Assembly (NCBI RefSeq): GCF_023746595.1
Contig: NZ_CP080572.1
Coordinates: forward strand, 744,001 to 808,000
From: Thermococcus argininiproducens
GTDB lineage: Archaea > Methanobacteriota_B > Thermococci > Thermococcales > Thermococcaceae
Length of the DNA stretch: 64,000 nt
Direction: 5' to 3'
The notes under the pieces were generated by a model. That model was not told where the DNA came from. It worked only from the letters and a program-made list of their open reading frames with translations, and ran no database searches. A program made the translations under genes and the position numbers. How positions within the stretch are numbered: position 1 is the first letter of the stretch; each line of letters starts with the position of its first letter. Below, piece after piece: positions 1 through 64,000 of this stretch.

Positions 1-1200
1 GTTTTGCGTTACTTGGCGGGAGAATACACAGGGTTAGAAGAGAAAAGGGTCTATGCGAAAGTATGGCTAGATGAGGAAGAGGGTAAATTCGGTAGACGAG
101 GCAAAATGACGAGGGCTATTTATTACATGAATACAGGTACAATTCCTGATGAGGCTAAGATTGAGGTCTTTACTCTCGATAAACACTTTATAGGCACTGT
201 TGAAGAGGAATTTGCTGAGAGATTGATGCCAGGAGATATTTTTGTTCTATCTGGAAGGACATATGAGTTTAGGAAATCTAGGGCCAATAGAATTTATGTT
301 CAACCCAAAGAGGGCGCAAAGCCTACAATTCCAGCTTGGTTTTCCGAAATGCTTCCCTTGAGTTTTGATCTTGCATTAGATGTTCAAAGATTTAGGAGGG
401 AGGTTAAAAATCTCTTAGATAACAAAAGAGCCAAGAGTTTTCTAATGAAGAAATACCAGATAGATGAGAAAGCGGCAAAGGCCATTATGGGCTATTTTAG
501 AGAGCAAGCAAGGTATTCAACCGTTCCTGGGGATGAAATAATTCTTGTTGAAGAGATCTTTGATGAAAGAAGGGCAAAATACTTCTTCCATACCTTGATA
601 GGCAGGAGGGCCAATGAAGCCTTAAGCAGGGCCTTTGCTTATTTGATTAGTAAGAAAAAGAGATGCAATGTAGGAATAGCTATAAGCGATAATGGTTTTA
701 TGCTTATTTTGCCTAAAGAAAAAGTTCTGAGTGAAAATGAAGTCAAAGAACTTTTCCAAGTAGAAGATTTAAGAGAAACTCTAAAGAAGGCCTTGGATAA
801 TACGGAGCTTTTGAAGAGGCGTTTTAGACACGTAGCCAACAGAGGATTACTAATACTAAGACGTTACATGGGGCGGAAGAAGAGCCTAAGTAGACAGCAA
901 CTCAATGCACAGACTTTATTGAGGCTTTTAAAGAAAAATTATCCAGAGTTCCCACTTCTCAAAGAGGTTTATCGTGAGATAATGGAGGATAAGATGGATA
1001 TAGAGAATGCGGAAATTTTCTTGAGCTGGGTAAGGGAAGGTAAGATAAAAGTGGTGGTAGAGCATAATGAACTGCCATCACCTTTTGCCTTTAACCTTGA
1101 AGTGATTGGAGCTAGTGATGTTGTGCTGATGGAAGATAGGAGAGAGTTGATTAAGCAGTTGCATAGTAAAATAATGAAACTAATAGAAGAAAAAGCTTAA
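1..1200 (+). CDS. Lhr-type ATP-dependent helicase, C-terminal part (cut by window edge)
   Basis: The reading frame is open from the first base, so the start lies upstream and only about 399 C-terminal residues are visible. Segments such as RYLAGEY, the GKFGRRGK region and GTIPDEAKI followed by ERLMPGDIFVLSGRTY are typical of the region C-terminal to the two RecA domains of archaeal Lhr (large helicase-related) superfamily 2 proteins, which act in DNA repair and nucleic-acid unwinding. The Walker and DEAD-box motifs would lie outside the window and cannot be checked. The family is usually about 850-950 residues, so roughly the last 40 percent is here. It ends 34 bases before the next gene. Assignment is from recognised family sequence; the exact Lhr subgroup is not certain. 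Confidence 0.85.
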   Translation, partial: VLRYLAGEYTGLEEKRVYAKVWLDEEEGKFGRRGKMTRAIYYMNTGTIPDEAKIEVFTLDKHFIGTVEEEFAERLMPGDIFVLSGRTYEFRKSRANRIYVQPKEGAKPTIPAWFSEMLPLSFDLALDVQRFRREVKNLLDNKRAKSFLMKKYQIDEKAAKAIMGYFREQARYSTVPGDEIILVEEIFDERRAKYFFHTLIGRRANEALSRAFAYLISKKKRCNVGIAISDNGFMLILPKEKVLSENEVKELFQVEDLRETLKKALDNTELLKRRFRHVANRGLLILRRYMGRKKSLSRQQLNAQTLLRLLKKNYPEFPLLKEVYREIMEDKMDIENAEIFLSWVREGKIKVVVEHNELPSPFAFNLEVIGASDVVLMEDRRELIKQLHSKIMKLIEEKA

Positions 1201-1234
1201 ATACGTCAACGAGCCAAAGATAGTGGTGGGATCT

Positions 1235-2422
1235 GTGAAAAAGAGGTGGATTGCCAATTTTGTGCTGCTTTTGTTAGCTCTTTATACTGCTAATTACGCT
1301 GAACTAATCTCAGAAAAAGACCCCGTGTTGAACACTTTGTGGAGGTTAGATTTTGGAAATTTCGAGGAAAATATTGCGGGTATTAAATTTATAGAGAGTC
1401 GAATAGTAATTGCGACCTCACATAATGATATCGAAAGGGATGCTAAAAATGCTCATCTCATTATCATCGATGAAAAAGGCAATGTGCTAAGAAATGTCAC
1501 TCTTCTGCGGTTTGTTGCTTCTTTCGATGCCTCCCAGAGAATTATTGCACTGGGGACTGCAGATCTAAAATGGCTCAATGAATCCACCTTCACATTTTCT
1601 CCCTTTTACCTTGTAGTTTATTCTCCAAACGGTTCTGAGCTCTGGAGAAGAGAATTTAACGCGACATCAGTGAGTACTGCCAATGATTTAGTTGTAGTGA
1701 GAGGCTATATAAAAAATGGTAGTATAGTGAAGGTCTTTGACATAAATGGAAACGACCTCTGGAGTTTGAATTTTGGTGAAAAAGTCGCAACAAATGGAAA
1801 AATTGTTGTAGTGGCTGAGAAGGGTAAAATTTATTTCTTTTCCAGAGATGCCGAGCTTATAAAAATTGTTGAACCTTGGAAAGGGATAGTTGATCGTATG
1901 AGACTTACAGATGATGGAAAGCTTGTTGTGGTTTTCTACTCCCGTGAAGGGCAGTTTTTAGGAGTTTATGACAAGAATGGCGACTTTCTTTGGGGTAAAA
2001 CTTTCCTGCATGTAGAAGATTTTGCAATCTCACAGAACTATCTCATTGTATGCGATGCAGCATTGCATATATTTGACTGGTCTGGAAGAGAAGTCTGGAA
2101 TGATACGATGTATTATCTCTTATACCCAGAAATAGGCATTGCTTTAGGAAAAATTGCCCTCTCTCCGGATGAAAGATTTATAACTTATGGAGATGCTGGA
2201 GTAGGTTTTATTATAAATCCACTTTTTGATAAGGATAAAGACGAAATTTTGGATGAAAACGATACTATTCCAATAAACAACGGGTTGTTTTGGAGAATTG
2301 TGATAATTTCTGGTGTAGGTTGGTTAGTGGTTTGGATAAACTTATGGGAACGGAAAAAGGAGCGTGAAAAAGCAAGAAAAAGATATGAGGAGATAAAGGC
2401 TACCTTTGAGGATAGAAGCTAA
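1235..2422 (+). CDS. membrane-anchored PQQ-like beta-propeller protein, function unknown
   Basis: The protein is about 395 residues. It has an N-terminal hydrophobic segment (residues about 5-22) and a second one near the C-terminus (about 355-375) followed by a charged tail rich in Arg, Lys and Glu. Between them are repeated short strands with Asn-Gly turns and Trp (for example NGSELWRREF, NGNDLWSLNF, NGDFLWGKTF), the hallmark of PQQ-like or WD-type propeller blades. An Asp-rich loop (DKDKDEILDEND) just before the last membrane segment resembles a calcium-binding linker. The GTG at 1235 is chosen because GGTGGGAT lies just upstream; a GTG at 1223 is also in frame. The propeller is probably outside the cell; substrate unknown. 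It overlaps the convergent prolyl oligopeptidase gene by 4 bases. Confidence 0.75.
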   Translation: MKKRWIANFVLLLLALYTANYAELISEKDPVLNTLWRLDFGNFEENIAGIKFIESRIVIATSHNDIERDAKNAHLIIIDEKGNVLRNVTLLRFVASFDASQRIIALGTADLKWLNESTFTFSPFYLVVYSPNGSELWRREFNATSVSTANDLVVVRGYIKNGSIVKVFDINGNDLWSLNFGEKVATNGKIVVVAEKGKIYFFSRDAELIKIVEPWKGIVDRMRLTDDGKLVVVFYSREGQFLGVYDKNGDFLWGKTFLHVEDFAISQNYLIVCDAALHIFDWSGREVWNDTMYYLLYPEIGIALGKIALSPDERFITYGDAGVGFIINPLFDKDKDEILDENDTIPINNGLFWRIVIISGVGWLVVWINLWERKKEREKARKRYEEIKATFEDRS

Positions 2423-4281
2423 ACCTCAACTCCCAGAGTCTTAATCACAAATGCCAGCATATCTGTTAATTCTTTAACTCTTGTCTCCGCTGAGGCCCCC
2501 ATGTGTCCGCTCTTTGTTTCCACTCTTAAGTAAACGGATGCACCAACGTCTTTGAGCTTCTTTGCAAACTTTAATGCATGAGCTGGATGAACTCTATCAT
2601 CGTATAGTCCGGTGTAAATTAGTGTTGGTGGGTATTTTTTGGTTGGATCGATGTTATGGTATGGGGAATACTTGACAAGGAACTCTCTGTCCTTTGGGTC
2701 ATCTGGATTTCCATATTCTGGAATCCACACACTTCCAATGTAAAGCTTATGGAAGCGGAGCATGTCTATAACAGGATATCCAATTAAAGCTGCATCTATA
2801 ACATCGGGTCTTTGGACAAGTGTTGCTGAGACTAAAAGACCTCCATTGCTCCTTCCCCATGCAGCGACTTTATATCCCTCACTCTTAAGCTTCTCTAGAA
2901 CTGCTATAAAATCGTCAAATACGTTCTGTTTGTTTTCTCTCATACCAGCTCTGTGCCATTCTTCGCCGTATTCACTTCCTCCTCTTAGATTTGCCATAAC
3001 AAATATCCCGCCCTTCTTAATGAAGGGAATCACATGAGAGAAAAATCTTGGCGAGAGGGATATGTTGAAGCCCCCATATCCAAAGATCCATGCTATTTTC
3101 TCATCTCTTTCTCCTTTAACTATGAAGTAGTGGATTTTAGTTCCATCCCTTGAAGTTGCAAAGCTTTCTTCTACTTTGAATGTGTCTCCCAATTTGATTT
3201 CATCTACAAGCTCGAGTCTCTCACTAAATCTGTAAATCTTGTATGGCACTGTAAAGCTTTCATATCTAAGGAGAACATTCTTCCCATCGTTATCGAGAGG
3301 ATGAATCTGGCCGGGTACGTCAAATTTTATCTCTTCTATGAGTGTTCCATCTAGTGTGAAGACCCTTAAGAGTGAGGATGCATGAACCATGTAGCCGGTA
3401 AGTATCTTATCTTCTACTATAACGGCCCATTCAAGGGGAAATTCATTTTCTGGGAGAATCTCTTTTATTTCCTCTCCTTCGATCATGACTATTTTTCCAA
3501 GCCCTTTTCCCTCTCTAGTATATATGTAGAGCTTTCCATCTTTGTAGTCTATTGGATAAGCAGGAACTTTGCTTGAGTACACTTTTTTCCATTCTTCTGG
3601 CTTATTTATGGGCCCAAAGTATATATCGGCTTTGTTCCATCCAAAGGTAACTGTTAGCATTGCCCATTTTCCATCTGTGCTTTTCTGCAGGTTCATAAAA
3701 TACCCTGAAGCTAGGCCTTCACCAAATATCATCCTTTCTTTGTCTCCTTTCTTAAGGAAAACTCTCTCTGCTGGAGGCTCCATTCCATCGGGTGTTTTCT
3801 CTTTTCTATAGAAGCGAGCAAAATAATAACCATCGTCAAGGAAGACAATGTTCCATAGAGATGGCTTTATTTCTTCTAAGATCTCTCTACTTTTTAAGTC
3901 GATTATTCTTGTTATTCCTTCATCGGCTCCACCAATGGAGAAATTGTAGGCTAATCTTTTTCCTTCTTTATCTACAGTAAATCCTTGTAGAAGGACCTCG
4001 TCGTTAAGTTCTTTTTCAAGTTCCTTTGAGTCCACTATTACCTCTCCGGTTTCAAAGAGTTTTATGAGTTGTCTATCCCTCTCTTTTACTTGCACAAAAA
4101 TCCCTCTTTCTGTAAGCTGGGCCCTCCAGATGTTGGGTAAGTAATAGTACTCCCTAACATCGTCTATAAGTTCGTCTGGAATATCTCCAATGAACTCTCT
4201 AAAGTGTGCGTTTTCTTCCTCTATGAACTTTAACACTCTCTCATCACTTAGGTTTTCCATCCAGAGGTATGGATCTTCCAT
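2419..4281 (-). CDS. prolyl oligopeptidase (prolyl endopeptidase, family S9)
   Basis: This cytoplasmic serine protease cleaves after proline in short peptides and belongs to peptide catabolism. The protein is about 620 residues, matching the Pyrococcus furiosus enzyme (about 616). An N-terminal seven-bladed propeller is followed by the alpha/beta-hydrolase domain. The nucleophile Ser is in GRSNGG (about residue 478), the Asp in YDDRVHPAH (about 561) and the His in KSGHMG (about 593), so the triad is intact. I chose the ATG at 4281 because GGTGA sits six bases before it and the product then begins MEDPYLWMENL as in relatives; an ATG four codons upstream overlaps that ribosome site. No operon partner is visible; the upstream region to 4420 is a short spacer. 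Confidence 0.97.
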   Translation of the reverse strand: MEDPYLWMENLSDERVLKFIEEENAHFREFIGDIPDELIDDVREYYYLPNIWRAQLTERGIFVQVKERDRQLIKLFETGEVIVDSKELEKELNDEVLLQGFTVDKEGKRLAYNFSIGGADEGITRIIDLKSREILEEIKPSLWNIVFLDDGYYFARFYRKEKTPDGMEPPAERVFLKKGDKERMIFGEGLASGYFMNLQKSTDGKWAMLTVTFGWNKADIYFGPINKPEEWKKVYSSKVPAYPIDYKDGKLYIYTREGKGLGKIVMIEGEEIKEILPENEFPLEWAVIVEDKILTGYMVHASSLLRVFTLDGTLIEEIKFDVPGQIHPLDNDGKNVLLRYESFTVPYKIYRFSERLELVDEIKLGDTFKVEESFATSRDGTKIHYFIVKGERDEKIAWIFGYGGFNISLSPRFFSHVIPFIKKGGIFVMANLRGGSEYGEEWHRAGMRENKQNVFDDFIAVLEKLKSEGYKVAAWGRSNGGLLVSATLVQRPDVIDAALIGYPVIDMLRFHKLYIGSVWIPEYGNPDDPKDREFLVKYSPYHNIDPTKKYPPTLIYTGLYDDRVHPAHALKFAKKLKDVGASVYLRVETKSGHMGASAETRVKELTDMLAFVIKTLGVEV

Positions 4282-4420
4282 CGAAGTCACCATTAAGATA
4301 TTAAATTTAACGTTAATAAGAATATCGCTAACCTCTTCTAATCATTATTTGAGTAGGAAGTCGCTAGATAATATACTCTCGATCATGCTTTGGTTTGAAA
4401 ATAGATAAATAAGAGAAAAG

Positions 4421-4891
4421 TCAGTTTTTAGTTTTTAACCTCACATCAAATAAACATACTTCGTCGCCTTTTAACACGTTTTTGGGCCTTTTAAACTCCA
4501 CATCGGAGTTATACGCTTTCACCAATGCGACATCTTGCTCACAGTATATGAGGCCTATTTCCCCTGCATCTTTCTCTTTCCAGACTTTTGCAAAAGGACA
4601 AAAAGTTACCTCACTGTAGTACGTTGTTTCATCAACTTTTCCTTTACTTTTCCAAGCTTCTTTCAATGGCATATCATAATATCTTGATAGGTTTTCCAAT
4701 GTTAAAGGCAATCCCTTGCTTAAAACATCCTTTCTAATATTTTCGCCTCTTTCCGATCCAAATTTCTCTATAGCTCGTTCCAAGGCCTTTTTCCCTTCTT
4801 CTCCAAAGGTGTCTATTACTTCTTTTGAAAGGTGGTAGAAGAGGAGAGCCATAATTTCAGCCATCTTTTGAACATTACTTTTTTCATTCAT
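4421..4891 (-). CDS. ATC hydrolase-like protein (L-2-amino-thiazoline-4-carboxylate hydrolase family)
   Basis: The protein has 156 residues and ends with the pattern of the ATC_hydrolase family: TFCPFAKVW (Cys98), GLIYCEQDVALVKAYN (Cys117) and a late Cys146 in EVCLFDVR. In bacteria the named member opens a thiazoline ring on the route to cysteine, but most archaeal members are uncharacterised, so the substrate is not known. An N-terminal helical half precedes the cysteine-bearing half. A strong AGGAGGT lies six bases before the ATG at 4891. An imperfect inverted repeat (4917-4963) sits in its promoter region and suggests a dedicated repressor. Family assignment is fairly sure; catalytic role is inference. 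Confidence 0.75.
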   Translation of the reverse strand: MNEKSNVQKMAEIMALLFYHLSKEVIDTFGEEGKKALERAIEKFGSERGENIRKDVLSKGLPLTLENLSRYYDMPLKEAWKSKGKVDETTYYSEVTFCPFAKVWKEKDAGEIGLIYCEQDVALVKAYNSDVEFKRPKNVLKGDEVCLFDVRLKTKN

Positions 4892-4916
4892 TAGAGTACC
4901 TCCTTTTCAGTAGATT

Positions 4917-4963
4917 TCTCACATGAACCATTGTTTAATAACTCTAAAAACCTTCTTGTGAGA
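4917..4963. promoter_or_regulatory. imperfect inverted repeat upstream of the ATC-hydrolase-like gene
   Basis: The arms TCTCACATGAA (4917-4927) and TTCTTGTGAGA (4953-4963) match at 10 of 11 positions with 25 bases between them. They flank an AT-rich TATA-like stretch (reverse strand GAGTTATTAAAC) and begin 26 bases before the minus-strand ATG at 4891. The geometry suits a dimeric repressor binding over the promoter. The regulator is unknown and the repeat could be chance. Confidence 0.4.
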
Positions 4964-5177
4964 TCGTACCATAAACTTTTAGGTTAGCGTGGGTTTAGTT
5001 ATGAAATAGGGATAAGACTAAAGAGAATACTAAAAAGGCTCCTAGAGATATTTAAACTTTCATTCTAGCTTTTAGTAGAAGTGAGCTTCGTGAGTGTTGG
5101 AAGTGCCAGACTACTGATCAGTTTTGACCACATTTTTATTTTCTCTTGACCACTCTATTATATATTAGGTGATAGGT

Positions 5178-5846
5178 ATGATTGAAGTAGTTGAGAGAGA
5201 ATACAAAATGGAGCCCGGAATGAAGTTAAAGCTTGGCAATATAAACGGTTACGTGAAAATGGAGGGTTATGATGGGAATACATTAAAACTCAGAGCTGAG
5301 AAAAAGTGGGGCCTTTTAGGTGCTGAACCTAAGATAAAAATCAAAAAAGAAGGAAACACACTCATAATAAAGGTGAAACAGAAAAGAAGCTTTGGAATAA
5401 GCATTGGCGAAAGTGCGGTTAATTTTGAACTTCTTATTCCGAAAGAAGTTGAAATTGAGGTGGCAAGTGTTAACGGCTCGATAACTGTTAAAAACATTTC
5501 AAAAGCGGACAAAATAGCCACAGTAAACGGGAGAATACATGTTGAGAATGTTGAACCTAGAAAAATTTCGACCGTAAATGGGACAATAAAAGCATTAATG
5601 ACAAGAATTAGCAGTGATGCTGGTATATCTACTGTAAATGGCAGTATTGAAGTTTATGTTCCAAAAAACGCCAATGTGGAAGTTAGAGCAAGTACTGTAA
5701 ATGGAAAGATAACTACTGACATACCAGGAGAGATTTCAAAGACACCTATTTACGGACCAAAATCATTCATGGGGATTCTTGGAGAGGGAAGACACAAACT
5801 GAAGATATCTGCAGTGAATGGGAGTATTACAATTAAGCTGAGATGA
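5178..5846 (+). CDS. DUF4097-family right-handed beta-helix-like protein with VNG repeats
   Basis: The protein is about 222 residues and built of a repeating unit of roughly 18-25 residues centred on Val-Asn-Gly: NINGYVKM, ASVNGSITV, ATVNGRIHV, STVNGTIKA, STVNGSIEV, STVNGKITT and SAVNGSITI. This is the signature of DUF4097/putative-adhesin proteins predicted to form a beta-solenoid. No signal peptide or membrane segment is seen, so it is probably cytoplasmic or non-classically located despite the adhesin label. The ATG at 5178 follows GGTGAT with four bases spacing. It overlaps the convergent CPBP protease gene by 14 bases. Molecular function is unknown. Confidence 0.8.
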   Translation: MIEVVEREYKMEPGMKLKLGNINGYVKMEGYDGNTLKLRAEKKWGLLGAEPKIKIKKEGNTLIIKVKQKRSFGISIGESAVNFELLIPKEVEIEVASVNGSITVKNISKADKIATVNGRIHVENVEPRKISTVNGTIKALMTRISSDAGISTVNGSIEVYVPKNANVEVRASTVNGKITTDIPGEISKTPIYGPKSFMGILGEGRHKLKISAVNGSITIKLR

Positions 5847-6429
5847 TGCAGAGGATATCAAACACTATTGCACCCATCCAGTGAAGAAAAAAGCTTGGTA
5901 GAAAGCTCTCACTTTTTAGACCTATTTTTGCAAATGCTATTCCCGCAAAGAATGAATAAGGGACCTCCAGTGCTGGCTTTCCTATATGTACAAGAGTATA
6001 TGGGATATTTTGTGCGAGTATGCCGAGCCACTCATTTTCCTTAGCCAGGGGAAAGAGTAATATTCCTCTGTAAAATGCCTCATGGGCAAACATTACAACT
6101 CCGATGAGGAGTTCTTTGAAGAGAAACTCTGACCAGGACGTGTAGGTGAAAATAGGATAATAATCTCTGAAGGTGCCTAATCGGGAGGCATACATGCTTA
6201 TAGGAAGCGCCATGAAAAAAAGCATAAACGCCCATTTATATCCTTCTTTTTTGCCAAATTTAAACCCCATCTCATTTAGCTTAAACCCAAGGGAGTACGC
6301 TACTATAAGGGGAATTATCACATAAAAGAGGATATTATAAAAAGCCCATTCATATATGTTAGTCCCTAAAGAACGACTAAGAATCACGAGAAAAATTCCG
6401 ACGAGATAAAGGGCGAATGAGCTTTTCAA
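5833..6429 (-). CDS. CPBP-family intramembrane metalloprotease (CAAX protease-like)
   Basis: The protein has 198 residues with six or so hydrophobic segments. The diagnostic motif is AHEAFYRG (Glu117, Arg121), followed by a His in LVHIG (His148) and another in FFLHW (His183), as in the Abi/CAAX prenyl-protease family. The usual Glu-Glu pair of the first motif is His-Glu here. Family members cleave proteins inside the membrane or act in maturation and immunity; the substrate here is unknown. The start is a TTG at 6429 with GGTGGTCACC just upstream. It is convergent with the VNG-repeat gene and follows nothing obvious in an operon. Confidence 0.82.
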   Translation of the reverse strand: MKSSFALYLVGIFLVILSRSLGTNIYEWAFYNILFYVIIPLIVAYSLGFKLNEMGFKFGKKEGYKWAFMLFFMALPISMYASRLGTFRDYYPIFTYTSWSEFLFKELLIGVVMFAHEAFYRGILLFPLAKENEWLGILAQNIPYTLVHIGKPALEVPYSFFAGIAFAKIGLKSESFLPSFFLHWMGAIVFDILCIISA

Positions 6430-6462
6430 AGGTGACCACCAAATAAAAGAGGGTGGGGAAGA

Positions 6463-7329
6463 TCACTCCTCTTTGGTTTCATTCTCTACGGTGCTTTCTT
6501 CATTGGCTTCTTCGATTTCTTCGGCTTCTTCAACTTCCTTAGCGATTTCTTCTGGTGCTTCTTCAGTCTTCTCCTCCATCTCAGGTTCAACTTTTTCGGT
6601 TTCCTCTTCTTCAATCTTAGCTTCTGGAGGTTTTAGAAGATCTTCAACTGTAGGCTTGAATTCTACTGTTTCGTAACCCAAGAACTTGAGGTCACTTTCT
6701 AAAAGTATCTCACCCAGTACAAGGGTTCTTGGATCTAATGTTTGTTCTCCGAAGTCTATCTTTACATCCTTCTCGCCAACTTCAATCTGCACTTTTTCAA
6801 AGTCGATTCTTGGGATTCTAAGGTCTATTAGAGCTTTTACTTTTTCTATTGGGTCTTCGATTTTTTCAAGAATCTCGACTTCATATACTGCAGTTTTCCC
6901 AGCAAACGGGTGGTTAAAGTCAACTCTAACTCTACCACTTGAAACGCTCATAACTCTTCCTTTGAGTTTTTTTCCACTTTCTGTTTCTATTTCCACATCA
7001 AGTCCAGGGAATGGATAAATGCCTTGTCTTCTGAACTGGCCTATTGTAAATGTTTTTATGAGTTTGGGATCTCTCTTCCCGAAGGCCTTTTCTGGAGGGA
7101 TCTCAAGAGTGTACTTCTTCCCAACTTCCAGGCCTTCTAAAGCTTCGTCAAGACCTTTTATAACATGTCCAGCACCCACTGCTATTGGCACTGGCCCGTA
7201 AATGCCCTTTTCATTGTAAATGCCAGCTTCTTTTGCAACGTCTTCATGAGTTGTATCAAATATCTCTCCAGTCTCTTTGATCTTTCCAATGTAGTGAAGC
7301 TTTATTACATCCTTCTTTGCCACTTTCAT
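6463..7329 (-). CDS. FKBP-type peptidyl-prolyl cis-trans isomerase, long archaeal form
   Basis: This enzyme catalyses proline isomerisation and acts as a folding helper in the cytoplasm. The roughly 288-residue product begins with the FKBP fold (KLHYIGKIKETGEIFDTT, then GHVIKGLDEALEGLEVGKK) that carries the archaeal insert-in-flap segment before the PFAGKTAVYEV return strand. A long C-terminal extension follows (about residues 155-240), ending in a strongly acidic Glu-rich tail of about 45 residues. The long form corresponds to the larger of the FKBP classes found in Thermococcales. The ATG at 7329 is seven bases after GGAGGT, better placed than the upstream in-frame codons. It is divergent from cysS. 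Confidence 0.92.
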   Translation of the reverse strand: MKVAKKDVIKLHYIGKIKETGEIFDTTHEDVAKEAGIYNEKGIYGPVPIAVGAGHVIKGLDEALEGLEVGKKYTLEIPPEKAFGKRDPKLIKTFTIGQFRRQGIYPFPGLDVEIETESGKKLKGRVMSVSSGRVRVDFNHPFAGKTAVYEVEILEKIEDPIEKVKALIDLRIPRIDFEKVQIEVGEKDVKIDFGEQTLDPRTLVLGEILLESDLKFLGYETVEFKPTVEDLLKPPEAKIEEEETEKVEPEMEEKTEEAPEEIAKEVEEAEEIEEANEESTVENETKEE

Positions 7330-7460
7330 AATCATAACCTCCTGATTACCTTTTTTCAAAAGCTGGTTTAGATTATGGAATGGGGTTTTTAAGCTTTGCA
7401 CTTGCCGAAAGCGATAATCTAATAAAAACCTTAGAGAACTTTTTCTGGGTGGTAGAAAAA

Positions 7461-8885
7461 ATGAAAGTTTACAATACGATGACAAAGCAGAAAGAGGAAT
7501 TCAGACCTTTGAGAGAAGGCGAGGTCAGGATGTACGTTTGTGGGCCCACAGTTTATGATTACACTCATCTTGGACACGCAAGGACCTACATAGCTTTTGA
7601 TGTGATAAGACGGTACCTCGAGCATAAGGGATATAGTGTCTTAATGGTGATGAATTTTACTGATATAGATGACAAGATCATAAGAAGGGCACAGGAAACA
7701 GGGGAAGACCCAAATAAGCTTGCAGAGAGGTTTTTAAAATTCTTTTTGGAGGACATGAAGTCGTTGAAGGTTAAACCCGCCGATATTTATCCAAGAGTTA
7801 CAGAGCACATTCAGGATATAATTGAGTTTGTCAGAAAACTTGAGGAAAGAGGATACGCATACGAAGGTAGTGACGGTGTTTATTTTGAAGTTAGAAAATA
7901 TGGAGAATATGGCAAGCTAAGTAAAATAAATCTTGAAGATCTCAGAAAAGGAGCAAGAGTCGAGCCAGGAGAAGGAAAGAGAAATCCTGAGGATTTTGCT
8001 CTCTGGAAGAAGGCTAAACCTGGAGAACCAAAATGGGACAGCCCATGGGGAGAAGGGAGGCCTGGGTGGCATATAGAATGTTCTACCATGAGCACGAAAT
8101 ACCTTGGGGAGAGCTTTGATATCCATGGCGGTGGAAATGACTTGATCTTCCCGCACCATGAAAACGAAATAGCGCAGACAGAGGCATGCACGGGAGTAGA
8201 ATGGGTTCGTTACTGGCTTCACACAGGCTTTGTGATGGTAAAAGGAGAGAAAATGAGTAAAAGTCTTGGAAACTTTGTCACTATAAGGGAACTCCTTGAA
8301 AGATACTCACCTGAAGTTATAAGGTTCTTTGTCCTTCAAAAGCACTACCGTTCTCCTCTTGACTATACAGAAGAAGGAATTCAACATGCAAAGAACAACC
8401 TTGAGCGTTTATATAACACCATTGAGAACATAAGAATAGCAATGGAAAAAGCTGAGATACCGTTCAAATGGGAGAAAGAGGAATTTGAGCTCTATGAAGT
8501 TATAAGAGAAGCTAAGAAGAAGTTCTATGAAGCTATGGATGATGACTTCAACACTGCTGAGGCTATGAAGCCTATATTTGAAGTTGCAAATGCTGTAAAC
8601 GTTTATCTCACAAAAGTTGAGAAACCAAAAGAAAGTGTACTGAGAAAGGCCATTGAGTTCTTCAGAATAATAAGTGAAGTTTTCGGGATCTTTGAGGAAT
8701 ACTTTAAGGAAGCTAAAGAGAGCAAAGAAGAAGAACTCATAGAGTTGCTCATTGAGGTGAGAAGCACACTTAGGAAGCAGAGGAGCTTTGAATTGGCAGA
8801 TAAGATAAGGGCAGAACTCAGAGAACTAGGAATTCAGCTTGAAGATACCCCCGAAGGGACAATTTGGAAGAGGATAAATGTTTAG
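7461..8885 (+). CDS. cysS: cysteinyl-tRNA synthetase
   Basis: This enzyme charges tRNA-Cys with cysteine in the cytoplasm. The protein is about 474 residues. The class I HIGH motif is THLGHA (residues 36-39) and the KMSKS motif is EKMSKS (264-268). Zinc ligands typical of CysRS are visible: Cys27 in YVCGPT, Cys207 in HIECS and His232/Glu236 in PHHENEI. The C-terminal anticodon-binding domain ends with the usual GIQLEDTPEGTIW. The ATG at 7461 follows a GGTGG-type site and gives the family-standard MKVYNTMTKQ start; longer in-frame extensions are not conserved in type. It is divergent from the FKBP gene across a 131-base promoter region. Confidence 0.97.
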   Translation: MKVYNTMTKQKEEFRPLREGEVRMYVCGPTVYDYTHLGHARTYIAFDVIRRYLEHKGYSVLMVMNFTDIDDKIIRRAQETGEDPNKLAERFLKFFLEDMKSLKVKPADIYPRVTEHIQDIIEFVRKLEERGYAYEGSDGVYFEVRKYGEYGKLSKINLEDLRKGARVEPGEGKRNPEDFALWKKAKPGEPKWDSPWGEGRPGWHIECSTMSTKYLGESFDIHGGGNDLIFPHHENEIAQTEACTGVEWVRYWLHTGFVMVKGEKMSKSLGNFVTIRELLERYSPEVIRFFVLQKHYRSPLDYTEEGIQHAKNNLERLYNTIENIRIAMEKAEIPFKWEKEEFELYEVIREAKKKFYEAMDDDFNTAEAMKPIFEVANAVNVYLTKVEKPKESVLRKAIEFFRIISEVFGIFEEYFKEAKESKEEELIELLIEVRSTLRKQRSFELADKIRAELRELGIQLEDTPEGTIWKRINV

Positions 8886-8915
8886 CTCTCTTCTTTTTGA
8901 TTTTGGCTTTAGCAA

Positions 8916-8926
8916 TTTTTAAATAT
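8916..8926 (+). promoter_or_regulatory. TATA box for the M20 peptidase gene
   Basis: TTTTTAAATAT lies 33 bases before the ATG at 8959, preceded by an A-rich BRE-like GCAA. The spacing implies transcription starting about ten bases before the start codon. Confidence 0.55.
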
Positions 8927-8958
8927 CCTTTCGATGAGAATCTTAATGGTGTACTCCT

Positions 8959-10272
8959 ATGGAGGTAATTGAACTTCTTTCTGAGCTTGTAAAATTCGAC
9001 ACAACAAATGATCCGGGAAGGGGAATAAAACCACCAAAAGAATGTCCTCACTTCATAAGGGATACTTTAGCTTCATGGGGAATTGAAAGCGAACTAATAG
9101 AGAGAAACGGCTACTATGCTGTCTACGGAGAAATTGGAAAAGGAAAACCAAAATTGCTTTTCATGGCCCACTTTGATGTTGTTCCAGTGAATAGGGAAGA
9201 ATGGGAGACAGAACCCTTCGAACTAACGATCAAGGGGGATAAGGCTTATGGTAGAGGAAGCGCTGATGATAAATCAAATGTTGCTGCAGTGATGCTTGCT
9301 GTTAGGGAGCTCTCAAAAATGGATCTTAATGGAAAAGTTTTGTTTGCATTTACTGGTGATGAGGAAATAGGTGGAGCTCTAGCTATGCATATTGCTGAGA
9401 GACTCAAAGAGAGGGAAAACCTACCAGAATACATGATAAATGCCGATGGAATTGGAATGAGGCCAATAATCCGAAGGAGAAAAGGTTTTGGTGCTTCTAT
9501 AACTGTTCCTGCAGAAAAAGTTACAATTAAAGGAATTCTAAAGGAGACAACCTTTAAAATAAACACTCCAGTAATTGAAACACGACACGCTGCGTATTTC
9601 CTTCCAGGAGTTGATACTCATCCAATGATATCTCTTTCCCATTTCTTGAGGAATACAAACTTTATTGCAGTAAGTCTCGAAGGCAGATTTCTAAAGTCCA
9701 ATGTGGTTCCAAGTGAGGTGACTCTCAAATATCTTGAACCAGGAGAGGGAGAAAATGTAGAGGTTGATTTGGGTTTAACTAAACTCTTGAGGGCTATTGT
9801 TCCATTAGTTAGAGCATCAATAAAATCAGAAAAATACAGTGATTATGGGGTTTCAATAACTCCCAACCTCTATTCCTCTCAAAATGGAAAACACACTCTC
9901 AAACTCGATATACGAATGATGGGGTATTCACAGGTAGAAATCGAAAAGGTGCTGAGGGAAATACTGGATTTTAATATTCCAGAGGCAGAACTTATAGTAA
10001 AAAGTAATGAAAAGGCTGGTTACCTCTTTACTCATCCAGAAGAGAGAATAGTAAGATCAATGCTTGAAACACTCAGAGAATTCAGTGAAAGTGTGGAACC
10101 TGTTGAAGGGCCAGGAGCTGCTGATTCTAGGTTCTTCACACCTTACGGAGTTAAAGCAATAGACTTTGGTCCCAAAGGAGGAAACATCCATGGACCAAAT
10201 GAATATGTAAGTATAGAATCGCTCAAAATATTGCCTGAAGTGTACAAGAAAGTTGCACTTAAGTTACTCTGA
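8959..10272 (+). CDS. M20-family metallopeptidase/deacylase (ArgE/DapE-like)
   Basis: The protein is 437 residues, in the usual range for M20 dinuclear zinc hydrolases. Metal and catalytic residues are visible in order: His71 and Asp73 in AHFDVVPV, Asp103 in GRGSADDKSN, the Glu pair 135-136 in TGDEEIGG, and a late His in GGNIHGPNEYV. These enzymes remove acyl groups or hydrolyse dipeptides; annotations as succinyl-diaminopimelate desuccinylase are common but archaeal members of this group are not tied to lysine synthesis. It is monocistronic between cysS and a convergent tautomerase gene. The exact substrate cannot be read from the sequence. Confidence 0.88.
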   Translation: MEVIELLSELVKFDTTNDPGRGIKPPKECPHFIRDTLASWGIESELIERNGYYAVYGEIGKGKPKLLFMAHFDVVPVNREEWETEPFELTIKGDKAYGRGSADDKSNVAAVMLAVRELSKMDLNGKVLFAFTGDEEIGGALAMHIAERLKERENLPEYMINADGIGMRPIIRRRKGFGASITVPAEKVTIKGILKETTFKINTPVIETRHAAYFLPGVDTHPMISLSHFLRNTNFIAVSLEGRFLKSNVVPSEVTLKYLEPGEGENVEVDLGLTKLLRAIVPLVRASIKSEKYSDYGVSITPNLYSSQNGKHTLKLDIRMMGYSQVEIEKVLREILDFNIPEAELIVKSNEKAGYLFTHPEERIVRSMLETLREFSESVEPVEGPGAADSRFFTPYGVKAIDFGPKGGNIHGPNEYVSIESLKILPEVYKKVALKLL

Positions 10273-10317
10273 GGAACCTGGAAATACATTATATGGGTAT
10301 GATGGGTTCATTCTTTT

Positions 10318-10506
10318 TCACTGTTTCTTTTTGAAATCTAACAATAATTCTCCATTAATTCCGACATTCTCGGGAGAATTTTCCTTTATAATCACTGTTA
10401 TATGGTCTATCCCATAAATCTCTGATGCAACTTTCGTAAACCTTTTCACTAGTTCTCTCTTTTTCTCAACACTAATTGGGGGGCCTTCGACAATTATGGT
10501 TGGCAT
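10318..10506 (-). CDS. small 4-oxalocrotonate tautomerase-family protein
   Basis: The protein has 62 residues, the normal size for the family. It starts MPTIIVEGPPIS, so removal of Met exposes the catalytic N-terminal proline. The ATG at 10506 is chosen for that proline and because GGGTGA lies five bases upstream; a GTG three codons earlier is inside that site. Family enzymes catalyse keto-enol tautomerisation as hexamers in the cytoplasm. The physiological substrate in Thermococcales is unknown. It is convergent with the M20 peptidase gene. Confidence 0.88.
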   Translation of the reverse strand: MPTIIVEGPPISVEKKRELVKRFTKVASEIYGIDHITVIIKENSPENVGINGELLLDFKKKQ

Positions 10507-10675
10507 TCCATTCACCCACTCTTAAATTAAAGTTTAGAGTATATTAAAAATTCTACTCTTTTCTTAGTTGTTTAAGTGGCAATGGTTGCCAAGTTTTCAA
10601 AACGATCGGGCATTTTAACTTCCTTTGTGGCTGGAAGTCTCGTTGTTTACGACTAAAAGAGGTCGGTGGGAAAAG

Positions 10676-10684
10676 CTTAAATAT
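10676..10684 (+). promoter_or_regulatory. TATA box for the purine PRTase gene
   Basis: CTTAAATAT with the BRE-like GGGAAAAG directly upstream is a strong archaeal core promoter. It lies about 32 bases before the ATG at 10716. Confidence 0.6.
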
Positions 10685-10715
10685 CTCCTTCTTATTAACG
10701 TCAGTAAGGGAAATC

Positions 10716-11363
10716 ATGAAAAAGTTTCCAGCATACTTAGCTTCTTGGGACGATATAGAAAGATGGGCTAAAGAAGGTGCAACAAAGATTCTTGAGAAAG
10801 AGTGGAGACCAGATGTTGTTGTAGGTCTTGCAAGAGGAGGGTGGATTGCTGCAAGGCTCTACTGTGATTATATCGGGGTTAAAGACCTTGTAAGCATTAA
10901 GGTAGAGCATTGGGGAGTCACGGCAACCCCAGATGGAAAAGCAAGACTGAAATATGGAACTCAGTATGAGTTTGAAGGTAAAAAAGTTTTGATAGTTGAT
11001 GATATAGCCGACACAGGAGAAAGCCTAACTCTTGCAAAGAACTATGTTGAGAGTAAAAACCCAGCTGAAATCAAAGTTGCAACGCTCTTGACAATCAAAA
11101 CCTCGAAGTTCCAGCCAGATTATTTTGGAGAAGAGATTGATTGGGCGTGGATAGTGTTCCCATGGAATTTTGTTGAGGATATGATAAACCTTGTAAACAA
11201 CCTCTTTGAGGAGAAGGAAACTCTCACTTTGGATGAAATAGTTGAGTTGTTTAAAGAATTACACGGTATGGAGGTTCCGAAAGAAAAGCTTGAGGAAGCC
11301 TTGAGATTTGCCCAGATGAGAAAGATATTTAAATCAGATGGGCAATCTTGGCGCAAAGCCTAA
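10716..11363 (+). CDS. purine phosphoribosyltransferase (xanthine/guanine/hypoxanthine type)
   Basis: This type I phosphoribosyltransferase makes nucleoside monophosphates from purine bases and PRPP in the salvage pathway. The PRPP-binding loop VLIVDDIADTGES is at residues 91-103, and an upstream PDVVVGLARGGW forms the other phosphate-contacting loop. At 215 residues it is longer than the core fold (about 150) because of a C-terminal helical part (about 155-215). The BMP-type nucleoside importer nearby (13.2-18 kb) would supply related substrates, though it is not in the same operon. A following small gene overlaps its 3' end by 26 bases. Confidence 0.9.
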   Translation: MKKFPAYLASWDDIERWAKEGATKILEKEWRPDVVVGLARGGWIAARLYCDYIGVKDLVSIKVEHWGVTATPDGKARLKYGTQYEFEGKKVLIVDDIADTGESLTLAKNYVESKNPAEIKVATLLTIKTSKFQPDYFGEEIDWAWIVFPWNFVEDMINLVNNLFEEKETLTLDEIVELFKELHGMEVPKEKLEEALRFAQMRKIFKSDGQSWRKA

Positions 11364-11667
11364 GGTTGTGATATCTTTGGATAAAGAAGATATGATAAAA
11401 TCAATAAAGGAGCACAGCAACTATTCCAGAGAGATTTACGACATGCACGAGGAAGTCATCAACGAGGCATTGGAAAACTATGAGCAGCTAAAAGAGGAGT
11501 ACTTAAATGGACACTCTAGGGCTAGAATCGTGAGGATAGTGATAAACGAGGATAACAATCTACCCTTGGCCATAGAATTCCATCGCAAAGATGACTCATT
11601 TAAAGGGTTCAGCATAGCAATTGGAAAGCCTTACATAAAGAATGGAAAAAGCAACGGTCATGAATGA
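11338..11667 (+). CDS. conserved hypothetical small protein
   Basis: The protein of 109 residues is charged and helical in the middle (EHSNYSREIYDMHEEVINEALENYEQLKEEY), followed by short strands. No membrane segment or known motif is seen. The ATG at 11338 lies within the end of the PRTase gene in another frame and has no clear ribosome site; a GTG at 11368 preceded by AAGGTT is an alternative start that avoids most of the overlap. Tight coupling suggests co-expression with the PRTase. I do not recognise the family. Confidence 0.6.
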   Translation: MGNLGAKPKVVISLDKEDMIKSIKEHSNYSREIYDMHEEVINEALENYEQLKEEYLNGHSRARIVRIVINEDNNLPLAIEFHRKDDSFKGFSIAIGKPYIKNGKSNGHE

Positions 11668-11790
11668 ACATAGAATCCTTCCTCTATATTCGCTTCGTCG
11701 TATATTTGGTAGCTTATCTTAGCTTTTGAAAGCCTCGCCTTTGGGACGGGATGTGGTGAACTGTCCGAGTGAACCTTTAAACCACCGAAA

Positions 11791-11803
11791 CTTTTTTAAA
11801 CTT
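11791..11803 (+). promoter_or_regulatory. strong core promoter driving the structured RNA region
   Basis: CCGAAA followed by CTTTTTTAAACTT is a textbook BRE plus TATA box. No protein gene starts within reach, so the predicted start near 11825 would produce an untranslated transcript covering 11.82-12.11 kb. Confidence 0.55.
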
Positions 11804-11837
11804 GTCAACGTAACAAAGTCCTGAAGAGGCCACTTAA

Positions 11838-12079
11838 GAACAACTCCATGAGGGGTTCATCGTGTCCTCCCGTTATTGGGAGGATGACGCCGTTAGGCGT
11901 CCTCTTAAAACCGCCTTCAAGTGGTTTAGAACTCTGAAGGGTGATCTCTGGGGCGATAACCCCGAACCGCTTTGCGGTAGGGGTAATGGGCCTAAGACCG
12001 GGCCTGCGGGCTGAACTGAAAGGGGCAACCCAAGTAAGTGATGGGCCCGCAAACCGAACCGCTCATGGCGAGGGGTTAA
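11838..12079 (+). pseudogene. possible frameshifted 3' remnant of a tnpB gene
   Basis: A 58-codon open stretch (11838-12014) ends in PEPLCGRGNGPKTGPAG. In a shifted frame a short stretch ends PQTEPLMARG at a TAA (12077-12079), directly before the right-end hairpin. These Pro/Gly-rich tails resemble, from memory and unchecked, C-termini of Thermococcales TnpB proteins. None of the RuvC or zinc-finger motifs is present, so at best this is the last fragment of a decayed gene, possibly retained because it encodes the RNA rather than protein. Confidence 0.35.
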
Positions 12080-12080
12080 T

Positions 12081-12110
12081 CCTCACCCTTCAGGGCGGGG
12101 AGGAGGTCAG
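12081..12110 (+). mobile_element. IS200/IS605-type right-end hairpin
   Basis: CCTCACCCTTCAGGGC followed by GGGGAGGAGGTCAG has the form of the right end of IS605-family elements, which typically reads CCxxGCCCTTTAGGGC then GGGGAGGA and GTCA. The position directly after a TAA in the TnpB-like tail frame fits. No transposase TnpA or recognisable left end was found in the window, so the element is incomplete or a non-autonomous derivative. Confidence 0.55.
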
Positions 12111-12169
12111 TAGATAGTATGTTGGATTTTTGTATTTCCTTTTCTACACTTATTTGCATCTCTGCAAAA

Positions 12170-12178
12170 CTTTAAAAC
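12170..12178 (+). promoter_or_regulatory. TATA box for the metal-binding ABC receptor gene
   Basis: CTTTAAAAC with an upstream GCAAAA lies 33 bases before the ATG at 12211, the normal archaeal spacing. Confidence 0.55.
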
Positions 12179-12210
12179 ATCTGAACCCAACATTATTAGG
12201 GTGGCCTAAA

Positions 12211-13179
12211 ATGAGAAAGATAATAATATTTTTGATAATCATGCTTTCACTCTCTTCCCCAGTCATAGCTCAAGAAAGACCACTAGTAATCACAAGCATA
12301 GCTCCGATAGCAGAAATAATTAGAGAAGCCTTTGGGGAAAGTGTTCAAGTGGAATATCTTGTCCCTCCAGGGGTTGATCCACACCAGTACCAACTTACTC
12401 CAGAACAAATTGAAAAAATTCAGAAGGCTGATGTTATACTCACGATTGGTCATTTACCAGCTGAAGAAAAAATAGAGGAGATTGAGAAAGAAGGAATCTT
12501 GAAGGGAGAAGTTTTGGGCATAGAAGATTACCAAAAGCATGGTTTTCATTATCTTCCTGAGAGGTGGTACTATAACAAGAATAACCCTCATGGAGTGTGG
12601 CTTGACCCATACAATGCCCTTGCAATTGCTGATGCAGTTAAAGATGTTTTGTCTGCTTTTTATCCTCATGAGAGTTATTTTGATATCCAGTACTCTCTAT
12701 TTAGAGCTAAGATAGAGGGTATGATTCTTTCTTATCAAGCTCTTAACATAACGGGAAAAAGAGCAATAGTTGAACTTCCTTCTCAACAGTATGCAGTGGA
12801 ATGGATGGGGATGGAAGTTGTAAGTTCAATAAGACCTGAAGAGGAAGTTCCGGCTAGAAGTGTAGATGAGCTTTTAGAAATAGCAAAAACTATCGACGTG
12901 ATAATCTACTCTGAGGATTCTCCTACCTCTTTAAAAGAGGCTGCTTTTGAGCTTTCACGAAGAAGTGGAGTGCCAGCAGTTGAAGTCTCTACGACATGGA
13001 TAGGCAAGAAATATTCGGAAGTACTTGCCCAAAATTCTGCTAACATTCTCCTAGCATTTAAGGAGCCTCCATATAAAGAAGTTCCTCAGTCTGCAAGCTT
13101 GAACACCACTTATATCTTCCTTTCGTTTATAGTGGGTATAACATTGGGAGCAGCTATAGGCGTAATAATAAAGAAATAA
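12211..13179 (+). CDS. zinc/manganese-type ABC transporter substrate-binding protein, membrane anchored
   Basis: The protein is 322 residues. It has an N-terminal signal peptide (about 1-20, ending near VIAQ) and a C-terminal membrane helix (about 298-318) that anchors it, in place of a lipobox. The cluster A-I fold is indicated by ITSIAPIAEIIREAFG, PPGVDPHQYQLTPEQ, a metal His in DPHQY, ADVILTIGH and NPHGVWLDPYNA, as in ZnuA/TroA receptors. It would capture a divalent metal outside the cell. No permease or ATPase gene is adjacent, so it must work with components elsewhere or have a different role. The ATG follows GGGTGG with a good spacing. It is convergent with the nucleoside importer operon. 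Confidence 0.82.
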   Translation: MRKIIIFLIIMLSLSSPVIAQERPLVITSIAPIAEIIREAFGESVQVEYLVPPGVDPHQYQLTPEQIEKIQKADVILTIGHLPAEEKIEEIEKEGILKGEVLGIEDYQKHGFHYLPERWYYNKNNPHGVWLDPYNALAIADAVKDVLSAFYPHESYFDIQYSLFRAKIEGMILSYQALNITGKRAIVELPSQQYAVEWMGMEVVSSIRPEEEVPARSVDELLEIAKTIDVIIYSEDSPTSLKEAAFELSRRSGVPAVEVSTTWIGKKYSEVLAQNSANILLAFKEPPYKEVPQSASLNTTYIFLSFIVGITLGAAIGVIIKK

Positions 13180-13186
13180 AAAGAGA

Positions 13187-14092
13187 TCACTCTCTCTTGT
13201 AAGGTTTTCCATCCCACTTGGGAACTCTTACTTTTCCTATTATTCCTGCAACTATGATCAAAGTCACCAGATAGGGGAGTGTTGCCACAAACTGCCATGG
13301 AATAACTTTCTGAACTGCTGGTGTTGTCCTGACCCATACTGAGAGGTTGTCAAAGAATCCAAAGATGAATCCTCCTAGAAGGGCTCTTAATGGATTCCAT
13401 CCACTGAATACCATGTTTGCTAATGCTATGAAACCCCTTCCTGCTGAAAGCTGTTTTGTAACTGTACCGAGCCAATCAACACTCATAAAAGCTCCTCCAA
13501 GGCCGGCAAGAGTTGCTCCGTAAACTGTGGCCAAAAACCTATAACGTTCGACGTTAATACCTAACGCATCAGCTGCTTCTGGATTCTCACCTACAGACCG
13601 TATTCTAAGTCCTAATGGAGTTCTAAAGAGCACCCAATGGGTCAGCACAGTAATTACTATTGTTATGATGACCATTGGACTTAAACTTCCGTAGGCAGTC
13701 TTTATCAGGGGTTCTATTCTAACGTTTGAGGGTACTTGGTGCTGACCTGCTGTTCCCCAATATGCAGGGATTCCAAAGGCTACTATACCTAATGCGAGTA
13801 AATTGACACCTATACCCGGTATAACGTGATCTCCCTTTAGATACACTGTTATGAATCCATGGAGCATTCCAAGGAGTGCACCTACAAATGCCCCTCCTAG
13901 GAGTCCTATCCATGGATTCCCAGTAATTTCGGCAAAAATAGCTCCAAAAAATGCGCTCATGAGCAGTATTCCCTCATATCCAATATTCACTACACCAGCT
14001 CTCTCGCTTACCACTGCTCCCACACTTGTAAGGACCAAGGGGACCATTGTTGTTAATGCTCCTATGAGGGTTGAAATTACTGCATCCATCAT
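13187..14092 (-). CDS. BMP-family nucleoside ABC transporter, permease subunit 2
   Basis: This 301-residue membrane protein has about eight to nine hydrophobic segments and belongs to the BPD_transp_2 family, as in NupC/YufQ. The cytoplasmic coupling loop around VGENPEAADALGINVERYR is typical. It is the last gene of a four-gene operon on the minus strand; its ATG overlaps the stop of the preceding permease as ATGA with GGTGAGAAA upstream, implying translational coupling. With the partner permease it forms the channel for nucleoside uptake. Confidence 0.9.
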   Translation of the reverse strand: MMDAVISTLIGALTTMVPLVLTSVGAVVSERAGVVNIGYEGILLMSAFFGAIFAEITGNPWIGLLGGAFVGALLGMLHGFITVYLKGDHVIPGIGVNLLALGIVAFGIPAYWGTAGQHQVPSNVRIEPLIKTAYGSLSPMVIITIVITVLTHWVLFRTPLGLRIRSVGENPEAADALGINVERYRFLATVYGATLAGLGGAFMSVDWLGTVTKQLSAGRGFIALANMVFSGWNPLRALLGGFIFGFFDNLSVWVRTTPAVQKVIPWQFVATLPYLVTLIIVAGIIGKVRVPKWDGKPYKRE

Positions 14093-15120
14093 TTTCTCAC
14101 CACCCTTTTCAATAGATCCAAAAGTCCTGGTATGGCGACTGTAACGACTATAATTCCTTGAACCATTCTAACCATCTCTAAAGGAACTCCTGCTTCAATT
14201 TGCATAGCTGTAGCTCCAGCTTTAAGCATACCAAAGAATATTCCACTGAATATTATTCCAATGGGGTGGTTTCTGCCCACTAATGAGACTCCAATTCCAT
14301 CGAATCCGTATCCATAAATGTTTGCCATTCCCTGACTTATTGCATAGCTTGGTGGTCTCCCCATGACTTCAGTAGCTCCAGCTAGACCGCTCATAATTCC
14401 GCCTAATAGGAATGACCATATCACTGCTTTTTTGGGGTTTATACCCCCATAACGTGCTGCGCGTTCGTTATATCCACTAACTCTTAATTCATAGCCCAAT
14501 GTGGTATGCCAGAGAATGTAATATGCTATGAGAGCTGCTGCCACGGAAATGACAAAGGCCCATGATAACTCTGTTCCCCTTATTACTATTGGAAATCTCG
14601 CACTTACAGGGACGGCTATGGTTTTGTTTGGGTCATCTGGATTGGGTATCTTCTGAAGGACTATGTATAAGGCAATGAAATATGCCATCCAATTTAACAT
14701 GATTGTAGAAACAACTTCATTAACTCCTCTAAAGACCTTTAAAAAGGCAGGAATGGACATCCACACAAGTCCCGCAATTATTCCACCAAGAAGTCCTATT
14801 AAAACATTTCCCAGAATATTAGTGAAGATAATTGCAGCTATAGCTCCAAAATACACTGTTCCTTCGGCACCTATGTTGAATAAACCAGTCCTTGCACCAA
14901 GTCCAAAGGTTAGTGCGGTTAAAATTATTGGCGTTGCTGCACTTAGGGTCATAGCCCATCCATATTTGGAGCCTAATGCACCATCAAAGAGGGCTACATA
15001 TGCCTCAGTTGGACTATATCCAGAGAATGCCAGTATAATGGCACCTATTAACATTCCTATTATGATGGCTATTAGACTTTCTACAAGAGGCTTAAAGAAC
15101 CCTTTAATGTTAGCTTTCAT
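14089..15120 (-). CDS. BMP-family nucleoside ABC transporter, permease subunit 1
   Basis: The 343-residue membrane protein has about nine hydrophobic segments and the BPD_transp_2 fold, as in NupB/YufP. The coupling loop around RVSGYNERAARYGGINPKK is visible, and the stretch GLFNIGAEGTVYFGA is characteristic of this permease class. Its ATG at 15120 lies within the end of the ATPase gene (11-base overlap) behind GGGAGGTATAAAAC. It pairs with the downstream permease. Together with the BMP lipoprotein the substrate is probably a purine or pyrimidine nucleoside; specificity is inference. Confidence 0.9.
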   Translation of the reverse strand: MKANIKGFFKPLVESLIAIIIGMLIGAIILAFSGYSPTEAYVALFDGALGSKYGWAMTLSAATPIILTALTFGLGARTGLFNIGAEGTVYFGAIAAIIFTNILGNVLIGLLGGIIAGLVWMSIPAFLKVFRGVNEVVSTIMLNWMAYFIALYIVLQKIPNPDDPNKTIAVPVSARFPIVIRGTELSWAFVISVAAALIAYYILWHTTLGYELRVSGYNERAARYGGINPKKAVIWSFLLGGIMSGLAGATEVMGRPPSYAISQGMANIYGYGFDGIGVSLVGRNHPIGIIFSGIFFGMLKAGATAMQIEAGVPLEMVRMVQGIIVVTVAIPGLLDLLKRVVRK

Positions 15121-16639
15121 GTTTTATACCTCCCATCATTAGTCCTATTTGTTCTTCAGTAACTTCTTCAGGCTTTACGATTCCAACGAACTTTCCTTCA
15201 TACATTATTGCCATTCTATCACTAAGCTGGAGAACTTCATCCAAATCTGCAGATACTAAAAGAACAGCCTTATTCTCATTCCTAAGTTTTATCAAGTAAT
15301 TTCTTATGTACTCTGTCGAAGCAACATCAACACCTCTTGTAGGCTGAGATGCTATAATGAATTCTGGTTGTTTGCTCACTTCTCTTGCCACAATAAGCTT
15401 TTGTTGATTTCCTCCACTCAAGCTCTTTGCTGGGGACTCTATACTTGGAACCAAGACCTCAAAGTTCTCTACAAGTTTTGCCGCATGTTCCTTAGCTTTA
15501 TCCCACCTTAGCATTCCCACGGGGCCCCTAAATGTGTCTCTCCAGTGAAGTCCAAGGATTGAGTTTTCAGCAACACTCATCTCGGTTACCAGGCCCATGT
15601 GGATCCTATCCTCTGGAATGTGGGCCACTCCAAGATCGTAGAGCTCTTTTGGTGGTCTTCCAGTGATGTCTTTTCCGTTAAGAATGACTTTACCTTTTGC
15701 AATTTTTCTTAATCCACTTATGGCTTCTATGAGTTCGGTTTGTCCGTTTCCTTCAACTCCTGCTATTCCAAAAATCTCCCCGGCTCTCACTTCAAATGTC
15801 AGGCCCTTTACAGCATCTTGACCTCTGTCCCCTCTTACCCACAGATCTTGCACTTGCAGCACTGGCTTACCAGCTTCTTTTGGAGGTTTCTCTATTTTGA
15901 GAACCACTTCCCTCCCTACCATCATTTTGGCTAATTCCTTGGGGGATGTTTCACTTGTATTTACAGTTCCTATTAGTTCTCCTTTTCTGAGAACGGTTAC
16001 TCTATCCGTTATCTCCATAACTTCTTTGAGTTTATGACTGATAAAGATGATCGTTTTACCTTGAGATTTTAGCTTTTTGAGTACTTCGAAAAGCTCTTTC
16101 ACTTCTATTGGAGTAAGCACTGCAGTTGGTTCATCTAAAATAAGTACATCCACGTCTCTGTAGAGGGTTTTTAAAATTTCAATCCTTTGTTGGACACCAA
16201 CTGGGAGGGTTTCTACAGGAACATCAAGGGAAACTTGAAAGTTTAAATCATCCATAAGCTTTTGCAGTTTTTTTCTCGCTTTTTCAACATCTATTTTAGA
16301 GAAGAGACCGTGACCCTCCATTCCCAAGATAATATTGTGGAGTCCATCAAAAACATCTACCAGCGTGAAATGCTGGTGAACCATACCAATTCCATTTGCA
16401 AGAGCATCAGCAGGACTTTTAAATCTCACTTCTTTTCCGTTCACAAGTATTTTACCCTCTGTTGGATGAAGCATTCCAGAGAGTATCTTCATTAAAGTTG
16501 TTTTTCCGGCTCCATTCTCACCCAATAACCCGTGAATCTCACCTTTTCTTACGGAAAAATCAACACCTTTAAGGGCTTTTGTGCCATCTGGATATACTTT
16601 GACAATCCCTTTCATTTCAATAATTGGTACTTCTTCCAT
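15110..16639 (-). CDS. BMP-family nucleoside ABC transporter, double ATP-binding protein
   Basis: The 509-residue protein has two nucleotide-binding domains in tandem, as in sugar and nucleoside importers (NupA/YufO, RbsA type). The first has Walker A GENGAGKTT, a Walker B LILDEPTA and a signature LPVGVQQR. The second has the usual degenerate Walker A GVEGNGQTE with a normal signature LSGGNQQK. Each half keeps its ISHK/VSAD switch region. The ATG at 16639 follows GGAGGTGCATCT. It lies 49 bases after the receptor gene in the same operon. It energises nucleoside import from the cytoplasmic side. Confidence 0.93.
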   Translation of the reverse strand: MEEVPIIEMKGIVKVYPDGTKALKGVDFSVRKGEIHGLLGENGAGKTTLMKILSGMLHPTEGKILVNGKEVRFKSPADALANGIGMVHQHFTLVDVFDGLHNIILGMEGHGLFSKIDVEKARKKLQKLMDDLNFQVSLDVPVETLPVGVQQRIEILKTLYRDVDVLILDEPTAVLTPIEVKELFEVLKKLKSQGKTIIFISHKLKEVMEITDRVTVLRKGELIGTVNTSETSPKELAKMMVGREVVLKIEKPPKEAGKPVLQVQDLWVRGDRGQDAVKGLTFEVRAGEIFGIAGVEGNGQTELIEAISGLRKIAKGKVILNGKDITGRPPKELYDLGVAHIPEDRIHMGLVTEMSVAENSILGLHWRDTFRGPVGMLRWDKAKEHAAKLVENFEVLVPSIESPAKSLSGGNQQKLIVAREVSKQPEFIIASQPTRGVDVASTEYIRNYLIKLRNENKAVLLVSADLDEVLQLSDRMAIMYEGKFVGIVKPEEVTEEQIGLMMGGIKHES

Positions 16640-16688
16640 AGATGCACCTCCTAAAAGGTTATAAAAGTTAAAAACAGGAAAGGAAAGA

Positions 16689-17954
16689 TCAGCTGCTTTC
16701 CCATTGTTTTGCTAAGTCTTCCATTTCTTGCCAGGTTTGGGCATTTCTTATGGCTTCGATTTGTTCTTTGGTGGTTGCCATTGGGACCTTTATTTCTCCA
16801 CTCTTGATCTTCTCTTCAAGCTCTGCAACGGCCTGCCATATCCAGTCTGGAACTTGTTTTCTCGTTTCCTCAAGCTTAGCAAAGAGCTCATCTTCGCTAG
16901 CGAGTCCTAGTTCTTTGAGTTTTTGCTGCTTGGTGTCTTCTGGTAATGAGTTAAACATCTCTTTGACTGCATCGATGGTGCTTACCCCAACACCTTGCTC
17001 ATTAAGCCCAAGCTCCATTATTCCACCTTGCCAGTTGCCTTTAATGGCCATTTCAACAGCCTTGTAGACACCGACATCTACTCTCTTCATCATTGAAGCA
17101 ATTATAACGCCTGGTTTAATCCAGTCTTGGGCTGAGTCAACACCAACAGCGAATGGGGGGCCCATCTCCTTTCCTTGGCTCTTGAGGTACTCATCAACAG
17201 CGTCAAAGACACCAAGTCCAACAGCTCCAGCTATTTGGTAAATTACCCAAGCTCCTTGTCCGAGTTGGGCTTGGGCTGCTGTCTTACCTTTAGCAGGATC
17301 TGTAAATGAACCTGTGTAAGTGTAAAGAAGATCTATTTTTACCTCATTTCCAGTTTTTTGCTTGTAGTAATCCTCGGCCCACTTAATTCCAAATCTGTAA
17401 CCGCCTTCGAATTTGTAAAGAACTGGAATTTCAATACCAAGGACGGCTCCAACCTTATCCTTTCCATCGTTTGCGGCTATTAAAGCAGCAAGGGCTCCTA
17501 TCAAGGCTGATCCTTCGTTTTCCTTAAATAGGATGCTTACGACATTCGGTTTGTCTGGAATAAATCCATCAACGATAGCGAACTTCTGATCTGGGAATTC
17601 ATCTGCTACTTGTGTTACTGCGTCAGTCATCATAAAACCAACGGCTATTATGAGATTGTATTCTCCTGTTTGGGCGAGGCTTCTGAGGTTTGGTAAATAA
17701 TCTGATTCTGTATTGCTTTGTACTTCCTTAAGCTCGAGGTTAAATTCTTTAGCTGCTTTGGATGCTCCGAGGTATGCCATGTCGTTGAAGCTTAAGTCTC
17801 CTCTTCCACCAACATCATAAACCACTGCAATCTTTCCTGCGTATTGGGGAGTGGTTGTTTGTGTCTCTGTTTTCTCTCCACCAATACACCCACTTACGGC
17901 AACACTAAACAGCAAAACTCCTATCAAAAATACTGCTAATCCTCTATTCTTCAT
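16689..17954 (-). CDS. BMP-family nucleoside-binding lipoprotein
   Basis: The 421-residue receptor begins with a signal peptide and lipobox (FSVAVSGC), followed by the Thr/Glu-rich linker that precedes the binding domain. The fold is indicated by KIAVVYDVGGRGDLSFNDMAY, NLIIAVGFMMTDAV and AVGVDSAQDWIKPG, characteristic of BmpA/Med (basic membrane protein) receptors. Relatives bind nucleosides such as adenosine, guanosine or inosine. The ATG at 17954 is seven bases after GGAGGT; an upstream in-frame ATG at 17969 overlaps that site. It is the first gene of the importer operon, with an AT-rich TATA region (about 18001-18015, reverse strand) shared divergently with the next gene. Confidence 0.92.
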   Translation of the reverse strand: MKNRGLAVFLIGVLLFSVAVSGCIGGEKTETQTTTPQYAGKIAVVYDVGGRGDLSFNDMAYLGASKAAKEFNLELKEVQSNTESDYLPNLRSLAQTGEYNLIIAVGFMMTDAVTQVADEFPDQKFAIVDGFIPDKPNVVSILFKENEGSALIGALAALIAANDGKDKVGAVLGIEIPVLYKFEGGYRFGIKWAEDYYKQKTGNEVKIDLLYTYTGSFTDPAKGKTAAQAQLGQGAWVIYQIAGAVGLGVFDAVDEYLKSQGKEMGPPFAVGVDSAQDWIKPGVIIASMMKRVDVGVYKAVEMAIKGNWQGGIMELGLNEQGVGVSTIDAVKEMFNSLPEDTKQQKLKELGLASEDELFAKLEETRKQVPDWIWQAVAELEEKIKSGEIKVPMATTKEQIEAIRNAQTWQEMEDLAKQWESS

Positions 17955-18040
17955 TAGGTCGACCTCCATAATGGGGGTTATCGTATGGGAGTGAGAACAA
18001 TAGAATATATATTTTATGGTTTAGGTGTGCAATTCTGCAT

Positions 18041-18050
18041 GTTTTTAAAA
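18041..18050 (+). promoter_or_regulatory. TATA box for the small hypothetical gene at 18082
   Basis: GTTTTTAAAA lies about 31 bases before the ATG at 18082, in the divergent promoter region shared with the BMP importer operon. Confidence 0.45.
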
Positions 18051-18081
18051 GGACTACTTCTATTAACAAGGGGGAAGACTC

Positions 18082-18537
18082 ATGCTTAAGAGGATAGCAA
18101 ATCTTAAGACTGGTGTAGTTTTAGTTAGTGGGGATGCAAAGAAGCTTGCTAGGATCTTTCTTAATGCTTGGCTTTCTAGAGGAGATACTTTTCTTGTGGA
18201 GTATCTTCCTTTTGAGGTTAATTACCCAGAAAATGTTTTTATTGGGAATATCGAGGAGGGAGTAGAGTTTGATGGATATCTTATTTATTCTCTTCTCTCT
18301 AGACCAAAAATAGAGCGAAAAAAGTACTACTCTTTCATAACTGCTCATAGGGATAGGCTTATCCTTATCTACGAACCGAGGTACTTCAAAGATTCCCTTT
18401 TCAAATATGATATTAAGGAACTCATAGATTATCTTGTCTCATATAAGCGGGAAACTATGGGCATGGATAGAGTTGATGTTTATCGACTTGAAAAGGGGAG
18501 GGTCATTGAAAAGAAAAGCTATGTTAGGAGATTCTAA
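18082..18537 (+). CDS. hypothetical protein, possibly a degenerate RecA-fold-like domain
   Basis: The 151-residue product has alternating strands and helices (VVLVSGDAKKLARIFLNAWL, DRLILIYEPRYF) without an intact P-loop or Walker B. The pattern VLVSGD after a short N-terminal helix recalls the small Pyrococcus/Thermococcus families of RecA-like proteins of unknown function, but this is only a resemblance. The ATG follows GGGGGAAGACTC. It stands alone between the BMP importer and glmM. Function unknown. Confidence 0.6.
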   Translation: MLKRIANLKTGVVLVSGDAKKLARIFLNAWLSRGDTFLVEYLPFEVNYPENVFIGNIEEGVEFDGYLIYSLLSRPKIERKKYYSFITAHRDRLILIYEPRYFKDSLFKYDIKELIDYLVSYKRETMGMDRVDVYRLEKGRVIEKKSYVRRF

Positions 18538-18608
18538 AAGAAATGGAATGAAAAATCTTTTAACTTTGCTTCGTATTTTTTAGTGTTAGCAATCATATGG
18601 TGAGTATC

Positions 18609-19958
18609 ATGGGGAAGTATTTTGGCACAAGTGGAATAAGGGAAATCGTTAATGAAAAGCTAACTCCAGAACTTGCTTTAAATGTTGGGAGGGCCTTAGG
18701 GACTTATTTAGAGGAGGGAAAAGTTGTTGTCGGTATGGACACTAGAACGAGTGGTGAGATGCTAAAAAATGCCATAATTTCAGGGTTGTTGAGTACTGGT
18801 ATTGATGTGATTGACATTGGTCTCTCTCCTACTCCACTCACGGGCTTTGCTATTCGACTTTATGAAGCAGATGCTGGAGTTACGATTACAGCCTCACATA
18901 ATCCTTCACAATATAATGGTATTAAAGTATGGCAGCCAAATGGGATGGCCTATACAGGGGATATGGAAAATGAGCTTGAGAAGATCCTTGAAGAGAGGAG
19001 CTTTAAGAAAGCCCCTTGGAATGAGATTGGGAACTTAACAACAGCTAACCCTGAAAGAGAATACATAAAAAAAGCTCTTGAGATGGTTGACCTTTCAAAG
19101 GGGTATACGGTTATTGTTGATGCAGGTAATGGGGCGGGGGCGTTGATTTCTCCTTATCTCCAAAGAGAACTTGGAAATAAGGTTATCTCCCTTAACTCTC
19201 ATCCAAGTGGATATTTCATAAGGGAACTTGAGCCAAATGCTAAAAGTCTTGAAGGACTTTCCAAGGCTGTTAAAGTACTCAAGGCAGACGTTGGTATAGC
19301 TCATGATGGGGATGCGGATAGAATTGGGGTCGTTGATGACGAAGGTAACTTTGTGGAGTACGAGGTGATGCTCTCTCTTATAAGTGCATACATGCTTAAG
19401 AAGTTCGGGAAGGGTAAACTAATAACAACTGTGGATGCTGGTTTTGCTCTTGATGACTACGTTAAGCCTTTAGGGGGGGAGGTTGTTAGAGTTAAGGTTG
19501 GTGATGTTGCTGTTGCTGAGGGTATCATGAGAGAGAATGCTATCTTTGGAGGAGAGCCAAGTGGTACTTGGATAATGCCTCAATGGAACCTGACCCCCGA
19601 TGGAATCTTCGCTGGGGCACTGGTTTTGGAGATGATTGACAAGCTTGGGCCTTTGAGCGAGCTCGCGAAGGAAGTTCCGCGCTACGTGACGCTCAGGGCA
19701 AAGATACCCTGTCCCAACGAGAAGAAGAAAAAAGCTATGAAGCTCATAGAGAGAGAAGCGCTCAAGAGCTTCCCCTACAAAAGGCTCATTGAGATTGATG
19801 GAGTAAGGATTGAGAACGACGAGTGGTGGATTCTCTTCAGGCCGAGCGGGACGGAGCCGATAATGCGCATTACTCTTGAGGCACACACGAAGGAGAAAGC
19901 GGAGGGGCTGATGAAGAATGCCAAAGAAGTTGTGAAGAGGGCAATAAGGGAGGCGTGA
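18609..19958 (+). CDS. glmM: phosphoglucosamine mutase / phosphohexomutase
   Basis: This enzyme interconverts hexosamine (or hexose) 6- and 1-phosphates for nucleotide-sugar synthesis in the cytoplasm. The 449-residue protein has the phosphoserine loop TITASHNPS (Ser96), the magnesium loop DGDADR (233-238), the sugar-binding GGEPSG (314-319) and the C-terminal phosphate-binding RPSGTEP. GGTGAG lies four bases before the ATG at 18609. Base composition changes sharply inside the gene: the first 900 bases are about 43-45 percent G+C, whereas from about 19540 to the stop it is about 52 percent, with many CTC, GCG, CCG and GAG codons. That suggests recombination with a higher-G+C relative. GlmM versus phosphomannomutase specificity cannot be fixed by eye. 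Confidence 0.88.
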
Positions 19959-20179
19959 ACTCGAATTTTCTCTGTTGTTTTTTGCATATTTGTCAAGAGA
20001 ACGCCAGGTTCATAGAGACAAGGATCTTTTGTTATGCTTAATAATATTTAACTCCGCATTAAGGTTAACTACAATCAAACAAAAGTAGTGATAGCGAAAG
20101 GGTTATATTTTAACCATTCAATTCCTCGATAATAGATCAAATTTCAAGAAATTAAAGGGGATTAACAAGAGGGGCTATC

Positions 20180-21088
20180 ATGAGAAACATTGTTGCCGAC
20201 ATATTAAGAATATTAGCACTTACAATAGTTTTTGTCGTGGGGATTATGGTACCAACCTTGATAATACCGGTGTCTTCAGAAATTACATCAAGAGTAACAG
20301 AAGATATGCAGAATACTATTTTTGGACTGATGTTGTTGGTTTCTTTATTTGGAGCAATTGCCTTAAGTGTAAATGTGAGATTGTCAGAATGGAGTGGGAT
20401 TAAATTAATCTTGGCTTTAGGTTTGAGTTTTTGGGGAATAGAATATTTCGTTGCACAAATAGAAACGTTCTATTTTAGAGAAGCTTTTCCTTTTATGACA
20501 AATATGGAGATCCTAAATATTATGTTAAGAGGGGTAATAACAACCATAATAGTAGCTCCACTTACAGTTATTATTTTCGGAAAACAAAAGGCCACAGAGA
20601 ATATAATCATAAGAGAGGTCTTGGCAAAGATTGAAATAGAGAGTTGGGTGAAAAAAGCTCCTGTTTTTGCGTTACTTTATATAATAATATACTTATTTTT
20701 TGGCTATTATGTTGCTTGGCAATTTGAAGCCGTCAGGTTGTTCTACTCTGGGACTACGGAACAATTGAACTTCATAAGTCAAATAATAATGACAATGAAA
20801 GAGAGACCGTTGTTTTTGCTTTATCATTTTATCAGAGGGTTATTGTGGGTTGTATTCTCAGTACCAATCATATTGATGAACAGTAGCAGAATAAAGACAA
20901 TGATAAGTCTAATGTTGCTGTTCAGTTATCATGGCTTTCAAATAATAATGGCGCAGGGAATTTTCCCACCAGATGTTTTGATAGGGCACACAATAGAAAC
21001 AACTATCTCCGCATGTATATATGGAGGAGTAATAGGGTATATGTTCTATGTGCCAAATTCTAGCATCCTATCGGATATCGGAAATTGA
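20180..21088 (+). CDS. polytopic membrane protein of unknown function
   Basis: The 302-residue product has about seven to eight hydrophobic segments and few charged residues; no conserved catalytic motif is visible. Base composition is very AT-rich (about 27 percent G+C in sampled stretches), unlike the preceding glmM tail. The ATG at 20180 follows GAGGGGCTATC. It lies 221 bases after glmM and is followed after 32 bases by a second membrane-protein gene, forming a probable two-gene operon. I do not recognise the family. Acquisition by transfer is likely. Confidence 0.7.
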   Translation: MRNIVADILRILALTIVFVVGIMVPTLIIPVSSEITSRVTEDMQNTIFGLMLLVSLFGAIALSVNVRLSEWSGIKLILALGLSFWGIEYFVAQIETFYFREAFPFMTNMEILNIMLRGVITTIIVAPLTVIIFGKQKATENIIIREVLAKIEIESWVKKAPVFALLYIIIYLFFGYYVAWQFEAVRLFYSGTTEQLNFISQIIMTMKERPLFLLYHFIRGLLWVVFSVPIILMNSSRIKTMISLMLLFSYHGFQIIMAQGIFPPDVLIGHTIETTISACIYGGVIGYMFYVPNSSILSDIGN

Positions 21089-21120
21089 GAATTCAACTAA
21101 TGTTACTGGGAGGGATTATA

Positions 21121-21618
21121 ATGGTTATCACGGGGATAATGGATTATTTGAGAAGTTGCTTCATTTTATTAATTCCAGTATTCTTATGGAATGTCGTATT
21201 TGCAAGCAAACTACCAGAGCCATATCAAAGGAGCCACTTTTGGAGTAGTATACCAAAATCTATCGGGATACCCGAAAAGATCCTAAGAGTAATTGTTTTC
21301 TTTCTTCCCTTGCTCTTTAAATTAGAACTCAATGAGCCACAACAAAAAATTGGTTTTCTAATGTATATAATTGGAATGTGTGTATATTTTATGTCTTGGG
21401 TAATGCAGATATATTTTCCTGAATCTTCTTGGAGTCAAAGTGTATTTGGATTCATGGCTCCCGCGTATACACCGATTATATGGCTCGTGGGAATAGGGCT
21501 CATTGGGAAATCTCTTTTTATAAAAATACCATATCATTACTCTATTTATATTGTTTTTTCAGCTTTTTTCGTTGTGTTTCATTCGATTCATTCTTTTATT
21601 GTGTATTCAAGGATCTAA
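21121..21618 (+). CDS. small polytopic membrane protein, conserved hypothetical
   Basis: The 165-residue product has about five hydrophobic segments. Its middle part (FMAPAYTPIIWLVGIGLIG, and SHFWSSIPKSIGIPEKILR near the N-terminus) has the feel of a conserved family seen mainly in bacteria, although I cannot name it. The ATG at 21121 is seven bases after GGAGGG, which is a better start than the TTG at 21085 that overlaps the previous stop. It is AT-rich like its upstream neighbour and was probably acquired together with it. Function unknown. Confidence 0.68.
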   Translation: MVITGIMDYLRSCFILLIPVFLWNVVFASKLPEPYQRSHFWSSIPKSIGIPEKILRVIVFFLPLLFKLELNEPQQKIGFLMYIIGMCVYFMSWVMQIYFPESSWSQSVFGFMAPAYTPIIWLVGIGLIGKSLFIKIPYHYSIYIVFSAFFVVFHSIHSFIVYSRI

Positions 21619-21754
21619 TGTATTGTGTCTTTCCCCCTAACAGAGTATAGCTGCATCGTCGCTCTTTCCTCTTTAACTGATGGTGTTGAATGAATAGTGA
21701 GTATATCTGCCGTGGGGAGCAGTTTTTTGGGTTATCGCTTGAAGTCTTTCCCTT

Positions 21755-22225
21755 TCATAACGGGGAAGGATGTAAATTTCTCCTTAACTTTTCGGCAAAT
21801 TTCTTCGCTCTTTCCAAGTCACTCTCATTTGGGTGCCCCTTATTTATTCCACCTATTTTGGCAAGCCATCCATTGGTGTCCCAGCCCCTACACGAGAACT
21901 CGCCAACAATTTCAAAGCCTTTTTCTTTCAGTTTTCTCTTTAGCTGGCGGTGATTGTAGAAAGGAATATTCATGCCTGCAGTAGAAAAAATGAAGGCTCT
22001 TTTTCCTTTCATCATGGGGAGTTCCTCCACGAGCTTTAGAAGACTCCAGTGATGTCTCCACCAGTATATTCCAGAACCAAATCCTATAAGATCATAATTT
22101 AAAAGTTCTTTTGGCGTTATTCCCCAGGGTTTTGTGAGTTCTGCGTCAAGAGCTTTTGCCATGACTTTTGCGACCTTTTCAGTATTTCTGTGGTGGATTG
22201 AAACGTAAATAATTAAAGTATTCAT
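21755..22225 (-). CDS. flavodoxin-family protein
   Basis: The 156-residue protein is a short flavodoxin. The phosphate-binding loop follows the first strand (LIIYVSIHHRNTEKVAKVMA), with His-His where most flavodoxins have Thr-Gly. The isoalloxazine-contacting loops are seen in GFGSGIYWWRHH and FIFSTAGMNIP. It would bind FMN and carry electrons in the cytoplasm. The ATG at 22225 is preceded by GGTG at six bases; an in-frame GTG upstream overlaps that site. It is convergent with the AT-rich membrane-protein pair and divergent from a methyltransferase. Confidence 0.85.
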   Translation of the reverse strand: MNTLIIYVSIHHRNTEKVAKVMAKALDAELTKPWGITPKELLNYDLIGFGSGIYWWRHHWSLLKLVEELPMMKGKRAFIFSTAGMNIPFYNHRQLKRKLKEKGFEIVGEFSCRGWDTNGWLAKIGGINKGHPNESDLERAKKFAEKLRRNLHPSPL

Positions 22226-22354
22226 ACTCCACACCTATTTTTATAATTCTTCACAAATTTTCTTATAGTTTATTCTTGCTACTCTATTTTTTAACACTTT
22301 GTTAGATGATCTAAAAGCTTTTAATTGAAAAAACAAATTTTAACTGTGATCACA

Positions 22355-23092
22355 ATGAAAAAGCATGAATGGGAAGAGTTTTTTGACAAGGAATCTGACT
22401 ATTACTTACAGGAGCCTTTTACCAAGTACACGAAAGAGGAAATAGAATTTCTGCTAGAAGAGTTTAACCTTCCAGAAGGTGCAAAGATATTGGATGTGGG
22501 CTGTGGTGTTGGAAGGCACTCTATAGAGCTTGCAAAGAGAGGATATCGTGTCACAGGGATCGATATTTCCCAGAAAATGCTTGAAAAGGCAAAAAAATGG
22601 GCTCAAAAAGAGGGTGTGAAAGTTGAGTGGATAAAAGCAGATGCAACTAGATTTAAGCGTAATGAAGAGTTTGACGCTGTAATATGTCTATGTGAGGGGG
22701 CCTTTTCATTACTTGGTTCATCTGACGACCCGATAGAGCATGATTTGGCCATCTTAAGAAATATATATGAATCGTTGAAACCAGGAGGGAAGTTTATACT
22801 AACAGCTCTAAGCGCACTTTCAAGGATTAAAAAAGCCACAAACGAAGATATTGCTATTGGAGCATTTGACCCAAACACCATGACTTTCTTTGAGGAGCTT
22901 GAGGCACCAGATGGCACAAAAGTTCCAATACGAGAACGAGTTTATGTCCCAACAGAGCTTTATTTGATGTTTAAAATGGTTGGATTTGAAGTAAAAGCTA
23001 TTTGGGGAGGAACAGCTGGGAGATGGGGTAAGCGAAAAGTAGATATGGATGACATTGAAATAATGGTGGTAGCTGAGAAACCTCGGAAATAG
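22355..23092 (+). CDS. class I SAM-dependent methyltransferase
   Basis: The 245-residue protein has motif I ILDVGCGVGRHSIELA (about residues 45-60), an acidic residue at the end of strand 2 (TGIDIS), and motif III-IV region ADATRF followed by FDAVICLCEGAFSLL. The C-terminal half carries strands of a substrate-binding insertion. It methylates an unknown small molecule or nucleic acid. The ATG at 22355 is chosen because GTGATCAC lies directly upstream. It is convergent with the three-cysteine protein gene and appears monocistronic. Confidence 0.86.
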   Translation: MKKHEWEEFFDKESDYYLQEPFTKYTKEEIEFLLEEFNLPEGAKILDVGCGVGRHSIELAKRGYRVTGIDISQKMLEKAKKWAQKEGVKVEWIKADATRFKRNEEFDAVICLCEGAFSLLGSSDDPIEHDLAILRNIYESLKPGGKFILTALSALSRIKKATNEDIAIGAFDPNTMTFFEELEAPDGTKVPIRERVYVPTELYLMFKMVGFEVKAIWGGTAGRWGKRKVDMDDIEIMVVAEKPRK

Positions 23093-23113
23093 CTTTCTAT
23101 GTTGGCTTTTGGA

Positions 23114-23683
23114 TTATAATTGCTTGCTGAGCTTTTTCAAACTCTCTTCAATATTGTCCTTGTCAAATTCTAGGTAGATGGCATCTGGAAATCTCTCCTT
23201 AAGAATTTGGAAAAGGACACCTTCTCCTAATATTACTCTGAAGTTCTGCTCTTCCATGAGTTCTTTTGACTCTTTTATTCTTTCTTCTTTGTTTAGATAA
23301 GAGAATTCTTTGATTACTCTATATGGGAACTTTTCTGGATCACTTGAAGTCGTATGGAATACCCCACACGTTGGTGAACCTTTGACACCAACAAAAATTA
23401 TCTTCTCAGGTTTTTCTTCCGTTAGAGCTCGTTCAATAAAATTTACAATGGTTTTAGCAACTTCAGGCATTCCAAGTTTTTCGAAAACTTCTTTGCTCAT
23501 TGGGGGTCTTGGCCATCCTATAAGTTTATATTCGGGACAGGGGTAAGTTAAGACTCTTATTTCTTCTGCATGCTTTGCAAGAAGGTTTAATAGTTCTTTA
23601 CTAGTTTTGTACTCCTTATCTTTTGGACCTCGGTAAACGTAGAAAGGGCTTAAAAGACAGGGAGCAAGGACAATTATTCTCAT
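23114..23683 (-). CDS. three-cysteine protein resembling DUF523/TudS desulfurases
   Basis: The 189-residue protein has three cysteines in the positions expected for DUF523: Cys9 in APCLLSPFYVYRG, Cys49 in YPCPE followed by IGWPRPPM, and Cys106 in GSPTCGVFH. In TudS, a member of DUF523, three cysteines hold a [4Fe-4S] cluster that removes sulfur from thiouracil. The intervening spacing is different enough that this could be a separate, uncharacterised branch. The ATG at 23683 follows GGTGAGCTTCA. It is followed on the same strand side by other small metabolic genes but has its own spacer. Confidence 0.65.
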   Translation of the reverse strand: MRIIVLAPCLLSPFYVYRGPKDKEYKTSKELLNLLAKHAEEIRVLTYPCPEYKLIGWPRPPMSKEVFEKLGMPEVAKTIVNFIERALTEEKPEKIIFVGVKGSPTCGVFHTTSSDPEKFPYRVIKEFSYLNKEERIKESKELMEEQNFRVILGEGVLFQILKERFPDAIYLEFDKDNIEESLKKLSKQL

Positions 23684-23719
23684 TGAAGCTCACCAATAAA
23701 AGGAAATCTTGAAGAGCCT

Positions 23720-24301
23720 TTAAATTTTTCCAGACGTTAAGGAGTTTATAATGGTCTTAACTCTATTTTTTAGATCTTCAAGACTGCCTTCATTCACAAT
23801 CAAGAAATCAGCCAGATCTTTAAGCATGCTTGTATGGTATAGTTTCTCTTCTGCTTTATCTGCGTCCAAAAAATCTTCAAAACTCTTTATCACCTTGTCT
23901 TTTCCAGCATTTCTTTTTTTCAATCGTTCATACCTTATCTCAGGTCTCGCTTCTATATATATTATGACTCCGCCTCGTTTCTTTATAGCCTCTATTTCTC
24001 CCTTTGACCTCACTCCGTCTATGACTATGTTTTTACAATGTCTTCTCTTGTCTATGGCGAGTCTTATAAGAATGTCTTCTCCGTAGGTTTCCTTCAAGTG
24101 TTTTCCATATTCGATGAGTCTGTCTCTTGTGGGCTCACCCCTTTCTGGGATCTCAGGAAGCCAAGAATAATCGTTTAAATTATGGGTTAGAAGGTCAATT
24201 AGTGGATCACTACATGAAACTCTGCAAAATCCTTTCTCTTCAAAAAACTTTGCAACTGTGGTTTTTCCTGCTGCAATTTTACCCACAACGCCAACTATCA
24301 T
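23720..24301 (-). CDS. UPF0200-family nucleotide kinase-like protein
   Basis: The 193-residue protein is a P-loop kinase of the dephospho-CoA-kinase/adenylate-kinase type. Walker A is GKIAAGKT (residues 7-14), followed by a substrate lid region and an internal DGVRSKGEIEAIKKRGG typical of UPF0200. The phosphorylated substrate is not established; archaea use a different protein for dephospho-CoA phosphorylation. The ATG at 24301 follows AAGGTGGTAAA. It lies 11 bases after the next gene upstream (24313-25113) on the same strand, so the two are probably co-transcribed with the small gene before them. Confidence 0.82.
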   Translation of the reverse strand: MIVGVVGKIAAGKTTVAKFFEEKGFCRVSCSDPLIDLLTHNLNDYSWLPEIPERGEPTRDRLIEYGKHLKETYGEDILIRLAIDKRRHCKNIVIDGVRSKGEIEAIKKRGGVIIYIEARPEIRYERLKKRNAGKDKVIKSFEDFLDADKAEEKLYHTSMLKDLADFLIVNEGSLEDLKNRVKTIINSLTSGKI

Positions 24302-24312
24302 TTTACCACCTT

Positions 24313-25113
24313 CTATCTTTTCCATGCCCACCATATAAGGTTTGCCCCATCTGTTGATTCCATTAAGCCTTCAGCAACCATTTCAACGACAAAATCTATC
24401 ATTGCATTCTTATCCACCCTGACAGGTCTTTCAAACCCAAAGAAATATTTTGCCTCAAAGAATCCAATATGGAGGAACCTGAGAGGATTAAGGAGAGCTA
24501 CATTATCAAGGAACTTGAGATCAAAAGGAAAATCAGCAATAATTATTCTGATATTCCTTTCTTGAGCAATCTTCTTTAACTTTTCCTCATCTGGAAAGAA
24601 GAGCTCCCTAAGAGACCCTTCTATTGGTGTGTATTCCATTTTTGGAAAGGTATATTTGATTCCGACTCTCTCGGCTTCTAGGCCAACTTTTTCAGCAAAA
24701 CCTACCATAGCTTTTGCATTGAAGCTGAGGAATACGAGGGCTCTTCCATTGTTGCTAAGAGTAGGCCATTTTCGAGGAGGGAAATTAAACTCTGCTTCTA
24801 TTATAGGAGTCAGAAAGTCGAGAAGAGTGTCTTTGATTCTCCTCAAGTTCTCTTCTAGTTTTTTTCTCTTTATGATGAGGTCAAGTTTTGAGTAAACAGT
24901 AACTTGTTTTATTCCGAGTTCTTCTCTGAGTTTCCCAATTACGAAGCTGTTTCCAATGATTGCACTTTTATCACTTCTATCTTTAGCGATTATAAATAAT
25001 TTATCCCCTTCTTCATCGTATCTTACTTCATCTATTACAAAGGGTACAATGGGAAAACCGTTATCTCTCCTTATTCTGTTGACTCTCTCTGCTATTGCTT
25101 CTTTGGTAAACAT
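24313..25113 (-). CDS. conserved archaeal hypothetical protein, middle gene of a three-gene operon
   Basis: The 266-residue protein contains the segment KDRSDKSAIIGNSFVIGKLREELGIKQV near residue 45-70, which has the pattern of a KH-like nucleic-acid-binding GxxG loop, although the loop sequence here is IGNSFV rather than GxxG. The rest alternates helices and strands with no catalytic motif I recognise. The ATG at 25113 is preceded by GGGTGAGTTA, and it shares one base with the stop of the upstream gene (TAATG), indicating translational coupling. It is followed by a UPF0200 kinase gene after 11 bases. Function unknown. Confidence 0.7.
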   Translation of the reverse strand: MFTKEAIAERVNRIRRDNGFPIVPFVIDEVRYDEEGDKLFIIAKDRSDKSAIIGNSFVIGKLREELGIKQVTVYSKLDLIIKRKKLEENLRRIKDTLLDFLTPIIEAEFNFPPRKWPTLSNNGRALVFLSFNAKAMVGFAEKVGLEAERVGIKYTFPKMEYTPIEGSLRELFFPDEEKLKKIAQERNIRIIIADFPFDLKFLDNVALLNPLRFLHIGFFEAKYFFGFERPVRVDKNAMIDFVVEMVAEGLMESTDGANLIWWAWKR

Positions 25114-25388
25114 TAACTCACCCGATAGGCTTTTGTACACTCGTAAATTTCTTGAGCGATTTTTAAGGCTTCTTCTTTGTTGTCTGTTTCTTTCACTATT
25201 ATCTTCCCACTTGGGAATATGCTGATATCATATGCTTTTCTCACAAGAGCTAGAAACCTTGTTACTCTTTTTATTTGATATCCTCTCTCAGCTAGGCATT
25301 CACACACTTCTTCTAGATCAAGATCAAATTTCTCTTGAGGGGTGATGTTTATGGCCTTCATGCTTGTGCATGGTTTTGCAACTAACAT
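25113..25388 (-). CDS. small TBP-like-fold hypothetical protein
   Basis: The 91-residue protein contains YDISIFPSGKIIVKETDNKEEALKIAQEIYE, which has the form of one half of the TATA-binding-protein fold (strand, SGK turn, strand, then a helix). A full TBP has two such repeats, so a single-repeat protein would have to dimerise or have another role. Cysteines at 7, 28, 30 and near the end do not form a clear metal site. GGTGG lies before the ATG at 25388. It is the first gene of a coupled trio with 24313-25113 and the UPF0200 kinase. Function unknown. Confidence 0.62.
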   Translation of the reverse strand: MLVAKPCTSMKAINITPQEKFDLDLEEVCECLAERGYQIKRVTRFLALVRKAYDISIFPSGKIIVKETDNKEEALKIAQEIYECTKAYRVS

Positions 25389-25460
25389 AGAACCACCAGT
25401 AGGAAATTTATGAGTGTAGGTTCATAAATTTAATTGAAGAAAAGAAAAACCCAGAAAAAT

Positions 25461-26045
25461 TCATCTTTTCCATAGTGCGAATCCTAAAACTAAGAATGCC
25501 AAAAGAGCTCCTAGAGGGAGAATAATTTTCGTTAAATTCTTGCCTGTGTTTGTGCTAATATCTTGGACCGGTTTTTGCTCTTCGAGATTCTGGAGGATGA
25601 AACTTATTTGCACTTCACCTGCAGGCATTGTTATCTTGTTTCCTTCTACTTCAAGGGGTGACTCACTCATATCTACCAAACTTGCTTCTTCTGGTAAAAT
25701 TACATCTACTGGAGCTTCTGATTTTAATGAAAGAGTCCAAACAAGGCCTTCCTTGGTCATTAGATCTGGAGTGGAGTATGCTATTTTTATTATTTGAGAG
25801 TTTTGAACGGTTACTGTGATCTCGTTTCCCTCTATGGAATACTCGAGGGGGTTTCCATTTACATCAGTAACAAATACATCCTCATAGTGAGAACCTAATA
25901 AAGAAACTGTAACTTGAGTTGCATAGTCATCCACAGGTACTTCAATTTCCACAGTTGCATAGCCATCTCCATATGGCGCAATGCTTATGCTCTGGGCATT
26001 CACAAGAGGGATGAAAAGTAAAAGGGCAAGTAGAGCTCTTTTCAT
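25461..26045 (-). CDS. secreted membrane-anchored beta-rich protein, unknown function
   Basis: The 194-residue product has an N-terminal signal peptide (about 1-17, ending VNAQ) and a C-terminal membrane helix (about 170-190) followed by WKR. The exposed part consists of repeated short strands, with no catalytic motif. GGAGGTG lies six bases before the ATG at 26045. It follows the helical secreted protein gene by 30 bases in the same direction, so the two are probably made together and may form a surface complex. Confidence 0.72.
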   Translation of the reverse strand: MKRALLALLLFIPLVNAQSISIAPYGDGYATVEIEVPVDDYATQVTVSLLGSHYEDVFVTDVNGNPLEYSIEGNEITVTVQNSQIIKIAYSTPDLMTKEGLVWTLSLKSEAPVDVILPEEASLVDMSESPLEVEGNKITMPAGEVQISFILQNLEEQKPVQDISTNTGKNLTKIILPLGALLAFLVLGFALWKR

Positions 26046-26075
26046 TCATTTCACCTCCACAAAAATTTAAAGAAA

Positions 26076-27278
26076 TCAAGCGTGCCTTAGGATAAACTCA
26101 TCAACTTTGTGAAGCAGGTCTAGAGCTATTGCAAAGTGCATCTTGGCTTCTGCTGGCTTTTTATGCTTGAGTAACTCAATTCCTAGCCTTATCTCTTGTA
26201 TAGAGGTCTTAAGCTGGAGTTCTGCTCTCCGGGTATCCACTCCTCTTCTCCTAAGCTCTTTCAAGGCTTTTGCATCCTTTTGAATTCTTCCGGTCATCTC
26301 TCTAAGGAATGCCTTTAAGTCTCCCAATCTCTCTTGGACTTCTCTTTCATGGAATTTCTTCTGAAGGAAGGCCATTGCTCTGTGGAATTCTTTTATTGTC
26401 TCTGTGTTCTCTCTCATAACTTGAAGAGCCTCATCGTATTTACCTTCATCTGCAAGGACCTTAACTTCACTATAAACATCTTTAAATGCCTCAAGTCTCT
26501 CTTGGAGCTCATGAGCGTCGTAACCCTTTTCTTCTGCCATTTCAACGACTTTCTCTGCTATTTCTATCCCTCTTGCACCTTTCTCGAGGAATTCATTTAC
26601 TATTTTGTCCGCATTTGCTTCTACAAGCCCTTTTCTGATTCTTCTAAGTTCTTCATCTAATGCAGCTTTCTTTTCTCTAGCGATTTCGAGATCTTCCTTA
26701 GCTTTTTCAAAATCTTTAGCTTTTATGTCCTCAAGTACAGTCTTATAAGCTTCTTTGGTCTCTATTAAGAGCTCTGGCGCATTTCCTACGTCAATTCCCT
26801 GTCTCTGAGCAATCTCTATCGTCTTTTCGGCCATTCTGAAGTAGCCTTCCATTCTCTTTATCTCTTCTGGAAGTCGTTCTCTAAGCTCCTCCTTTCCTTC
26901 TTTAAATCCTTTTAACACTTCTCTGTAGTGGTGCATTGCAGTGAGGCCGTTTATTATTGTGTTGTAATAGTCGCCGCTTTCATATGCATTCATGGCCACT
27001 TCTTTATATTGTTCCGCTAATTGATAGTGTCTCATAATACTTGAATTCTCAGGAAGATTTACATTATTAATTAATTTTGTTGTTATGTTGCTCAATCTTT
27101 CAAGGGCAACAACAATGTGATTGGCTATCCTTTCCTCTTGAGTTATATTTTGAATCTCAGGGGGTAGGGGCTCTGTTTCATTTTCTATAGTGGCATTCTC
27201 ATCTGCTAGGCTCAAACCTGCTGGGATTATGCTCCCCACCAAGAGGGCTATTAACAACCAGATCTTCAACCCTTTCAT
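26076..27278 (-). CDS. secreted helical-repeat protein, unknown function
   Basis: The 400-residue product has a signal peptide (about 1-25, ending LSLADEN) and then long helices rich in Glu, Lys, Arg and Leu arranged in pairs (KEAYKTVLEDIKAKDFEKAKEDLEIA and similar), which suggests TPR-like or coiled-coil packing. No C-terminal anchor is present. The ATG at 27278 is preceded by GGTGAT with four bases spacing. An 18-base palindrome (27333-27350) lies upstream of its promoter. It is followed by a membrane-anchored partner gene. I do not recognise the family. Confidence 0.72.
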   Translation of the reverse strand: MKGLKIWLLIALLVGSIIPAGLSLADENATIENETEPLPPEIQNITQEERIANHIVVALERLSNITTKLINNVNLPENSSIMRHYQLAEQYKEVAMNAYESGDYYNTIINGLTAMHHYREVLKGFKEGKEELRERLPEEIKRMEGYFRMAEKTIEIAQRQGIDVGNAPELLIETKEAYKTVLEDIKAKDFEKAKEDLEIAREKKAALDEELRRIRKGLVEANADKIVNEFLEKGARGIEIAEKVVEMAEEKGYDAHELQERLEAFKDVYSEVKVLADEGKYDEALQVMRENTETIKEFHRAMAFLQKKFHEREVQERLGDLKAFLREMTGRIQKDAKALKELRRRGVDTRRAELQLKTSIQEIRLGIELLKHKKPAEAKMHFAIALDLLHKVDEFILRHA

Positions 27279-27332
27279 GTCCATCACCATTCTTAACTTG
27301 TCTTTTTATCTATTTTAGGGACTCGGTGAAAA

Positions 27333-27350
27333 GAACGTTCCGGAACGTTC
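27333..27350. promoter_or_regulatory. 18-bp perfect palindrome, likely transcription-factor site
   Basis: GAACGTTCCGGAACGTTC is self-complementary over all 18 bases and contains two tandem GAACGTTC palindromes. It lies about 55 bases before the ATG at 27278 and upstream of a possible TATA (reverse strand CCTAAAATAG, about 27309-27318). A site upstream of TATA is typical for an archaeal activator. The SurR pattern GTTnnnAAC does not fit (spacer is four). The regulator is unknown. Confidence 0.55.
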
Positions 27351-27459
27351 CAAAAATGGATCTAAACTTAGAAACAGCTGAAATTCCAAGTTAAATGAAG
27401 AAAAACTTATTATACAAACTCTTGAACGATTAGAAACGTATTTTAAGTTAAAACACTGA

Positions 27460-28095
27460 TTAAAATTTCCTCAAAATAAGCTTCATAAGAGCTTTATTTC
27501 TTTCTAATTTGTAATCATCAAACTTGCTTTGTTCTGCAGCTTTTGAAATCTCTCCTGTCCATTCTCTGTAATTAAGCCCATGGAGCCTAAATGCTATTGA
27601 CCAGGGGAACTTTGGCAGTCCGACTTCTTCTAAAAATTTTCTCATGTCCTTTTTCGGAGTATCTGTTATAAAATCGTAAATCCATACTTCTCTCTGGGAT
27701 TTTAGGACTCTGTACATTTCATTAAATGCTTTCAATGGATTATTAAAATGATGCAAAGCTCCAATGCTTGTAACAAGATCGAATTGTTCCTCAAGAAATC
27801 TCAGCTTGTAGGCGCTCATAACCTCAAATGTTACATTGTTAACACCAGCTTTTTCTGCATTTTTCTTTGCAAGCTTTATCATTGTTTTTGAGATATCTAT
27901 ACCAATTATTTCTAAGTCTGGATTAAATTTCGCAATTTTGATTGGAATAAAGCCTGGGCCTGTCCCAATGTCCAATATCTTGCCATGTTCAATTTTATTG
28001 GTTATTTCCTCGGCGATCACCCGATCGAGGTTCTTCCTTTTTCTAGTCAAAAAATTGTAGAGATATGCTCCAGGTGCTGGGATTCCTTCTATCAT
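27460..28095 (-). CDS. class I SAM-dependent methyltransferase
   Basis: The 211-residue protein has motif I ILDIGTGPGFIPIKIAKF (about residues 40-57), an acidic end of strand 2 (IIGIDIS), and the motif GALHHFNNPLKAFNEMYRVLK typical of the Methyltransf_11 family. The substrate is unknown; such proteins modify small metabolites or lipids. The ATG at 28095 follows AGGGGAGTATAAGG. It lies 34 bases downstream of the cysteine desulfurase gene in the same direction, so co-transcription is likely. Confidence 0.85.
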   Translation of the reverse strand: MIEGIPAPGAYLYNFLTRKRKNLDRVIAEEITNKIEHGKILDIGTGPGFIPIKIAKFNPDLEIIGIDISKTMIKLAKKNAEKAGVNNVTFEVMSAYKLRFLEEQFDLVTSIGALHHFNNPLKAFNEMYRVLKSQREVWIYDFITDTPKKDMRKFLEEVGLPKFPWSIAFRLHGLNYREWTGEISKAAEQSKFDDYKLERNKALMKLILRKF

Positions 28096-28129
28096 CCTTA
28101 TACTCCCCTCACAATATTAAAGAAAAAAA

Positions 28130-29326
28130 TCAGCTTAGGCTTTTAACTAACTCTTCCATGACACTTAGGAAAGTCTCAACTTCTTCGAGGCTATTGTAGA
28201 CATGGAACGAAGCTCTAACAGTTCCATTTATTCCGAGCTTTTTCATTACTGGCAAGGCACAATGATGTCCAGACCGAACCATTATGTTGTGCTCATCTAA
28301 AATTGCTGCTACGTCGTGTGGATGCAAGGGTGGAACGTTAAAGCTCACGACTCCTGCATGTTTTTTCAAGTTTCTTGGCCCATACCATGGAATTTCGAGT
28401 TCAGTTAGTCCTTCAGTTGTTCTCTTTACGAGTTTGTGTTCTTGTTTTTCGATTTTATCTAAGCCGATCTTTTCTATGTATTTTATTCCAGCTGCAAGCC
28501 CTATTGCCCCTCCTATATTGGGAGTACCTGCTTCATAGCGTTCTGGTGGGGCTGTGAGTGTGTAATTGTGGAGATCGACGTCTTCAATTGTCCCGCCTCC
28601 GATGAGCGGAGGCTCAAAGATGTCAAAGAACTCTTCTCTGATATAAAGGACTCCAATTCCGGTGGGCCCCATTGGCCCTTTGTGTCCTGAGAATGCTAAG
28701 AAGTCTGCATGAAGTTTGTTAACATTAACTTCCATGTGTCCAATACTTTGAGCAGCATCTACAATAAATATAGCCCCTTCATCCTTTGCCATTTTTCCAA
28801 GTTCTTCTACTTCATGTATTACACCTAAGGCATTGGAGACATGTTGGATTGCTACAAGTGTTGCTCCTTTAATTTTCTTTTCTGCATCTGCAAGGTCTAG
28901 GTTTCCCTCGTTATCTCCTTCAATTATTTCCAATTTTAGATCAAACTTTTTGGCCAAGCGTTGCCATGGGAGTAAATCAGAGTGATGCTCATAAGGAGTG
29001 GTCACGATTTTATCGCCCTTTTTGAAGATTCCTTCGAGTCCCAAAGCTGCCAGATTAAGGCTTTCGCTGGTGTTTTTTGTGAAGACGATCTCTTCAAATT
29101 TCGCTCCAATGAATTTAGCTACAACTTCTCTTGATTTCTCATACTCATGGGTTGCCTTTTGTGAGAGTCTGTGAACACCGCGATGAACGTTGGCTCTATA
29201 CTTTAGATAATACTCATCCATAGCCTCAACTACGGGTATTGGGGTTAGAGAGGTGGCAGTATTGTCAAAATATATGACCTCCTGAGTTAAAGGAATGTCT
29301 TTTCTAATATCATCCGGTATTTTCAT
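28130..29326 (-). CDS. SufS-type cysteine desulfurase
   Basis: This PLP enzyme releases sulfur from cysteine as a persulfide for Fe-S cluster and thio-cofactor assembly in the cytoplasm. The 398-residue protein has the PLP lysine in FSGHKGP (Lys216), the catalytic His in YEHHSD (about 115), and the catalytic cysteine in RSGHHCALPV (Cys356), which is the SufS/CsdA group II pattern. The ATG at 29326 is chosen because GGTGGTTGCT precedes it and the product starts MKIPDDIRKDIP as usual; 18 extra residues upstream are not typical. No SufBCD genes are adjacent. It is divergent from the RibU-like gene. Confidence 0.92.
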   Translation of the reverse strand: MKIPDDIRKDIPLTQEVIYFDNTATSLTPIPVVEAMDEYYLKYRANVHRGVHRLSQKATHEYEKSREVVAKFIGAKFEEIVFTKNTSESLNLAALGLEGIFKKGDKIVTTPYEHHSDLLPWQRLAKKFDLKLEIIEGDNEGNLDLADAEKKIKGATLVAIQHVSNALGVIHEVEELGKMAKDEGAIFIVDAAQSIGHMEVNVNKLHADFLAFSGHKGPMGPTGIGVLYIREEFFDIFEPPLIGGGTIEDVDLHNYTLTAPPERYEAGTPNIGGAIGLAAGIKYIEKIGLDKIEKQEHKLVKRTTEGLTELEIPWYGPRNLKKHAGVVSFNVPPLHPHDVAAILDEHNIMVRSGHHCALPVMKKLGINGTVRASFHVYNSLEEVETFLSVMEELVKSLS

Positions 29327-29397
29327 AGCAACCACCGTAAGATTTATTTTCATGGAACATATAAAGGCTTTGCTTCTCAATTTTGTCCAGACAGATA

Positions 29398-29439
29398 TTC
29401 CAATTATGGAACAAAATTTTATAAATATTGGAACAAAAT
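29398..29439. promoter_or_regulatory. TGGAAC repeats around the RibU-like promoter
   Basis: TTCCA-ATTA-TGGAA (29398-29411) is an inverted repeat. GGAACAAAAT occurs twice, at 29408-29417 and 29430-29439, 22 bases apart (two helical turns) and flanking the TATA box TTTTATAAATATT (29417-29429). This arrangement would suit an operator covering the promoter of the ECF transporter gene. RbkR, the archaeal riboflavin regulator, is a candidate but its site in this lineage was not checked. Confidence 0.45.
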
Positions 29440-29455
29440 GGTAACGGTGGTGTAA

Positions 29456-30040
29456 GTGAAGGCTAGGGAAATAGGAATCATAGGATTGCTCTTAAGCTTG
29501 TCACTAGTGTTACAGATCTCCCCCTTAAAAGTTCCGACTCAATGGGGAATGAGTATAGACCTGGTGGCAGTTCCAATAGTAGTTTTGTACGTTCTTACAG
29601 GATTTTGGAGCACTTTAACAGCTTTAGTATTGCTTTTCTTTGGGTTGAGTCTGATTTCCTCGGCATCTTGGCTCGGGGCAAGCATGAAGTTTTTTGCAAC
29701 GCTAAGTGTGATTTTAGGATTTGAGATTGCCAGAAAACTTACTGGCTTTGACATTAGGAATTACACCGAGAAAAGGCTTCTAATATTCGTGATATTTGCT
29801 TATTTGGTGGGGATTGCAATAAGAATACCTGCCATGGTTGCAATGAACTACTACTATGCTTTGCCCTTGTGGTTGGGCATACCTAGAGAGCAGGTTATTC
29901 CAGCTATTGAAGAGTGGTTTCACATGCCATTCTGGTTAGTGATAGGTATCCCAAATGCGATCCAGAGTGCAGTTGATGTTGGAATTGGAATCCTTGTTTC
30001 GTTACCTGTTATTAGGGCATTACCTCACATTCTTGAGTGA
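29456..30040 (+). CDS. ECF transporter substrate-capture (S) component, RibU-like
   Basis: The 194-residue protein has about five to six membrane helices. The segment MSIDLVAVPIVVLYVLTGFWSTL and then SWLGASMKFFATLSVIL matches the pattern of riboflavin-type S components of energy-coupling factor transporters. It would bind a vitamin and pair with the shared EcfA/EcfT module encoded elsewhere. The GTG start at 29456 follows GGTGGTGTAA. The promoter is flanked by repeats that imply vitamin-responsive control. Riboflavin as substrate is inference; other flavin or vitamin specificity is possible. Confidence 0.75.
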   Translation: MKAREIGIIGLLLSLSLVLQISPLKVPTQWGMSIDLVAVPIVVLYVLTGFWSTLTALVLLFFGLSLISSASWLGASMKFFATLSVILGFEIARKLTGFDIRNYTEKRLLIFVIFAYLVGIAIRIPAMVAMNYYYALPLWLGIPREQVIPAIEEWFHMPFWLVIGIPNAIQSAVDVGIGILVSLPVIRALPHILE

Positions 30041-30090
30041 GTTTTTTCATTTTTCTACAAAAACTTAGATGATTAAAAAGATATTTCCAT

Positions 30091-31629
30091 TCAGCCAAGC
30101 TCTTCTGGAGGCAAACCTCTGTAAATTAAATAGTCATTCCACTTTTCAGCATAGTGAAGGAAGTATTCGTCGTTGGTCACATCATAGAGCCACTTTAACA
30201 GTCTTATGTGTAATCGATGGTAAAACTCGCTTGCATCTCCATGGATGTTTGAATACTTGCTCCAAGAGCCTGTGTCAAAAAGTTGAAGCCCTTTCTTGGT
30301 ACTTTCAACGCCCTTTTGAAAGAGTTTCCATGCTTTCTCATCTTTAGTAACTTCCCAGTAATAATAAAGACCTTGAAGTGCTATTATATGCCCATTTAAT
30401 ACGAGCTCGTTTGAGTTGTAGTTATACTCAAGGTACCACGGTCCGTACTTTGTGTTTGCTACAAACCCATTCATATCTAAAGGCAGGTCAAATGAGTTTA
30501 GGAGGAGTTTTGCGGTGTTTAAGTATTCTTTTTTGCCTGTGAGTTGGTATGCTTTTGCGTATAGGCCTGCTCCCATTCCTTGAGCGTAACCTGAAACCCA
30601 TGGGATGGAAGAATTCTCAAAATGAAAATAATTAAGGAAAAGAGCATACTCTTCTCCGTTATGCTCTCCATAGTATATAAGGTCGTGTAGGTCGTTTAGA
30701 ATTCTTAATGCCTTTTCATAACTCCCTCTTTGAAAATATATCTCGGCCCAGTGAAGGGCGCTTACTGGATAGTAGCTTAAGCCTCTCCCTTTATAATATA
30801 GGAAAGGTAGGGATATGTTTAGGGAACCCTTGATTCTTATAGGGGAATAGTAGGGAGTATCCTTGGAAAATATTACCACAGAAAAGTCCCTTTGAGGAGA
30901 AGGATATAGAGAGTAATACTCGTTGTTCGCTTTCAAAGTTATATTAAATGCTTTCACATCAAGAGCAGTTAGCTTTTTCCATTTTGCCATTTCTCCAAAC
31001 ACCCTGATTACATAAAAGGAGTCTCTATATGAACGGAGATAAGTTAAGTTGCCTGTGGTTGTGTATTTTTCCAGGAACTTTTCTTGTATCTCCCTGTTTT
31101 TCTGAATCTCTTCAGAGATCTTAGGTGGAATTTCTCCATAGATTTCTTGGAGTCTTTTCACCAGTGCTTCTTCGGGAGACATAAAAATTTCTTCTGGTAC
31201 AGTTTTACCAATTATTCCGGATTTGTATGGGTTAACTTTGATCATAAGTGTCTCGTCCTCATAGTAGATTTCTAATGTAACAAGTGCTCTCTCCCCTGCG
31301 GGCAGCTTAAGAGCTATTAACTTTTTAGAAGTGACTTTTTTACCATACCAGTCAGTTGCTTTCACGTTCGCTACAAAAATTATTTCCGTTTCGTTATCTT
31401 TTTTCTGAACGTATCCTACAAAAACTGGCTTATTTAACTCGTTTATAGTTTTGTTTCCTACTTTTACTTGGAAACTGGAGAATTCAAAAACGGCGCTCTT
31501 CTCTTCTACTTGGATATAAACTTCCACCTTCTCATTGGGAGGTGAATGGGAGATATTATCTTCTACGGTTATACAACCGAGTGAAAGCATCATTATGACA
31601 ATAAAAGTTATTATTTTAACTTCTCTCAT
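30091..31629 (-). CDS. lipoprotein with D-glucuronyl C5-epimerase C-terminal domain
   Basis: The 512-residue product has a signal peptide with lipobox LSLGC (Cys19), so it is probably anchored outside the cell. An N-terminal beta-rich part (about 25-160) is followed by a helical part matching the C5-epimerase C-terminal domain (PF06662): YAQGMGAGLYAKAYQLTG, GPWYLEYNYN, LNGHIIALQGLYYYWEVTKDEKAW and a final YHRLHIRLLKWLYDVT. In animals and bacteria this domain converts glucuronate to iduronate in polymers. The archaeal target is unknown, perhaps a surface glycan. It stands alone, convergent with the RibU-like gene. Confidence 0.72.
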   Translation of the reverse strand: MREVKIITFIVIMMLSLGCITVEDNISHSPPNEKVEVYIQVEEKSAVFEFSSFQVKVGNKTINELNKPVFVGYVQKKDNETEIIFVANVKATDWYGKKVTSKKLIALKLPAGERALVTLEIYYEDETLMIKVNPYKSGIIGKTVPEEIFMSPEEALVKRLQEIYGEIPPKISEEIQKNREIQEKFLEKYTTTGNLTYLRSYRDSFYVIRVFGEMAKWKKLTALDVKAFNITLKANNEYYSLYPSPQRDFSVVIFSKDTPYYSPIRIKGSLNISLPFLYYKGRGLSYYPVSALHWAEIYFQRGSYEKALRILNDLHDLIYYGEHNGEEYALFLNYFHFENSSIPWVSGYAQGMGAGLYAKAYQLTGKKEYLNTAKLLLNSFDLPLDMNGFVANTKYGPWYLEYNYNSNELVLNGHIIALQGLYYYWEVTKDEKAWKLFQKGVESTKKGLQLFDTGSWSKYSNIHGDASEFYHRLHIRLLKWLYDVTNDEYFLHYAEKWNDYLIYRGLPPEELG

Positions 31630-31683
31630 AGTACCCTCACTATTATTGAAACGTAGAGGGAGAATATTAAGCTTTCTGGCAAA

Positions 31684-31693
31684 AGTTTATAAC
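31684..31693 (+). promoter_or_regulatory. TATA box for the ThiR-VanZ-YjbQ genes
   Basis: AGTTTATAAC lies about 35 bases before the GTG at 31728. A second AT-rich stretch at 31697-31706 (GTTTTTAAAA) lies too close to the start for a leader. Confidence 0.4.
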
Positions 31694-31727
31694 TGGGTTT
31701 TTAAAAAGTAAATATTTGGTGAAAGGT

Positions 31728-32624
31728 GTGAAGACTCCATGTGAGTTCTGGGCCGAAGAGGTTATGCCAAATATAAGAGCCAAAGTAGCTGGCATCTTGT
31801 ATTCTAAAGGATTTACTCAGGCTAGAATAGCTGAACATCTGGGTATAACCCAAGCAATGGTGAGCAAATACTTGGCTGGCAAATACAAAGAGCTTGGTGG
31901 AGAACTCGCTAAAGAAGTAGAGTCAATATCTGAAGAAATCGCTGCCCTAATCATTTATGGTGCACGAAAAGAAGACGTGATACGATTTTTAAATCGAGCT
32001 TTTTTCAAGATGTTTAAGAGTGGGATTCTCTGTAAAGGATATTTGGAGTATATTGGGAGTGATGATGAGTCTCTATGTAAGGATATATTTAGTGAAGAAC
32101 CTTCTAGAACTCAAGTTTTGGAAGAGCTCAATTTGGCCCTTAATGGACTTTTACAGGATATGAAGTTTTTAAAGCTAATACCTGAAATCAGAAGCAACTT
32201 TGCTTATTCTGTCTCAAATCCAAAGGAGAAGAACGATGTTGCTGCAATTCCGGGAAGAATAACTGTTGTGAAAGATAAGCTGTATGCTCTGCCTCCTGAA
32301 TTTGGGGCAAGTGAGCATATGGCGAAGGTTTTAATAGCTATTTCAGAGATGTTCCCTGAAGTGAGAGCTGTGCTTAATATAAAGTATGACGAACACATCT
32401 ATGACGCTCTTAAGAAGGCAGGGTTTGCAATAGGGTTTGTGGAAAAAAAGGAGCGTGAGGAAGACGAGACTATCCAACTAATAGCTCAGGAATTTAAGAA
32501 AAGAGGCAAGTTAGATGCTGTTGTGGACAAAGGGGGCTTTGGAATAGAGCCCTGTGTTTACCTCTTTGGAGAAGATCCTATAGAGGTTGTGGAAAAGGTC
32601 AAAAGACTGGAGAGCTTTTTATGA
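31728..32624 (+). CDS. ThiR-type regulator: HTH domain fused to ThiN
   Basis: The 298-residue protein begins with a helix-turn-helix (RIAEHLGITQAMVSKYL, about residues 35-55) and ends with a ThiN domain (from about 150), whose late motif VVDKGGFGIEPCVYLFGEDP is typical of thiamine-phosphate synthase ThiN. In archaea such fusions (ThiR) act as thiamine-phosphate-sensing repressors of thiamine genes. The GTG at 31728 is five bases after GGTGA and gives a start MKTPCEFW as in relatives. It overlaps the VanZ-like gene by 4 bases and is followed by yjbQ, suggesting one transcript. Confidence 0.85.
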   Translation: MKTPCEFWAEEVMPNIRAKVAGILYSKGFTQARIAEHLGITQAMVSKYLAGKYKELGGELAKEVESISEEIAALIIYGARKEDVIRFLNRAFFKMFKSGILCKGYLEYIGSDDESLCKDIFSEEPSRTQVLEELNLALNGLLQDMKFLKLIPEIRSNFAYSVSNPKEKNDVAAIPGRITVVKDKLYALPPEFGASEHMAKVLIAISEMFPEVRAVLNIKYDEHIYDALKKAGFAIGFVEKKEREEDETIQLIAQEFKKRGKLDAVVDKGGFGIEPCVYLFGEDPIEVVEKVKRLESFL

Positions 32625-32923
32625 AACAAAAATTTGCTTATCTCTATCTTCTTGTTTTGGCTTATGCAAATCTTTCTCCTAAAGTGCCTTCCTCAGGAAT
32701 AATGGGGGGAGACAAAATAATTCACTTTTTGGAGTTCTTCGTACTGGGTATCTTAAGTACAAACAAAGCTTTTCTTGTCTTTCCAGTAATATTTGAGTTC
32801 CTACAACTTTTTGTACCGGGAAGAAGTTTTTCCTTTCTAGATATGAGCGCAAATCTAATAGGATTTACCATCGGATATCTTGCTTGGAGGTGGTGGAATG
32901 AAAGCAGTGGTGGAGGAACTTAA
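32621..32923 (+). CDS. VanZ-like small membrane protein
   Basis: The 100-residue protein has four hydrophobic segments and the VanZ-family pattern: SPKVPSSGIMGGDKIIHFLEFFVLGIL, then FEFLQLFVPGRSFSFLDMSANLIGFTIG. Relatives are membrane proteins of unknown biochemical role, named after a teicoplanin-resistance gene. The ATG at 32621 overlaps the ThiR stop by 4 bases, implying translational coupling. It overlaps the YjbQ gene by 26 bases. Confidence 0.82.
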   Translation: MKQKFAYLYLLVLAYANLSPKVPSSGIMGGDKIIHFLEFFVLGILSTNKAFLVFPVIFEFLQLFVPGRSFSFLDMSANLIGFTIGYLAWRWWNESSGGGT

Positions 32924-33311
32924 ATTCTCTACTAATGGCGAAATTGATCTCATCGATATAACATATGCAATTGAGGAGATTGTTGAAAGAAGCGGGGTTA
33001 AAAACGGCCAAGTTTTAGTGTTTGTTCCAGGAGCAACTGGAGCAATTGTAACAATAGAACATGAAAGAGGACTTCTTGAAGATTTTAAGAGACTATTAAA
33101 AGAATTGGTTCCAAAAGGGGCTGGTTATAAGCATGATCTCATAGACAACAATGCCCACTCACATCTCCGAGCCAGTTTGTTGGGCCCGTCATTGGTGCTG
33201 CCTGTTGTTGAGGGCAGGGTAATTAGGGGAACATGGCAACAGATATTTTTTGTCGAACTTGATGTGAGACCAAGAAGGAGAAAAGTAATAGTACAGGTTA
33301 TAGGAAGTTAA
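32898..33311 (+). CDS. YjbQ/UPF0047-family protein
   Basis: The 137-residue protein has the UPF0047 signature: ITYAIEEIVERSGVKNGQVLVFVPGATGAIVTIEHE, KHDLIDNNAHSHLRASLLGPSLVLPVVEGR and GTWQQIFFVELD. His in NNAHSH is the metal-binding or catalytic region. The bacterial member has been linked to a secondary thiamine-phosphate synthase activity. Being next to a ThiN-containing regulator gene fits a thiamine-related role here. The ATG at 32898 has GGAGGTGGTGGA just upstream, inside the VanZ-like gene. It overlaps the convergent hydrolase gene by 4 bases. Confidence 0.85.
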   Translation: MKAVVEELKFSTNGEIDLIDITYAIEEIVERSGVKNGQVLVFVPGATGAIVTIEHERGLLEDFKRLLKELVPKGAGYKHDLIDNNAHSHLRASLLGPSLVLPVVEGRVIRGTWQQIFFVELDVRPRRRKVIVQVIGS

Positions 33312-34063
33312 ATCTGTAGAATCATGAAATCTCTTCCTACAATCCCGATATCTCCTACTTTTTCTTCAAGCTCCTCATGAGTGTAGTTTGAGTGACTTAT
33401 GTGGGCAAATATTGTCTTTTTCGCATCTATTTTTTGAGCCAGTTTAATGGCGTCTTCAACTCCTAAATGGGTTTTTGGTATTGAGTGTTTATGTGTCATC
33501 TCAGAGACAAGTAGATCGACCCTATGGAGCTCGTTTAATAGCTCCTTATCCTTTAAAATCTCTGGACCGGTATCGCCAGTTACTACAATTCTTTTTTCTC
33601 TTATTTCAATGATGAATCCACCGGACACATCCCCCGGTTGATGTGTTGTAGGAAAGTGCTTTATTCTAAACTTTCCAAAGTTGTACCACCTATTAAATTC
33701 AAGGGGGACATAACTCCATTCTCTGTTACCTAAAAATGTCTCTTGCAAAAGTTTTGCCATTTTAAGAGTTTTTTCATGGGAATAAAAGCTCACTCTCCTA
33801 AGAATCTGCAGTTCTGGGAGACCTGCTATGTGATCAAAATGTGGGTGGGTTATGAGGACCCTCTCGATTTTTTCATTCAAATGTTCGAGGTGGTAGTGCA
33901 GATCTGGAGAGGGGTCTATAAGAGCATTTATTTTAGGAATATACATAGAAAATCTTGTTCGTTTATACTCGGGAAATTTCCTTGCCCTAGTGCAGTTTTC
34001 ACAACTGCAAAAAAGTTTGGGGGTGCCACTATAAGAACCAGATCCGAGTAGAATGATTCTCAT
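33308..34063 (-). CDS. PhnP-like metallo-beta-lactamase-fold hydrolase
   Basis: The 251-residue protein has the metal-binding motif THPHFDHIAG (about residue 78-87), plus an Asp in VVTGDTG and a late His in IFAHIS. An N-terminal cluster CSCENCTRARK, as in PhnP and PqqB relatives, probably binds a structural zinc. PhnP cleaves cyclic ribose phosphates; the substrate here is unknown but a phosphodiester is likely. GGAGGGGGAAAG precedes the ATG at 34063. It overlaps the upstream YgjP-type peptidase gene by 4 bases and so shares a transcript. Confidence 0.85.
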   Translation of the reverse strand: MRIILLGSGSYSGTPKLFCSCENCTRARKFPEYKRTRFSMYIPKINALIDPSPDLHYHLEHLNEKIERVLITHPHFDHIAGLPELQILRRVSFYSHEKTLKMAKLLQETFLGNREWSYVPLEFNRWYNFGKFRIKHFPTTHQPGDVSGGFIIEIREKRIVVTGDTGPEILKDKELLNELHRVDLLVSEMTHKHSIPKTHLGVEDAIKLAQKIDAKKTIFAHISHSNYTHEELEEKVGDIGIVGRDFMILQI

Positions 34064-34722
34064 CTTTCCCCCTCCAGAATTTGTTTCCAGATTGAATTGT
34101 TGTGGATTATTATCCACCACTCCTTCAGTTCCCTTCTTTTTCTTCTCCAATCGGGGTGGAAGTGACTAACGAGCTTCCAGAACCTCTTTGAGTGATTCAT
34201 CTCTATCAAATGAGCAGTTTCATGAGTTACAAGATAGTCTATAAGCTCCAGAGGTAAAGCGAGCATGGCTAAATTAAAGTTCAGATTCCCTCTTGGGGAA
34301 CAGCTCCCCCATCTTGTTTTTTGTTTACGAATGAAGATCTTTTTAGGTTTAACTCCAAGATATTCAGATTTATCGTGGACAATTGGGGTTATTAGGATTT
34401 TAAGCTCTTTTCTCAATGTTTTCTCAAGTTTTTCCTCTGAAGGAAGTGTAATACCCTCCCCGGAAATTTCAAATTTTTTCCCATTTTTAACGGAATAAAA
34501 TTTTCCGAGGTATGGAAAACCTGAAAGTTGTTTTGCTTTTTCAATTTTTTGAAGTTTTGAGAGAATCCAGTCTTCTTTTTCCTTTAAAAATTGCTCAACT
34601 TTTTTTGTTGGAGAGACTATCCAAAGTTTTCCTTCTGGGGTCATGTAAATTCTCACATACCTTACCCTTCTTACGCTAACCTCATATTGTACTTGCTTTC
34701 CATTAAGATTTATCTTTGGCAT
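34060..34722 (-). CDS. YgjP-type (DUF45) metallopeptidase-like protein
   Basis: The 220-residue protein has the zinc motif HETAHLIEMNHSKRFW (about 165-180), the pattern of the M48-related DUF45 family, with TRWGSCSPRGNLNFN preceding it as usual. Members are predicted zinc peptidases, and some are encoded in defence or restriction loci; here no such locus is visible. The ATG at 34722 begins MPKINLNG. It is the first gene of a pair with the PhnP-like hydrolase, overlapping it by 4 bases. The real substrate is unknown. Confidence 0.85.
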   Translation of the reverse strand: MPKINLNGKQVQYEVSVRRVRYVRIYMTPEGKLWIVSPTKKVEQFLKEKEDWILSKLQKIEKAKQLSGFPYLGKFYSVKNGKKFEISGEGITLPSEEKLEKTLRKELKILITPIVHDKSEYLGVKPKKIFIRKQKTRWGSCSPRGNLNFNLAMLALPLELIDYLVTHETAHLIEMNHSKRFWKLVSHFHPDWRRKRRELKEWWIIIHNNSIWKQILEGER

Positions 34723-34842
34723 ATTTTTTCTTATACTTTTCAGGATTTAAGTGTTTATAACTCAGGCCCCATCTTTTGAGCGTATGGTAGCACATAGAAC
34801 AAAGATTTAATACTTTAAGAACAAAGTTTATTGGGAGGAAAT

Positions 34843-35946
34843 ATGAGGAAGACGCTTTATATAATCTTAATCGCTGGATTTTTCGCTATACTTGGCTCAA
34901 CCATGAGTAAGTCTCCCACCTTGCCACTGTATGCTCAAAGTTTGGGACTTAGTAGGGGAGAAATTGGAATTATCGCGGCTGCTTCTACGATAACTGGTAT
35001 TTTTGTAAACTTTGCCTCTGGTCTTCTAAGTGATATCTATGGAAGAAAGAGATTACTTAAAATAAGTGGTTTTGTCTTCTTTTCAGCTCCCCTTCTATAC
35101 TTTTTTGCAGATGATGCCATAACGCTCGCTTTGGTAAGAGCTTATTATGGAATAGCAACTGCAATTTTTGTTCCGGTGTCTCTTGCATTAATAAGTGATA
35201 TCTATCCTGAAAGGAAAGGAACTTTTATGGGGATCTTGAGCTCTGCGACTTTGGTGGGGAGGGCCATTGCTCCGGTATTGGCAGGGAGTTTGATATACTT
35301 TGCTGGTTTTTGGGTCGTCTTCATTTCCTGTTCTATCCTTGGTCTTATCACATTGGCATTGACCTTTACACTTCCTAAAGCAGAAGGGGGGCTAAGAAGG
35401 TTTGAATTTTCATTTAGCTCTACCATCTTGTTACTTGGTCTGTTAGATGCAGCTGTTTATATGGCTTATCAGAGTATTGAAACCTTTTTGCCACTATTTT
35501 ACTTCTTGGAAGATAAAGCTTGGCTCTCTGGGTTGATTCTTACAATTGAAATCTCTATAATGGCCATTGTGAAACCTTATGCGGGGTATTTGAGTGACAA
35601 AATTGGGAGAATAAAGCCGATAATTGTAGGAATGGGAATGGTGAGCGTTGCAATGTTAATATTTGCTTTTTCAGGCTCTTTACCACTAATAATTGGAGGA
35701 GCTATTTTGTTCTCTCTTGGAGCCTCGGTGAGTGAAGCTTCAACTAAGCCCTTGGCAACTGAGATCTCAAAACTTAGAGGCACGGCCTTAGGTTTTTTGG
35801 AGAGTATAAAGGATATAGGGCAGGCATTGGGGCCTATAATAGTAGGATTTCTTGGTTTTAAAGTGGGGTTTGCTTTTGTTGGTATTTTTGGAATGGCAGC
35901 ATTGGTGGTATTTATAACGGCTTTTAAGGGTATGAAGTGGGGATGA
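34843..35946 (+). CDS. major facilitator superfamily transporter
   Basis: The 367-residue protein has about 12 short hydrophobic segments and the MFS loop-2 motif GLLSDIYGRKRLL (motif A) repeated in form in the second half as GYLSDKIGRIKPII. It is probably a drug or small-molecule exporter; substrate unknown. The ATG at 34843 follows GGGAGGAAAT; an in-frame ATG at 34831 region lacks spacing to that site. It is followed immediately by a UPF0282 hydrolase gene, so the two may form an operon. Confidence 0.87.
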   Translation: MRKTLYIILIAGFFAILGSTMSKSPTLPLYAQSLGLSRGEIGIIAAASTITGIFVNFASGLLSDIYGRKRLLKISGFVFFSAPLLYFFADDAITLALVRAYYGIATAIFVPVSLALISDIYPERKGTFMGILSSATLVGRAIAPVLAGSLIYFAGFWVVFISCSILGLITLALTFTLPKAEGGLRRFEFSFSSTILLLGLLDAAVYMAYQSIETFLPLFYFLEDKAWLSGLILTIEISIMAIVKPYAGYLSDKIGRIKPIIVGMGMVSVAMLIFAFSGSLPLIIGGAILFSLGASVSEASTKPLATEISKLRGTALGFLESIKDIGQALGPIIVGFLGFKVGFAFVGIFGMAALVVFITAFKGMKWG

Positions 35947-35948
35947 CC

Positions 35949-37001
35949 ATGGCACTCTCATTTAAGCCCATTTGGTTTGATTCATTGGGTGCTAAAAGCT
36001 CGTGTGTCTTGGTTAGGACTTCTGATGTCTCGATCTTAATAGATCCTGGAATTGCTATTATGCAACCGAGTTTTCCAGCGAGTGAAGAAGAGAAAATCGA
36101 ATGGCTTATTGAGGGCGAGAAGGCAATAAAGAGAGCCAGTGAAAAGGCCGATATTGTTGTTATCACACACTATCACTATGATCACTACTTTCCAAGTGAT
36201 TTAGACGTGTATAAAGGCAAACTTCTCCTAGTTAAGGATCCAAATGAGTATATAAACGATTCTCAGAGAGAACGGGCGGAGTATTTCTACTCTAATCTCT
36301 ACAGATATTTTGGGGATCTAAAATTGGAGGATATTTGGAGAAAATCGGAATCAAAGGAGTACCCAAATCCGTTAGAGGAGTTACCAATTGCATTTTCTAA
36401 AGACTTTGGTGATTACAATACGCGGAGGAAACAACTCCTTGAAAAAGGTCTCAAATGGTTCAAAAATAGGGTTAATAAGTGGAACCAGAATCCTAGGATT
36501 CCTGAGATGAGTTTTGGGAATTTCAAAGTCATATTTGCTGATGGAGGAACATTTCAATTTGGAGACACGGAAATTAGATTTACAAGGCCTCTCTTTCATG
36601 GAATAGAGTTTTCAAGGGTGGGGTGGGTGATCTCGGTAGTGATTGAATGCAAAGAAGAAAAATTCATTCATTCAAGTGATTTGAATGGGCCAATAATAGA
36701 GGATTATGCAGAGTGGATAGTCAAGGAAAATCCAGATATTCTTGTTTTGGATGGTCCCATGACATACATGCTTGGCTATCTCCTTAATAAGATCAACTTA
36801 AGGAGAACAATTGAAAATGCAGTAAAAATTGTAAAGGTGATAGATGCGGAAGTCATTATATATGACCATCATCTACCAAGAGAGCGCCACTTTAGGGAAC
36901 ACACAAAAGAAGTGTGGGAAGCAGCAGAAAAGGCCGGTAAGACAGTCTTAACGGCTGCGGAATTTTTAGGGAGGAAGCCAAAGGTTTTAGAAATCAAATG
37001 A
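35949..37001 (+). CDS. UPF0282-family metallo-beta-lactamase-fold hydrolase
   Basis: The 350-residue protein has the metal motif THYHYDHYFP (about residue 73-82) and later metal ligands in SSDLNGP and YDHHLPRE. UPF0282 is an archaeal family of unknown substrate. The ATG at 35949 begins two bases after the transporter stop, with GGGGATGA overlapping that stop as the ribosome site, so it is translationally coupled to the MFS gene. An upstream GTG and ATG are in frame but would overlap the stop of the transporter. Confidence 0.85.
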   Translation: MALSFKPIWFDSLGAKSSCVLVRTSDVSILIDPGIAIMQPSFPASEEEKIEWLIEGEKAIKRASEKADIVVITHYHYDHYFPSDLDVYKGKLLLVKDPNEYINDSQRERAEYFYSNLYRYFGDLKLEDIWRKSESKEYPNPLEELPIAFSKDFGDYNTRRKQLLEKGLKWFKNRVNKWNQNPRIPEMSFGNFKVIFADGGTFQFGDTEIRFTRPLFHGIEFSRVGWVISVVIECKEEKFIHSSDLNGPIIEDYAEWIVKENPDILVLDGPMTYMLGYLLNKINLRRTIENAVKIVKVIDAEVIIYDHHLPRERHFREHTKEVWEAAEKAGKTVLTAAEFLGRKPKVLEIK

Positions 37002-37047
37002 CTAGAAAATCTAAAATTAAAAAGAGAACATCTCCCTGATATTCCCT

Positions 37048-37467
37048 CTATTCTTTTGGAGGAAATGCGCCAAGTTGCTGTAGCATGCCAAATACATCGT
37101 AACCCCACCACAACTCTGCAATTTTGTCCTCTTCAAACCGATATATAGCAATCCCCTCGAGGGTTATTCCATTTCCGGTTGGCGGGATTCCCATAAACGT
37201 ATCTTTTTGTGTTCCAGTAACTCTCCAGCGCTTTACTATTTTATCATCTTCAGCAATAGTATCTTCAATAGTTACGTGAAAATCTGGGAATACTTTATGT
37301 AAAAAGAGCACCCATTGCTTAAAGGTTTCGAGATTTGTAACGTCAGGGTTGCTAGGGTCGTGGTTTATGAAATTGGGTGCGTAAAGCCTGTCTGCTAGAC
37401 TGACATCTCCTTTGTTCCAGAGCTCGTCTACTGATTGCTGGATAATCCTTTCTTTTTCTGCCCTCAT
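37048..37467 (-). CDS. SnoaL-like/ester cyclase-family protein
   Basis: The 139-residue protein has the pattern of SnoaL-like polyketide-cyclase relatives: an N-terminal helix (RIIQQSVDELWNKGD), FINHDPSN, HKVFPDFHVTIEDTIAEDDKIV, and a C-terminal GIAIYRFEEDKIAELW. The fold is a small alpha+beta barrel. Bacterial and archaeal members of the ester cyclase group are mostly uncharacterised. The ATG at 37467 follows AGGAGGTGATAAA. It is convergent with the UPF0282 gene. Function is unknown. Confidence 0.8.
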   Translation of the reverse strand: MRAEKERIIQQSVDELWNKGDVSLADRLYAPNFINHDPSNPDVTNLETFKQWVLFLHKVFPDFHVTIEDTIAEDDKIVKRWRVTGTQKDTFMGIPPTGNGITLEGIAIYRFEEDKIAELWWGYDVFGMLQQLGAFPPKE

Positions 37468-37657
37468 TTTATCACCTCCTTCATGCTTCTGTCTCATTAT
37501 TCGATCGCTAGTATTTCTGAAAGAAAGTTGGGGTTTATGAGACTCCTCCGTCTACGTGTTCTGTGCTCAAAGTGTATATACTTTAGCATTATGTCAAGAT
37601 AAAGTAACATTTAACTTTACCAAGAGAAAAGCCAAAAATATAAAGCAAAAGAAGACA

Positions 37658-38365
37658 TTACTTCAAGATAATTCTTGCATCTACTATGACCACGCCTTCT
37701 CCTTCAGGGTAAACAAAGATTGGGTTAAGGTCCATTTCCTTAATGTAATCTTTGAGGTCATCAACGAGCTGTGAGACTTTTAGCATCATGTCAACAATTG
37801 CTTTCATGTCGGCTGGTGGTTCGCCTCTTGCACCTGCTAGAATTGGGTATCCGTTAATACTCTTTATCATAGTCCACGCGTCTTTCTCTTCAATTGGGAT
37901 TATTCTGAATGTGACATCCTTGAGAATTTCTACGAAAATTCCACCAAGACCAAACATTATTGCATGTCCAAACTGTGGGTCTTCGGTAACACCAATGATA
38001 ATCTCCCTTCCTAGTTTGAGCATTGGAGCTATTAAGACACCGAGAATTTCTGCATCTGGTCTGTATTTTCGGGCGTTCTCGTGGATTTCTTCCCACTTTT
38101 GTTTAAGTTCTTCATCGTTCTTTATTTTGAGCATGACAACTTTTGCATCGCTCTTGTGAAGGATTTGGGGTGACATTAGCTTCATGACTACTGGGTAGCC
38201 AATTTCGTTAGCATATTTTATGGCCTCATCCACAGTTTTTGCTAATTTTTCTTCTGGAAGGGGTAAGCCATAAGCCTTTAAAACCTGTTTTGCTTCGTAT
38301 TCAACTAAGGATTTCCTACCCTGAGCCAAAACCTCTTTAATTACCTTTAACGCTTCTTCTTTCAT
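37658..38365 (-). CDS. ADP-forming acyl-CoA synthetase, beta (ATP-grasp) subunit
   Basis: This subunit carries the ATP-grasp half of the archaeal ADP-forming acetyl/acyl-CoA synthetase, which turns acyl-CoA plus ADP and phosphate into acid plus ATP in sugar and amino-acid fermentation. The 235-residue size matches the beta subunits of Pyrococcus. The ATP-grasp pattern is seen in EYEAKQVLKAYGLPLPE, GYPVVMKLMSPQILHKSDA and the MDLNPIFVYPEGEGVVIVDARI end. It follows the alpha gene by 35 bases with GGAGGGAATAAT before its ATG at 38365. Which acid it uses cannot be read from sequence. Confidence 0.92.
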   Translation of the reverse strand: MKEEALKVIKEVLAQGRKSLVEYEAKQVLKAYGLPLPEEKLAKTVDEAIKYANEIGYPVVMKLMSPQILHKSDAKVVMLKIKNDEELKQKWEEIHENARKYRPDAEILGVLIAPMLKLGREIIIGVTEDPQFGHAIMFGLGGIFVEILKDVTFRIIPIEEKDAWTMIKSINGYPILAGARGEPPADMKAIVDMMLKVSQLVDDLKDYIKEMDLNPIFVYPEGEGVVIVDARIILK

Positions 38366-38400
38366 ATTATTCCCTCCATAATAAGGAAATAAGGAGCAGA

Positions 38401-39822
38401 TCACTCCTCATTTAATTTTTCTAAGTATTTTGCATATTGGACGAGTCCAGCTATCGCCCTAACTCCTCTCTCGGGTGTGGGATATACTGGTACTCCTTTA
38501 TCCTCGAGTATCTTTGCATAGTACTCTGTCTTTTTACCACCCATTGCAACTGCTACTATTGGTTTCTCACTCTTCTTTGCGTAATCTGCAAGAATTTCTA
38601 TGATCTTTTCTTCGTTTAACAATGGTACTTGGAAGAGGACTATTATAACTATTGCGTCTACGTTGGGATCGTTTACAAAGGCCTCAATAGCGTATTTGTA
38701 TCTCTGAGCGTCAGTATCACCTACTACGTCAGTTGGATTGCCAGCTACGGCGTGTGGTGGGAAGTGCTCTTTTAGGTATTTGATGGTTTCTTCACTAAGC
38801 TCGGCCATTTTGAGGCCAAATTTTGCAACAGCATCACTTGCCATAACTCCTGCTCCACCACCATCAGTAATGATTCCAATTCTGTCTCCGTTTGGAAGTT
38901 TGCACTTTGCGAAGGCCTTTGCGACGTCGAACATGTGCTCAAAGTCCTCTGCTCTCAGAATTCCAGTTTGCTTAAACACAGCATCGTATATTGTATCTGC
39001 TCCGGCTAATGATCCAGTGTGGGATGAGGCTGCTTTGGCACCGTATTCGGTTCTCCCGCTCTTAAGAGCTATTACTGGCTTCACTTTTGTTATTCTCTTT
39101 GCAGCTTCAATGAATTTTCTCCCTTCTTTTACACCCTCTATGTAAAAGGTAACAACCTTTATGCTTTCATCGTGTATGAAGTAGTCCATCAAATCAGCAT
39201 CGTCAACATCAAGTTTGTTACCATAACTTACCATTTTTCCAATTCCTATTCCTGCTAAGGCCGCCCAATCAAGCATTGCTGCAGCAAAGGCTCCACTTTG
39301 GGAAACAAATGCAATTGAACCGTTTTTTGGCCTATCCATTTTTTGCTCTGGGAGAAAAACTGTGTCAACTCCAGTATCTGGGACGTACACACCAACACAA
39401 TTGGGTCCTATAACTCTTATCCCATTTTCTCTTGCTATCTGGAGGATTTCTTCTTCCATTTTCTTTCCTTCTTCTCCAAGTTCTCCAAAACCGCCCGTAA
39501 TGATTATCACAGACTTTATTCCCTTTTCGGCAATTTCTTTCATGGTTTGTGGGACAAATGGGGCTGGTATGGATATTACTGCCAAGTCTGTATCCTCTGG
39601 GAGATCTTTCACACTTTTGTAAACCTTGTATCCCTCGATCTCGTCCAGCTTGGGGTTCACTGGGTATATGTTTCCTTTAAAAACCCCTTGCTCTTTGTTT
39701 TTCTTAAAGTTCTCAAAAATGACGTTTCCAACCTTTCCTTTTTTATCTGTTGCTCCTATGATAGCAACAGCATTGGGTTCGAAGAAGGGTTTAAGTTCTT
39801 CGATGATTTTTGGGCTTTTCAT
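38401..39822 (-). CDS. ADP-forming acyl-CoA synthetase, alpha subunit
   Basis: The 473-residue alpha subunit carries the CoA-binding and phosphohistidine domains. The N-terminal CoA-binding fold has AVAIIGATDKKGKVGN, and the active-site His is in ASSHTGSLAG (His268), with VIGPNCVGV as another conserved segment. Together with the beta gene immediately downstream it makes a complete enzyme. Several Thermococcales isozymes have separate alpha and beta loci, so this adjacent pair is likely one of the substrate-specific isozymes. GAGGTGATACC precedes the ATG at 39822. Confidence 0.93.
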   Translation of the reverse strand: MKSPKIIEELKPFFEPNAVAIIGATDKKGKVGNVIFENFKKNKEQGVFKGNIYPVNPKLDEIEGYKVYKSVKDLPEDTDLAVISIPAPFVPQTMKEIAEKGIKSVIIITGGFGELGEEGKKMEEEILQIARENGIRVIGPNCVGVYVPDTGVDTVFLPEQKMDRPKNGSIAFVSQSGAFAAAMLDWAALAGIGIGKMVSYGNKLDVDDADLMDYFIHDESIKVVTFYIEGVKEGRKFIEAAKRITKVKPVIALKSGRTEYGAKAASSHTGSLAGADTIYDAVFKQTGILRAEDFEHMFDVAKAFAKCKLPNGDRIGIITDGGGAGVMASDAVAKFGLKMAELSEETIKYLKEHFPPHAVAGNPTDVVGDTDAQRYKYAIEAFVNDPNVDAIVIIVLFQVPLLNEEKIIEILADYAKKSEKPIVAVAMGGKKTEYYAKILEDKGVPVYPTPERGVRAIAGLVQYAKYLEKLNEE

Positions 39823-39955
39823 GGTATCACCTCAAAATTTTTATGAATAATCTTCCACTTGAACTTTATCTTCTTCTGTATAAAAGTTTTATGTGGGTAA
39901 AATAAGCTCTTTGATGAATTAATAAGGGCATTACTGCCCGAAAATTGAAGGAACA

Positions 39956-40723
39956 TCAAACAGCGTTTATCATAACATCCAAAAATTCAAGGCTTTTAAG
40001 AACTCCGTCAAAGCTTTTTACCTCTAGTGACATTGGAACATTGGGGGTTTGTCTGATCACGTCTTTCCAGGGTACATTGCCTTCTCCGAGAGCTAGATGG
40101 GAGTCATGCGCTCCATCATTGTCACTTAAATGCGCATAGATAATTCTGTCCTTTAAGAGTTTGATAAATTCCGTGAACTCTCCATTAACTGTATTTAAAT
40201 GGCCGATGTCAAAAGTGACAAATATATCGGTTCCTTCTACCAGTTCTTTAATGCGTTCTGGAGTTTGGCCATCCAGAATCCAAAAAGAGGGCATATTTTC
40301 TAGGGCCACTTTTATCCCTACTTTTTGAGCTACTTTGTCAATTTCCTCTAGTGAGCGTTTCTGGATCTTTTCATATGCTTTTGGGAAACGGCCACTTAGA
40401 GGAGAATGATGCGCGGGATGAATCACAACTAGCATGGAGCCCATATAGTGCGCAATTTTAAGAGTTTCAAAGAGAAGTTCTAGTGATGCTCTTCTTATCT
40501 TTTCATTTAATGATCCAATGTTTATGTCACTAAACGGTGCATGAATTACGCTTTTTAATTTGGCCTCTTCTAAGAACTCTACATGAGTTTTGTAATTGTA
40601 TTTATTTAGTGCATGGTATCCTTCATTCACTATTTCGACAAAGTTGACTTTAAGTTGTCTTATCTTGTAAAGAGCTAGACTGAGGCTTTTGTCGTATAAT
40701 GCTTGTGTTGACACTCCTATCAC
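39956..40723 (-). CDS. sugar phosphate isomerase/epimerase-type TIM-barrel protein
   Basis: The 255-residue protein is an AP-endonuclease-2-like TIM barrel. Metal ligands are suggested by HAPFSDINIGS, VVIHPAHHS, ALENMP, FDIGHLNT and YAHLSDNDGAHDSHLALGEG. Relatives include xylose and hydroxypyruvate isomerases and endonuclease IV, and many archaeal members have unknown substrate. The GTG start at 40723 is supported by GGGTGG five bases upstream; an earlier GTG at 40732 lies in that site. It is alone on its strand between the acyl-CoA synthetase and the AIM24-like gene. Confidence 0.82.
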   Translation of the reverse strand: MIGVSTQALYDKSLSLALYKIRQLKVNFVEIVNEGYHALNKYNYKTHVEFLEEAKLKSVIHAPFSDINIGSLNEKIRRASLELLFETLKIAHYMGSMLVVIHPAHHSPLSGRFPKAYEKIQKRSLEEIDKVAQKVGIKVALENMPSFWILDGQTPERIKELVEGTDIFVTFDIGHLNTVNGEFTEFIKLLKDRIIYAHLSDNDGAHDSHLALGEGNVPWKDVIRQTPNVPMSLEVKSFDGVLKSLEFLDVMINAV

Positions 40724-40766
40724 TTTTTCCACCCGAAAATCATAAAGAAGAGGGTATAAAAAGATA

Positions 40767-41435
40767 TCACTCTCTAGCTCTTGGCAAAAATGGTATCAAC
40801 CAGTCCAAAAAGCTGTCTATGCTCCTTGTTTGTATGTATAAAGTACCAGTACCATAGAATTCAGCAACAAGACCTTCTCCACCAAAAATTGTGCTCTTAA
40901 TTCCTCCGACTCTTCTTACTCTAAAGTCAAGCCCTTCTGTAAATGCAACTAAATGCCCAGTGTCTATAATAAACCTCTCGTTTCGAAGTTCTTTCTTGTA
41001 GATTGCTCCAAAACTGGACAGAAATACTGGGCCCTCTCCGCTTAGTTTTAATAAGAACAGACCTTCTCTTGAGAAGAATGTCTTTGCACCACCAAATTTA
41101 GTGTCTATTTCTATGGTTTCGGAACTTGCTAAAAATGCCCCACTTTGAGCATACATTGTTCCTCTAAGCTCTAGTGCCTCAATATCACCCATATATGGTG
41201 GGGCAAGACCTATAGTGCCTTTTTCTCCTTCTGCCCTAAAAGTGTTTATGAATATACTCTCTCCTCCTAGCATTGAGCGCTTTAAGGCCTTAAAGATGCC
41301 TCCAGTTTTTGTTTCTATTTTTATACTTGGGCTCATGTGGACCATTGCCCCGGGCTCGGCTTTTATGGCCTCCCCATCTTCAAGTTCTATTTCGACCAAG
41401 CTAAAGCTTGGTCTTTGAATAATTTCATATCTCAT
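40767..41435 (-). CDS. AIM24-family (TIGR00266-like) protein
   Basis: The 222-residue protein has the regular beta-strand pattern of the AIM24 family, with repeated GxxF/GG turns such as KTGGIFKALKRSMLGGESIF, ALELRGTMYAQSGAFLAS and GGLVAEFYGTGTLYIQTR near the end. Relatives in yeast affect mitochondrial membranes, while archaeal and bacterial members have unknown function. The ATG at 41435 follows GGTGTCACAA; the upstream in-frame TTG and GTG overlap this site. It lies 43 bases from the neighbouring TIM-barrel gene in the same direction. Confidence 0.8.
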   Translation of the reverse strand: MRYEIIQRPSFSLVEIELEDGEAIKAEPGAMVHMSPSIKIETKTGGIFKALKRSMLGGESIFINTFRAEGEKGTIGLAPPYMGDIEALELRGTMYAQSGAFLASSETIEIDTKFGGAKTFFSREGLFLLKLSGEGPVFLSSFGAIYKKELRNERFIIDTGHLVAFTEGLDFRVRRVGGIKSTIFGGEGLVAEFYGTGTLYIQTRSIDSFLDWLIPFLPRARE

Positions 41436-41485
41436 TTGTGACACCAAGAATACTGGGATTTTGGAGTATATAAACCTTTTTTGAT

Positions 41486-42187
41486 CTATTTTATATCTTC
41501 TTTTTTTATGAGCCCCTTATTGTATGGACAAAGATCTTGTAAAAAGCATTCACTGCATTTGGGTTTTATGGGCCTACAAATACTTTTTCCATGGTCTACC
41601 ATCGCATGGTTTACATATATCCATAGCCTCTCGGGGATTAATTCCTTTAAATATTCTTCGACCTTTTCAGGTGCAATTTTTGGAGGTGCGAGGCCTAGAC
41701 GTTTGCTTATTCTATTCACATGAGTGTCAACAGGGATTGTTTGTTGTCCAAATCCATATGCCAGAACGATGTTTGCACATTTTCTTCCAATTCCAGGGAG
41801 CTTCATAAGTTCCTCAATTTTATCAGGAACTTTACCTCCATATTTCTCTAGGATTATCTGGGAACTTTTAACTATCCACTCTCCCTTGGCTTTCCAAAGT
41901 CCCACTCCATTTTTTCGCAGGAAGTCTTGCATTTCCTCAGGGGATATTTTAGCAATAGTTCTAATGTTTTTGTATTTTTCAAATAACATTTTCCACACTT
42001 TATACGTGACTTCATCTCTCATTCTTTGAGAGATTATGCAATGAATAAGAGTTTTATAAGGATCCCCAATTAGAAGTTTTTCCCTTTGGTGATAGTTCAT
42101 CAATCGTTTTACGATTTCATGAGCTCTCCTTTTCTTCTCATTCCAGTTTTCTTCAAAGGTGAATGAGTGTGAGTTTTTTGCCCCCAT
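41486..42187 (-). CDS. nth: endonuclease III (HhH-GPD DNA glycosylase/AP lyase)
   Basis: This base-excision repair enzyme removes oxidised pyrimidines and nicks the backbone. The 233-residue protein has the helix-hairpin-helix LPGIGRKCANIVLAYG with the catalytic Lys and the following GPD Asp in PVDTHVNR. The [4Fe-4S] ligands Cys-x6-Cys-x2-Cys-x5-Cys occur in CRPIKPKCSECFLQDLC at the C-terminus. A GGTGAT lies five bases before the ATG at 42187 (an ATG directly before it is also possible). It overlaps the upstream gene (42153-42587) by 35 bases, so the two are co-transcribed. Confidence 0.95.
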   Translation of the reverse strand: MGAKNSHSFTFEENWNEKKRRAHEIVKRLMNYHQREKLLIGDPYKTLIHCIISQRMRDEVTYKVWKMLFEKYKNIRTIAKISPEEMQDFLRKNGVGLWKAKGEWIVKSSQIILEKYGGKVPDKIEELMKLPGIGRKCANIVLAYGFGQQTIPVDTHVNRISKRLGLAPPKIAPEKVEEYLKELIPERLWIYVNHAMVDHGKSICRPIKPKCSECFLQDLCPYNKGLIKKEDIK

Positions 42188-42587
42188 CATGGATCACCGC
42201 TATAATTTCACCTGAGACCTTGGCCTCTTTGAGATTGTCGAACCGTTGGTTAAAAATCTTGTGCCCTTTTTGGTTTAAAATCAGAACTTCATTTTCAAGA
42301 AGTATCACGATCCTTTTTTTAAGGAGAAACACGTCTCTAATCTCTTTTTCAAAATCCAACGTTAGGCTAAATATCTCCTCCTCAGTAAGCTCTATTTTTG
42401 TGTTTTTGTTTACCCTTATGAGTTTTGGTTCACTGTACATTACCTTAAATTGAAGGGCCTTTCCCAAAAGTTCTATCTCTACAGTATCCCCTTCTTTAAT
42501 TTCTTTTCCTATAAGTTTTGCTCTTATGACCTCTATAAAGTCAGGTGTTAAAGGAGCATCAAAAAGCGGCTTTAATACAACTTTCAT
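42153..42587 (-). CDS. small archaeal conserved protein with double-psi-barrel-like N-terminus
   Basis: The 144-residue protein begins with the segment LIGKEIKEGDTVEIELLGKALQFKV, which resembles the N-domain (double-psi beta barrel) of archaeal CDC48-type ATPases. The rest is beta-rich and charged (VIVAVIHDGG... type end), with no ATPase motif. The ATG at 42587 follows GGTGAAAATTC. It overlaps the nth gene by 35 bases at its 3' end, suggesting co-expression with base-excision repair. Function is unknown; a partner-binding role is inference. Confidence 0.65.
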   Translation of the reverse strand: MKVVLKPLFDAPLTPDFIEVIRAKLIGKEIKEGDTVEIELLGKALQFKVMYSEPKLIRVNKNTKIELTEEEIFSLTLDFEKEIRDVFLLKKRIVILLENEVLILNQKGHKIFNQRFDNLKEAKVSGEIIAVIHDGGKKLTLIHL

Positions 42588-42642
42588 GAATTTTCACCAA
42601 CTCAATATACTCATGAGTTATAATAAGGGTTTTGAACCGTAA

Positions 42643-42672
42643 GCTTTATAATGATATATCTTTTGATATATC
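42643..42672 (+). promoter_or_regulatory. PadR-operon promoter with double GATATATC operator
   Basis: TATA-like CTTTATAAT occupies 42644-42652. Directly downstream are two copies of the self-complementary GATATATC (42653-42660 and 42665-42672) separated by TTTT, so the array is itself an inverted repeat. It covers the expected transcription start of the padR-ABC operon. PadR proteins commonly repress their own operon from such sites. Confidence 0.6.
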
Positions 42673-42683
42673 TGGTGATGCAT

Positions 42684-43139
42684 ATGGAAAGACCAAAATA
42701 TAAAGGTCATCTTAAGCTCCTTATCCTTTATCTGCTAAAGGAAAAGCCACAACATGGATATGGGATAATGTCCGAACTTGAAAATAGATATGGGATCCCA
42801 AGTCCAAGTGCGGGAGCCATATATCCTATTCTATCAAGTTTAAAAAGGAATGGTCTGATTGAAGTGGCTGGGGAAGGTAAAAGAGAAAAGAAACTCTACC
42901 AGATAACAGATAGAGGGGTAGAATATCTCGATGAGCATAAAGATGAACTCTTTGAAGTTATCAGAATGATAGAATCCTTTAAGGAATTTAGAAGTCTTGG
43001 AGGAAATGAACTCAAAGAGGTAATTAAAGAAGTTCTAAGGGTTCTTCCCTCGCTCACCAGAGAGCAAAAAATGGCACTTTCAAACGAGATTACGGAGTTC
43101 ACGAGAAGAATTAGGTTAATAATTTTAGGAGGGAAATAG
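42684..43139 (+). CDS. PadR-family transcriptional regulator
   Basis: The 151-residue protein has the PadR winged-helix pattern: LKLLILYLLKEKPQHGYGIMSELENRYGIPSPSAGAIYPILSSLKRNGLIEV, then GREKKLYQITDRGVEYL, with a C-terminal dimerisation helix. The ATG at 42684 follows GGTGAT with four bases spacing. It is the first gene of an operon with an ABC-2 exporter, and the double GATATATC site in its promoter suggests autorepression, relieved by a ligand that is probably the exported compound. Confidence 0.9.
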   Translation: MERPKYKGHLKLLILYLLKEKPQHGYGIMSELENRYGIPSPSAGAIYPILSSLKRNGLIEVAGEGKREKKLYQITDRGVEYLDEHKDELFEVIRMIESFKEFRSLGGNELKEVIKEVLRVLPSLTREQKMALSNEITEFTRRIRLIILGGK

Positions 43140-43140
43140 C

Positions 43141-44121
43141 ATGTATGCAATTGAAGTTGAAAACTTAGTTAAAAGGTATGGTAATTTTGAGGCCGTTAGA
43201 GGAATCTCTTTTAAAGTAAAGAGAGGAGAGATATTTGCATTTTTAGGCCCCAATGGCGCAGGTAAAACTACTACTGTTCATGTGCTTACGACACTTCTTA
43301 GGTTAACTTCGGGAAAAGCTATTGTGGCTGGTCATGATGTCGTTAAGGAACCAATAGAAGTAAGAAAAAAGATAGGAATAGTTTTTCAGGATCCTAGCTT
43401 GGATAGGGAGCTGACGGCATATGAAAACATGTACATTCATGGAAGAATTTATGGACTGGATGGAAATGAACTAAAAGAAAAAATAGAAAAGCTTCTGAGA
43501 TTTGTAGAGCTTTGGAATTTCAGGAATAAACCTGTAAAGACATTTAGTGGTGGTATGCAGAGAAGACTTGAAATAGCACGTTCACTTCTTCATGAACCAG
43601 AAATCCTCTTCTTAGATGAACCTACAATAGGCCTTGATCCTCAGACGAGGACTCATATATGGGAGTACATTAAAGCAATGAAAGAAGAGCATAACATGAC
43701 TATCTTCTTGACAACACATTATATGGATGAGGCCGAGCAACTTGCTGATAGAATTGCGATAATTGATCATGGAAAAATAATTGCAGAGGGAACAGCGGAA
43801 GGGCTGAAGAAGCTGGTGGGCAATGATGTAATATCTCTTAAACTTGAGGCTCCAGAAAAACTCAAGTGTCTCAAATCTGATTTCATTAAAGGTTGCAAGC
43901 TCCTTAGTGGTAATCGAGTCCATTTAGAGGTTGAAAATGCTGCAGAAGCCCTTCCAAAACTCTTTCTCCTTGCTCAAAAAGAAGGAGTTAAAATATTAGA
44001 GGTTACTTATCATAGACCTACACTCAATGATGTTTTCTTGCACTTGACGGGAAGAGAGATAAGAGAAGAACGTGGGGAAAGTACACTCAAAATGATAGCT
44101 CGTATGAGACTGAGGAGGTGA
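43141..44121 (+). CDS. ABC-2 exporter ATP-binding protein (DrrA-like)
   Basis: The 326-residue protein has Walker A GPNGAGKTT, a Q loop in VFQDPSL, signature FSGGMQRR, Walker B ILFLDEPTIG and the switch His in TTHYMDEAE. The extended C-terminal part (about 240-326) with HRPTLNDVFLHLTG is the DrrA-type accessory domain. It would energise export of a lipid, drug or metabolite. The start at 43141 is one base after the padR stop and uses AGGAGGG in that gene. It is followed by the permease gene after 4 bases. Confidence 0.93.
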   Translation: MYAIEVENLVKRYGNFEAVRGISFKVKRGEIFAFLGPNGAGKTTTVHVLTTLLRLTSGKAIVAGHDVVKEPIEVRKKIGIVFQDPSLDRELTAYENMYIHGRIYGLDGNELKEKIEKLLRFVELWNFRNKPVKTFSGGMQRRLEIARSLLHEPEILFLDEPTIGLDPQTRTHIWEYIKAMKEEHNMTIFLTTHYMDEAEQLADRIAIIDHGKIIAEGTAEGLKKLVGNDVISLKLEAPEKLKCLKSDFIKGCKLLSGNRVHLEVENAAEALPKLFLLAQKEGVKILEVTYHRPTLNDVFLHLTGREIREERGESTLKMIARMRLRR

Positions 44122-44125
44122 TAAA

Positions 44126-44896
44126 ATGAGGGCATTCACTACTATGATTTACAGACAGGCGAAGCGTTTCTTTAGAGCGAGATCCAGAGTTATGGGGATG
44201 ATAATCAACCCTCTTATATGGTTGATTTTCTTTGGTCTTGGTTGGAGTAAGGTTTTCGACACTCCTATGGCTAGGACAATATTTGGAGGTGTGGATTACT
44301 TAACTTTCTTGGCTCCAGGTATATTTGCCATGACTATATTTAATCAGAGTTTTGTAAGTGGGGTTAGTGTTATATGGGATAAGCAGTTTGGCTTCCTTAA
44401 GGAAATTTTGGTGGCACCAGCATCAAGAAAAGAGGCTATTGTTGGGAGACTAACTGGAGATTCTCTCCTTACGACAGTTCAGGGTCTCATAATACTCCTC
44501 TTAACGTTTCTTTTAGCAGAAAATCTTAAACTTTCTGGGGTTTTACCCGCTCTTGTAATGGGATTCCTCTTAGCAATAGCATTCTCAGGCTTTGGAACAA
44601 CTCTAGCGCTTAAAATGGAGAGTATGGAAGGATTTCAGATGATAATGATGGTTCTCATGATGCCACTCACTTTCCTTAGTGGTGCAATATATCCCATAGA
44701 GGCAATGCCTGGCTGGATGAAAGCTTTGGCATATATAAATCCACTAACTTATGCGGTTGATGGGGCCCGCTATTATCTGGTAGGATCTAATGTTACGAGA
44801 TTCTCTATAACGACTGATTGGATAGTTTTGGGATTACTTGCGCTGGTATTCCTCAGTTTTGCGATGTTAGAGTTTGAAAAGGCGACTATTGATTGA
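44126..44896 (+). CDS. ABC-2 exporter permease (DrrB-like)
   Basis: The 256-residue protein has six membrane segments and the ABC-2 permease pattern: RVMGMIINPLIWLIFFGLGWS, KQFGFLKEILVAPASRKEA, and MMPLTFLSGAIYPIEAMPGWMKALAYINPLTYAVDGARY. GGAGGTGATAAA precedes the ATG at 44126. It ends 11 bases into the convergent pgk gene. Two permease copies with two ATPase copies would form the exporter. Substrate is unknown. Confidence 0.93.
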   Translation: MRAFTTMIYRQAKRFFRARSRVMGMIINPLIWLIFFGLGWSKVFDTPMARTIFGGVDYLTFLAPGIFAMTIFNQSFVSGVSVIWDKQFGFLKEILVAPASRKEAIVGRLTGDSLLTTVQGLIILLLTFLLAENLKLSGVLPALVMGFLLAIAFSGFGTTLALKMESMEGFQMIMMVLMMPLTFLSGAIYPIEAMPGWMKALAYINPLTYAVDGARYYLVGSNVTRFSITTDWIVLGLLALVFLSFAMLEFEKATID

Positions 44897-46127
44897 AATC
44901 TTTTTTATTTTTAAATTTCTCATAACTTATTCTAAGAGCTTCTAAAACCGGGAGAGTCTTTCCTGCAAAGAACGTCAGCATTGCTCCTCCACCTGTGCTT
45001 ATGTGAGAAATTCCTTTTATATTATATTGATATATACTGGCTATACTGTGCCCACCCCCCACTATAGAAAATGCGTTGCTTTCTCCTATTGCTTTAAATA
45101 CCTCAATAGTGCCCTTGGCAAATTCTTCGATCTCAAATACTCCCATTGGACCATTGGCTACTATTATAGCGGCTTCTTTTAAGATTTCACTGTATTTTTC
45201 TATTGTTCTGCTTCCAATATCCATAATGGGTCTTTCATCGAATATCCATTTTTTGTCACTTAAAAGATCTATCTCGGCTCTCTCTCCTTTGTATTCTACT
45301 GCAAAATCTACAGGGGTTCGGATGTATGGATAAAACTCATTTAAAATTTTTTCAGCCCGATCTACGAGGTTTATTAACCCTTTTCGTTCTAAAAGACTTA
45401 TGTTCGCATCTCCTAGGTCAAAGCCTTTAGCGAGGGTGAATATGTGTCCCACCAAACCTCCAGTTAGAATTAAGTCTGCTTTTCCATTTCTTAAAGCGTT
45501 TTCTGCAACATTTAATGAATCTTCAACTTTAGCTCCACCAAGTACATACACTTTAGGCCCTTCTTCGCTTTCGTAGGCTTTTGTTAGGGCTTTTATCTCT
45601 TTCTCCATTAAAAACCCGGGTATCATGGGTTTTATCTTTGCAAAACCAACTAGCGAAGGTTGAGATCGATGAGTAGCAGCAAATGCTTCAGTTACAACAT
45701 AGTCGAGTAGGGGGGACAATTTTTTAACAAAATAGGTCTTTTCACATTCTTCTAATGGTCGTTGTTTGGTCTCCTCTGCTGTAAATCTGAGATTCTCAAG
45801 CATTAAAATTTCACTTGGCTTTAGAGAGTTTATAGCATCTCTCGCACATTTTCCAAAAATATCTTCCACATATCCCACATCCACCCCTAGAAGAGAACTC
45901 AAAATTTCAGCATGCTGCTCTGTGGTCAAATAATCCTCTTCATAGGGTTTGCTTTGATGTGTTCCTATCACTATTTTTGCTTTATGCTCTAATAGGTAGC
46001 GTATAGTGGGTAGCACGGCCCTAAATCTCGCGTCACTAATAATTTTTCCATCTTTTACAGGTGAATTGAGATCTGCTCTGAGAAAAACGACCTTATTGTG
46101 GTAATTGAACTCTGGTAGTCTAAACAT
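44886..46127 (-). CDS. pgk: phosphoglycerate kinase
   Basis: This enzyme interconverts 1,3-bisphosphoglycerate and 3-phosphoglycerate with ATP. In Thermococcales it serves mainly gluconeogenesis because glycolysis uses a ferredoxin oxidoreductase to bypass it. The 413-residue protein has the substrate-binding VVFLRADLNSPV near the N-terminus, the hinge segment VYVLGGAKVEDS and the nucleotide-binding VANGPMGVFEI and STGGGAMLTFFAG. AGGTGAGAGC precedes the ATG at 46127. It is convergent with the ABC-2 exporter permease, overlapping by 11 bases. No TGM-type (TATCAC-N5-GTGATA) site is clear in the upstream region. Confidence 0.95.
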   Translation of the reverse strand: MFRLPEFNYHNKVVFLRADLNSPVKDGKIISDARFRAVLPTIRYLLEHKAKIVIGTHQSKPYEEDYLTTEQHAEILSSLLGVDVGYVEDIFGKCARDAINSLKPSEILMLENLRFTAEETKQRPLEECEKTYFVKKLSPLLDYVVTEAFAATHRSQPSLVGFAKIKPMIPGFLMEKEIKALTKAYESEEGPKVYVLGGAKVEDSLNVAENALRNGKADLILTGGLVGHIFTLAKGFDLGDANISLLERKGLINLVDRAEKILNEFYPYIRTPVDFAVEYKGERAEIDLLSDKKWIFDERPIMDIGSRTIEKYSEILKEAAIIVANGPMGVFEIEEFAKGTIEVFKAIGESNAFSIVGGGHSIASIYQYNIKGISHISTGGGAMLTFFAGKTLPVLEALRISYEKFKNKKDFNQ

Positions 46128-46256
46128 GCTCTCACCTGATTCTTGTAAATTTTGGGAAGTTAAAAGGTTATTTTAAACACTTATAGTGGTGATGCGTAGG
46201 CTATTGGTTTTTAATTTTAGGTGAAAAGATGAGAGGTTGGAAAATGGGCAAAAGGG

Positions 46257-46269
46257 ATTTATATTATAA
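46257..46269 (+). promoter_or_regulatory. TATA box for the Mrr-like/PepSY-like gene
   Basis: ATTTATATTATAA with G-rich GGCAAAAGGG just upstream lies about 45 bases before the ATG at 46314. Transcription would begin near 46290, leaving a short leader. Confidence 0.5.
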
Positions 46270-46313
46270 TTGCTCTATTATTTTAGGTATGCGAGTTAAT
46301 TGGGTGTGATATT

Positions 46314-48464
46314 ATGAAGTGGAATTTAGAGATCTTACAAGAGGCCTCTCGGGAAACACTTATCAAAACTCTGGTAAACCTGCTCGAACTGATGGGATTT
46401 AGGAATGTAGAGATGGTGGATAGCCCAGAAGAGTGGGGGATAGATATTCTCGCTCTTAGGGACGATCCTATTGCGGGATTTGAAAAATATGTAATAAAAG
46501 TAAAATCAGGAGCTCTAACGTCTTCTCAAGATATTGAGCATTTTAATGAAGCCATAGGGAGAGCAAAGGCTGATAAGGGGATTTTTGTCTCAATAAATGG
46601 ATATACTAAAGATGCTAAACTCCTAGTTGGAAAGGAGTACAAAGGAAGGGTAATTATATGGGATGGTGAAAAGCTTGTTGAAGATTTAAACAACAAAGAA
46701 GTGCCAGTGAGTGAAGAACTACTCGAAAAAATCACGAGAAAAAAAGAACAGGAAAAATTGGAAGAGAAGCGAAAAGCTGTTTTAAAGGTAATACGACTAG
46801 ATACTCCACTTTTGTACTCTTTCTCTCCAGATAAAGTTTTTGAGCAAATATCCTCATTACTTGAGAAAAAGTATAAAATAAAGAAGGAAGATATTATTTT
46901 AAAAACCTTGATCTTAGAAGCCTCAACGGCTTATATCTTCTCTTGGTCAGCTCTGGTGGGAGATACAAAAGATAAGGCTGTAATATTCTCTAAGGAGGAA
47001 ATATTGCCCTTTGTGAGCAGGGATGAGGAATTAGATAAAAAAGTGTCCAAGGCCCTTTTAGAGAGTGGGTCTGCTATTAAAGCGACAGAGATAAGGGTCA
47101 TTGAGCCATTAACCCCAAATGAGGCGGTTTTATTAGTTAAGTCTAGACTTGCAGAGGATCTGAAAGTCTCTCAAAGTAGTATTATCTTACATTCTCGGAG
47201 GAAAGTGTATATTCCTAAAAGGGTATTACTGGAATTGCAAGTTGGAATAAATTCCGCAAAGGGAGAGGTTGATCTCAAAAGCAAAGAGGCCAGGGTTAAA
47301 ATAGAGCCTCTTTCAAGGGAGAAGTTAATTGAAATTGCTAAGGAGGAGTGCATGAATTTACTTGGGGAAGAACTTAGGGAGATTTCATTTGAACCAAAAG
47401 AGAATGTGGCTATAATAAATGGTCAAGTTAGCAGGTTCCTTTTTGGTGCAGCTGTTCATATATATAGTGGAAGGGTTTTAAAGAGAAAATCGAAGATAAA
47501 GAGAGATGCGATTCTCTCTGAAGTTTCAAAGAAATACCCAGGAGGAAAAGTTATTTCTTTTACTGAAAGAGAGGATAAAGCAATTATTGATGTACTAGCA
47601 CCTGAAGGTATTGTAGTTTTGGAGTTTAACTTGGAAACAGGGGATTATGTGGTCAAAGAAAAGCTTGTCCACCCATATAATCTTGCGAAAATAGCGAAAG
47701 ATCTTATTGAAGCTAATTTTGATATAAAAGACCTAGAACTCAGCGATTTTAAGGTTCGTGATCATAAGAACCTAGAACTACTCCTTAAAAGTGAGGATGG
47801 AAAAGTTTTGGTAAAGGTTGATGGAAAGACAGGGGATATAATGGATTACTTTGTGGAAATTACTCCTGAAAAAGCTGAAAAAATAATCTCGAAAAAGTAC
47901 CCTGACTGGCGAATAAAGAAAGTAGAGGACTTAAAAGATAGTTATAAGATAGAACTCGAAAATGACAAACTTCTGTTAAAACTCTCTCTTAGTAAAGATG
48001 GGAAACTACTAACAGAAGTCGATAAATACTTGAAAGAAGATGTTGTGAAGAAAATAGCGAAAGAATTCTTAGAGGAAAAAGGAATTACTGCAGATATTAA
48101 AGAGTTAGAGCTTGATGAAAACTGGAAGGTAAAATTTGCGGGTAAAGAACGTGTGGGGGAGATTCTCATAGAACGAGTTTCAGGGAGAGTCTTAAAGAGT
48201 GATATTTTCCTAACAGAATTTATAATTGAAGAAACTTATCAGTCTCATGTTTCAGAGAAGTTTGCTGAGAAAAATCCGAAAACAGAAACAATAATAGTTC
48301 ACAAGGAAAGAGGGTATGCGATTATAAAGCTTTCTGGGGATAATGGGTTTTATTATGCAAAAGTTGATCTTCGTACAGGTAAAATCTTAAAAGAAGATAT
48401 GATACCGAGGAAAGGGTTGAAGGCAAAAATAAAGAAACTCCAGCTGGATGCAAAGTACAAGTGA
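46314..48464 (+). CDS. large protein with Mrr-like nuclease domain and repeated PepSY-like modules
   Basis: The 716-residue protein begins with a restriction-endonuclease-like domain (about 1-120): a helix, then EEWGIDILALRDD (catalytic-type Asp) and YVIKVKSG at the position where Mrr proteins have a Gln-x-Lys or Glu-x-Lys. Here the first residue is Lys, so catalysis is doubtful. After a charged linker (about 125-160) come several repeats of about 90 residues, each with a helix and hairpin resembling PepSY modules, such as ISKKYPDWRIKKVEDLKDSYKIELE and VSKKYPGGKVISFTERED. No membrane segment is seen. GGTGTG lies shortly before the ATG. Function is unknown; the combination is unusual. Confidence 0.68.
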   Translation: MKWNLEILQEASRETLIKTLVNLLELMGFRNVEMVDSPEEWGIDILALRDDPIAGFEKYVIKVKSGALTSSQDIEHFNEAIGRAKADKGIFVSINGYTKDAKLLVGKEYKGRVIIWDGEKLVEDLNNKEVPVSEELLEKITRKKEQEKLEEKRKAVLKVIRLDTPLLYSFSPDKVFEQISSLLEKKYKIKKEDIILKTLILEASTAYIFSWSALVGDTKDKAVIFSKEEILPFVSRDEELDKKVSKALLESGSAIKATEIRVIEPLTPNEAVLLVKSRLAEDLKVSQSSIILHSRRKVYIPKRVLLELQVGINSAKGEVDLKSKEARVKIEPLSREKLIEIAKEECMNLLGEELREISFEPKENVAIINGQVSRFLFGAAVHIYSGRVLKRKSKIKRDAILSEVSKKYPGGKVISFTEREDKAIIDVLAPEGIVVLEFNLETGDYVVKEKLVHPYNLAKIAKDLIEANFDIKDLELSDFKVRDHKNLELLLKSEDGKVLVKVDGKTGDIMDYFVEITPEKAEKIISKKYPDWRIKKVEDLKDSYKIELENDKLLLKLSLSKDGKLLTEVDKYLKEDVVKKIAKEFLEEKGITADIKELELDENWKVKFAGKERVGEILIERVSGRVLKSDIFLTEFIIEETYQSHVSEKFAEKNPKTETIIVHKERGYAIIKLSGDNGFYYAKVDLRTGKILKEDMIPRKGLKAKIKKLQLDAKYK

Positions 48465-49076
48465 TTAGGTCATTAAGAGGCTTTCGATGAGCTTTATAGC
48501 TTCTACTATTTTTGTTTCTGGTACATCTTCCTCTGGTAACTCCAAGTTTATTACGAGCCTTTCTTCTTGTCCTTCTTCATCTAGTCCATAGACTTCGAGC
48601 TCTTCAATGTCTACATCTTCAAAGAAGTTTTCTATTTCAGGCCCAATGACCTTTTTGTCGTTTCCATAGACTTCCACTCTAATAACGTCATCCTTCGAGG
48701 ATGCCATAACTGCTATTTCATAACCCCCAACTTTTTTTGTGAATTTTATCATGTTCCCATATCCTAAGACCTCTTCATTAAATCCCAGTTTCTTCATAAC
48801 ACTTCTCATTCTTTCAATTTTTGCTTTCATCCTATTCAATAAACGGTCTCTCAACTTATAGCTCTCTTCTAGGGCTTTTTTCATTCCCTCACCAGCGTTT
48901 TCAATCTCGCCTTCCCATATCCCGATAAGCTTTATGCCAGAAGAGGTTGGCCTAAGCTCAATTTTTAAATTCTCTATGTCAAAATCCTTCAAATCCTCAA
49001 TCCTAAGCTCGCTGAGGTTTAGTATATCAAATTCAATTCTAACTAGATTTCCAAAAGCTTTCCCTTTAAATTTCAA
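48465..49076 (-). CDS. conserved hypothetical protein
   Basis: The 203-residue protein has a central helical stretch (GEGMKKALEESYKLRDRLLNRMKAKIERMRSVMKKLGF) between two beta-rich parts. No catalytic motif or membrane segment is visible, and acidic residues dominate the C-terminal third. The start is a TTG at 49076 with GGTGATGCCCT directly upstream. Its stop abuts that of the Mrr-like/PepSY-like gene with no spacer, so the two genes are convergent. It is probably a Thermococcales-specific family. Function unknown. Confidence 0.6.
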   Translation of the reverse strand: MKFKGKAFGNLVRIEFDILNLSELRIEDLKDFDIENLKIELRPTSSGIKLIGIWEGEIENAGEGMKKALEESYKLRDRLLNRMKAKIERMRSVMKKLGFNEEVLGYGNMIKFTKKVGGYEIAVMASSKDDVIRVEVYGNDKKVIGPEIENFFEDVDIEELEVYGLDEEGQEERLVINLELPEEDVPETKIVEAIKLIESLLMT

Positions 49077-49157
49077 AGGGCATCACCTAGAGAGGGGAGG
49101 ATGGGTAGGTTTAAAAACTCTTCTATATGGGAAAAAGAAGAATTAAAAAAAGAAATA

Positions 49158-51212
49158 TCATTTTTTCCTTTTAACAGCGAGTAATGGCAATAAGGCGAGA
49201 GCTACAATTGCTGCAGGGCCACACACCCCACCCGCTTCTGTCGTTGTGGGGGATGAGGAAGAAGTAGTTTCTGGTGGAGAACTGGTTGTTGGTGGGGTTG
49301 ATGAGGACGTGGTTGTTTCGGAAGGTGTAGTTTGAGTGGGAGTTGAAGTTGTACTTGTCTCTATTTCTCCTATGGTTTTTTCTGTGCTGGCTTTGTTCCC
49401 GTAGAAGTCTATTGCTACAGCCCTTATTATATATCCATCCGCATCAACTCCTGGAATCTCGGCCATAAAGTACTCTGCTTGTCCTCCGCTGCTTTGAACT
49501 GCTGGATACTTCGTAACAACTCCATTTGCCTCAATTTCTACATAAATATCCTTGATCCCTAAGTTGTCTTTTACGCTGATATAAACTTTAAATGGCTTTC
49601 CTTTCATAGGCTTGGATGGGGTAAGATATGAGATATCCACTTGGGGGTTTTCCGTGTCTTTTCCTTTACTTATAACGAGCTGGGATATTCCTTTGGGTAC
49701 AGTTATTTCAAAGAGCTCATATGTCTTGTCTCCTATTTTTCTCTCTCCTAGGATCTTGTACGTGACGTTTGTTACACTCGTGTCAACCTGGGCCCCGTCT
49801 GGGATTTCAATGGCAAATTTTCCACTTTCTTCTCCTAGGAGGTTTATGAATTTTACAGCACTTCCAAAGTCTGTTGTCCATCTGACTGTAATGAACTCCT
49901 GTGGAACCGGTAATGAGATAAAGTCATTGAAGAGACTTCCAAACATTTCCTCAATTTCAGGAAGTCTGACGTTTCCATTCTCATCTATCTCGACTATCTT
50001 TGACCCATACCATGTTGGACTCCTGCCTGGCCTAGGGGGATTAGTTTCTTTATCTGGGGCCCCCGTAGTTGTTGACGTTACAAACCAGTGCTCATTACCG
50101 TTTTTGTCCACGTAAATGTGGAGTTTGTCATGGTGAATATGGCCACTCATAATAAGTTTAATGTTGTATTTCTCAACATCTTGGAGGAAACGCCTTGCTA
50201 TGTCAAGATACTCTTGATTTCTTCCAAACCAATAATAGCTACCATATTGTATCATTTCTTGCCAATCCTCGTCATCGAATGCTGAAACACCCTCGATTCT
50301 ACCCCCGATCCATCCTTGCGGGGCAGAATACCAATATGGGTGGTGGACAATTACTATTGGGATTTTATCGGGATGGTCTTCAAGCACTTTTTCCATCCAT
50401 TCTAGCTGGTTCATATAGGGGTGGGCCTCATCTCCATGGGAGTCGAGGGCTATTATGATAAACTTTCCAATAACTATGTAGTAGTCCGTAGGTCCTATAA
50501 GTCTGGGATAATAATTAGGTGGATCATCATGATTTCCTTTAACAAGTATTGTTGGCCTTCCAGCGGCATTTGCATGGGAGATTATATCAAGCAGTAGCCT
50601 GTATCCTTTTCCGTCTCCTGCTGTGTCTACAACATCTCCAGTGGTTATCATAACATCAACTCTATCATCCATGGCCCAGTATGTATAAGCACTATCTGTT
50701 GCAACATAGCTGTGTAACGGGACTATTATACCTCCATCGCATAGTTCTTGGATTCTTTTTATATCTCTCTGGAAGTATTCTCCACAAACATAACCAAACT
50801 TAGTACCACTTGTAACGTGGGTGTCGCTCATATGGGCTATTCTAAGAACTTTGGGATACTCTTTGAGAATCCAAACTGCACCTGGAATTGTTACTTCTCC
50901 TTTGTTTGATTTAATTTGAAGGAAATACACATCTGGAACAACGTTCTCTGGAACTTTTACCTTTAGTGTAGCACCTTTCTCAATGATCTCTAGCTCATAT
51001 GGGCCATTCAACACAGAGACTATTGAGAGAGAGTTTATGTCTACTCCATCTTGTGGCTGTATCTCCACAACCTCTCCTGGAAGTGCCACGACAGGGGCTC
51101 CGGGCATTGGATACTTCAACACGTCTCCCGGGAGGGCTTCTGCACTTACTTGGTTTATATTAATTAAAGACAGAGTTAAAAGAACTAACAAAAAAGCAAC
51201 TATTCTTCTCAT
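49158..51212 (-). CDS. CGP-CTERM-anchored calcineurin-type metallophosphoesterase
   Basis: The 684-residue protein has a signal peptide (about 1-24) and ends with the CGP-CTERM module: a Thr/Ser/Pro-rich linker, GGVCGP, a membrane helix and KRKK, used in Thermococcales for surface anchoring. The phosphoesterase metal ligands are in order HMSDTH (130-132), TGDVVD (191-196), GNHD (226-229), HHPYW (about 290) and SGHIHHD (about 365). C-terminal beta-sandwich domains follow. It would hydrolyse phosphodiesters or phosphomonoesters outside the cell. GGTGGTGCT precedes the ATG at 51212. It lies downstream of an ABC importer and DUF447 gene on the same strand, with a 56-base gap. Confidence 0.9.
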   Translation of the reverse strand: MRRIVAFLLVLLTLSLININQVSAEALPGDVLKYPMPGAPVVALPGEVVEIQPQDGVDINSLSIVSVLNGPYELEIIEKGATLKVKVPENVVPDVYFLQIKSNKGEVTIPGAVWILKEYPKVLRIAHMSDTHVTSGTKFGYVCGEYFQRDIKRIQELCDGGIIVPLHSYVATDSAYTYWAMDDRVDVMITTGDVVDTAGDGKGYRLLLDIISHANAAGRPTILVKGNHDDPPNYYPRLIGPTDYYIVIGKFIIIALDSHGDEAHPYMNQLEWMEKVLEDHPDKIPIVIVHHPYWYSAPQGWIGGRIEGVSAFDDEDWQEMIQYGSYYWFGRNQEYLDIARRFLQDVEKYNIKLIMSGHIHHDKLHIYVDKNGNEHWFVTSTTTGAPDKETNPPRPGRSPTWYGSKIVEIDENGNVRLPEIEEMFGSLFNDFISLPVPQEFITVRWTTDFGSAVKFINLLGEESGKFAIEIPDGAQVDTSVTNVTYKILGERKIGDKTYELFEITVPKGISQLVISKGKDTENPQVDISYLTPSKPMKGKPFKVYISVKDNLGIKDIYVEIEANGVVTKYPAVQSSGGQAEYFMAEIPGVDADGYIIRAVAIDFYGNKASTEKTIGEIETSTTSTPTQTTPSETTTSSSTPPTTSSPPETTSSSSPTTTEAGGVCGPAAIVALALLPLLAVKRKK

Positions 51213-51268
51213 AGCACCACCAAAATAATAGCGATTTCAAACATTAAAAAATTGTTGTTTGAAATACT

Positions 51269-51871
51269 TCAAGGATTCCATCTTAAAGCTGCCGTAGCAA
51301 ACCCCATAATCTTTTCTGCGAGTTCATTTTTGCCTCCAAGTCGTTTGTAGGTTCTATATCCAATCCATATCTTTGAATATATATTTTGGGCTTCCTTCAC
51401 ATTTAGTTTTCTTGTTGCCACGTACAGTCTAGTGAGGTTTATTGCCATCTCAAGAAGGTAAAAATCTGCTCTACTAAGAGGGGGATTGGAAACTGGGAAC
51501 ACCTCGATTCTTGAAGGGATTAGTGAACATCTCAGGATTCGGGCTTCTCCAAGACTGTCTTTTATCAAGTCATCTTGAAATTCTATTTTCCCTTCTATGT
51601 TAGGCAAGTTCTTTATTTTCTTTAAAGGAATTGTTTTGGAATCCTCCCATTCCAATTCACAGGGTAAATTAAGAGCAGTTCTTACTAATATATCCACATC
51701 CCAGGTTATATGCAGGACGCCATAAGGGTGTTTTCTTATATCTTTGGCACTTTTTCCTTCAAATAGTCTAAAATGAAACTTGTCTCCTTTTTTAACAACA
51801 CCCACCGGGGTTACATTGGATTTTGTGACTAAGAGAAGTTCATACACTTTGCCTTCTTCAAACATTTCCAT
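51269..51871 (-). CDS. DUF447-family protein
   Basis: The 200-residue protein matches the DUF447 pattern: an N-terminal FEEGKVYELLLVTKSNVTPVGVVKKGD, KSAKDIRKHPYGVLHITWDVDILVRTALN, and SRADFYLLEMAINLTRLYVATRK. The fold predicted for the family is a flavin-binding split barrel. Its function is not established. GGAGGTCTTAGA precedes the ATG at 51871, 28 bases after the ABC ATPase stop. It is part of the ABC importer transcript and may serve in handling the imported nutrient. Confidence 0.82.
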   Translation of the reverse strand: MEMFEEGKVYELLLVTKSNVTPVGVVKKGDKFHFRLFEGKSAKDIRKHPYGVLHITWDVDILVRTALNLPCELEWEDSKTIPLKKIKNLPNIEGKIEFQDDLIKDSLGEARILRCSLIPSRIEVFPVSNPPLSRADFYLLEMAINLTRLYVATRKLNVKEAQNIYSKIWIGYRTYKRLGGKNELAEKIMGFATAALRWNP

Positions 51872-51899
51872 TCTAAGACCTCCAATAAAAGGAGAGGAA

Positions 51900-52961
51900 C
51901 TAGAGAGTCTTGGGAAGTACAAGGATGTCTTCTCTCTCTATGTAGAATGTGACGTCTCCTTGGGGTCTCAGGCCTACAACGTCCCTATCATTTATTGTCC
52001 TTGCTATTATTCTCCTTTCTCCAAATAGTCCAACAACCTCGATGAAAAAGCCATAGTACTCTATTAGATCCACTTTTCCAGTTATTGAGACAGCGTTTTC
52101 GATGGGATGTAAGCTGATACGTTCAGGTCTTATCACTACCACAACTTTGTCGTTCTCTCCGGTATAAGTTAGACCATCAAGCCTAAATCCTTCAAACTCT
52201 ACTGTTACTTTGTCCCCATCTCTTTCCACGACTTCCGCTGGGATTACGTTGGTCTTACCCATGAAAGAAGCAACAAATTCTGTTTTGGGTTGTTCATATA
52301 TCTCTTTTGGAGTTCCTACCTGTTCTATTTGACCTATATTCATTACTGCGATCCTATCACTTATTGCCATGGCCTCTTCTTGATCATGAGTAACATAAAC
52401 AACTGTGATTCCAAGTTCTCTTTGGATTCTCCTTATTTCGGATCTCATTTCAAGTCTAAGCTTTGCATCTAAGTTTGAGAGAGGCTCATCTAAGAGTAGA
52501 AGCTTGGGTTCAACTACGAGAGCTCTTGCTATTGCCACCCTTTGTTGCTGGCCTCCACTCAGCTGAGTTGGATATCTATCTTCGTAACCTTGGAGCTTAA
52601 CCAATTCAAGCGCCCATTTTACCTTTTTCTCGATTTCTTGTTTGGGAAGCTTCTTCACCTTAAGTCCATATGCTACGTTGTCGTATACTGTCATATGGGG
52701 CCATAAGGCATAGTTTTGGAAGACCAAAACTGCACCTCTTTCACTCGAACTTTTGTACGTGACATCCTCGTCATCAAAATGTAGGTGTCCACTGTCAGGA
52801 AAGTCCAAACCTGCTATTATTCTCAAAGTGGTTGATTTTCCACAACCACTTGGTCCGAGGAGAGTAAATAACTCCCCGTGTTTTATATGGAGATCAATAC
52901 CCTTTAGTGCAACGGTTTCACCAAATGTTTTTACTATGTTCTCAAGTTTAACCTCGACCAT
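51900..52961 (-). CDS. ABC importer ATP-binding protein (iron/putrescine/thiamine type)
   Basis: The 353-residue protein has Walker A GPSGCGKST, Q loop in VFQNYALWPHMTVYDNV, signature LSGGQQQR, Walker B LLLLDEPLSN and switch His in VTHDQEEA. The C-terminal part (about 240-353) is a TOBE-type regulatory domain, as in FbpC and PotA. AGGTGAGAAA precedes the ATG at 52961, 9 bases after the permease stop. It belongs to a three-gene importer with the fused permease and binding protein. Substrate is not fixed by sequence. Confidence 0.93.
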   Translation of the reverse strand: MVEVKLENIVKTFGETVALKGIDLHIKHGELFTLLGPSGCGKSTTLRIIAGLDFPDSGHLHFDDEDVTYKSSSERGAVLVFQNYALWPHMTVYDNVAYGLKVKKLPKQEIEKKVKWALELVKLQGYEDRYPTQLSGGQQQRVAIARALVVEPKLLLLDEPLSNLDAKLRLEMRSEIRRIQRELGITVVYVTHDQEEAMAISDRIAVMNIGQIEQVGTPKEIYEQPKTEFVASFMGKTNVIPAEVVERDGDKVTVEFEGFRLDGLTYTGENDKVVVVIRPERISLHPIENAVSITGKVDLIEYYGFFIEVVGLFGERRIIARTINDRDVVGLRPQGDVTFYIEREDILVLPKTL

Positions 52962-52970
52962 TTTCTCACC

Positions 52971-54815
52971 TCATGTTAATCCGATGAATGAGTATCTTTG
53001 CTTTGTAATAATATTCACAACAACAATTGCCGTGATTTGGACAACTATTAATAACACACCTAATGCCGCTGCTATGTTGATACTACCTGCAGCTGACATT
53101 AAGACTTCTTTCATGAATGCTGTTATTGGGGCTTGATCTATGTTGATTGAACCTAGGGTTATTCCCACGCTTGTTTCACTCATAGAGTAAACAAAGCTAA
53201 GCATTGCTCCACCAAAGACGTTTAATGAAATTAATGGCATCAATATTCCCGTAACAGTCTTCCATCTTGAAGCCCCTAGGTTTATTGAAGACTCTTCGAG
53301 GGACATATGTACTTGTTGTAACCCAGCATAAACTGATCTGGCGGCAAAAGGAAGTCTTCGTATAGAGTAAGCTAGTATCAGGACAAGGGCAGGATTAAAT
53401 CCATAGAGGGATGTTGGATTTAGGGGTGAGTTCTCTGGTGTTACTGCTGAGAAGAAGTAAAAGTATCCCATTGCCACGACTATTCCTGGAACTGCAATTG
53501 GGAGTATCACTATGCTCTCTAATATCGGACTCAAGATCCCTTTGAACCTGCTTGTTGCGTAGGAAGAGGTTATTGATAGGAGGATTATAAGGACAACAGC
53601 TGCTCCAGAATAGCTTAGGCTGTTTACAATAAATCTTCTCACATCTGGGTTCAGAAGCATCTCCTTTATGTAATCGATAGTAAATCCTTGGGGAAGTACT
53701 GTTGTGGTCCATCTCTCAGAGAAAGCGAGCATTATAACACCTATTTGGGGGAAGATTGTAAGCAGTAATGCTGGAAGGAGAACTAGATAGATTAAGAGAG
53801 CTTGCCATGGTTTTGGTTTACTTATCCTTGGTTTCCATCTTCCACCCTTGCTTAGCATTGCATATTGTCTTAAACTTACGTATTTTCTAATTCCGAGGAA
53901 GGCTATCACTGCTAGAATGAGCATTATTATTGATAGGGCTGCTATTTCTGGGCTTCTCTCTCCTAAGCCATATATGAATTTACTGAATATCTGGTATGAC
54001 ATTAACTTTTTAGCCAGTGGATCACCGTGGAATACGATGGGAGCTGCTAAGTCCTCAAGACTGAAGATGAATACCAAGGTAGCACCTGCAGCAATTCCAG
54101 GAAGAGCCAAGGGAAAGGTGACAGTTCTGAAAAGTCGAAATCCTTTGCTTCCAAGGTTCTCAGCTTGTTCTTCTAGAGTAGGATCAATATTAATAAAGCT
54201 TGCATATGCATTTAAATAAACTATTGGATAATATGCCATCGATTGGGCTAAAACAACTCCTGCTAACCCATCTATTTTGATTCTAAATGGTAGCACATGA
54301 AGGATTTCATGGAAGATGTAATTTATCAACCCAAATTCACTAAACATTTGTTTTATAACATAAGCGTTTACAAAGGGAGTTACTAGGAGCGGGATAAAGA
54401 GAGCGATTCTAAAGAGATTTTTCCCTTTAAAATTGTATCTTGCCATTACAAAGGCAAAAACTGTCCCTAAAATCGCAGTAAAGAGAGTCACTAAACCGGC
54501 AACAACGAGGGAGTTAAGAACAACACCAAAATCTACACCCCTGATTAAATACAAACTCTCACCAGTTGAAGTTGTTAATTTTTGGGCAAAATCTCCATGT
54601 GGAGGGACCTGGAGATAATAAGAATCCATTAATATGCTCTTAAACCAATGAAGTGAGATATTCCCATCATAAGTGAATGCAATTAGCAGCATAGAAAGTA
54701 CAGGGACTATTAAAAAGATCATCAGATAAAGCAATGGAAAAATATAGGAAAAGGCAACAAGGGGCTCAAACAGTGGAGTCCCAAAAAATCTTTCAGTCCA
54801 TTTATTCACTTTCAT
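52971..54815 (-). CDS. ABC importer permease, fused double form (FbpB-like)
   Basis: The 614-residue protein carries two binding-protein-dependent permease domains in tandem, each with about six membrane helices. Coupling motifs are visible in each half: EEQAENLGSKGFRLFRTVTFPLALPGIAAG and LEESSINLGASRWKTVTGILMPLI. A fused permease of this type is found in iron, thiamine and 2-aminoethylphosphonate importers. GGAGGTGCAAGG precedes the ATG at 54815; the upstream in-frame ATG at 54869 lies inside the receptor gene. It overlaps the receptor stop by 4 bases. Confidence 0.92.
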   Translation of the reverse strand: MKVNKWTERFFGTPLFEPLVAFSYIFPLLYLMIFLIVPVLSMLLIAFTYDGNISLHWFKSILMDSYYLQVPPHGDFAQKLTTSTGESLYLIRGVDFGVVLNSLVVAGLVTLFTAILGTVFAFVMARYNFKGKNLFRIALFIPLLVTPFVNAYVIKQMFSEFGLINYIFHEILHVLPFRIKIDGLAGVVLAQSMAYYPIVYLNAYASFINIDPTLEEQAENLGSKGFRLFRTVTFPLALPGIAAGATLVFIFSLEDLAAPIVFHGDPLAKKLMSYQIFSKFIYGLGERSPEIAALSIIMLILAVIAFLGIRKYVSLRQYAMLSKGGRWKPRISKPKPWQALLIYLVLLPALLLTIFPQIGVIMLAFSERWTTTVLPQGFTIDYIKEMLLNPDVRRFIVNSLSYSGAAVVLIILLSITSSYATSRFKGILSPILESIVILPIAVPGIVVAMGYFYFFSAVTPENSPLNPTSLYGFNPALVLILAYSIRRLPFAARSVYAGLQQVHMSLEESSINLGASRWKTVTGILMPLISLNVFGGAMLSFVYSMSETSVGITLGSINIDQAPITAFMKEVLMSAAGSINIAAALGVLLIVVQITAIVVVNIITKQRYSFIGLT

Positions 54816-56275
54816 CCTTGCACCTCCGAAAGAACGCTTTGGTATTTTTGTCTTGCGGCCTCTCTCCACTCTTGCATTAGAGTGTCCCTAAAGGATGAGT
54901 CTTTTGCAAGTCTGTCATTTATCTTTTCTGCATATTCCTCAGTTAGGGTAACCATTTGTCCTGTATCTGGATCTTTGAACTCTATAGGTTCTAAAAGTCT
55001 TGCCTTGAGTTCATTGTATTTCTCTTCGCTTATTTTTCCTTCTTTGTATGCTTTTACAAGAGCCACCCAGGCCCTGTGAAGCTCTTGGTTTGCATCTACG
55101 AGGGTTGCTTTGAAGTAAAGCTGCATTGAAGTTACAGTGGCTAAAGCTGCGTTATCATCAAATTCGATACCTTGGGTCTTAAGTGCACTTTCATATGCTC
55201 TTTTCAGGTCAGGTCTCTTTTGCCCCTCAGGTGTGCTAAATACATCTGGGTTAACTGGAAGCCTGTTTATTTTTTCATCAAGCCATATCTTTTGTCCTTC
55301 AGTAAGAACCCAATAAATAAATGCTTGAGCAGCTTCTTTGTTTTGGGAGTTTGCGAGAAGGGCTATTGGGTCTCCATTTATTATGCTTTGTCCTTTTGGA
55401 ATAATATATTCACAAGATGGATTAAGCTTCATTGCAGTGTATCCATAGAAATCAATGGTGTTTCCAACAGCTATGTCTCCCGCTATTACAGCTTCTCTAA
55501 CAGCATCACTTGCGTCGTAAATCTTTGAATTTGCAGCAATGAGTCTAAGAATCTTCCATCCTTCGTCCCAACCAAATGCTTGGAGAATTATTTGATAAAT
55601 TCTTGTGTTTGAAGTGCTCCTTGTTGGATCTGCTATTCCCATTTGGGGTGGATCCATTGCAAAAGTCTCACTTGCAATTTCCTCCCACTTTTGAGGAACT
55701 GGGAGGTTCCATCTCTTGAGGACATCATGGTTTACAGTGAATCCAAAGGATGACAATGCAGCGGCTATCCAGTAGATCTTTCCATCGTCTCCTTTTCTGA
55801 TCATTGGCATTCCAGCGAGTGTTTCTTGGATCTGATTTCCAACAAGCCCTAAAATCTTTTGGTCCTCGATGGGGGCTAAATAATTATTTTTGAAGAGATC
55901 ATCAAAGAGTGTTGGGCCTCCACCCCATCCGACGTCGGCTCCTTTTTCTATATATGTGGGCCATAAGGACTCTGGAGCTTTTATGAACTTTACATCTTTA
56001 ATGTTATATTGCTTAGCTATGTCGCTTTGGAGAAACATTTTCTTTGCCATCACTTGAATAGTAACATCATGTCTCGTAAGGACAACTAGAGTTATTGGAC
56101 CAGTAGGTGTTGGAGAAGAAGTTGGAGAGGTGGTTTGAGTAGGAGATTCTGTGGGGGATTCTGTCTCAGTAGGTTGGGTCGTGGTTGAGGGTGTAGTCTC
56201 ACCACCAATACATCCAGCAGCTATTACGCTTGCGATTAAAATAAAAAGCATCACAAAACCAATCCTCTTTTTCAC
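54812..56275 (-). CDS. ABC importer substrate-binding lipoprotein (SBP_bac_6/FbpA-like)
   Basis: The 487-residue receptor starts with a signal peptide and lipobox VIAAGC (Cys22), then a Thr/Ser/Pro-rich linker. The binding fold is indicated by LVVLTRHDVTIQVMAKK, GADVGWGGGPTLFDDL, ALSSFGFTVNHDVLKRW and AIAVGNTIDFYGY-like segments near residue 290. The family captures ferric iron, thiamine or phosphonates. The GTG at 56275 follows GGTGAGGCAAC. It is the first gene of the importer transcript (receptor, permease, ATPase, DUF447, perhaps the phosphoesterase). An iron role is not certain because no tyrosine-rich site can be confirmed by eye. Confidence 0.9.
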   Translation of the reverse strand: MKKRIGFVMLFILIASVIAAGCIGGETTPSTTTQPTETESPTESPTQTTSPTSSPTPTGPITLVVLTRHDVTIQVMAKKMFLQSDIAKQYNIKDVKFIKAPESLWPTYIEKGADVGWGGGPTLFDDLFKNNYLAPIEDQKILGLVGNQIQETLAGMPMIRKGDDGKIYWIAAALSSFGFTVNHDVLKRWNLPVPQKWEEIASETFAMDPPQMGIADPTRSTSNTRIYQIILQAFGWDEGWKILRLIAANSKIYDASDAVREAVIAGDIAVGNTIDFYGYTAMKLNPSCEYIIPKGQSIINGDPIALLANSQNKEAAQAFIYWVLTEGQKIWLDEKINRLPVNPDVFSTPEGQKRPDLKRAYESALKTQGIEFDDNAALATVTSMQLYFKATLVDANQELHRAWVALVKAYKEGKISEEKYNELKARLLEPIEFKDPDTGQMVTLTEEYAEKINDRLAKDSSFRDTLMQEWREAARQKYQSVLSEVQG

Positions 56276-56363
56276 GTTGCCTCACCTGTTTAATGCTCTC
56301 AACTTCGTTTTTAAAATTTACCACAAAAATGGCAAAATTGGAAAAAGAAAGAGGTTTTTGGAG

Positions 56364-57506
56364 TCATCTTCTTCTCTTGAGTAGTAATGGGATTAGAATC
56401 AAACCTACTAGGGCCGCTGGACCACAGACTCCTCCTTGGGCAGTCTCTGTAACAGTTTCGGTAGTTGTTTCTGTAACTGTCTCAGTTTTGGTCTCTGTTT
56501 TGGTAACTGTTTCAGTAACTGTAACAGTAATAGTCTCTTTTGATGCTTGTTTTAACGCCCAGTGCACCATATTTGTTACAAAAGCTGGTCCGTCTAGGTC
56601 GACACCATGATATTTTGCCTCCCACGTTGGAGTGTAATCACCATATGGGCTCTCACCGCTCACGATGAGAACACTTTGCTTCCCATTCTCGAATTTGATT
56701 ATCTCTGCTGCTAGGAGAGTGAATACGCCGATATCTCCAGCGCTGTATGCATAAGCTGGAGGGTCGTTATTTTCTACAATGGTTCCATCTGAAGAAGTTT
56801 TAACAATTCTGTAGACATTTTCTGGGATGTTTCCATCTATAAGCTGTTGCCAGTTTCCGTTGTCGTCAACCCATCCAACAACGGCTGGGCCATGGTAAAG
56901 GACTTTTCCATCATATTGGAAGTTTCTGGTTATCATGTCTTTGTCAGGAGTCCCCTCATCTGGTTGAACGAGACCTACAACTCTATAAGAGGCTCCAGCG
57001 TTGCTTGTTGGGTCTTCAATTGAAGCTAAGTCAATTCTTAGATGTCCAATACCCAATTGTTCAAGAACAGCATTTGCAATATCTTGAACTTGGGGACCGC
57101 TACCATAGTCGCTATCTGCGGCAACCCATAAAACTTTTCCACCCTGTTTGAACCATTCCGCTATTGCTTGGATCTCATCTGGTTGGAATGGACTTGTGGG
57201 TTGACCAAGAATGAGCATATCAACGTTTGCAAGAGCATCAGCGGTTATTTTCTCCCCAAGGTGCTTTATTCCAAGAGTATCTGCTGCTAGGGGATCGCCA
57301 AAGTAGGCCCACTCGACATCTATAATGGTCTTGACAATTCCGTGTGCAAGTGTCCTATTGGTTCCATATTCTAACACATCTTCTGCAAGATATTTCTCGT
57401 TTTCGCCATGGGCTAAATCGACTGCGACTGTTGTTGCACTAGCAAAAGCCATACCAAAAAGACCAAACAATACAAAAACCGAAATTAGTATTGAAAGCTT
57501 TCTCAT
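56364..57506 (-). CDS. CGP-CTERM-anchored surface protein, GATase/DUF4350-like fold
   Basis: The 380-residue protein has a signal peptide (about 1-24, ending AFASA) and a CGP-CTERM end (Thr/Glu/Val-rich linker, GGVCGP, membrane helix, KRRR). The mature part has segments such as VDMLILGQPTSPFQPDEIQAIAEWFKQGGKVLWVAADSDYG, the style of DUF4350 or type 1 glutamine amidotransferase-like domains without the catalytic cysteine. It probably binds a surface or nutrient ligand. GGTGAACACC precedes the ATG at 57506. It lies 88 bases upstream of the ABC receptor gene and may be co-regulated with it; its own promoter is shared divergently with tyrS. Confidence 0.8.
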   Translation of the reverse strand: MRKLSILISVFVLFGLFGMAFASATTVAVDLAHGENEKYLAEDVLEYGTNRTLAHGIVKTIIDVEWAYFGDPLAADTLGIKHLGEKITADALANVDMLILGQPTSPFQPDEIQAIAEWFKQGGKVLWVAADSDYGSGPQVQDIANAVLEQLGIGHLRIDLASIEDPTSNAGASYRVVGLVQPDEGTPDKDMITRNFQYDGKVLYHGPAVVGWVDDNGNWQQLIDGNIPENVYRIVKTSSDGTIVENNDPPAYAYSAGDIGVFTLLAAEIIKFENGKQSVLIVSGESPYGDYTPTWEAKYHGVDLDGPAFVTNMVHWALKQASKETITVTVTETVTKTETKTETVTETTTETVTETAQGGVCGPAALVGLILIPLLLKRRR

Positions 57507-57607
57507 GGTGTTCACCAGAGTATTTTATAAAACTTGAAAGTTATAAAATTTTTGACCATTCGACAATTTTGTTCATTGATGGAAAAATTTCTTGTTGTGG
57601 AGAAAAA

Positions 57608-57617
57608 TACTTAAAAG
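57608..57617 (+). promoter_or_regulatory. TATA box for tyrS
   Basis: TACTTAAAAG with A-rich GAGAAAAA upstream lies about 34 bases before the ATG at 57651, in the divergent spacer between tyrS and the CGP-CTERM gene. Confidence 0.55.
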
Positions 57618-57650
57618 ACTCGTGATATAGTGGGGTAAAGGTGGTGTGTG

Positions 57651-58778
57651 ATGGATATTGAAAAAAAGATAGAGCTTATTACAAGAAAACCTACCGAAGA
57701 AATTCTGACCGTGAATAATTTGAGGTATCTTCTAGAAATAGGGATTCCTTTACAACATTACATAGGATTTGAGATAAGTGGTTACATTCATCTTGGAACT
57801 GGATTAATGGCGGGAGCAAAGATAGCAGACTTTCAGAAAGCAGGAATTAAAACAAGAATTTTTTTGGCAGACTGGCACTCTTGGATAAATGATAAGCTTG
57901 GTGGAGATTTAGAGGTTATTCAAAAAGTTGCGCTAAGTTATTTCAAAGAAGGAATGAAACAGAGCATTAAAGTAATGGGTGGGGACCCAGACAAAGTTGA
58001 ATTTATTCTAGCAAGCGAGATTTTAGAGAAGGGAGATTACTGGAGAACAGTGATAGATATCTCAAAGAATGTTACACTGGCGAGAATGATGCGCTCAATA
58101 ACCATAATGGGTAGACAGATGGGGGAAGCAATTGATTTTGCGAAATTGATATATCCTGCAATGCAAGTAGCAGATATATTCTACCAGGGAGTTAACATTG
58201 CTCATGCTGGAATGGATCAAAGAAAGGCCCATGTTATTGCAATTGAGGTGGCAGAGAAGTTAAAATACCACCCACTCAAGTGGAATGAGAAAAAAGTTAA
58301 GCCAGTTGCTGTTCATCATCACCTTTTATTGGGTCTTCAAGAACCTCCAAAGTGGCCGATTGAGAGTGAGGAAGAGTTCAAGGAGATTAAAGCGGCAATG
58401 AAAATGAGTAAAAGCAAGCCATATTCAGCAGTATTTATTCATGACACTCCAGAGGAGATAAAGCAAAAACTTAGAAAGGCCTTCTGTCCAGCTAAGGAGG
58501 TTAACTACAACCCAGTGCTAGATTGGGCCGAACATATAATCTTTAGAGAGGAACCCACTGAGTTTACAATCCATAGACCAGCTAAATTTGGAGGAGATGT
58601 GACTTACACAACCTTTGAAGAGCTTAAGAGGGACTTTGCAGAAGGGAAGCTTCACCCACTTGATCTAAAGAATGCAGTTGCAGAATACCTGATAGAACTT
58701 CTTAAACCTGTTAGAGAGTATTTCGAAAAGCATCCAGAGCCCTTAGAGCTTATGAGGGAAATAAAGATTACGAGGTGA
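57651..58778 (+). CDS. tyrS: tyrosyl-tRNA synthetase
   Basis: This class I enzyme charges tRNA-Tyr in the cytoplasm. The 375-residue protein has the HIGH equivalent SGYIHLGTG (about residues 43-51), the tyrosine-binding region QVADIFYQGVNIAHAGMDQRKAH and the KMSKS motif in AMKMSKSKPYS (about 255). Size matches archaeal TyrRS. GGTGGTGTGTG precedes the ATG at 57651; an ATG-like GTG one codon earlier is inside that site. It is alone on the plus strand before the AT-rich island. Confidence 0.96.
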   Translation: MDIEKKIELITRKPTEEILTVNNLRYLLEIGIPLQHYIGFEISGYIHLGTGLMAGAKIADFQKAGIKTRIFLADWHSWINDKLGGDLEVIQKVALSYFKEGMKQSIKVMGGDPDKVEFILASEILEKGDYWRTVIDISKNVTLARMMRSITIMGRQMGEAIDFAKLIYPAMQVADIFYQGVNIAHAGMDQRKAHVIAIEVAEKLKYHPLKWNEKKVKPVAVHHHLLLGLQEPPKWPIESEEEFKEIKAAMKMSKSKPYSAVFIHDTPEEIKQKLRKAFCPAKEVNYNPVLDWAEHIIFREEPTEFTIHRPAKFGGDVTYTTFEELKRDFAEGKLHPLDLKNAVAEYLIELLKPVREYFEKHPEPLELMREIKITR

Positions 58779-59090
58779 TTGCTTTTTTGATTTTGTTATT
58801 TTATTGGTATCAATAATGAGCCTCATAAACCCATAAAGGGCTGGGTTTTCCCCTGAAAGGCGAAGCTCTTCCAAGTGCGAATTCTCTGAAAGCACTGCTA
58901 AGAGGTTTTGAAAAATTCTCACTACTTTAAACTAACTTCTATTCTTTAGTTAAGTAACCGGAATTGCCTCTAACCTTCTTGTTGGCATAGACAAAGAAAT
59001 CCTAGGATAAATTAGAAACAATTTGATGACGTAAAGTTTATATAAATCAAGATTATTAATATATTTCGAAAAATCTGTTGGGGGGGACAA
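58779..59090. other. 312-base spacer with a possible structured transcript, no gene seen
   Basis: No coding frame of useful length was found. The only structure seen is an inverted repeat (58866-58904): CTCTT-CCA-AGTGC and GCACT-GCT-AAGAG around a loop, which could fold as a hairpin with an internal loop. No C/D or H/ACA box set is clear. The right part holds the promoter of the AT-rich island. Confidence 0.45.
59036..59048 (+). promoter_or_regulatory. core promoter of the AT-rich island operon
   Basis: GTTTATATAAATC is a near-consensus TATA box with a BRE-like CGTAAA directly upstream. It lies 43 bases before the ATG at 59091. It likely drives all five genes to 62407. Confidence 0.65.
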
Positions 59091-59489
59091 ATGCATCGTA
59101 AGGTTGTATTTGTGTTGTCTTTTTTAGCAATTCTTGCTATAGTAGCAACGGGAATGGTTTGGGCAAAAAGTGATTATATTGCTCCCGAGAGAATTGCAGA
59201 TCCTACAATATCTGATCAAGACTGTTTTTACATGAGTCCTACTGATGCTGGTGGGCTGTGTGCATGGATACAAGGAAAAGCAAGCCAAATAAATCCACCG
59301 TTGCTCTATGATTTAGATTATGCAGCGTGGGACTGGGGATATGTAATAATGACTAGAAAATGGTCTGAACCCTCAGGATATCCTTCAACAGCTTGGCTAA
59401 GTGCCCACATGAAAGCTGATGGGAAGATAGCATTGCCTCCATATTACGTCGTTGAAGTAGATGCACATATTTCATGGGTAGGAGGCTGA
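59091..59489 (+). CDS. small secreted protein, first gene of AT-rich ABC island
   Basis: The 132-residue product has a clear signal peptide (about 1-25, ending VWAKS). The mature part is about 105 residues, rich in Trp, Tyr, Ala and Pro, with two cysteines (45 and 57) close enough to form a disulfide loop. No lipobox, C-terminal anchor or catalytic motif is seen. GGGGGGAC lies two bases before the ATG. It is followed by an ectodomain protein, an ABC permease, another ectodomain protein and an ABC ATPase. A secreted effector, bacteriocin-like peptide precursor or surface subunit would fit this context. No known family recognised. Confidence 0.72.
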   Translation: MHRKVVFVLSFLAILAIVATGMVWAKSDYIAPERIADPTISDQDCFYMSPTDAGGLCAWIQGKASQINPPLLYDLDYAAWDWGYVIMTRKWSEPSGYPSTAWLSAHMKADGKIALPPYYVVEVDAHISWVGG

Positions 59490-59493
59490 GCTA

Positions 59494-60558
59494 GTGAGAA
59501 AAAATTTGTTCTTTCTTTTTATTTTATGTTTTGTGCTGGCGTTATCGCCGTTTAGATATGCTGAACCTTTTTGGCTCAAAGAAGGTGTTTATTTTAAATA
59601 TACTGCTGATAAAATGTTTATTGTTCAGAAATCTGTTAAAAACACTACTTATGTTAATTATTACGGAGAATATGCTGAATTTTATTGGGAAGTTTTGGAG
59701 ATCAAAAATAGGACTGCTAGAATTTTGATAACGCTAAATATCTCTAATATCACTTTTACGACAACTCATTATATGACAGAAAAAGAAGCAAAAAAGAAAT
59801 TTAAAAAACTGGTTATTCAAGTATTATCGCTAAAGCCTAATTTAAAACATGAAAATTGTGCTATTTACAATATTGACCCTTGTCAAGTTCGCATATGCAA
59901 TGACACTGTTTTAGGGTTTATTAAATCATGCGATAACATGACGTATTACCTTGTCATATCCCCTGAAAAAAGGGGGATATATGAATATGTGAATACTACC
60001 CTCCATGGCCTTCACAAATCGGCTATTATAGATGTTGACCTCGAAAGCAATATTGTCAAGTATAATGGTTCAAAAATTGGGCCAAATCTCCTTTTTATAA
60101 ATCCGAGTATGGTACTCACAGGTTTAGGTGTTCTTGAAACCTCTAACAATAGAATTTTTATTTCGAACATAACAATCGCAAACTTTATTGTTCATACTTA
60201 TTACATGGATTTCAAACCCCCTATTATTATTGTTGCTACTAATACTCATGAATATTTGTGGTATGATTCAAGTACAGGCATTTTGATAAGTGGAGGTATT
60301 CCCCCAAATATTGCAAGGAATGTTTTTGGATTTGATACTATTCTGCTTTCTAACCGTATAGAGTCAAAAAATCTGAAAAAAGGATTTAATTCAAAAGATT
60401 ATTATGGGATTGGAATGATTTTAGAAGATACTAATGTTGACTTTTCGGGTGTTATGCCCTTATCTGGTGTCAGTATTTCAAAATTATATTTAGGGCTTTT
60501 TGTAGTCTCTTTATCAAGTTTGGTGTTCTCAATAATTTTTAAATCTAGGAGGGGCTAA
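59494..60558 (+). CDS. secreted, C-terminally anchored ectodomain protein of the ABC island
   Basis: The 354-residue product has a signal peptide (about 1-23, ending RYAEP), a large Asn/Tyr-rich outside domain with many N-glycosylation-type Asn-x-Thr/Ser sites, and a C-terminal membrane helix (about 328-348) followed by KSRRG. Four cysteines fall within a short segment (ENCAIYNIDPCQVRICN ... KSCDN, about residues 129-150). The GTG at 59494 uses AGGAGG at the end of the previous gene, indicating tight coupling. Composition is about 23-30 percent G+C. Function is unknown; role as receptor or maturation partner for the preceding protein is inference. Confidence 0.68.
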   Translation: MRKNLFFLFILCFVLALSPFRYAEPFWLKEGVYFKYTADKMFIVQKSVKNTTYVNYYGEYAEFYWEVLEIKNRTARILITLNISNITFTTTHYMTEKEAKKKFKKLVIQVLSLKPNLKHENCAIYNIDPCQVRICNDTVLGFIKSCDNMTYYLVISPEKRGIYEYVNTTLHGLHKSAIIDVDLESNIVKYNGSKIGPNLLFINPSMVLTGLGVLETSNNRIFISNITIANFIVHTYYMDFKPPIIIVATNTHEYLWYDSSTGILISGGIPPNIARNVFGFDTILLSNRIESKNLKKGFNSKDYYGIGMILEDTNVDFSGVMPLSGVSISKLYLGLFVVSLSSLVFSIIFKSRRG

Positions 60559-60559
60559 G

Positions 60560-61273
60560 ATGAGGGCATTAATAAAATGGGAGCTTAATGAGCCCGTAAA
60601 ACTTATAATTCTGCTACTTGGTGTTTCACTGCTTTCTATTGAATTTAAAGATTTTTTGTTGTTATCCCCTAAACACGGAGTCTCTACAGCACCGGTCTTG
60701 AATTATGCATACCACGATTTTCTTTCAATGTTCAATAGGAATACTTACTTGATTTTATCTTTTATGTTACCTTTTTTAGCTACTTTATCCGTAAGACGGG
60801 AAAGAGACGAGAATCTAGCTTTAACAATATACTCTCTTGGTTATTCAAAAGAAGAAATTTTAATGGTAAAATTTTTCACAACCTACGTCCTTACATTTGT
60901 ATTTGTAGTTTCCGCACATCTATTAGTTTTTGCTTTGCACTTCTCTTCAACTCCTTCAACGATCCTTGTAACCCTCAGAAGTTCTCTGTTTGAAGTTTTG
61001 GTATTTTATGCTCTTGTGATCTTTTACATGTTTTCAATCTCCTACCTCGTAGCAATACTTTCACCTAATTCCTATATTTCGATATTCAGTTCATTTTTAC
61101 TTTTGTATATTCCCTTGTTCACTCATATAACTTCTCTTCTGCCAGAAACTTGGGTACGTCTGCTTAACGAAGGGAGAATTCTAACATTTGAATTTTTAAA
61201 GATAACACTTTTGGTTTCAGCTTTTCTTTTTGGTGTGTATATCATAGTTGGCGCTGGGAGGGATGTTAGGTGA
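60560..61273 (+). CDS. ABC-2-type permease of the AT-rich island
   Basis: The 237-residue protein has six membrane helices. The segment LSVRRERDENLALTIYSLGYSKEEILMVKFF between helices 2 and 3 is characteristic of ABC-2 permeases, placing the ATPase-contacting loop inside the cell. GGAGGGGCTAAG precedes the ATG at 60560. It is coupled to the next gene by a GTGA overlap. With the ATPase at 61712 it probably forms an exporter or a membrane-extracting complex. Confidence 0.78.
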   Translation: MRALIKWELNEPVKLIILLLGVSLLSIEFKDFLLLSPKHGVSTAPVLNYAYHDFLSMFNRNTYLILSFMLPFLATLSVRRERDENLALTIYSLGYSKEEILMVKFFTTYVLTFVFVVSAHLLVFALHFSSTPSTILVTLRSSLFEVLVFYALVIFYMFSISYLVAILSPNSYISIFSSFLLLYIPLFTHITSLLPETWVRLLNEGRILTFEFLKITLLVSAFLFGVYIIVGAGRDVR

Positions 61274-61728
61274 GGGTTTTAAAATTCTTCTTACTTTCTA
61301 TGCTTTTGGTAATTATAATATCATTAGTCCTGCAGACGAGGGTGAGTCAGGAAGATATTCAATATTCACTTCTCATTTTTGATAATAAAAGTGGTTATCA
61401 GAGTATCTACTCTCCCTCAGCGTCTTCGGTAAAAGTTTCTTTAATAGGGAGTGGGCATGCTACTGTTTCTATACGTGATGTAGAACTTAATCAGACAATA
61501 TATTTTAGCAAGATCTCGGGTAGTTCAATGTTCTCGATCATTTTTCCCCATCCTGGATATTACGAGTTCTATATGGATATAGAAAATGGGGGGTATTCAG
61601 TTTCAATGAGTCCTGTTGAGGTCGGCTTTCCAACTAAAACTTGGAATGTTCATTTTTTATACGCTTCCCTAATTGCTTTTGTATTAGTCTTTTTAAATTG
61701 GGGGAAGAAAAATGATAGTTCACGCTAA
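61270..61728 (+). CDS. small bitopic ectodomain protein of the ABC island
   Basis: The 152-residue protein has an N-terminal membrane helix (about 5-22) and a C-terminal one (about 128-145) followed by a charged tail. Between them is a beta-rich domain outside the cell (SVKVSLIGSGHATVSIRDVELNQ, HPGYYEFYMDIENGGYSVSMS), a style seen in pilin-like or accessory subunits. The GTG at 61270 overlaps the permease stop as GTGA. It overlaps the ATPase gene by 17 bases. No known family; a transporter accessory role is inference from position. Confidence 0.66.
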   Translation: MRVLKFFLLSMLLVIIISLVLQTRVSQEDIQYSLLIFDNKSGYQSIYSPSASSVKVSLIGSGHATVSIRDVELNQTIYFSKISGSSMFSIIFPHPGYYEFYMDIENGGYSVSMSPVEVGFPTKTWNVHFLYASLIAFVLVFLNWGKKNDSSR

Positions 61729-62407
61729 GAATCTTCAAAAATGCTTTGGTTCGGTTACGGCTTTGGCAGGAGTATCGGTTAAGATTCCCAAAGGGTTAAC
61801 TTTGATATTAGGCCCTAATGGAGGAGGAAAGTCAACCTTTATGAAACTTTCTTTAGGCCTGTATAAGCCCACTCAAGGTGAGATAAAACTTTTGGGAAAA
61901 GATCCATGGAAAAACGCAGATATTAGAAAGAACATAGGAGTTGCTTTTGATCCACCTGCGATTCCGAAACTTATAACAGGTAAAGAATGGTTATCATTTC
62001 TAGCTGAAACTAAAAACTTGAATGTTCAGAAGGAAGTTCTTAAAGTATCTAAACTCTTTGATATAGGAGGGTTTTTAAGACGTAGAATAGAGAGCTACTC
62101 CTCTGGAATGTTCAAACGTCTAAGTCTTGCTCAGGCTTTTTTAGGTGAGCCGGAGGTGATATTCCTCGATGAACCGTTTGCTAACATAGATTTTGAAAGT
62201 ATTGCTAAGATAATTTCAATTATCGCTGAGAAAAAGATAACTGGAACTGATTTTGTTATCATATCCCATATCTGGGAACCTCTTATAAACATGGCAGATT
62301 ATATTGTTGTATTAAGTGCCGGAAAAGTGTATTTAGAAGGCAGAGCAGACAAAATAGAGGAAGACATTGAAAATCTCTTTAGACTTCCAAATTCTCTTCT
62401 CCGATAA
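61712..62407 (+). CDS. ABC ATP-binding protein of the AT-rich island
   Basis: The 231-residue protein has Walker A GPNGGGKST, signature YSSGMFKR, Walker B VIFLDEPFA and the switch His in IISHIWE. The usual Q-loop glutamine is replaced by Asp in VAFDPPAIP, and a Gly-Gly precedes the Walker lysine. These are variations seen in some ABC-2 exporters. GGGGGAAGAAAA precedes the ATG at 61712. It is the last gene of the five-gene transcript and powers the permease at 60560-61273. Confidence 0.88.
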   Translation: MIVHAKNLQKCFGSVTALAGVSVKIPKGLTLILGPNGGGKSTFMKLSLGLYKPTQGEIKLLGKDPWKNADIRKNIGVAFDPPAIPKLITGKEWLSFLAETKNLNVQKEVLKVSKLFDIGGFLRRRIESYSSGMFKRLSLAQAFLGEPEVIFLDEPFANIDFESIAKIISIIAEKKITGTDFVIISHIWEPLINMADYIVVLSAGKVYLEGRADKIEEDIENLFRLPNSLLR

Positions 62408-62455
62408 GCTATTGAAAAAATGTTTTACCTATGTTCTCGAACCATTTTCCATAAA

Positions 62456-62543
62456 TGGTGCGGGGGACGGGATTTGAACCCGCGAACCCCTACGGGACGG
62501 GACCCTGAATCCCGCGCCTTTGGCCAGGCTCGGCAACCCCCGC
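62456..62543 (-). tRNA. tRNA-Leu (anticodon CAG)
   Basis: On the minus strand the acceptor arm GCGGGGG pairs with CCCCCGC, the D arm is GCCGAGCCTGGCCAAAGGC, and the anticodon stem CGGGA/TCCCG encloses the loop TTCAGGG, giving CAG for leucine. A long variable arm (GTCCCGTAGGGGTTC region) marks a class II tRNA. The T loop GGTTCAAATCC is normal. The CCA tail is encoded (62456-62458). It has no intron. A TATA box (62566-62580) lies upstream. The AT-rich island ends near its 3' side. Confidence 0.95.
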
Positions 62544-62565
62544 GCGTTATTAAGTGAATCTGATA

Positions 62566-62580
62566 GAGCTTTTAAACCTT
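62566..62580 (-). promoter_or_regulatory. core promoter of tRNA-Leu
   Basis: On the minus strand AAGGTTTAAAAGCTC gives a TATA box about 27-33 bases before the tRNA 5' end at 62543. Confidence 0.6.
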
Positions 62581-62609
62581 TCTCCTTTTCATGAATAGAA
62601 AGAGAAAAG

Positions 62610-63251
62610 TCATTCGAGCCAAATCTCTACTCTTTGGACGCCTTTGCCTATGCTAGAGCGTTTGAGCTTCCTTAGATGGCCGATTTCCTTAATGTCTCTT
62701 ACATGAGTCCCGCCACAGGGGAGGATCTCAAAGTCTCTTATTTGGGTTAGTCTCTTCTCCCCTTCCCACCAAGTTTTTACTTCCCCACCTTCATCAACGT
62801 AGTGATTAAATAGTTCGATTATTTTTTCTTTGTACTGGTTGATGTTTTCTGGATATCTTACGTCATAACGGCCCTTTTCAGGGTTCATTCCACTACCATG
62901 TATTTGCCAGTTTTCTTTCCCAAGAACCTCATTGAAAACATGATCCAGAAGATGCAATGCTGTATGGATTCTCATTAGCTTGTACCTTCTTTCCCAATTA
63001 AGTTTGAGCTCTACTTTATCACCTACGTTAAATAGATTTGGCTCTTCGACTACATGCCATATGTTGCCTTCTTCATCTTTATACACATCTATGACTTTCA
63101 CATCATTTATATTCCCTGTATCGTGGGGTTGTCCACCTCCGGTTGGATAAAAGATTGTCTGGTCTAAAAGAAGTGCATTGTCTTTTACCTTGAGAATCTT
63201 TGCAGTGGCTTCTTTCAGATAGGAATCTTCATAATAAAGTTTCTTTGTCAC
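62610..63251 (-). CDS. alaX: alanyl-tRNA editing protein AlaX-M
   Basis: This protein hydrolyses Ser-tRNA-Ala formed by mistake, in trans to AlaRS. The 213-residue protein has the editing-site zinc ligands HTALHLLDH (His97, His101 region) and CGGTHVRDIKEIG (Cys and His), with the glycine-rich QTIFYPTGGGQPHD of the preceding beta barrel. The size matches the medium form AlaX-M of Pyrococcus (about 216). The GTG at 63251 follows GGTGGTGCTT; a GTG three codons earlier overlaps that site. It is next to tRNA-Leu by chance rather than function. Confidence 0.92.
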   Translation of the reverse strand: MTKKLYYEDSYLKEATAKILKVKDNALLLDQTIFYPTGGGQPHDTGNINDVKVIDVYKDEEGNIWHVVEEPNLFNVGDKVELKLNWERRYKLMRIHTALHLLDHVFNEVLGKENWQIHGSGMNPEKGRYDVRYPENINQYKEKIIELFNHYVDEGGEVKTWWEGEKRLTQIRDFEILPCGGTHVRDIKEIGHLRKLKRSSIGKGVQRVEIWLE

Positions 63252-63299
63252 AAGCACCACCTATAACAAATAGAAAAAAGAGGTTAAAAATTTGCCTCT

Positions 63300-64000
63300 C
63301 TATTTTTTCTTCAAAATAAAGAGGGCAATCCCAATTAGAACCAATGCTCCAGCTATTCCTGCTATTTGTGTAGTTGTGAGGTTAATACCTCCGCTGTTTT
63401 CTGGCATAGTATAACGAATGTAAGCCCTTGTTACATTTCCGAGGAGGGCTTGAATATCCTCAAAAGGCGCCCCATACCTTACAAAGACATTTGCGGTAAT
63501 TACTATTTTGTTTTTCTCTATGGTTGTTATGAGAGTGTATTTGTTTCCGTTTATCTCTTTACTCATGTTTTTGGGAACTTCCACGATAGTGGCTGTTGGG
63601 GGTAATATAAACTCTATTTTCAAGCTTTGGTTAATCTCATTTTGGGCTCTATAACCTAGTTGAGATGGATTCAAGAGGGTTGGATCAAAGGAGTATTCGT
63701 AGGTTCCATTTATCATTTTTGTGAAGTTTTTCAAGACATAATTGGCTTCTATTGTTAGAGGCCCTTCTTTTTCCATCCCTAAAATCGTTGCATTGGCATC
63801 TTCAACTTGAATTCCTTGCATAATCATACCTTGTAGGTAGTTCTGAAGTATCATATTTGTTACATTTTGTACTCCTAATAGGTTTATTTGTTGTTTCATG
63901 AGTTCTATCTGATCTTTTGGTTCAAGGTACGTCTCTCTAACTAAAAGATTTGTAGTGCCATCTTCCTTAATTTCTGCCCGTATGTACTGTTCTGTTTTCA
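63300..64000 (-). CDS. membrane-anchored surface protein, N-terminus cut by window edge
   Basis: The frame is open to the window end on the minus strand, so the start lies beyond 64000 and about 233 C-terminal residues are visible. The exposed region has Asn-rich, beta-rich character with N-glycosylation-type Asn-x-Thr sites, and the protein ends with a membrane helix (LTTTQIAGIAGALVLIGIALFILKKK region). An internal ATG at 63899 exists but the upstream codons remain open without a stop and show no ribosome site. It lies 48 bases downstream of nothing on its strand; the AlaX gene follows it. Function unknown. Confidence 0.7.
   Translation of the reverse strand, partial: KTEQYIRAEIKEDGTTNLLVRETYLEPKDQIELMKQQINLLGVQNVTNMILQNYLQGMIMQGIQVEDANATILGMEKEGPLTIEANYVLKNFTKMINGTYEYSFDPTLLNPSQLGYRAQNEINQSLKIEFILPPTATIVEVPKNMSKEINGNKYTLITTIEKNKIVITANVFVRYGAPFEDIQALLGNVTRAYIRYTMPENSGGINLTTTQIAGIAGALVLIGIALFILKKK

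Follow-up and report, generated by a model that had tools for sequence, protein, structure and literature searches.

Gene and domain architecture

The window, that is, the whole stretch of 64,000 nucleotides analysed here, comes from a 1.95-Mb genome assembled as a single contig. It contains a forward-strand gene for a 716-residue protein, placed exactly by the original prediction. Residues were compared in a site table of 74 sequences, comprising 58 main-clade orthologs and 16 proteins of a second clade. The features are as follows, all on the forward strand.

46250..46269, +: archaeal TATA-type box AAAAGGGATTTATATTATAA, likely the gene's own promoter, about 50 nt before the ATG (by eye, unscored)
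46314..48464, +: gene for the Mrr-like head, predicted to be dead, and the PepSY array (716 aa; stop codon 48462-48464)
46314..46703, +: residues 1-130, Mrr_cat PD-(D/E)xK-type domain (PF04471; helix-strand order of the model)
46443..46445, +: Asp44, the retained 'PD' aspartate (D in 55 and E in 3 of 58 orthologs)
46458..46487, +: residues 49-58, hairpin R-x-D-P-x-x-G-x-E-K (site table; strand positions from the model)
46497..46505, +: residues 62-64, KVK, at the place of the catalytic Q/E-x-K (site table of 58 orthologs)
46704..46784, +: residues 131-157, linker helix, the least conserved part (model)
46785..47105, +: module 1, residues 158-264, elongated and PepSY-like with an inserted helix (model only; no Pfam match)
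47106..47312, +: module 2, residues 265-333, elongated and PepSY-like (model only)
47313..47501, +: module 3, residues 334-396, helix and four strands (models, fold search)
47502..47672, +: module 4, residues 397-453, helix and four strands (models)
47673..47864, +: module 5, residues 454-517, helix and four strands (models, fold search)
47865..48035, +: module 6, residues 518-574, PepSY_like (PF11396, E 6e-6, 26.9 bits, cut-off 28.3)
48036..48215, +: module 7, residues 575-634, PepSY (PF03413, E 0.033, below cut-off; profile match to module 6)
48216..48410, +: module 8, residues 635-699, PepSY (PF03413, E 3e-4 when scanned alone, below cut-off)
48411..48461, +: residues 700-716, basic C-terminal helix (model; Tyr715 invariant in 74/74 sequences)

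The reading frame is conserved in the 58 orthologs of full or almost full length, a set that includes one copy truncated by a contig end (G112), while the reverse strand of 46314-48464, of which one frame was translated, is packed with stops. Whole-gene dN/dS in nine ortholog pairs lies between 0.06 and 0.21, which marks this as a working gene. The gene is real and evolves under purifying selection. A TTTATA box was recognized by eye, without scoring, in 17 of the 19 upstream stretches printed; L020 and L021 were without a clear one.

The protein had been described as soluble, and hydropathy agrees: its highest 19-residue Kyte-Doolittle mean is 1.29, no membrane segment was found by hydropathy, and no hydrophobic N-terminus was seen by eye. 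It thereby differs from the usual setting of PepSY domains, which are secreted or membrane-attached.

The Mrr-type head and its catalytic site

Pfam assigns the N-terminus to Mrr_cat (PF04471), with an E-value of 1.2e-14 when the whole protein is scanned and of 4.5e-16 for the head alone (59.4 bits against a cut-off of 21; profile positions 2-113 of 115). The same cut-off was passed by all 24 copies of the gene in a search of 61 genomes. The fold of the head was judged from its sequence and the whole-chain model rather than from a separate model. In the whole-chain model, helix 13-26 is followed by strands 30-34, 45-51 and 55-64, and then by helix 71-83, strand 88-93, helix 99-108 and strand 113-117, an order that equals that of the Mrr_cat fold. 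The proposed restriction-endonuclease-like N-terminus is thus upheld, and no fold other than PD-(D/E)xK emerged. A profile search of the PDB with the head returned nothing useful, its best rows (E 0.05) being unrelated proteins.

Other profile collections relate the head to restriction and conflict proteins. Against PADLOC it matches PDC-S02 (E 9e-11) and mREase_IV (E 3e-5) with residues 12-143 only, which align to about the final 40% of the profiles; a full-length match to PDC-S02 was not obtained, and the gene, sitting beside pgk, is outside the defence context of that system. NA-iREase1 (PF22722), the inactive version of this fold in NACHT proteins, is matched with E-values up to 0.1 by 22 of the 23 family members. 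Its cut-off of 27 bits is passed by two of the four members scanned singly, the orthologs L018 (29.8 bits) and L024 (34.9 bits), whereas the window protein scores 20.3 bits, below that cut-off, and the second-clade protein L026 gives no match. Unlike NA-iREase1 proteins, the window protein has no NACHT or NTPase domain by Pfam.

With Mrr-type (type IV) restriction endonucleases the head shares a near-whole-domain profile match, the order of helices and strands and, in 55 of 58 orthologs, the PD aspartate. Unlike them, the 716-residue family is fused to PepSY modules and lacks the Q/E-x-K motif. The original prediction noted a retained Asp and a Q/E changed to Lys, and the window protein indeed has Asp44 and, in place of the Q/E, Lys62, with Lys64 kept; the loss runs deeper, however, and is family-wide. 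Position 62 is K in 26 orthologs, A in 24, L in 5, R in 2 and S in 1, and in none of the 58 is it Q or E; 43 of them have H at position 64, and the other 15 have K. Within the hairpin, R49, D51, P52, G55, E57 and K58 are invariant in all 58 orthologs. By the strand numbering of the model, the strand pair carries the hairpin tip at the end remote from D44 and residues 62-64.

As a control we used 18 other Mrr_cat matches from the search of 61 relatives' genomes. The (Q/E)xK motif is kept in 16 of them: the five best matches (L093-L097) all read D...QxK, and 11 of the remaining 13 keep the motif as judged by eye. The exceptions are L157 (A-C-K) and L168 (Q-V-C), so that loss of (Q/E)xK is uncommon among relatives, yet not unique to the 716-residue family; this fuller control set slightly weakens the statement that the motif was lost in this family only. 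Judged by its residues, the nuclease site of the family as a whole is dead. Head dN/dS is nevertheless 0.04-0.15 in the nine ortholog pairs, and 0.04 in two pairs in which A-x-H replaces QxK. These low values, the A-x-H pairs included, point to a head retained for something other than ordinary cutting, and selection has probably preserved it in such a role.

The PepSY-like modules

About eight PepSY-like modules make up the rest of the chain, six of 57-65 residues (334-699) and two elongated. The repeats had been predicted as PepSY-like, about five in number and 90 residues long; their PepSY character stands, but their count and size do not. PepSY (PF03413) matches the whole protein at E 5e-7 (30.4 bits, above the cut-off of 24), with module 8 as the best stretch, and with E-values up to 0.1 it is matched by 16 of the 23 family members. 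Modules 1-5, scanned singly with Pfam, gave no PepSY or PepSY_like match. When modules were compared with one another by profile, 4 of the 28 pairs exceeded 30% (the best at 73.5% and 69.8%) and 24 fell below; 12 were at or under 2.1%, the best score of the head, our control, against any module. Module 4 matches module 6 over 32 columns, and module 2 is weakly similar to modules 4, 5 and 8 (8-21%). Searching the PDB with a profile of modules 6-8 gave weak rows only, the best of them a platelet aggregation factor (E 0.0069) and another the periplasmic protein 3db7 (0.18), and PHROGs returned one unnamed family (0.0022 over 41 residues).

The whole-chain model (15 sequences) has a mean pLDDT of 90.0 and a pTM of 0.54, a value that leaves the relative placement of the modules unsure, whereas a separate model of modules 3-5 reached 95.7 and 0.82, respectively. 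With the latter, Foldseek ranked the C-terminal domain of YpeB (5boi) first at E 9.6e-5, followed by 3nol (glutaminyl cyclase), 4exr, presumably a PepSY protein, and 3u1w (5.3e-4); a DNA clamp and a propeller rank close behind the PepSY-type structures, and the first matches have TM-scores of at most 0.36. A second fold comparison gave Z-scores of 8.8 for 4exr (62 residues, 1.4 Å), 8.2 for 5boi (121 residues, 12.4 Å), 7.4 for chain A of a vibriolysin complex (3nqy), 7.3 for Nup133 propellers, 7.0 for 4k61 (DUF2874, which we take to be PF11396) and 6.9 for the BLIP-like 4fr9, values of 7-9 being only slightly over the stated background of the tool. Modules 3-5 therefore appear to resemble PepSY-type structures with modest scores, and folding of the repeats into something other than PepSY was not seen in their model. 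The PepSY assignment rests on sequence in modules 6-8, on fold in modules 3-5 and on weak profile similarity between modules. We also considered a beta-propeller, since searches with the whole model were full of propeller and peptidase matches, and rejected it, as these had TM-scores of about 0.1 and Z-scores of at most 7.4; we read the propeller matches of the whole model as a chance sharing of four-strand meanders.

The unit of one helix and four strands is shared with PepSY, YpeB, thermolysin-type propeptides and BLIP-like proteins (PF03413, PF11396), but these do not have about eight units per chain or a nuclease-fold head. Among archaeal PepSY proteins, the double-PepSY family cls.004634 is specific to DPANN and predicted to inhibit unidentified proteases, and the available part of that article mentions no nuclease-fold head for it (PMC6393860). 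No PepSY and Mrr fusion in Thermococcus, and nothing on an inactive restriction endonuclease with NACHT, was found in the open-licence literature. Each domain is thus known, while the combination of an Mrr head with a PepSY array was not found in print within that literature.

Distribution, second clade and proposed function

The family is matched in 64 of 94 Thermococcaceae genomes. Of these, 58 carry the main-clade gene, one (G095) has a second-clade gene only, and in five the main copy is broken or interrupted (G006, G069, G077, G088 and G102); G006 and G102 are fragmented assemblies, where sequencing error is possible. Stops or frame changes disrupt the main-clade copies L073, L074 and L143 of three genomes, and the assemblies of G069 and G077 consist of a single contig each. 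The broken copies, together with absence from 30 of the 94 genomes, suggest that the gene is dispensable. A first search found no match in 24 archaeal genomes outside Thermococcaceae, and in a search of 115 genomes of the phylum the 64 with a match were all Thermococcaceae. Origin as a mobile-element or phage gene was rejected, as no match turned up in plasmids and phages (tblastn) or in viral contigs, the latter searched with two short peptide patterns only.

We examined the surroundings of main-clade copies in 27 stretches, counting the window itself. The gene lies between pgk (Pfam E 3.2e-113) on one side and a gene for a 203-residue protein on the other in 21 of them; four have pgk without the 203-residue gene (L067, L073, L087 and L088), and two have neither (L066 and L068). 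The family is thus fixed on the chromosome beside pgk in 25 of 27 stretches, a further difference from Mrr-type restriction endonucleases, and a distant genus (L062, L063) retains the full gene order. In 9 of 12 genomes sampled from the 30 lacking the gene, pgk and the 203-residue gene are separated by about 70-340 bp that contain no match to the gene; in the other three, pgk was not found within the 6-6.5 kb fetched. This is most simply read as an old gene of the family that was lost cleanly many times.

A quick tree with a midpoint root separates the main clade from a second clade of 16 proteins, exemplified by L026:1492-3543 on the reverse strand. Here the Asp at position 44 is lost in all 16 (I, V, T, M or L instead), whereas R49 and E57 are each kept in 15. 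The head of L026, the one member scanned, is not recognized by Pfam. Of the 11 second-clade stretches, 10 contain purA (Pfam E 3.9e-92 for L026) and all contain a Hydrolase_4 gene ('Serine aminopeptidase, S33', E 1e-67 for L026), which is the next conserved gene and co-directional in seven. This S33-type hydrolase is a candidate client and is offered only as such; its identification slightly helps the client reading developed below.

We consider the odds about even that the 716-residue protein is a non-enzymatic cytosolic binding protein, with a retired Mrr head for docking and a PepSY arm holding a protein client. The head, retired from cutting, would now be a docking part, acting most likely through the invariant hairpin at residues 49-58. 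The array would be the working arm that grips the putative client, for which a hydrolase or peptidase is the likeliest kind, and keeps it inactive or stable, much as PepSY propeptides and the YpeB-SleB pair may illustrate. PepSY propeptides hold thermolysin-type proteases inactive or stable. YpeB is needed for the stability of SleB, and its N-terminal part inhibits SleB; no contact between SleB and the PepSY part at the C-terminus of YpeB was found in the available part of the source (PMC6660665).

Several observations count against this binding role. No peptidase gene neighbours the main-clade gene in the window, the hydrolase gene of the second clade is not adjacent and co-directional in 4 of 11 stretches, and the clients known for PepSY are mostly outside the cytoplasm, which speaks against a cytosolic one. 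The PepSY nature of the arm is itself weakened by low TM-scores, by Z-scores near background with Nup133 propellers scoring about as high for parts of the array, by modules 1-2 being seen in the model only and by the 12 of 28 module pairs at the level of the head control. A fuller history, in which an Mrr nuclease was captured and disarmed to become the docking head of a cytosolic PepSY array, a hydrolase or peptidase governor special to Thermococcaceae that was later copied into an Asp-less second form beside an S33-type hydrolase gene, is tentative, and we regard it as doubtful.

Two of the functions originally proposed, a DNA-binding sensor and a defence protein, come together in the idea that the dead head still binds DNA or RNA, perhaps modified or foreign, with the PepSY arm relaying or executing the response. 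Such a protein would explain the company its head keeps, namely restriction enzymes and a PADLOC defence candidate (PDC-S02, mREase_IV) as well as NA-iREase1, named for inactive domains of NACHT conflict proteins, and it would suit the patchy presence with clean absence in relatives and the net charge of +4 of the window protein. We nonetheless think it unlikely, given the position beside pgk, the lack of plasmid, phage and viral matches within the searches described, the absence of an effector domain by Pfam and the constrained evolution of the nine pairs tested. Charge is of little help to it either, or to the structural DNA factor that had also been suggested: most family proteins are not basic, with a mean of -10 over 58 orthologs (range -29 to +10), and neither is the head (residues 9-123), at +1.3 on average and -4 in the window protein. 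DNA binding and a defence role are thus unsupported, and a chromatin-like protein was rejected because the family is mostly not basic. An archaeal survey, as far as its available part goes, reports no persistent restriction system across Thermococcales and only an orphan methyltransferase in Pyrococcus (PMC10609329), which fits the family not being a restriction system.

A scaffold or assembly protein, whose array and head polymerise or join copies or partners with PepSY units as mere building blocks, seems less likely still. About eight tandem units in the model and the conserved C-terminal helix with its invariant Tyr715 would suit this role, as would the suggestion, in the available part of PMC6660665, that YpeB forms dimers or multimers, possibly via its C-terminal PepSY part. 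No sign of filament or lattice partners was seen, though, and the apparent dispensability of the gene, from its 30 absences and five broken or interrupted copies, argues the other way. Least probable, and in our view very improbable, is a still-active nuclease with a rearranged site built from D44, K/H64 and another acid. In its favour, all 58 orthologs have D or E at position 44 and K or H at position 64, but they have only K, A, L, R or S at position 62, the strand numbering places the invariant acids D51 and E57 at the opposite hairpin end, and D44 is gone in the second clade, whose function could differ. The family-wide site table and the Mrr_cat controls are what place this possibility so low.

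If the binding role holds, a defence nuclease fold has been retired into a binding part, and PepSY modules, so far mainly extracellular, form a long cytoplasmic array in hyperthermophiles. The label 'restriction enzyme' is probably wrong for the 716-residue protein, although automatic annotation would tend to name family copies restriction endonucleases despite the missing cutting residues. Thermococcus species have workable genetics.

Three neighbouring features downstream lie on the reverse strand. The 203-residue protein (48465-49076) has no Pfam family (best E 0.21), and its gene is present in 91 of 94 Thermococcaceae genomes; in those without the 716-residue gene it is upstream of and co-directional with pgk. 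We rejected a functional pair of the two, since the 203-residue gene is present with or without its neighbour. At 49158-51212 lies a gene for a 684-residue calcineurin-like phosphoesterase (PF00149, E 3.1e-11), which by eye starts like a signal sequence, continues as a stalk rich in Thr/Ser and ends in a hydrophobic tail at the C-terminus, and which is probably located at the cell surface. Further on, 51900-54869 encodes parts of an ABC importer, an ATP-binding protein with TOBE_2 (PF00005, E 3.1e-37) and a double permease (PF00528, E 1.4e-23).
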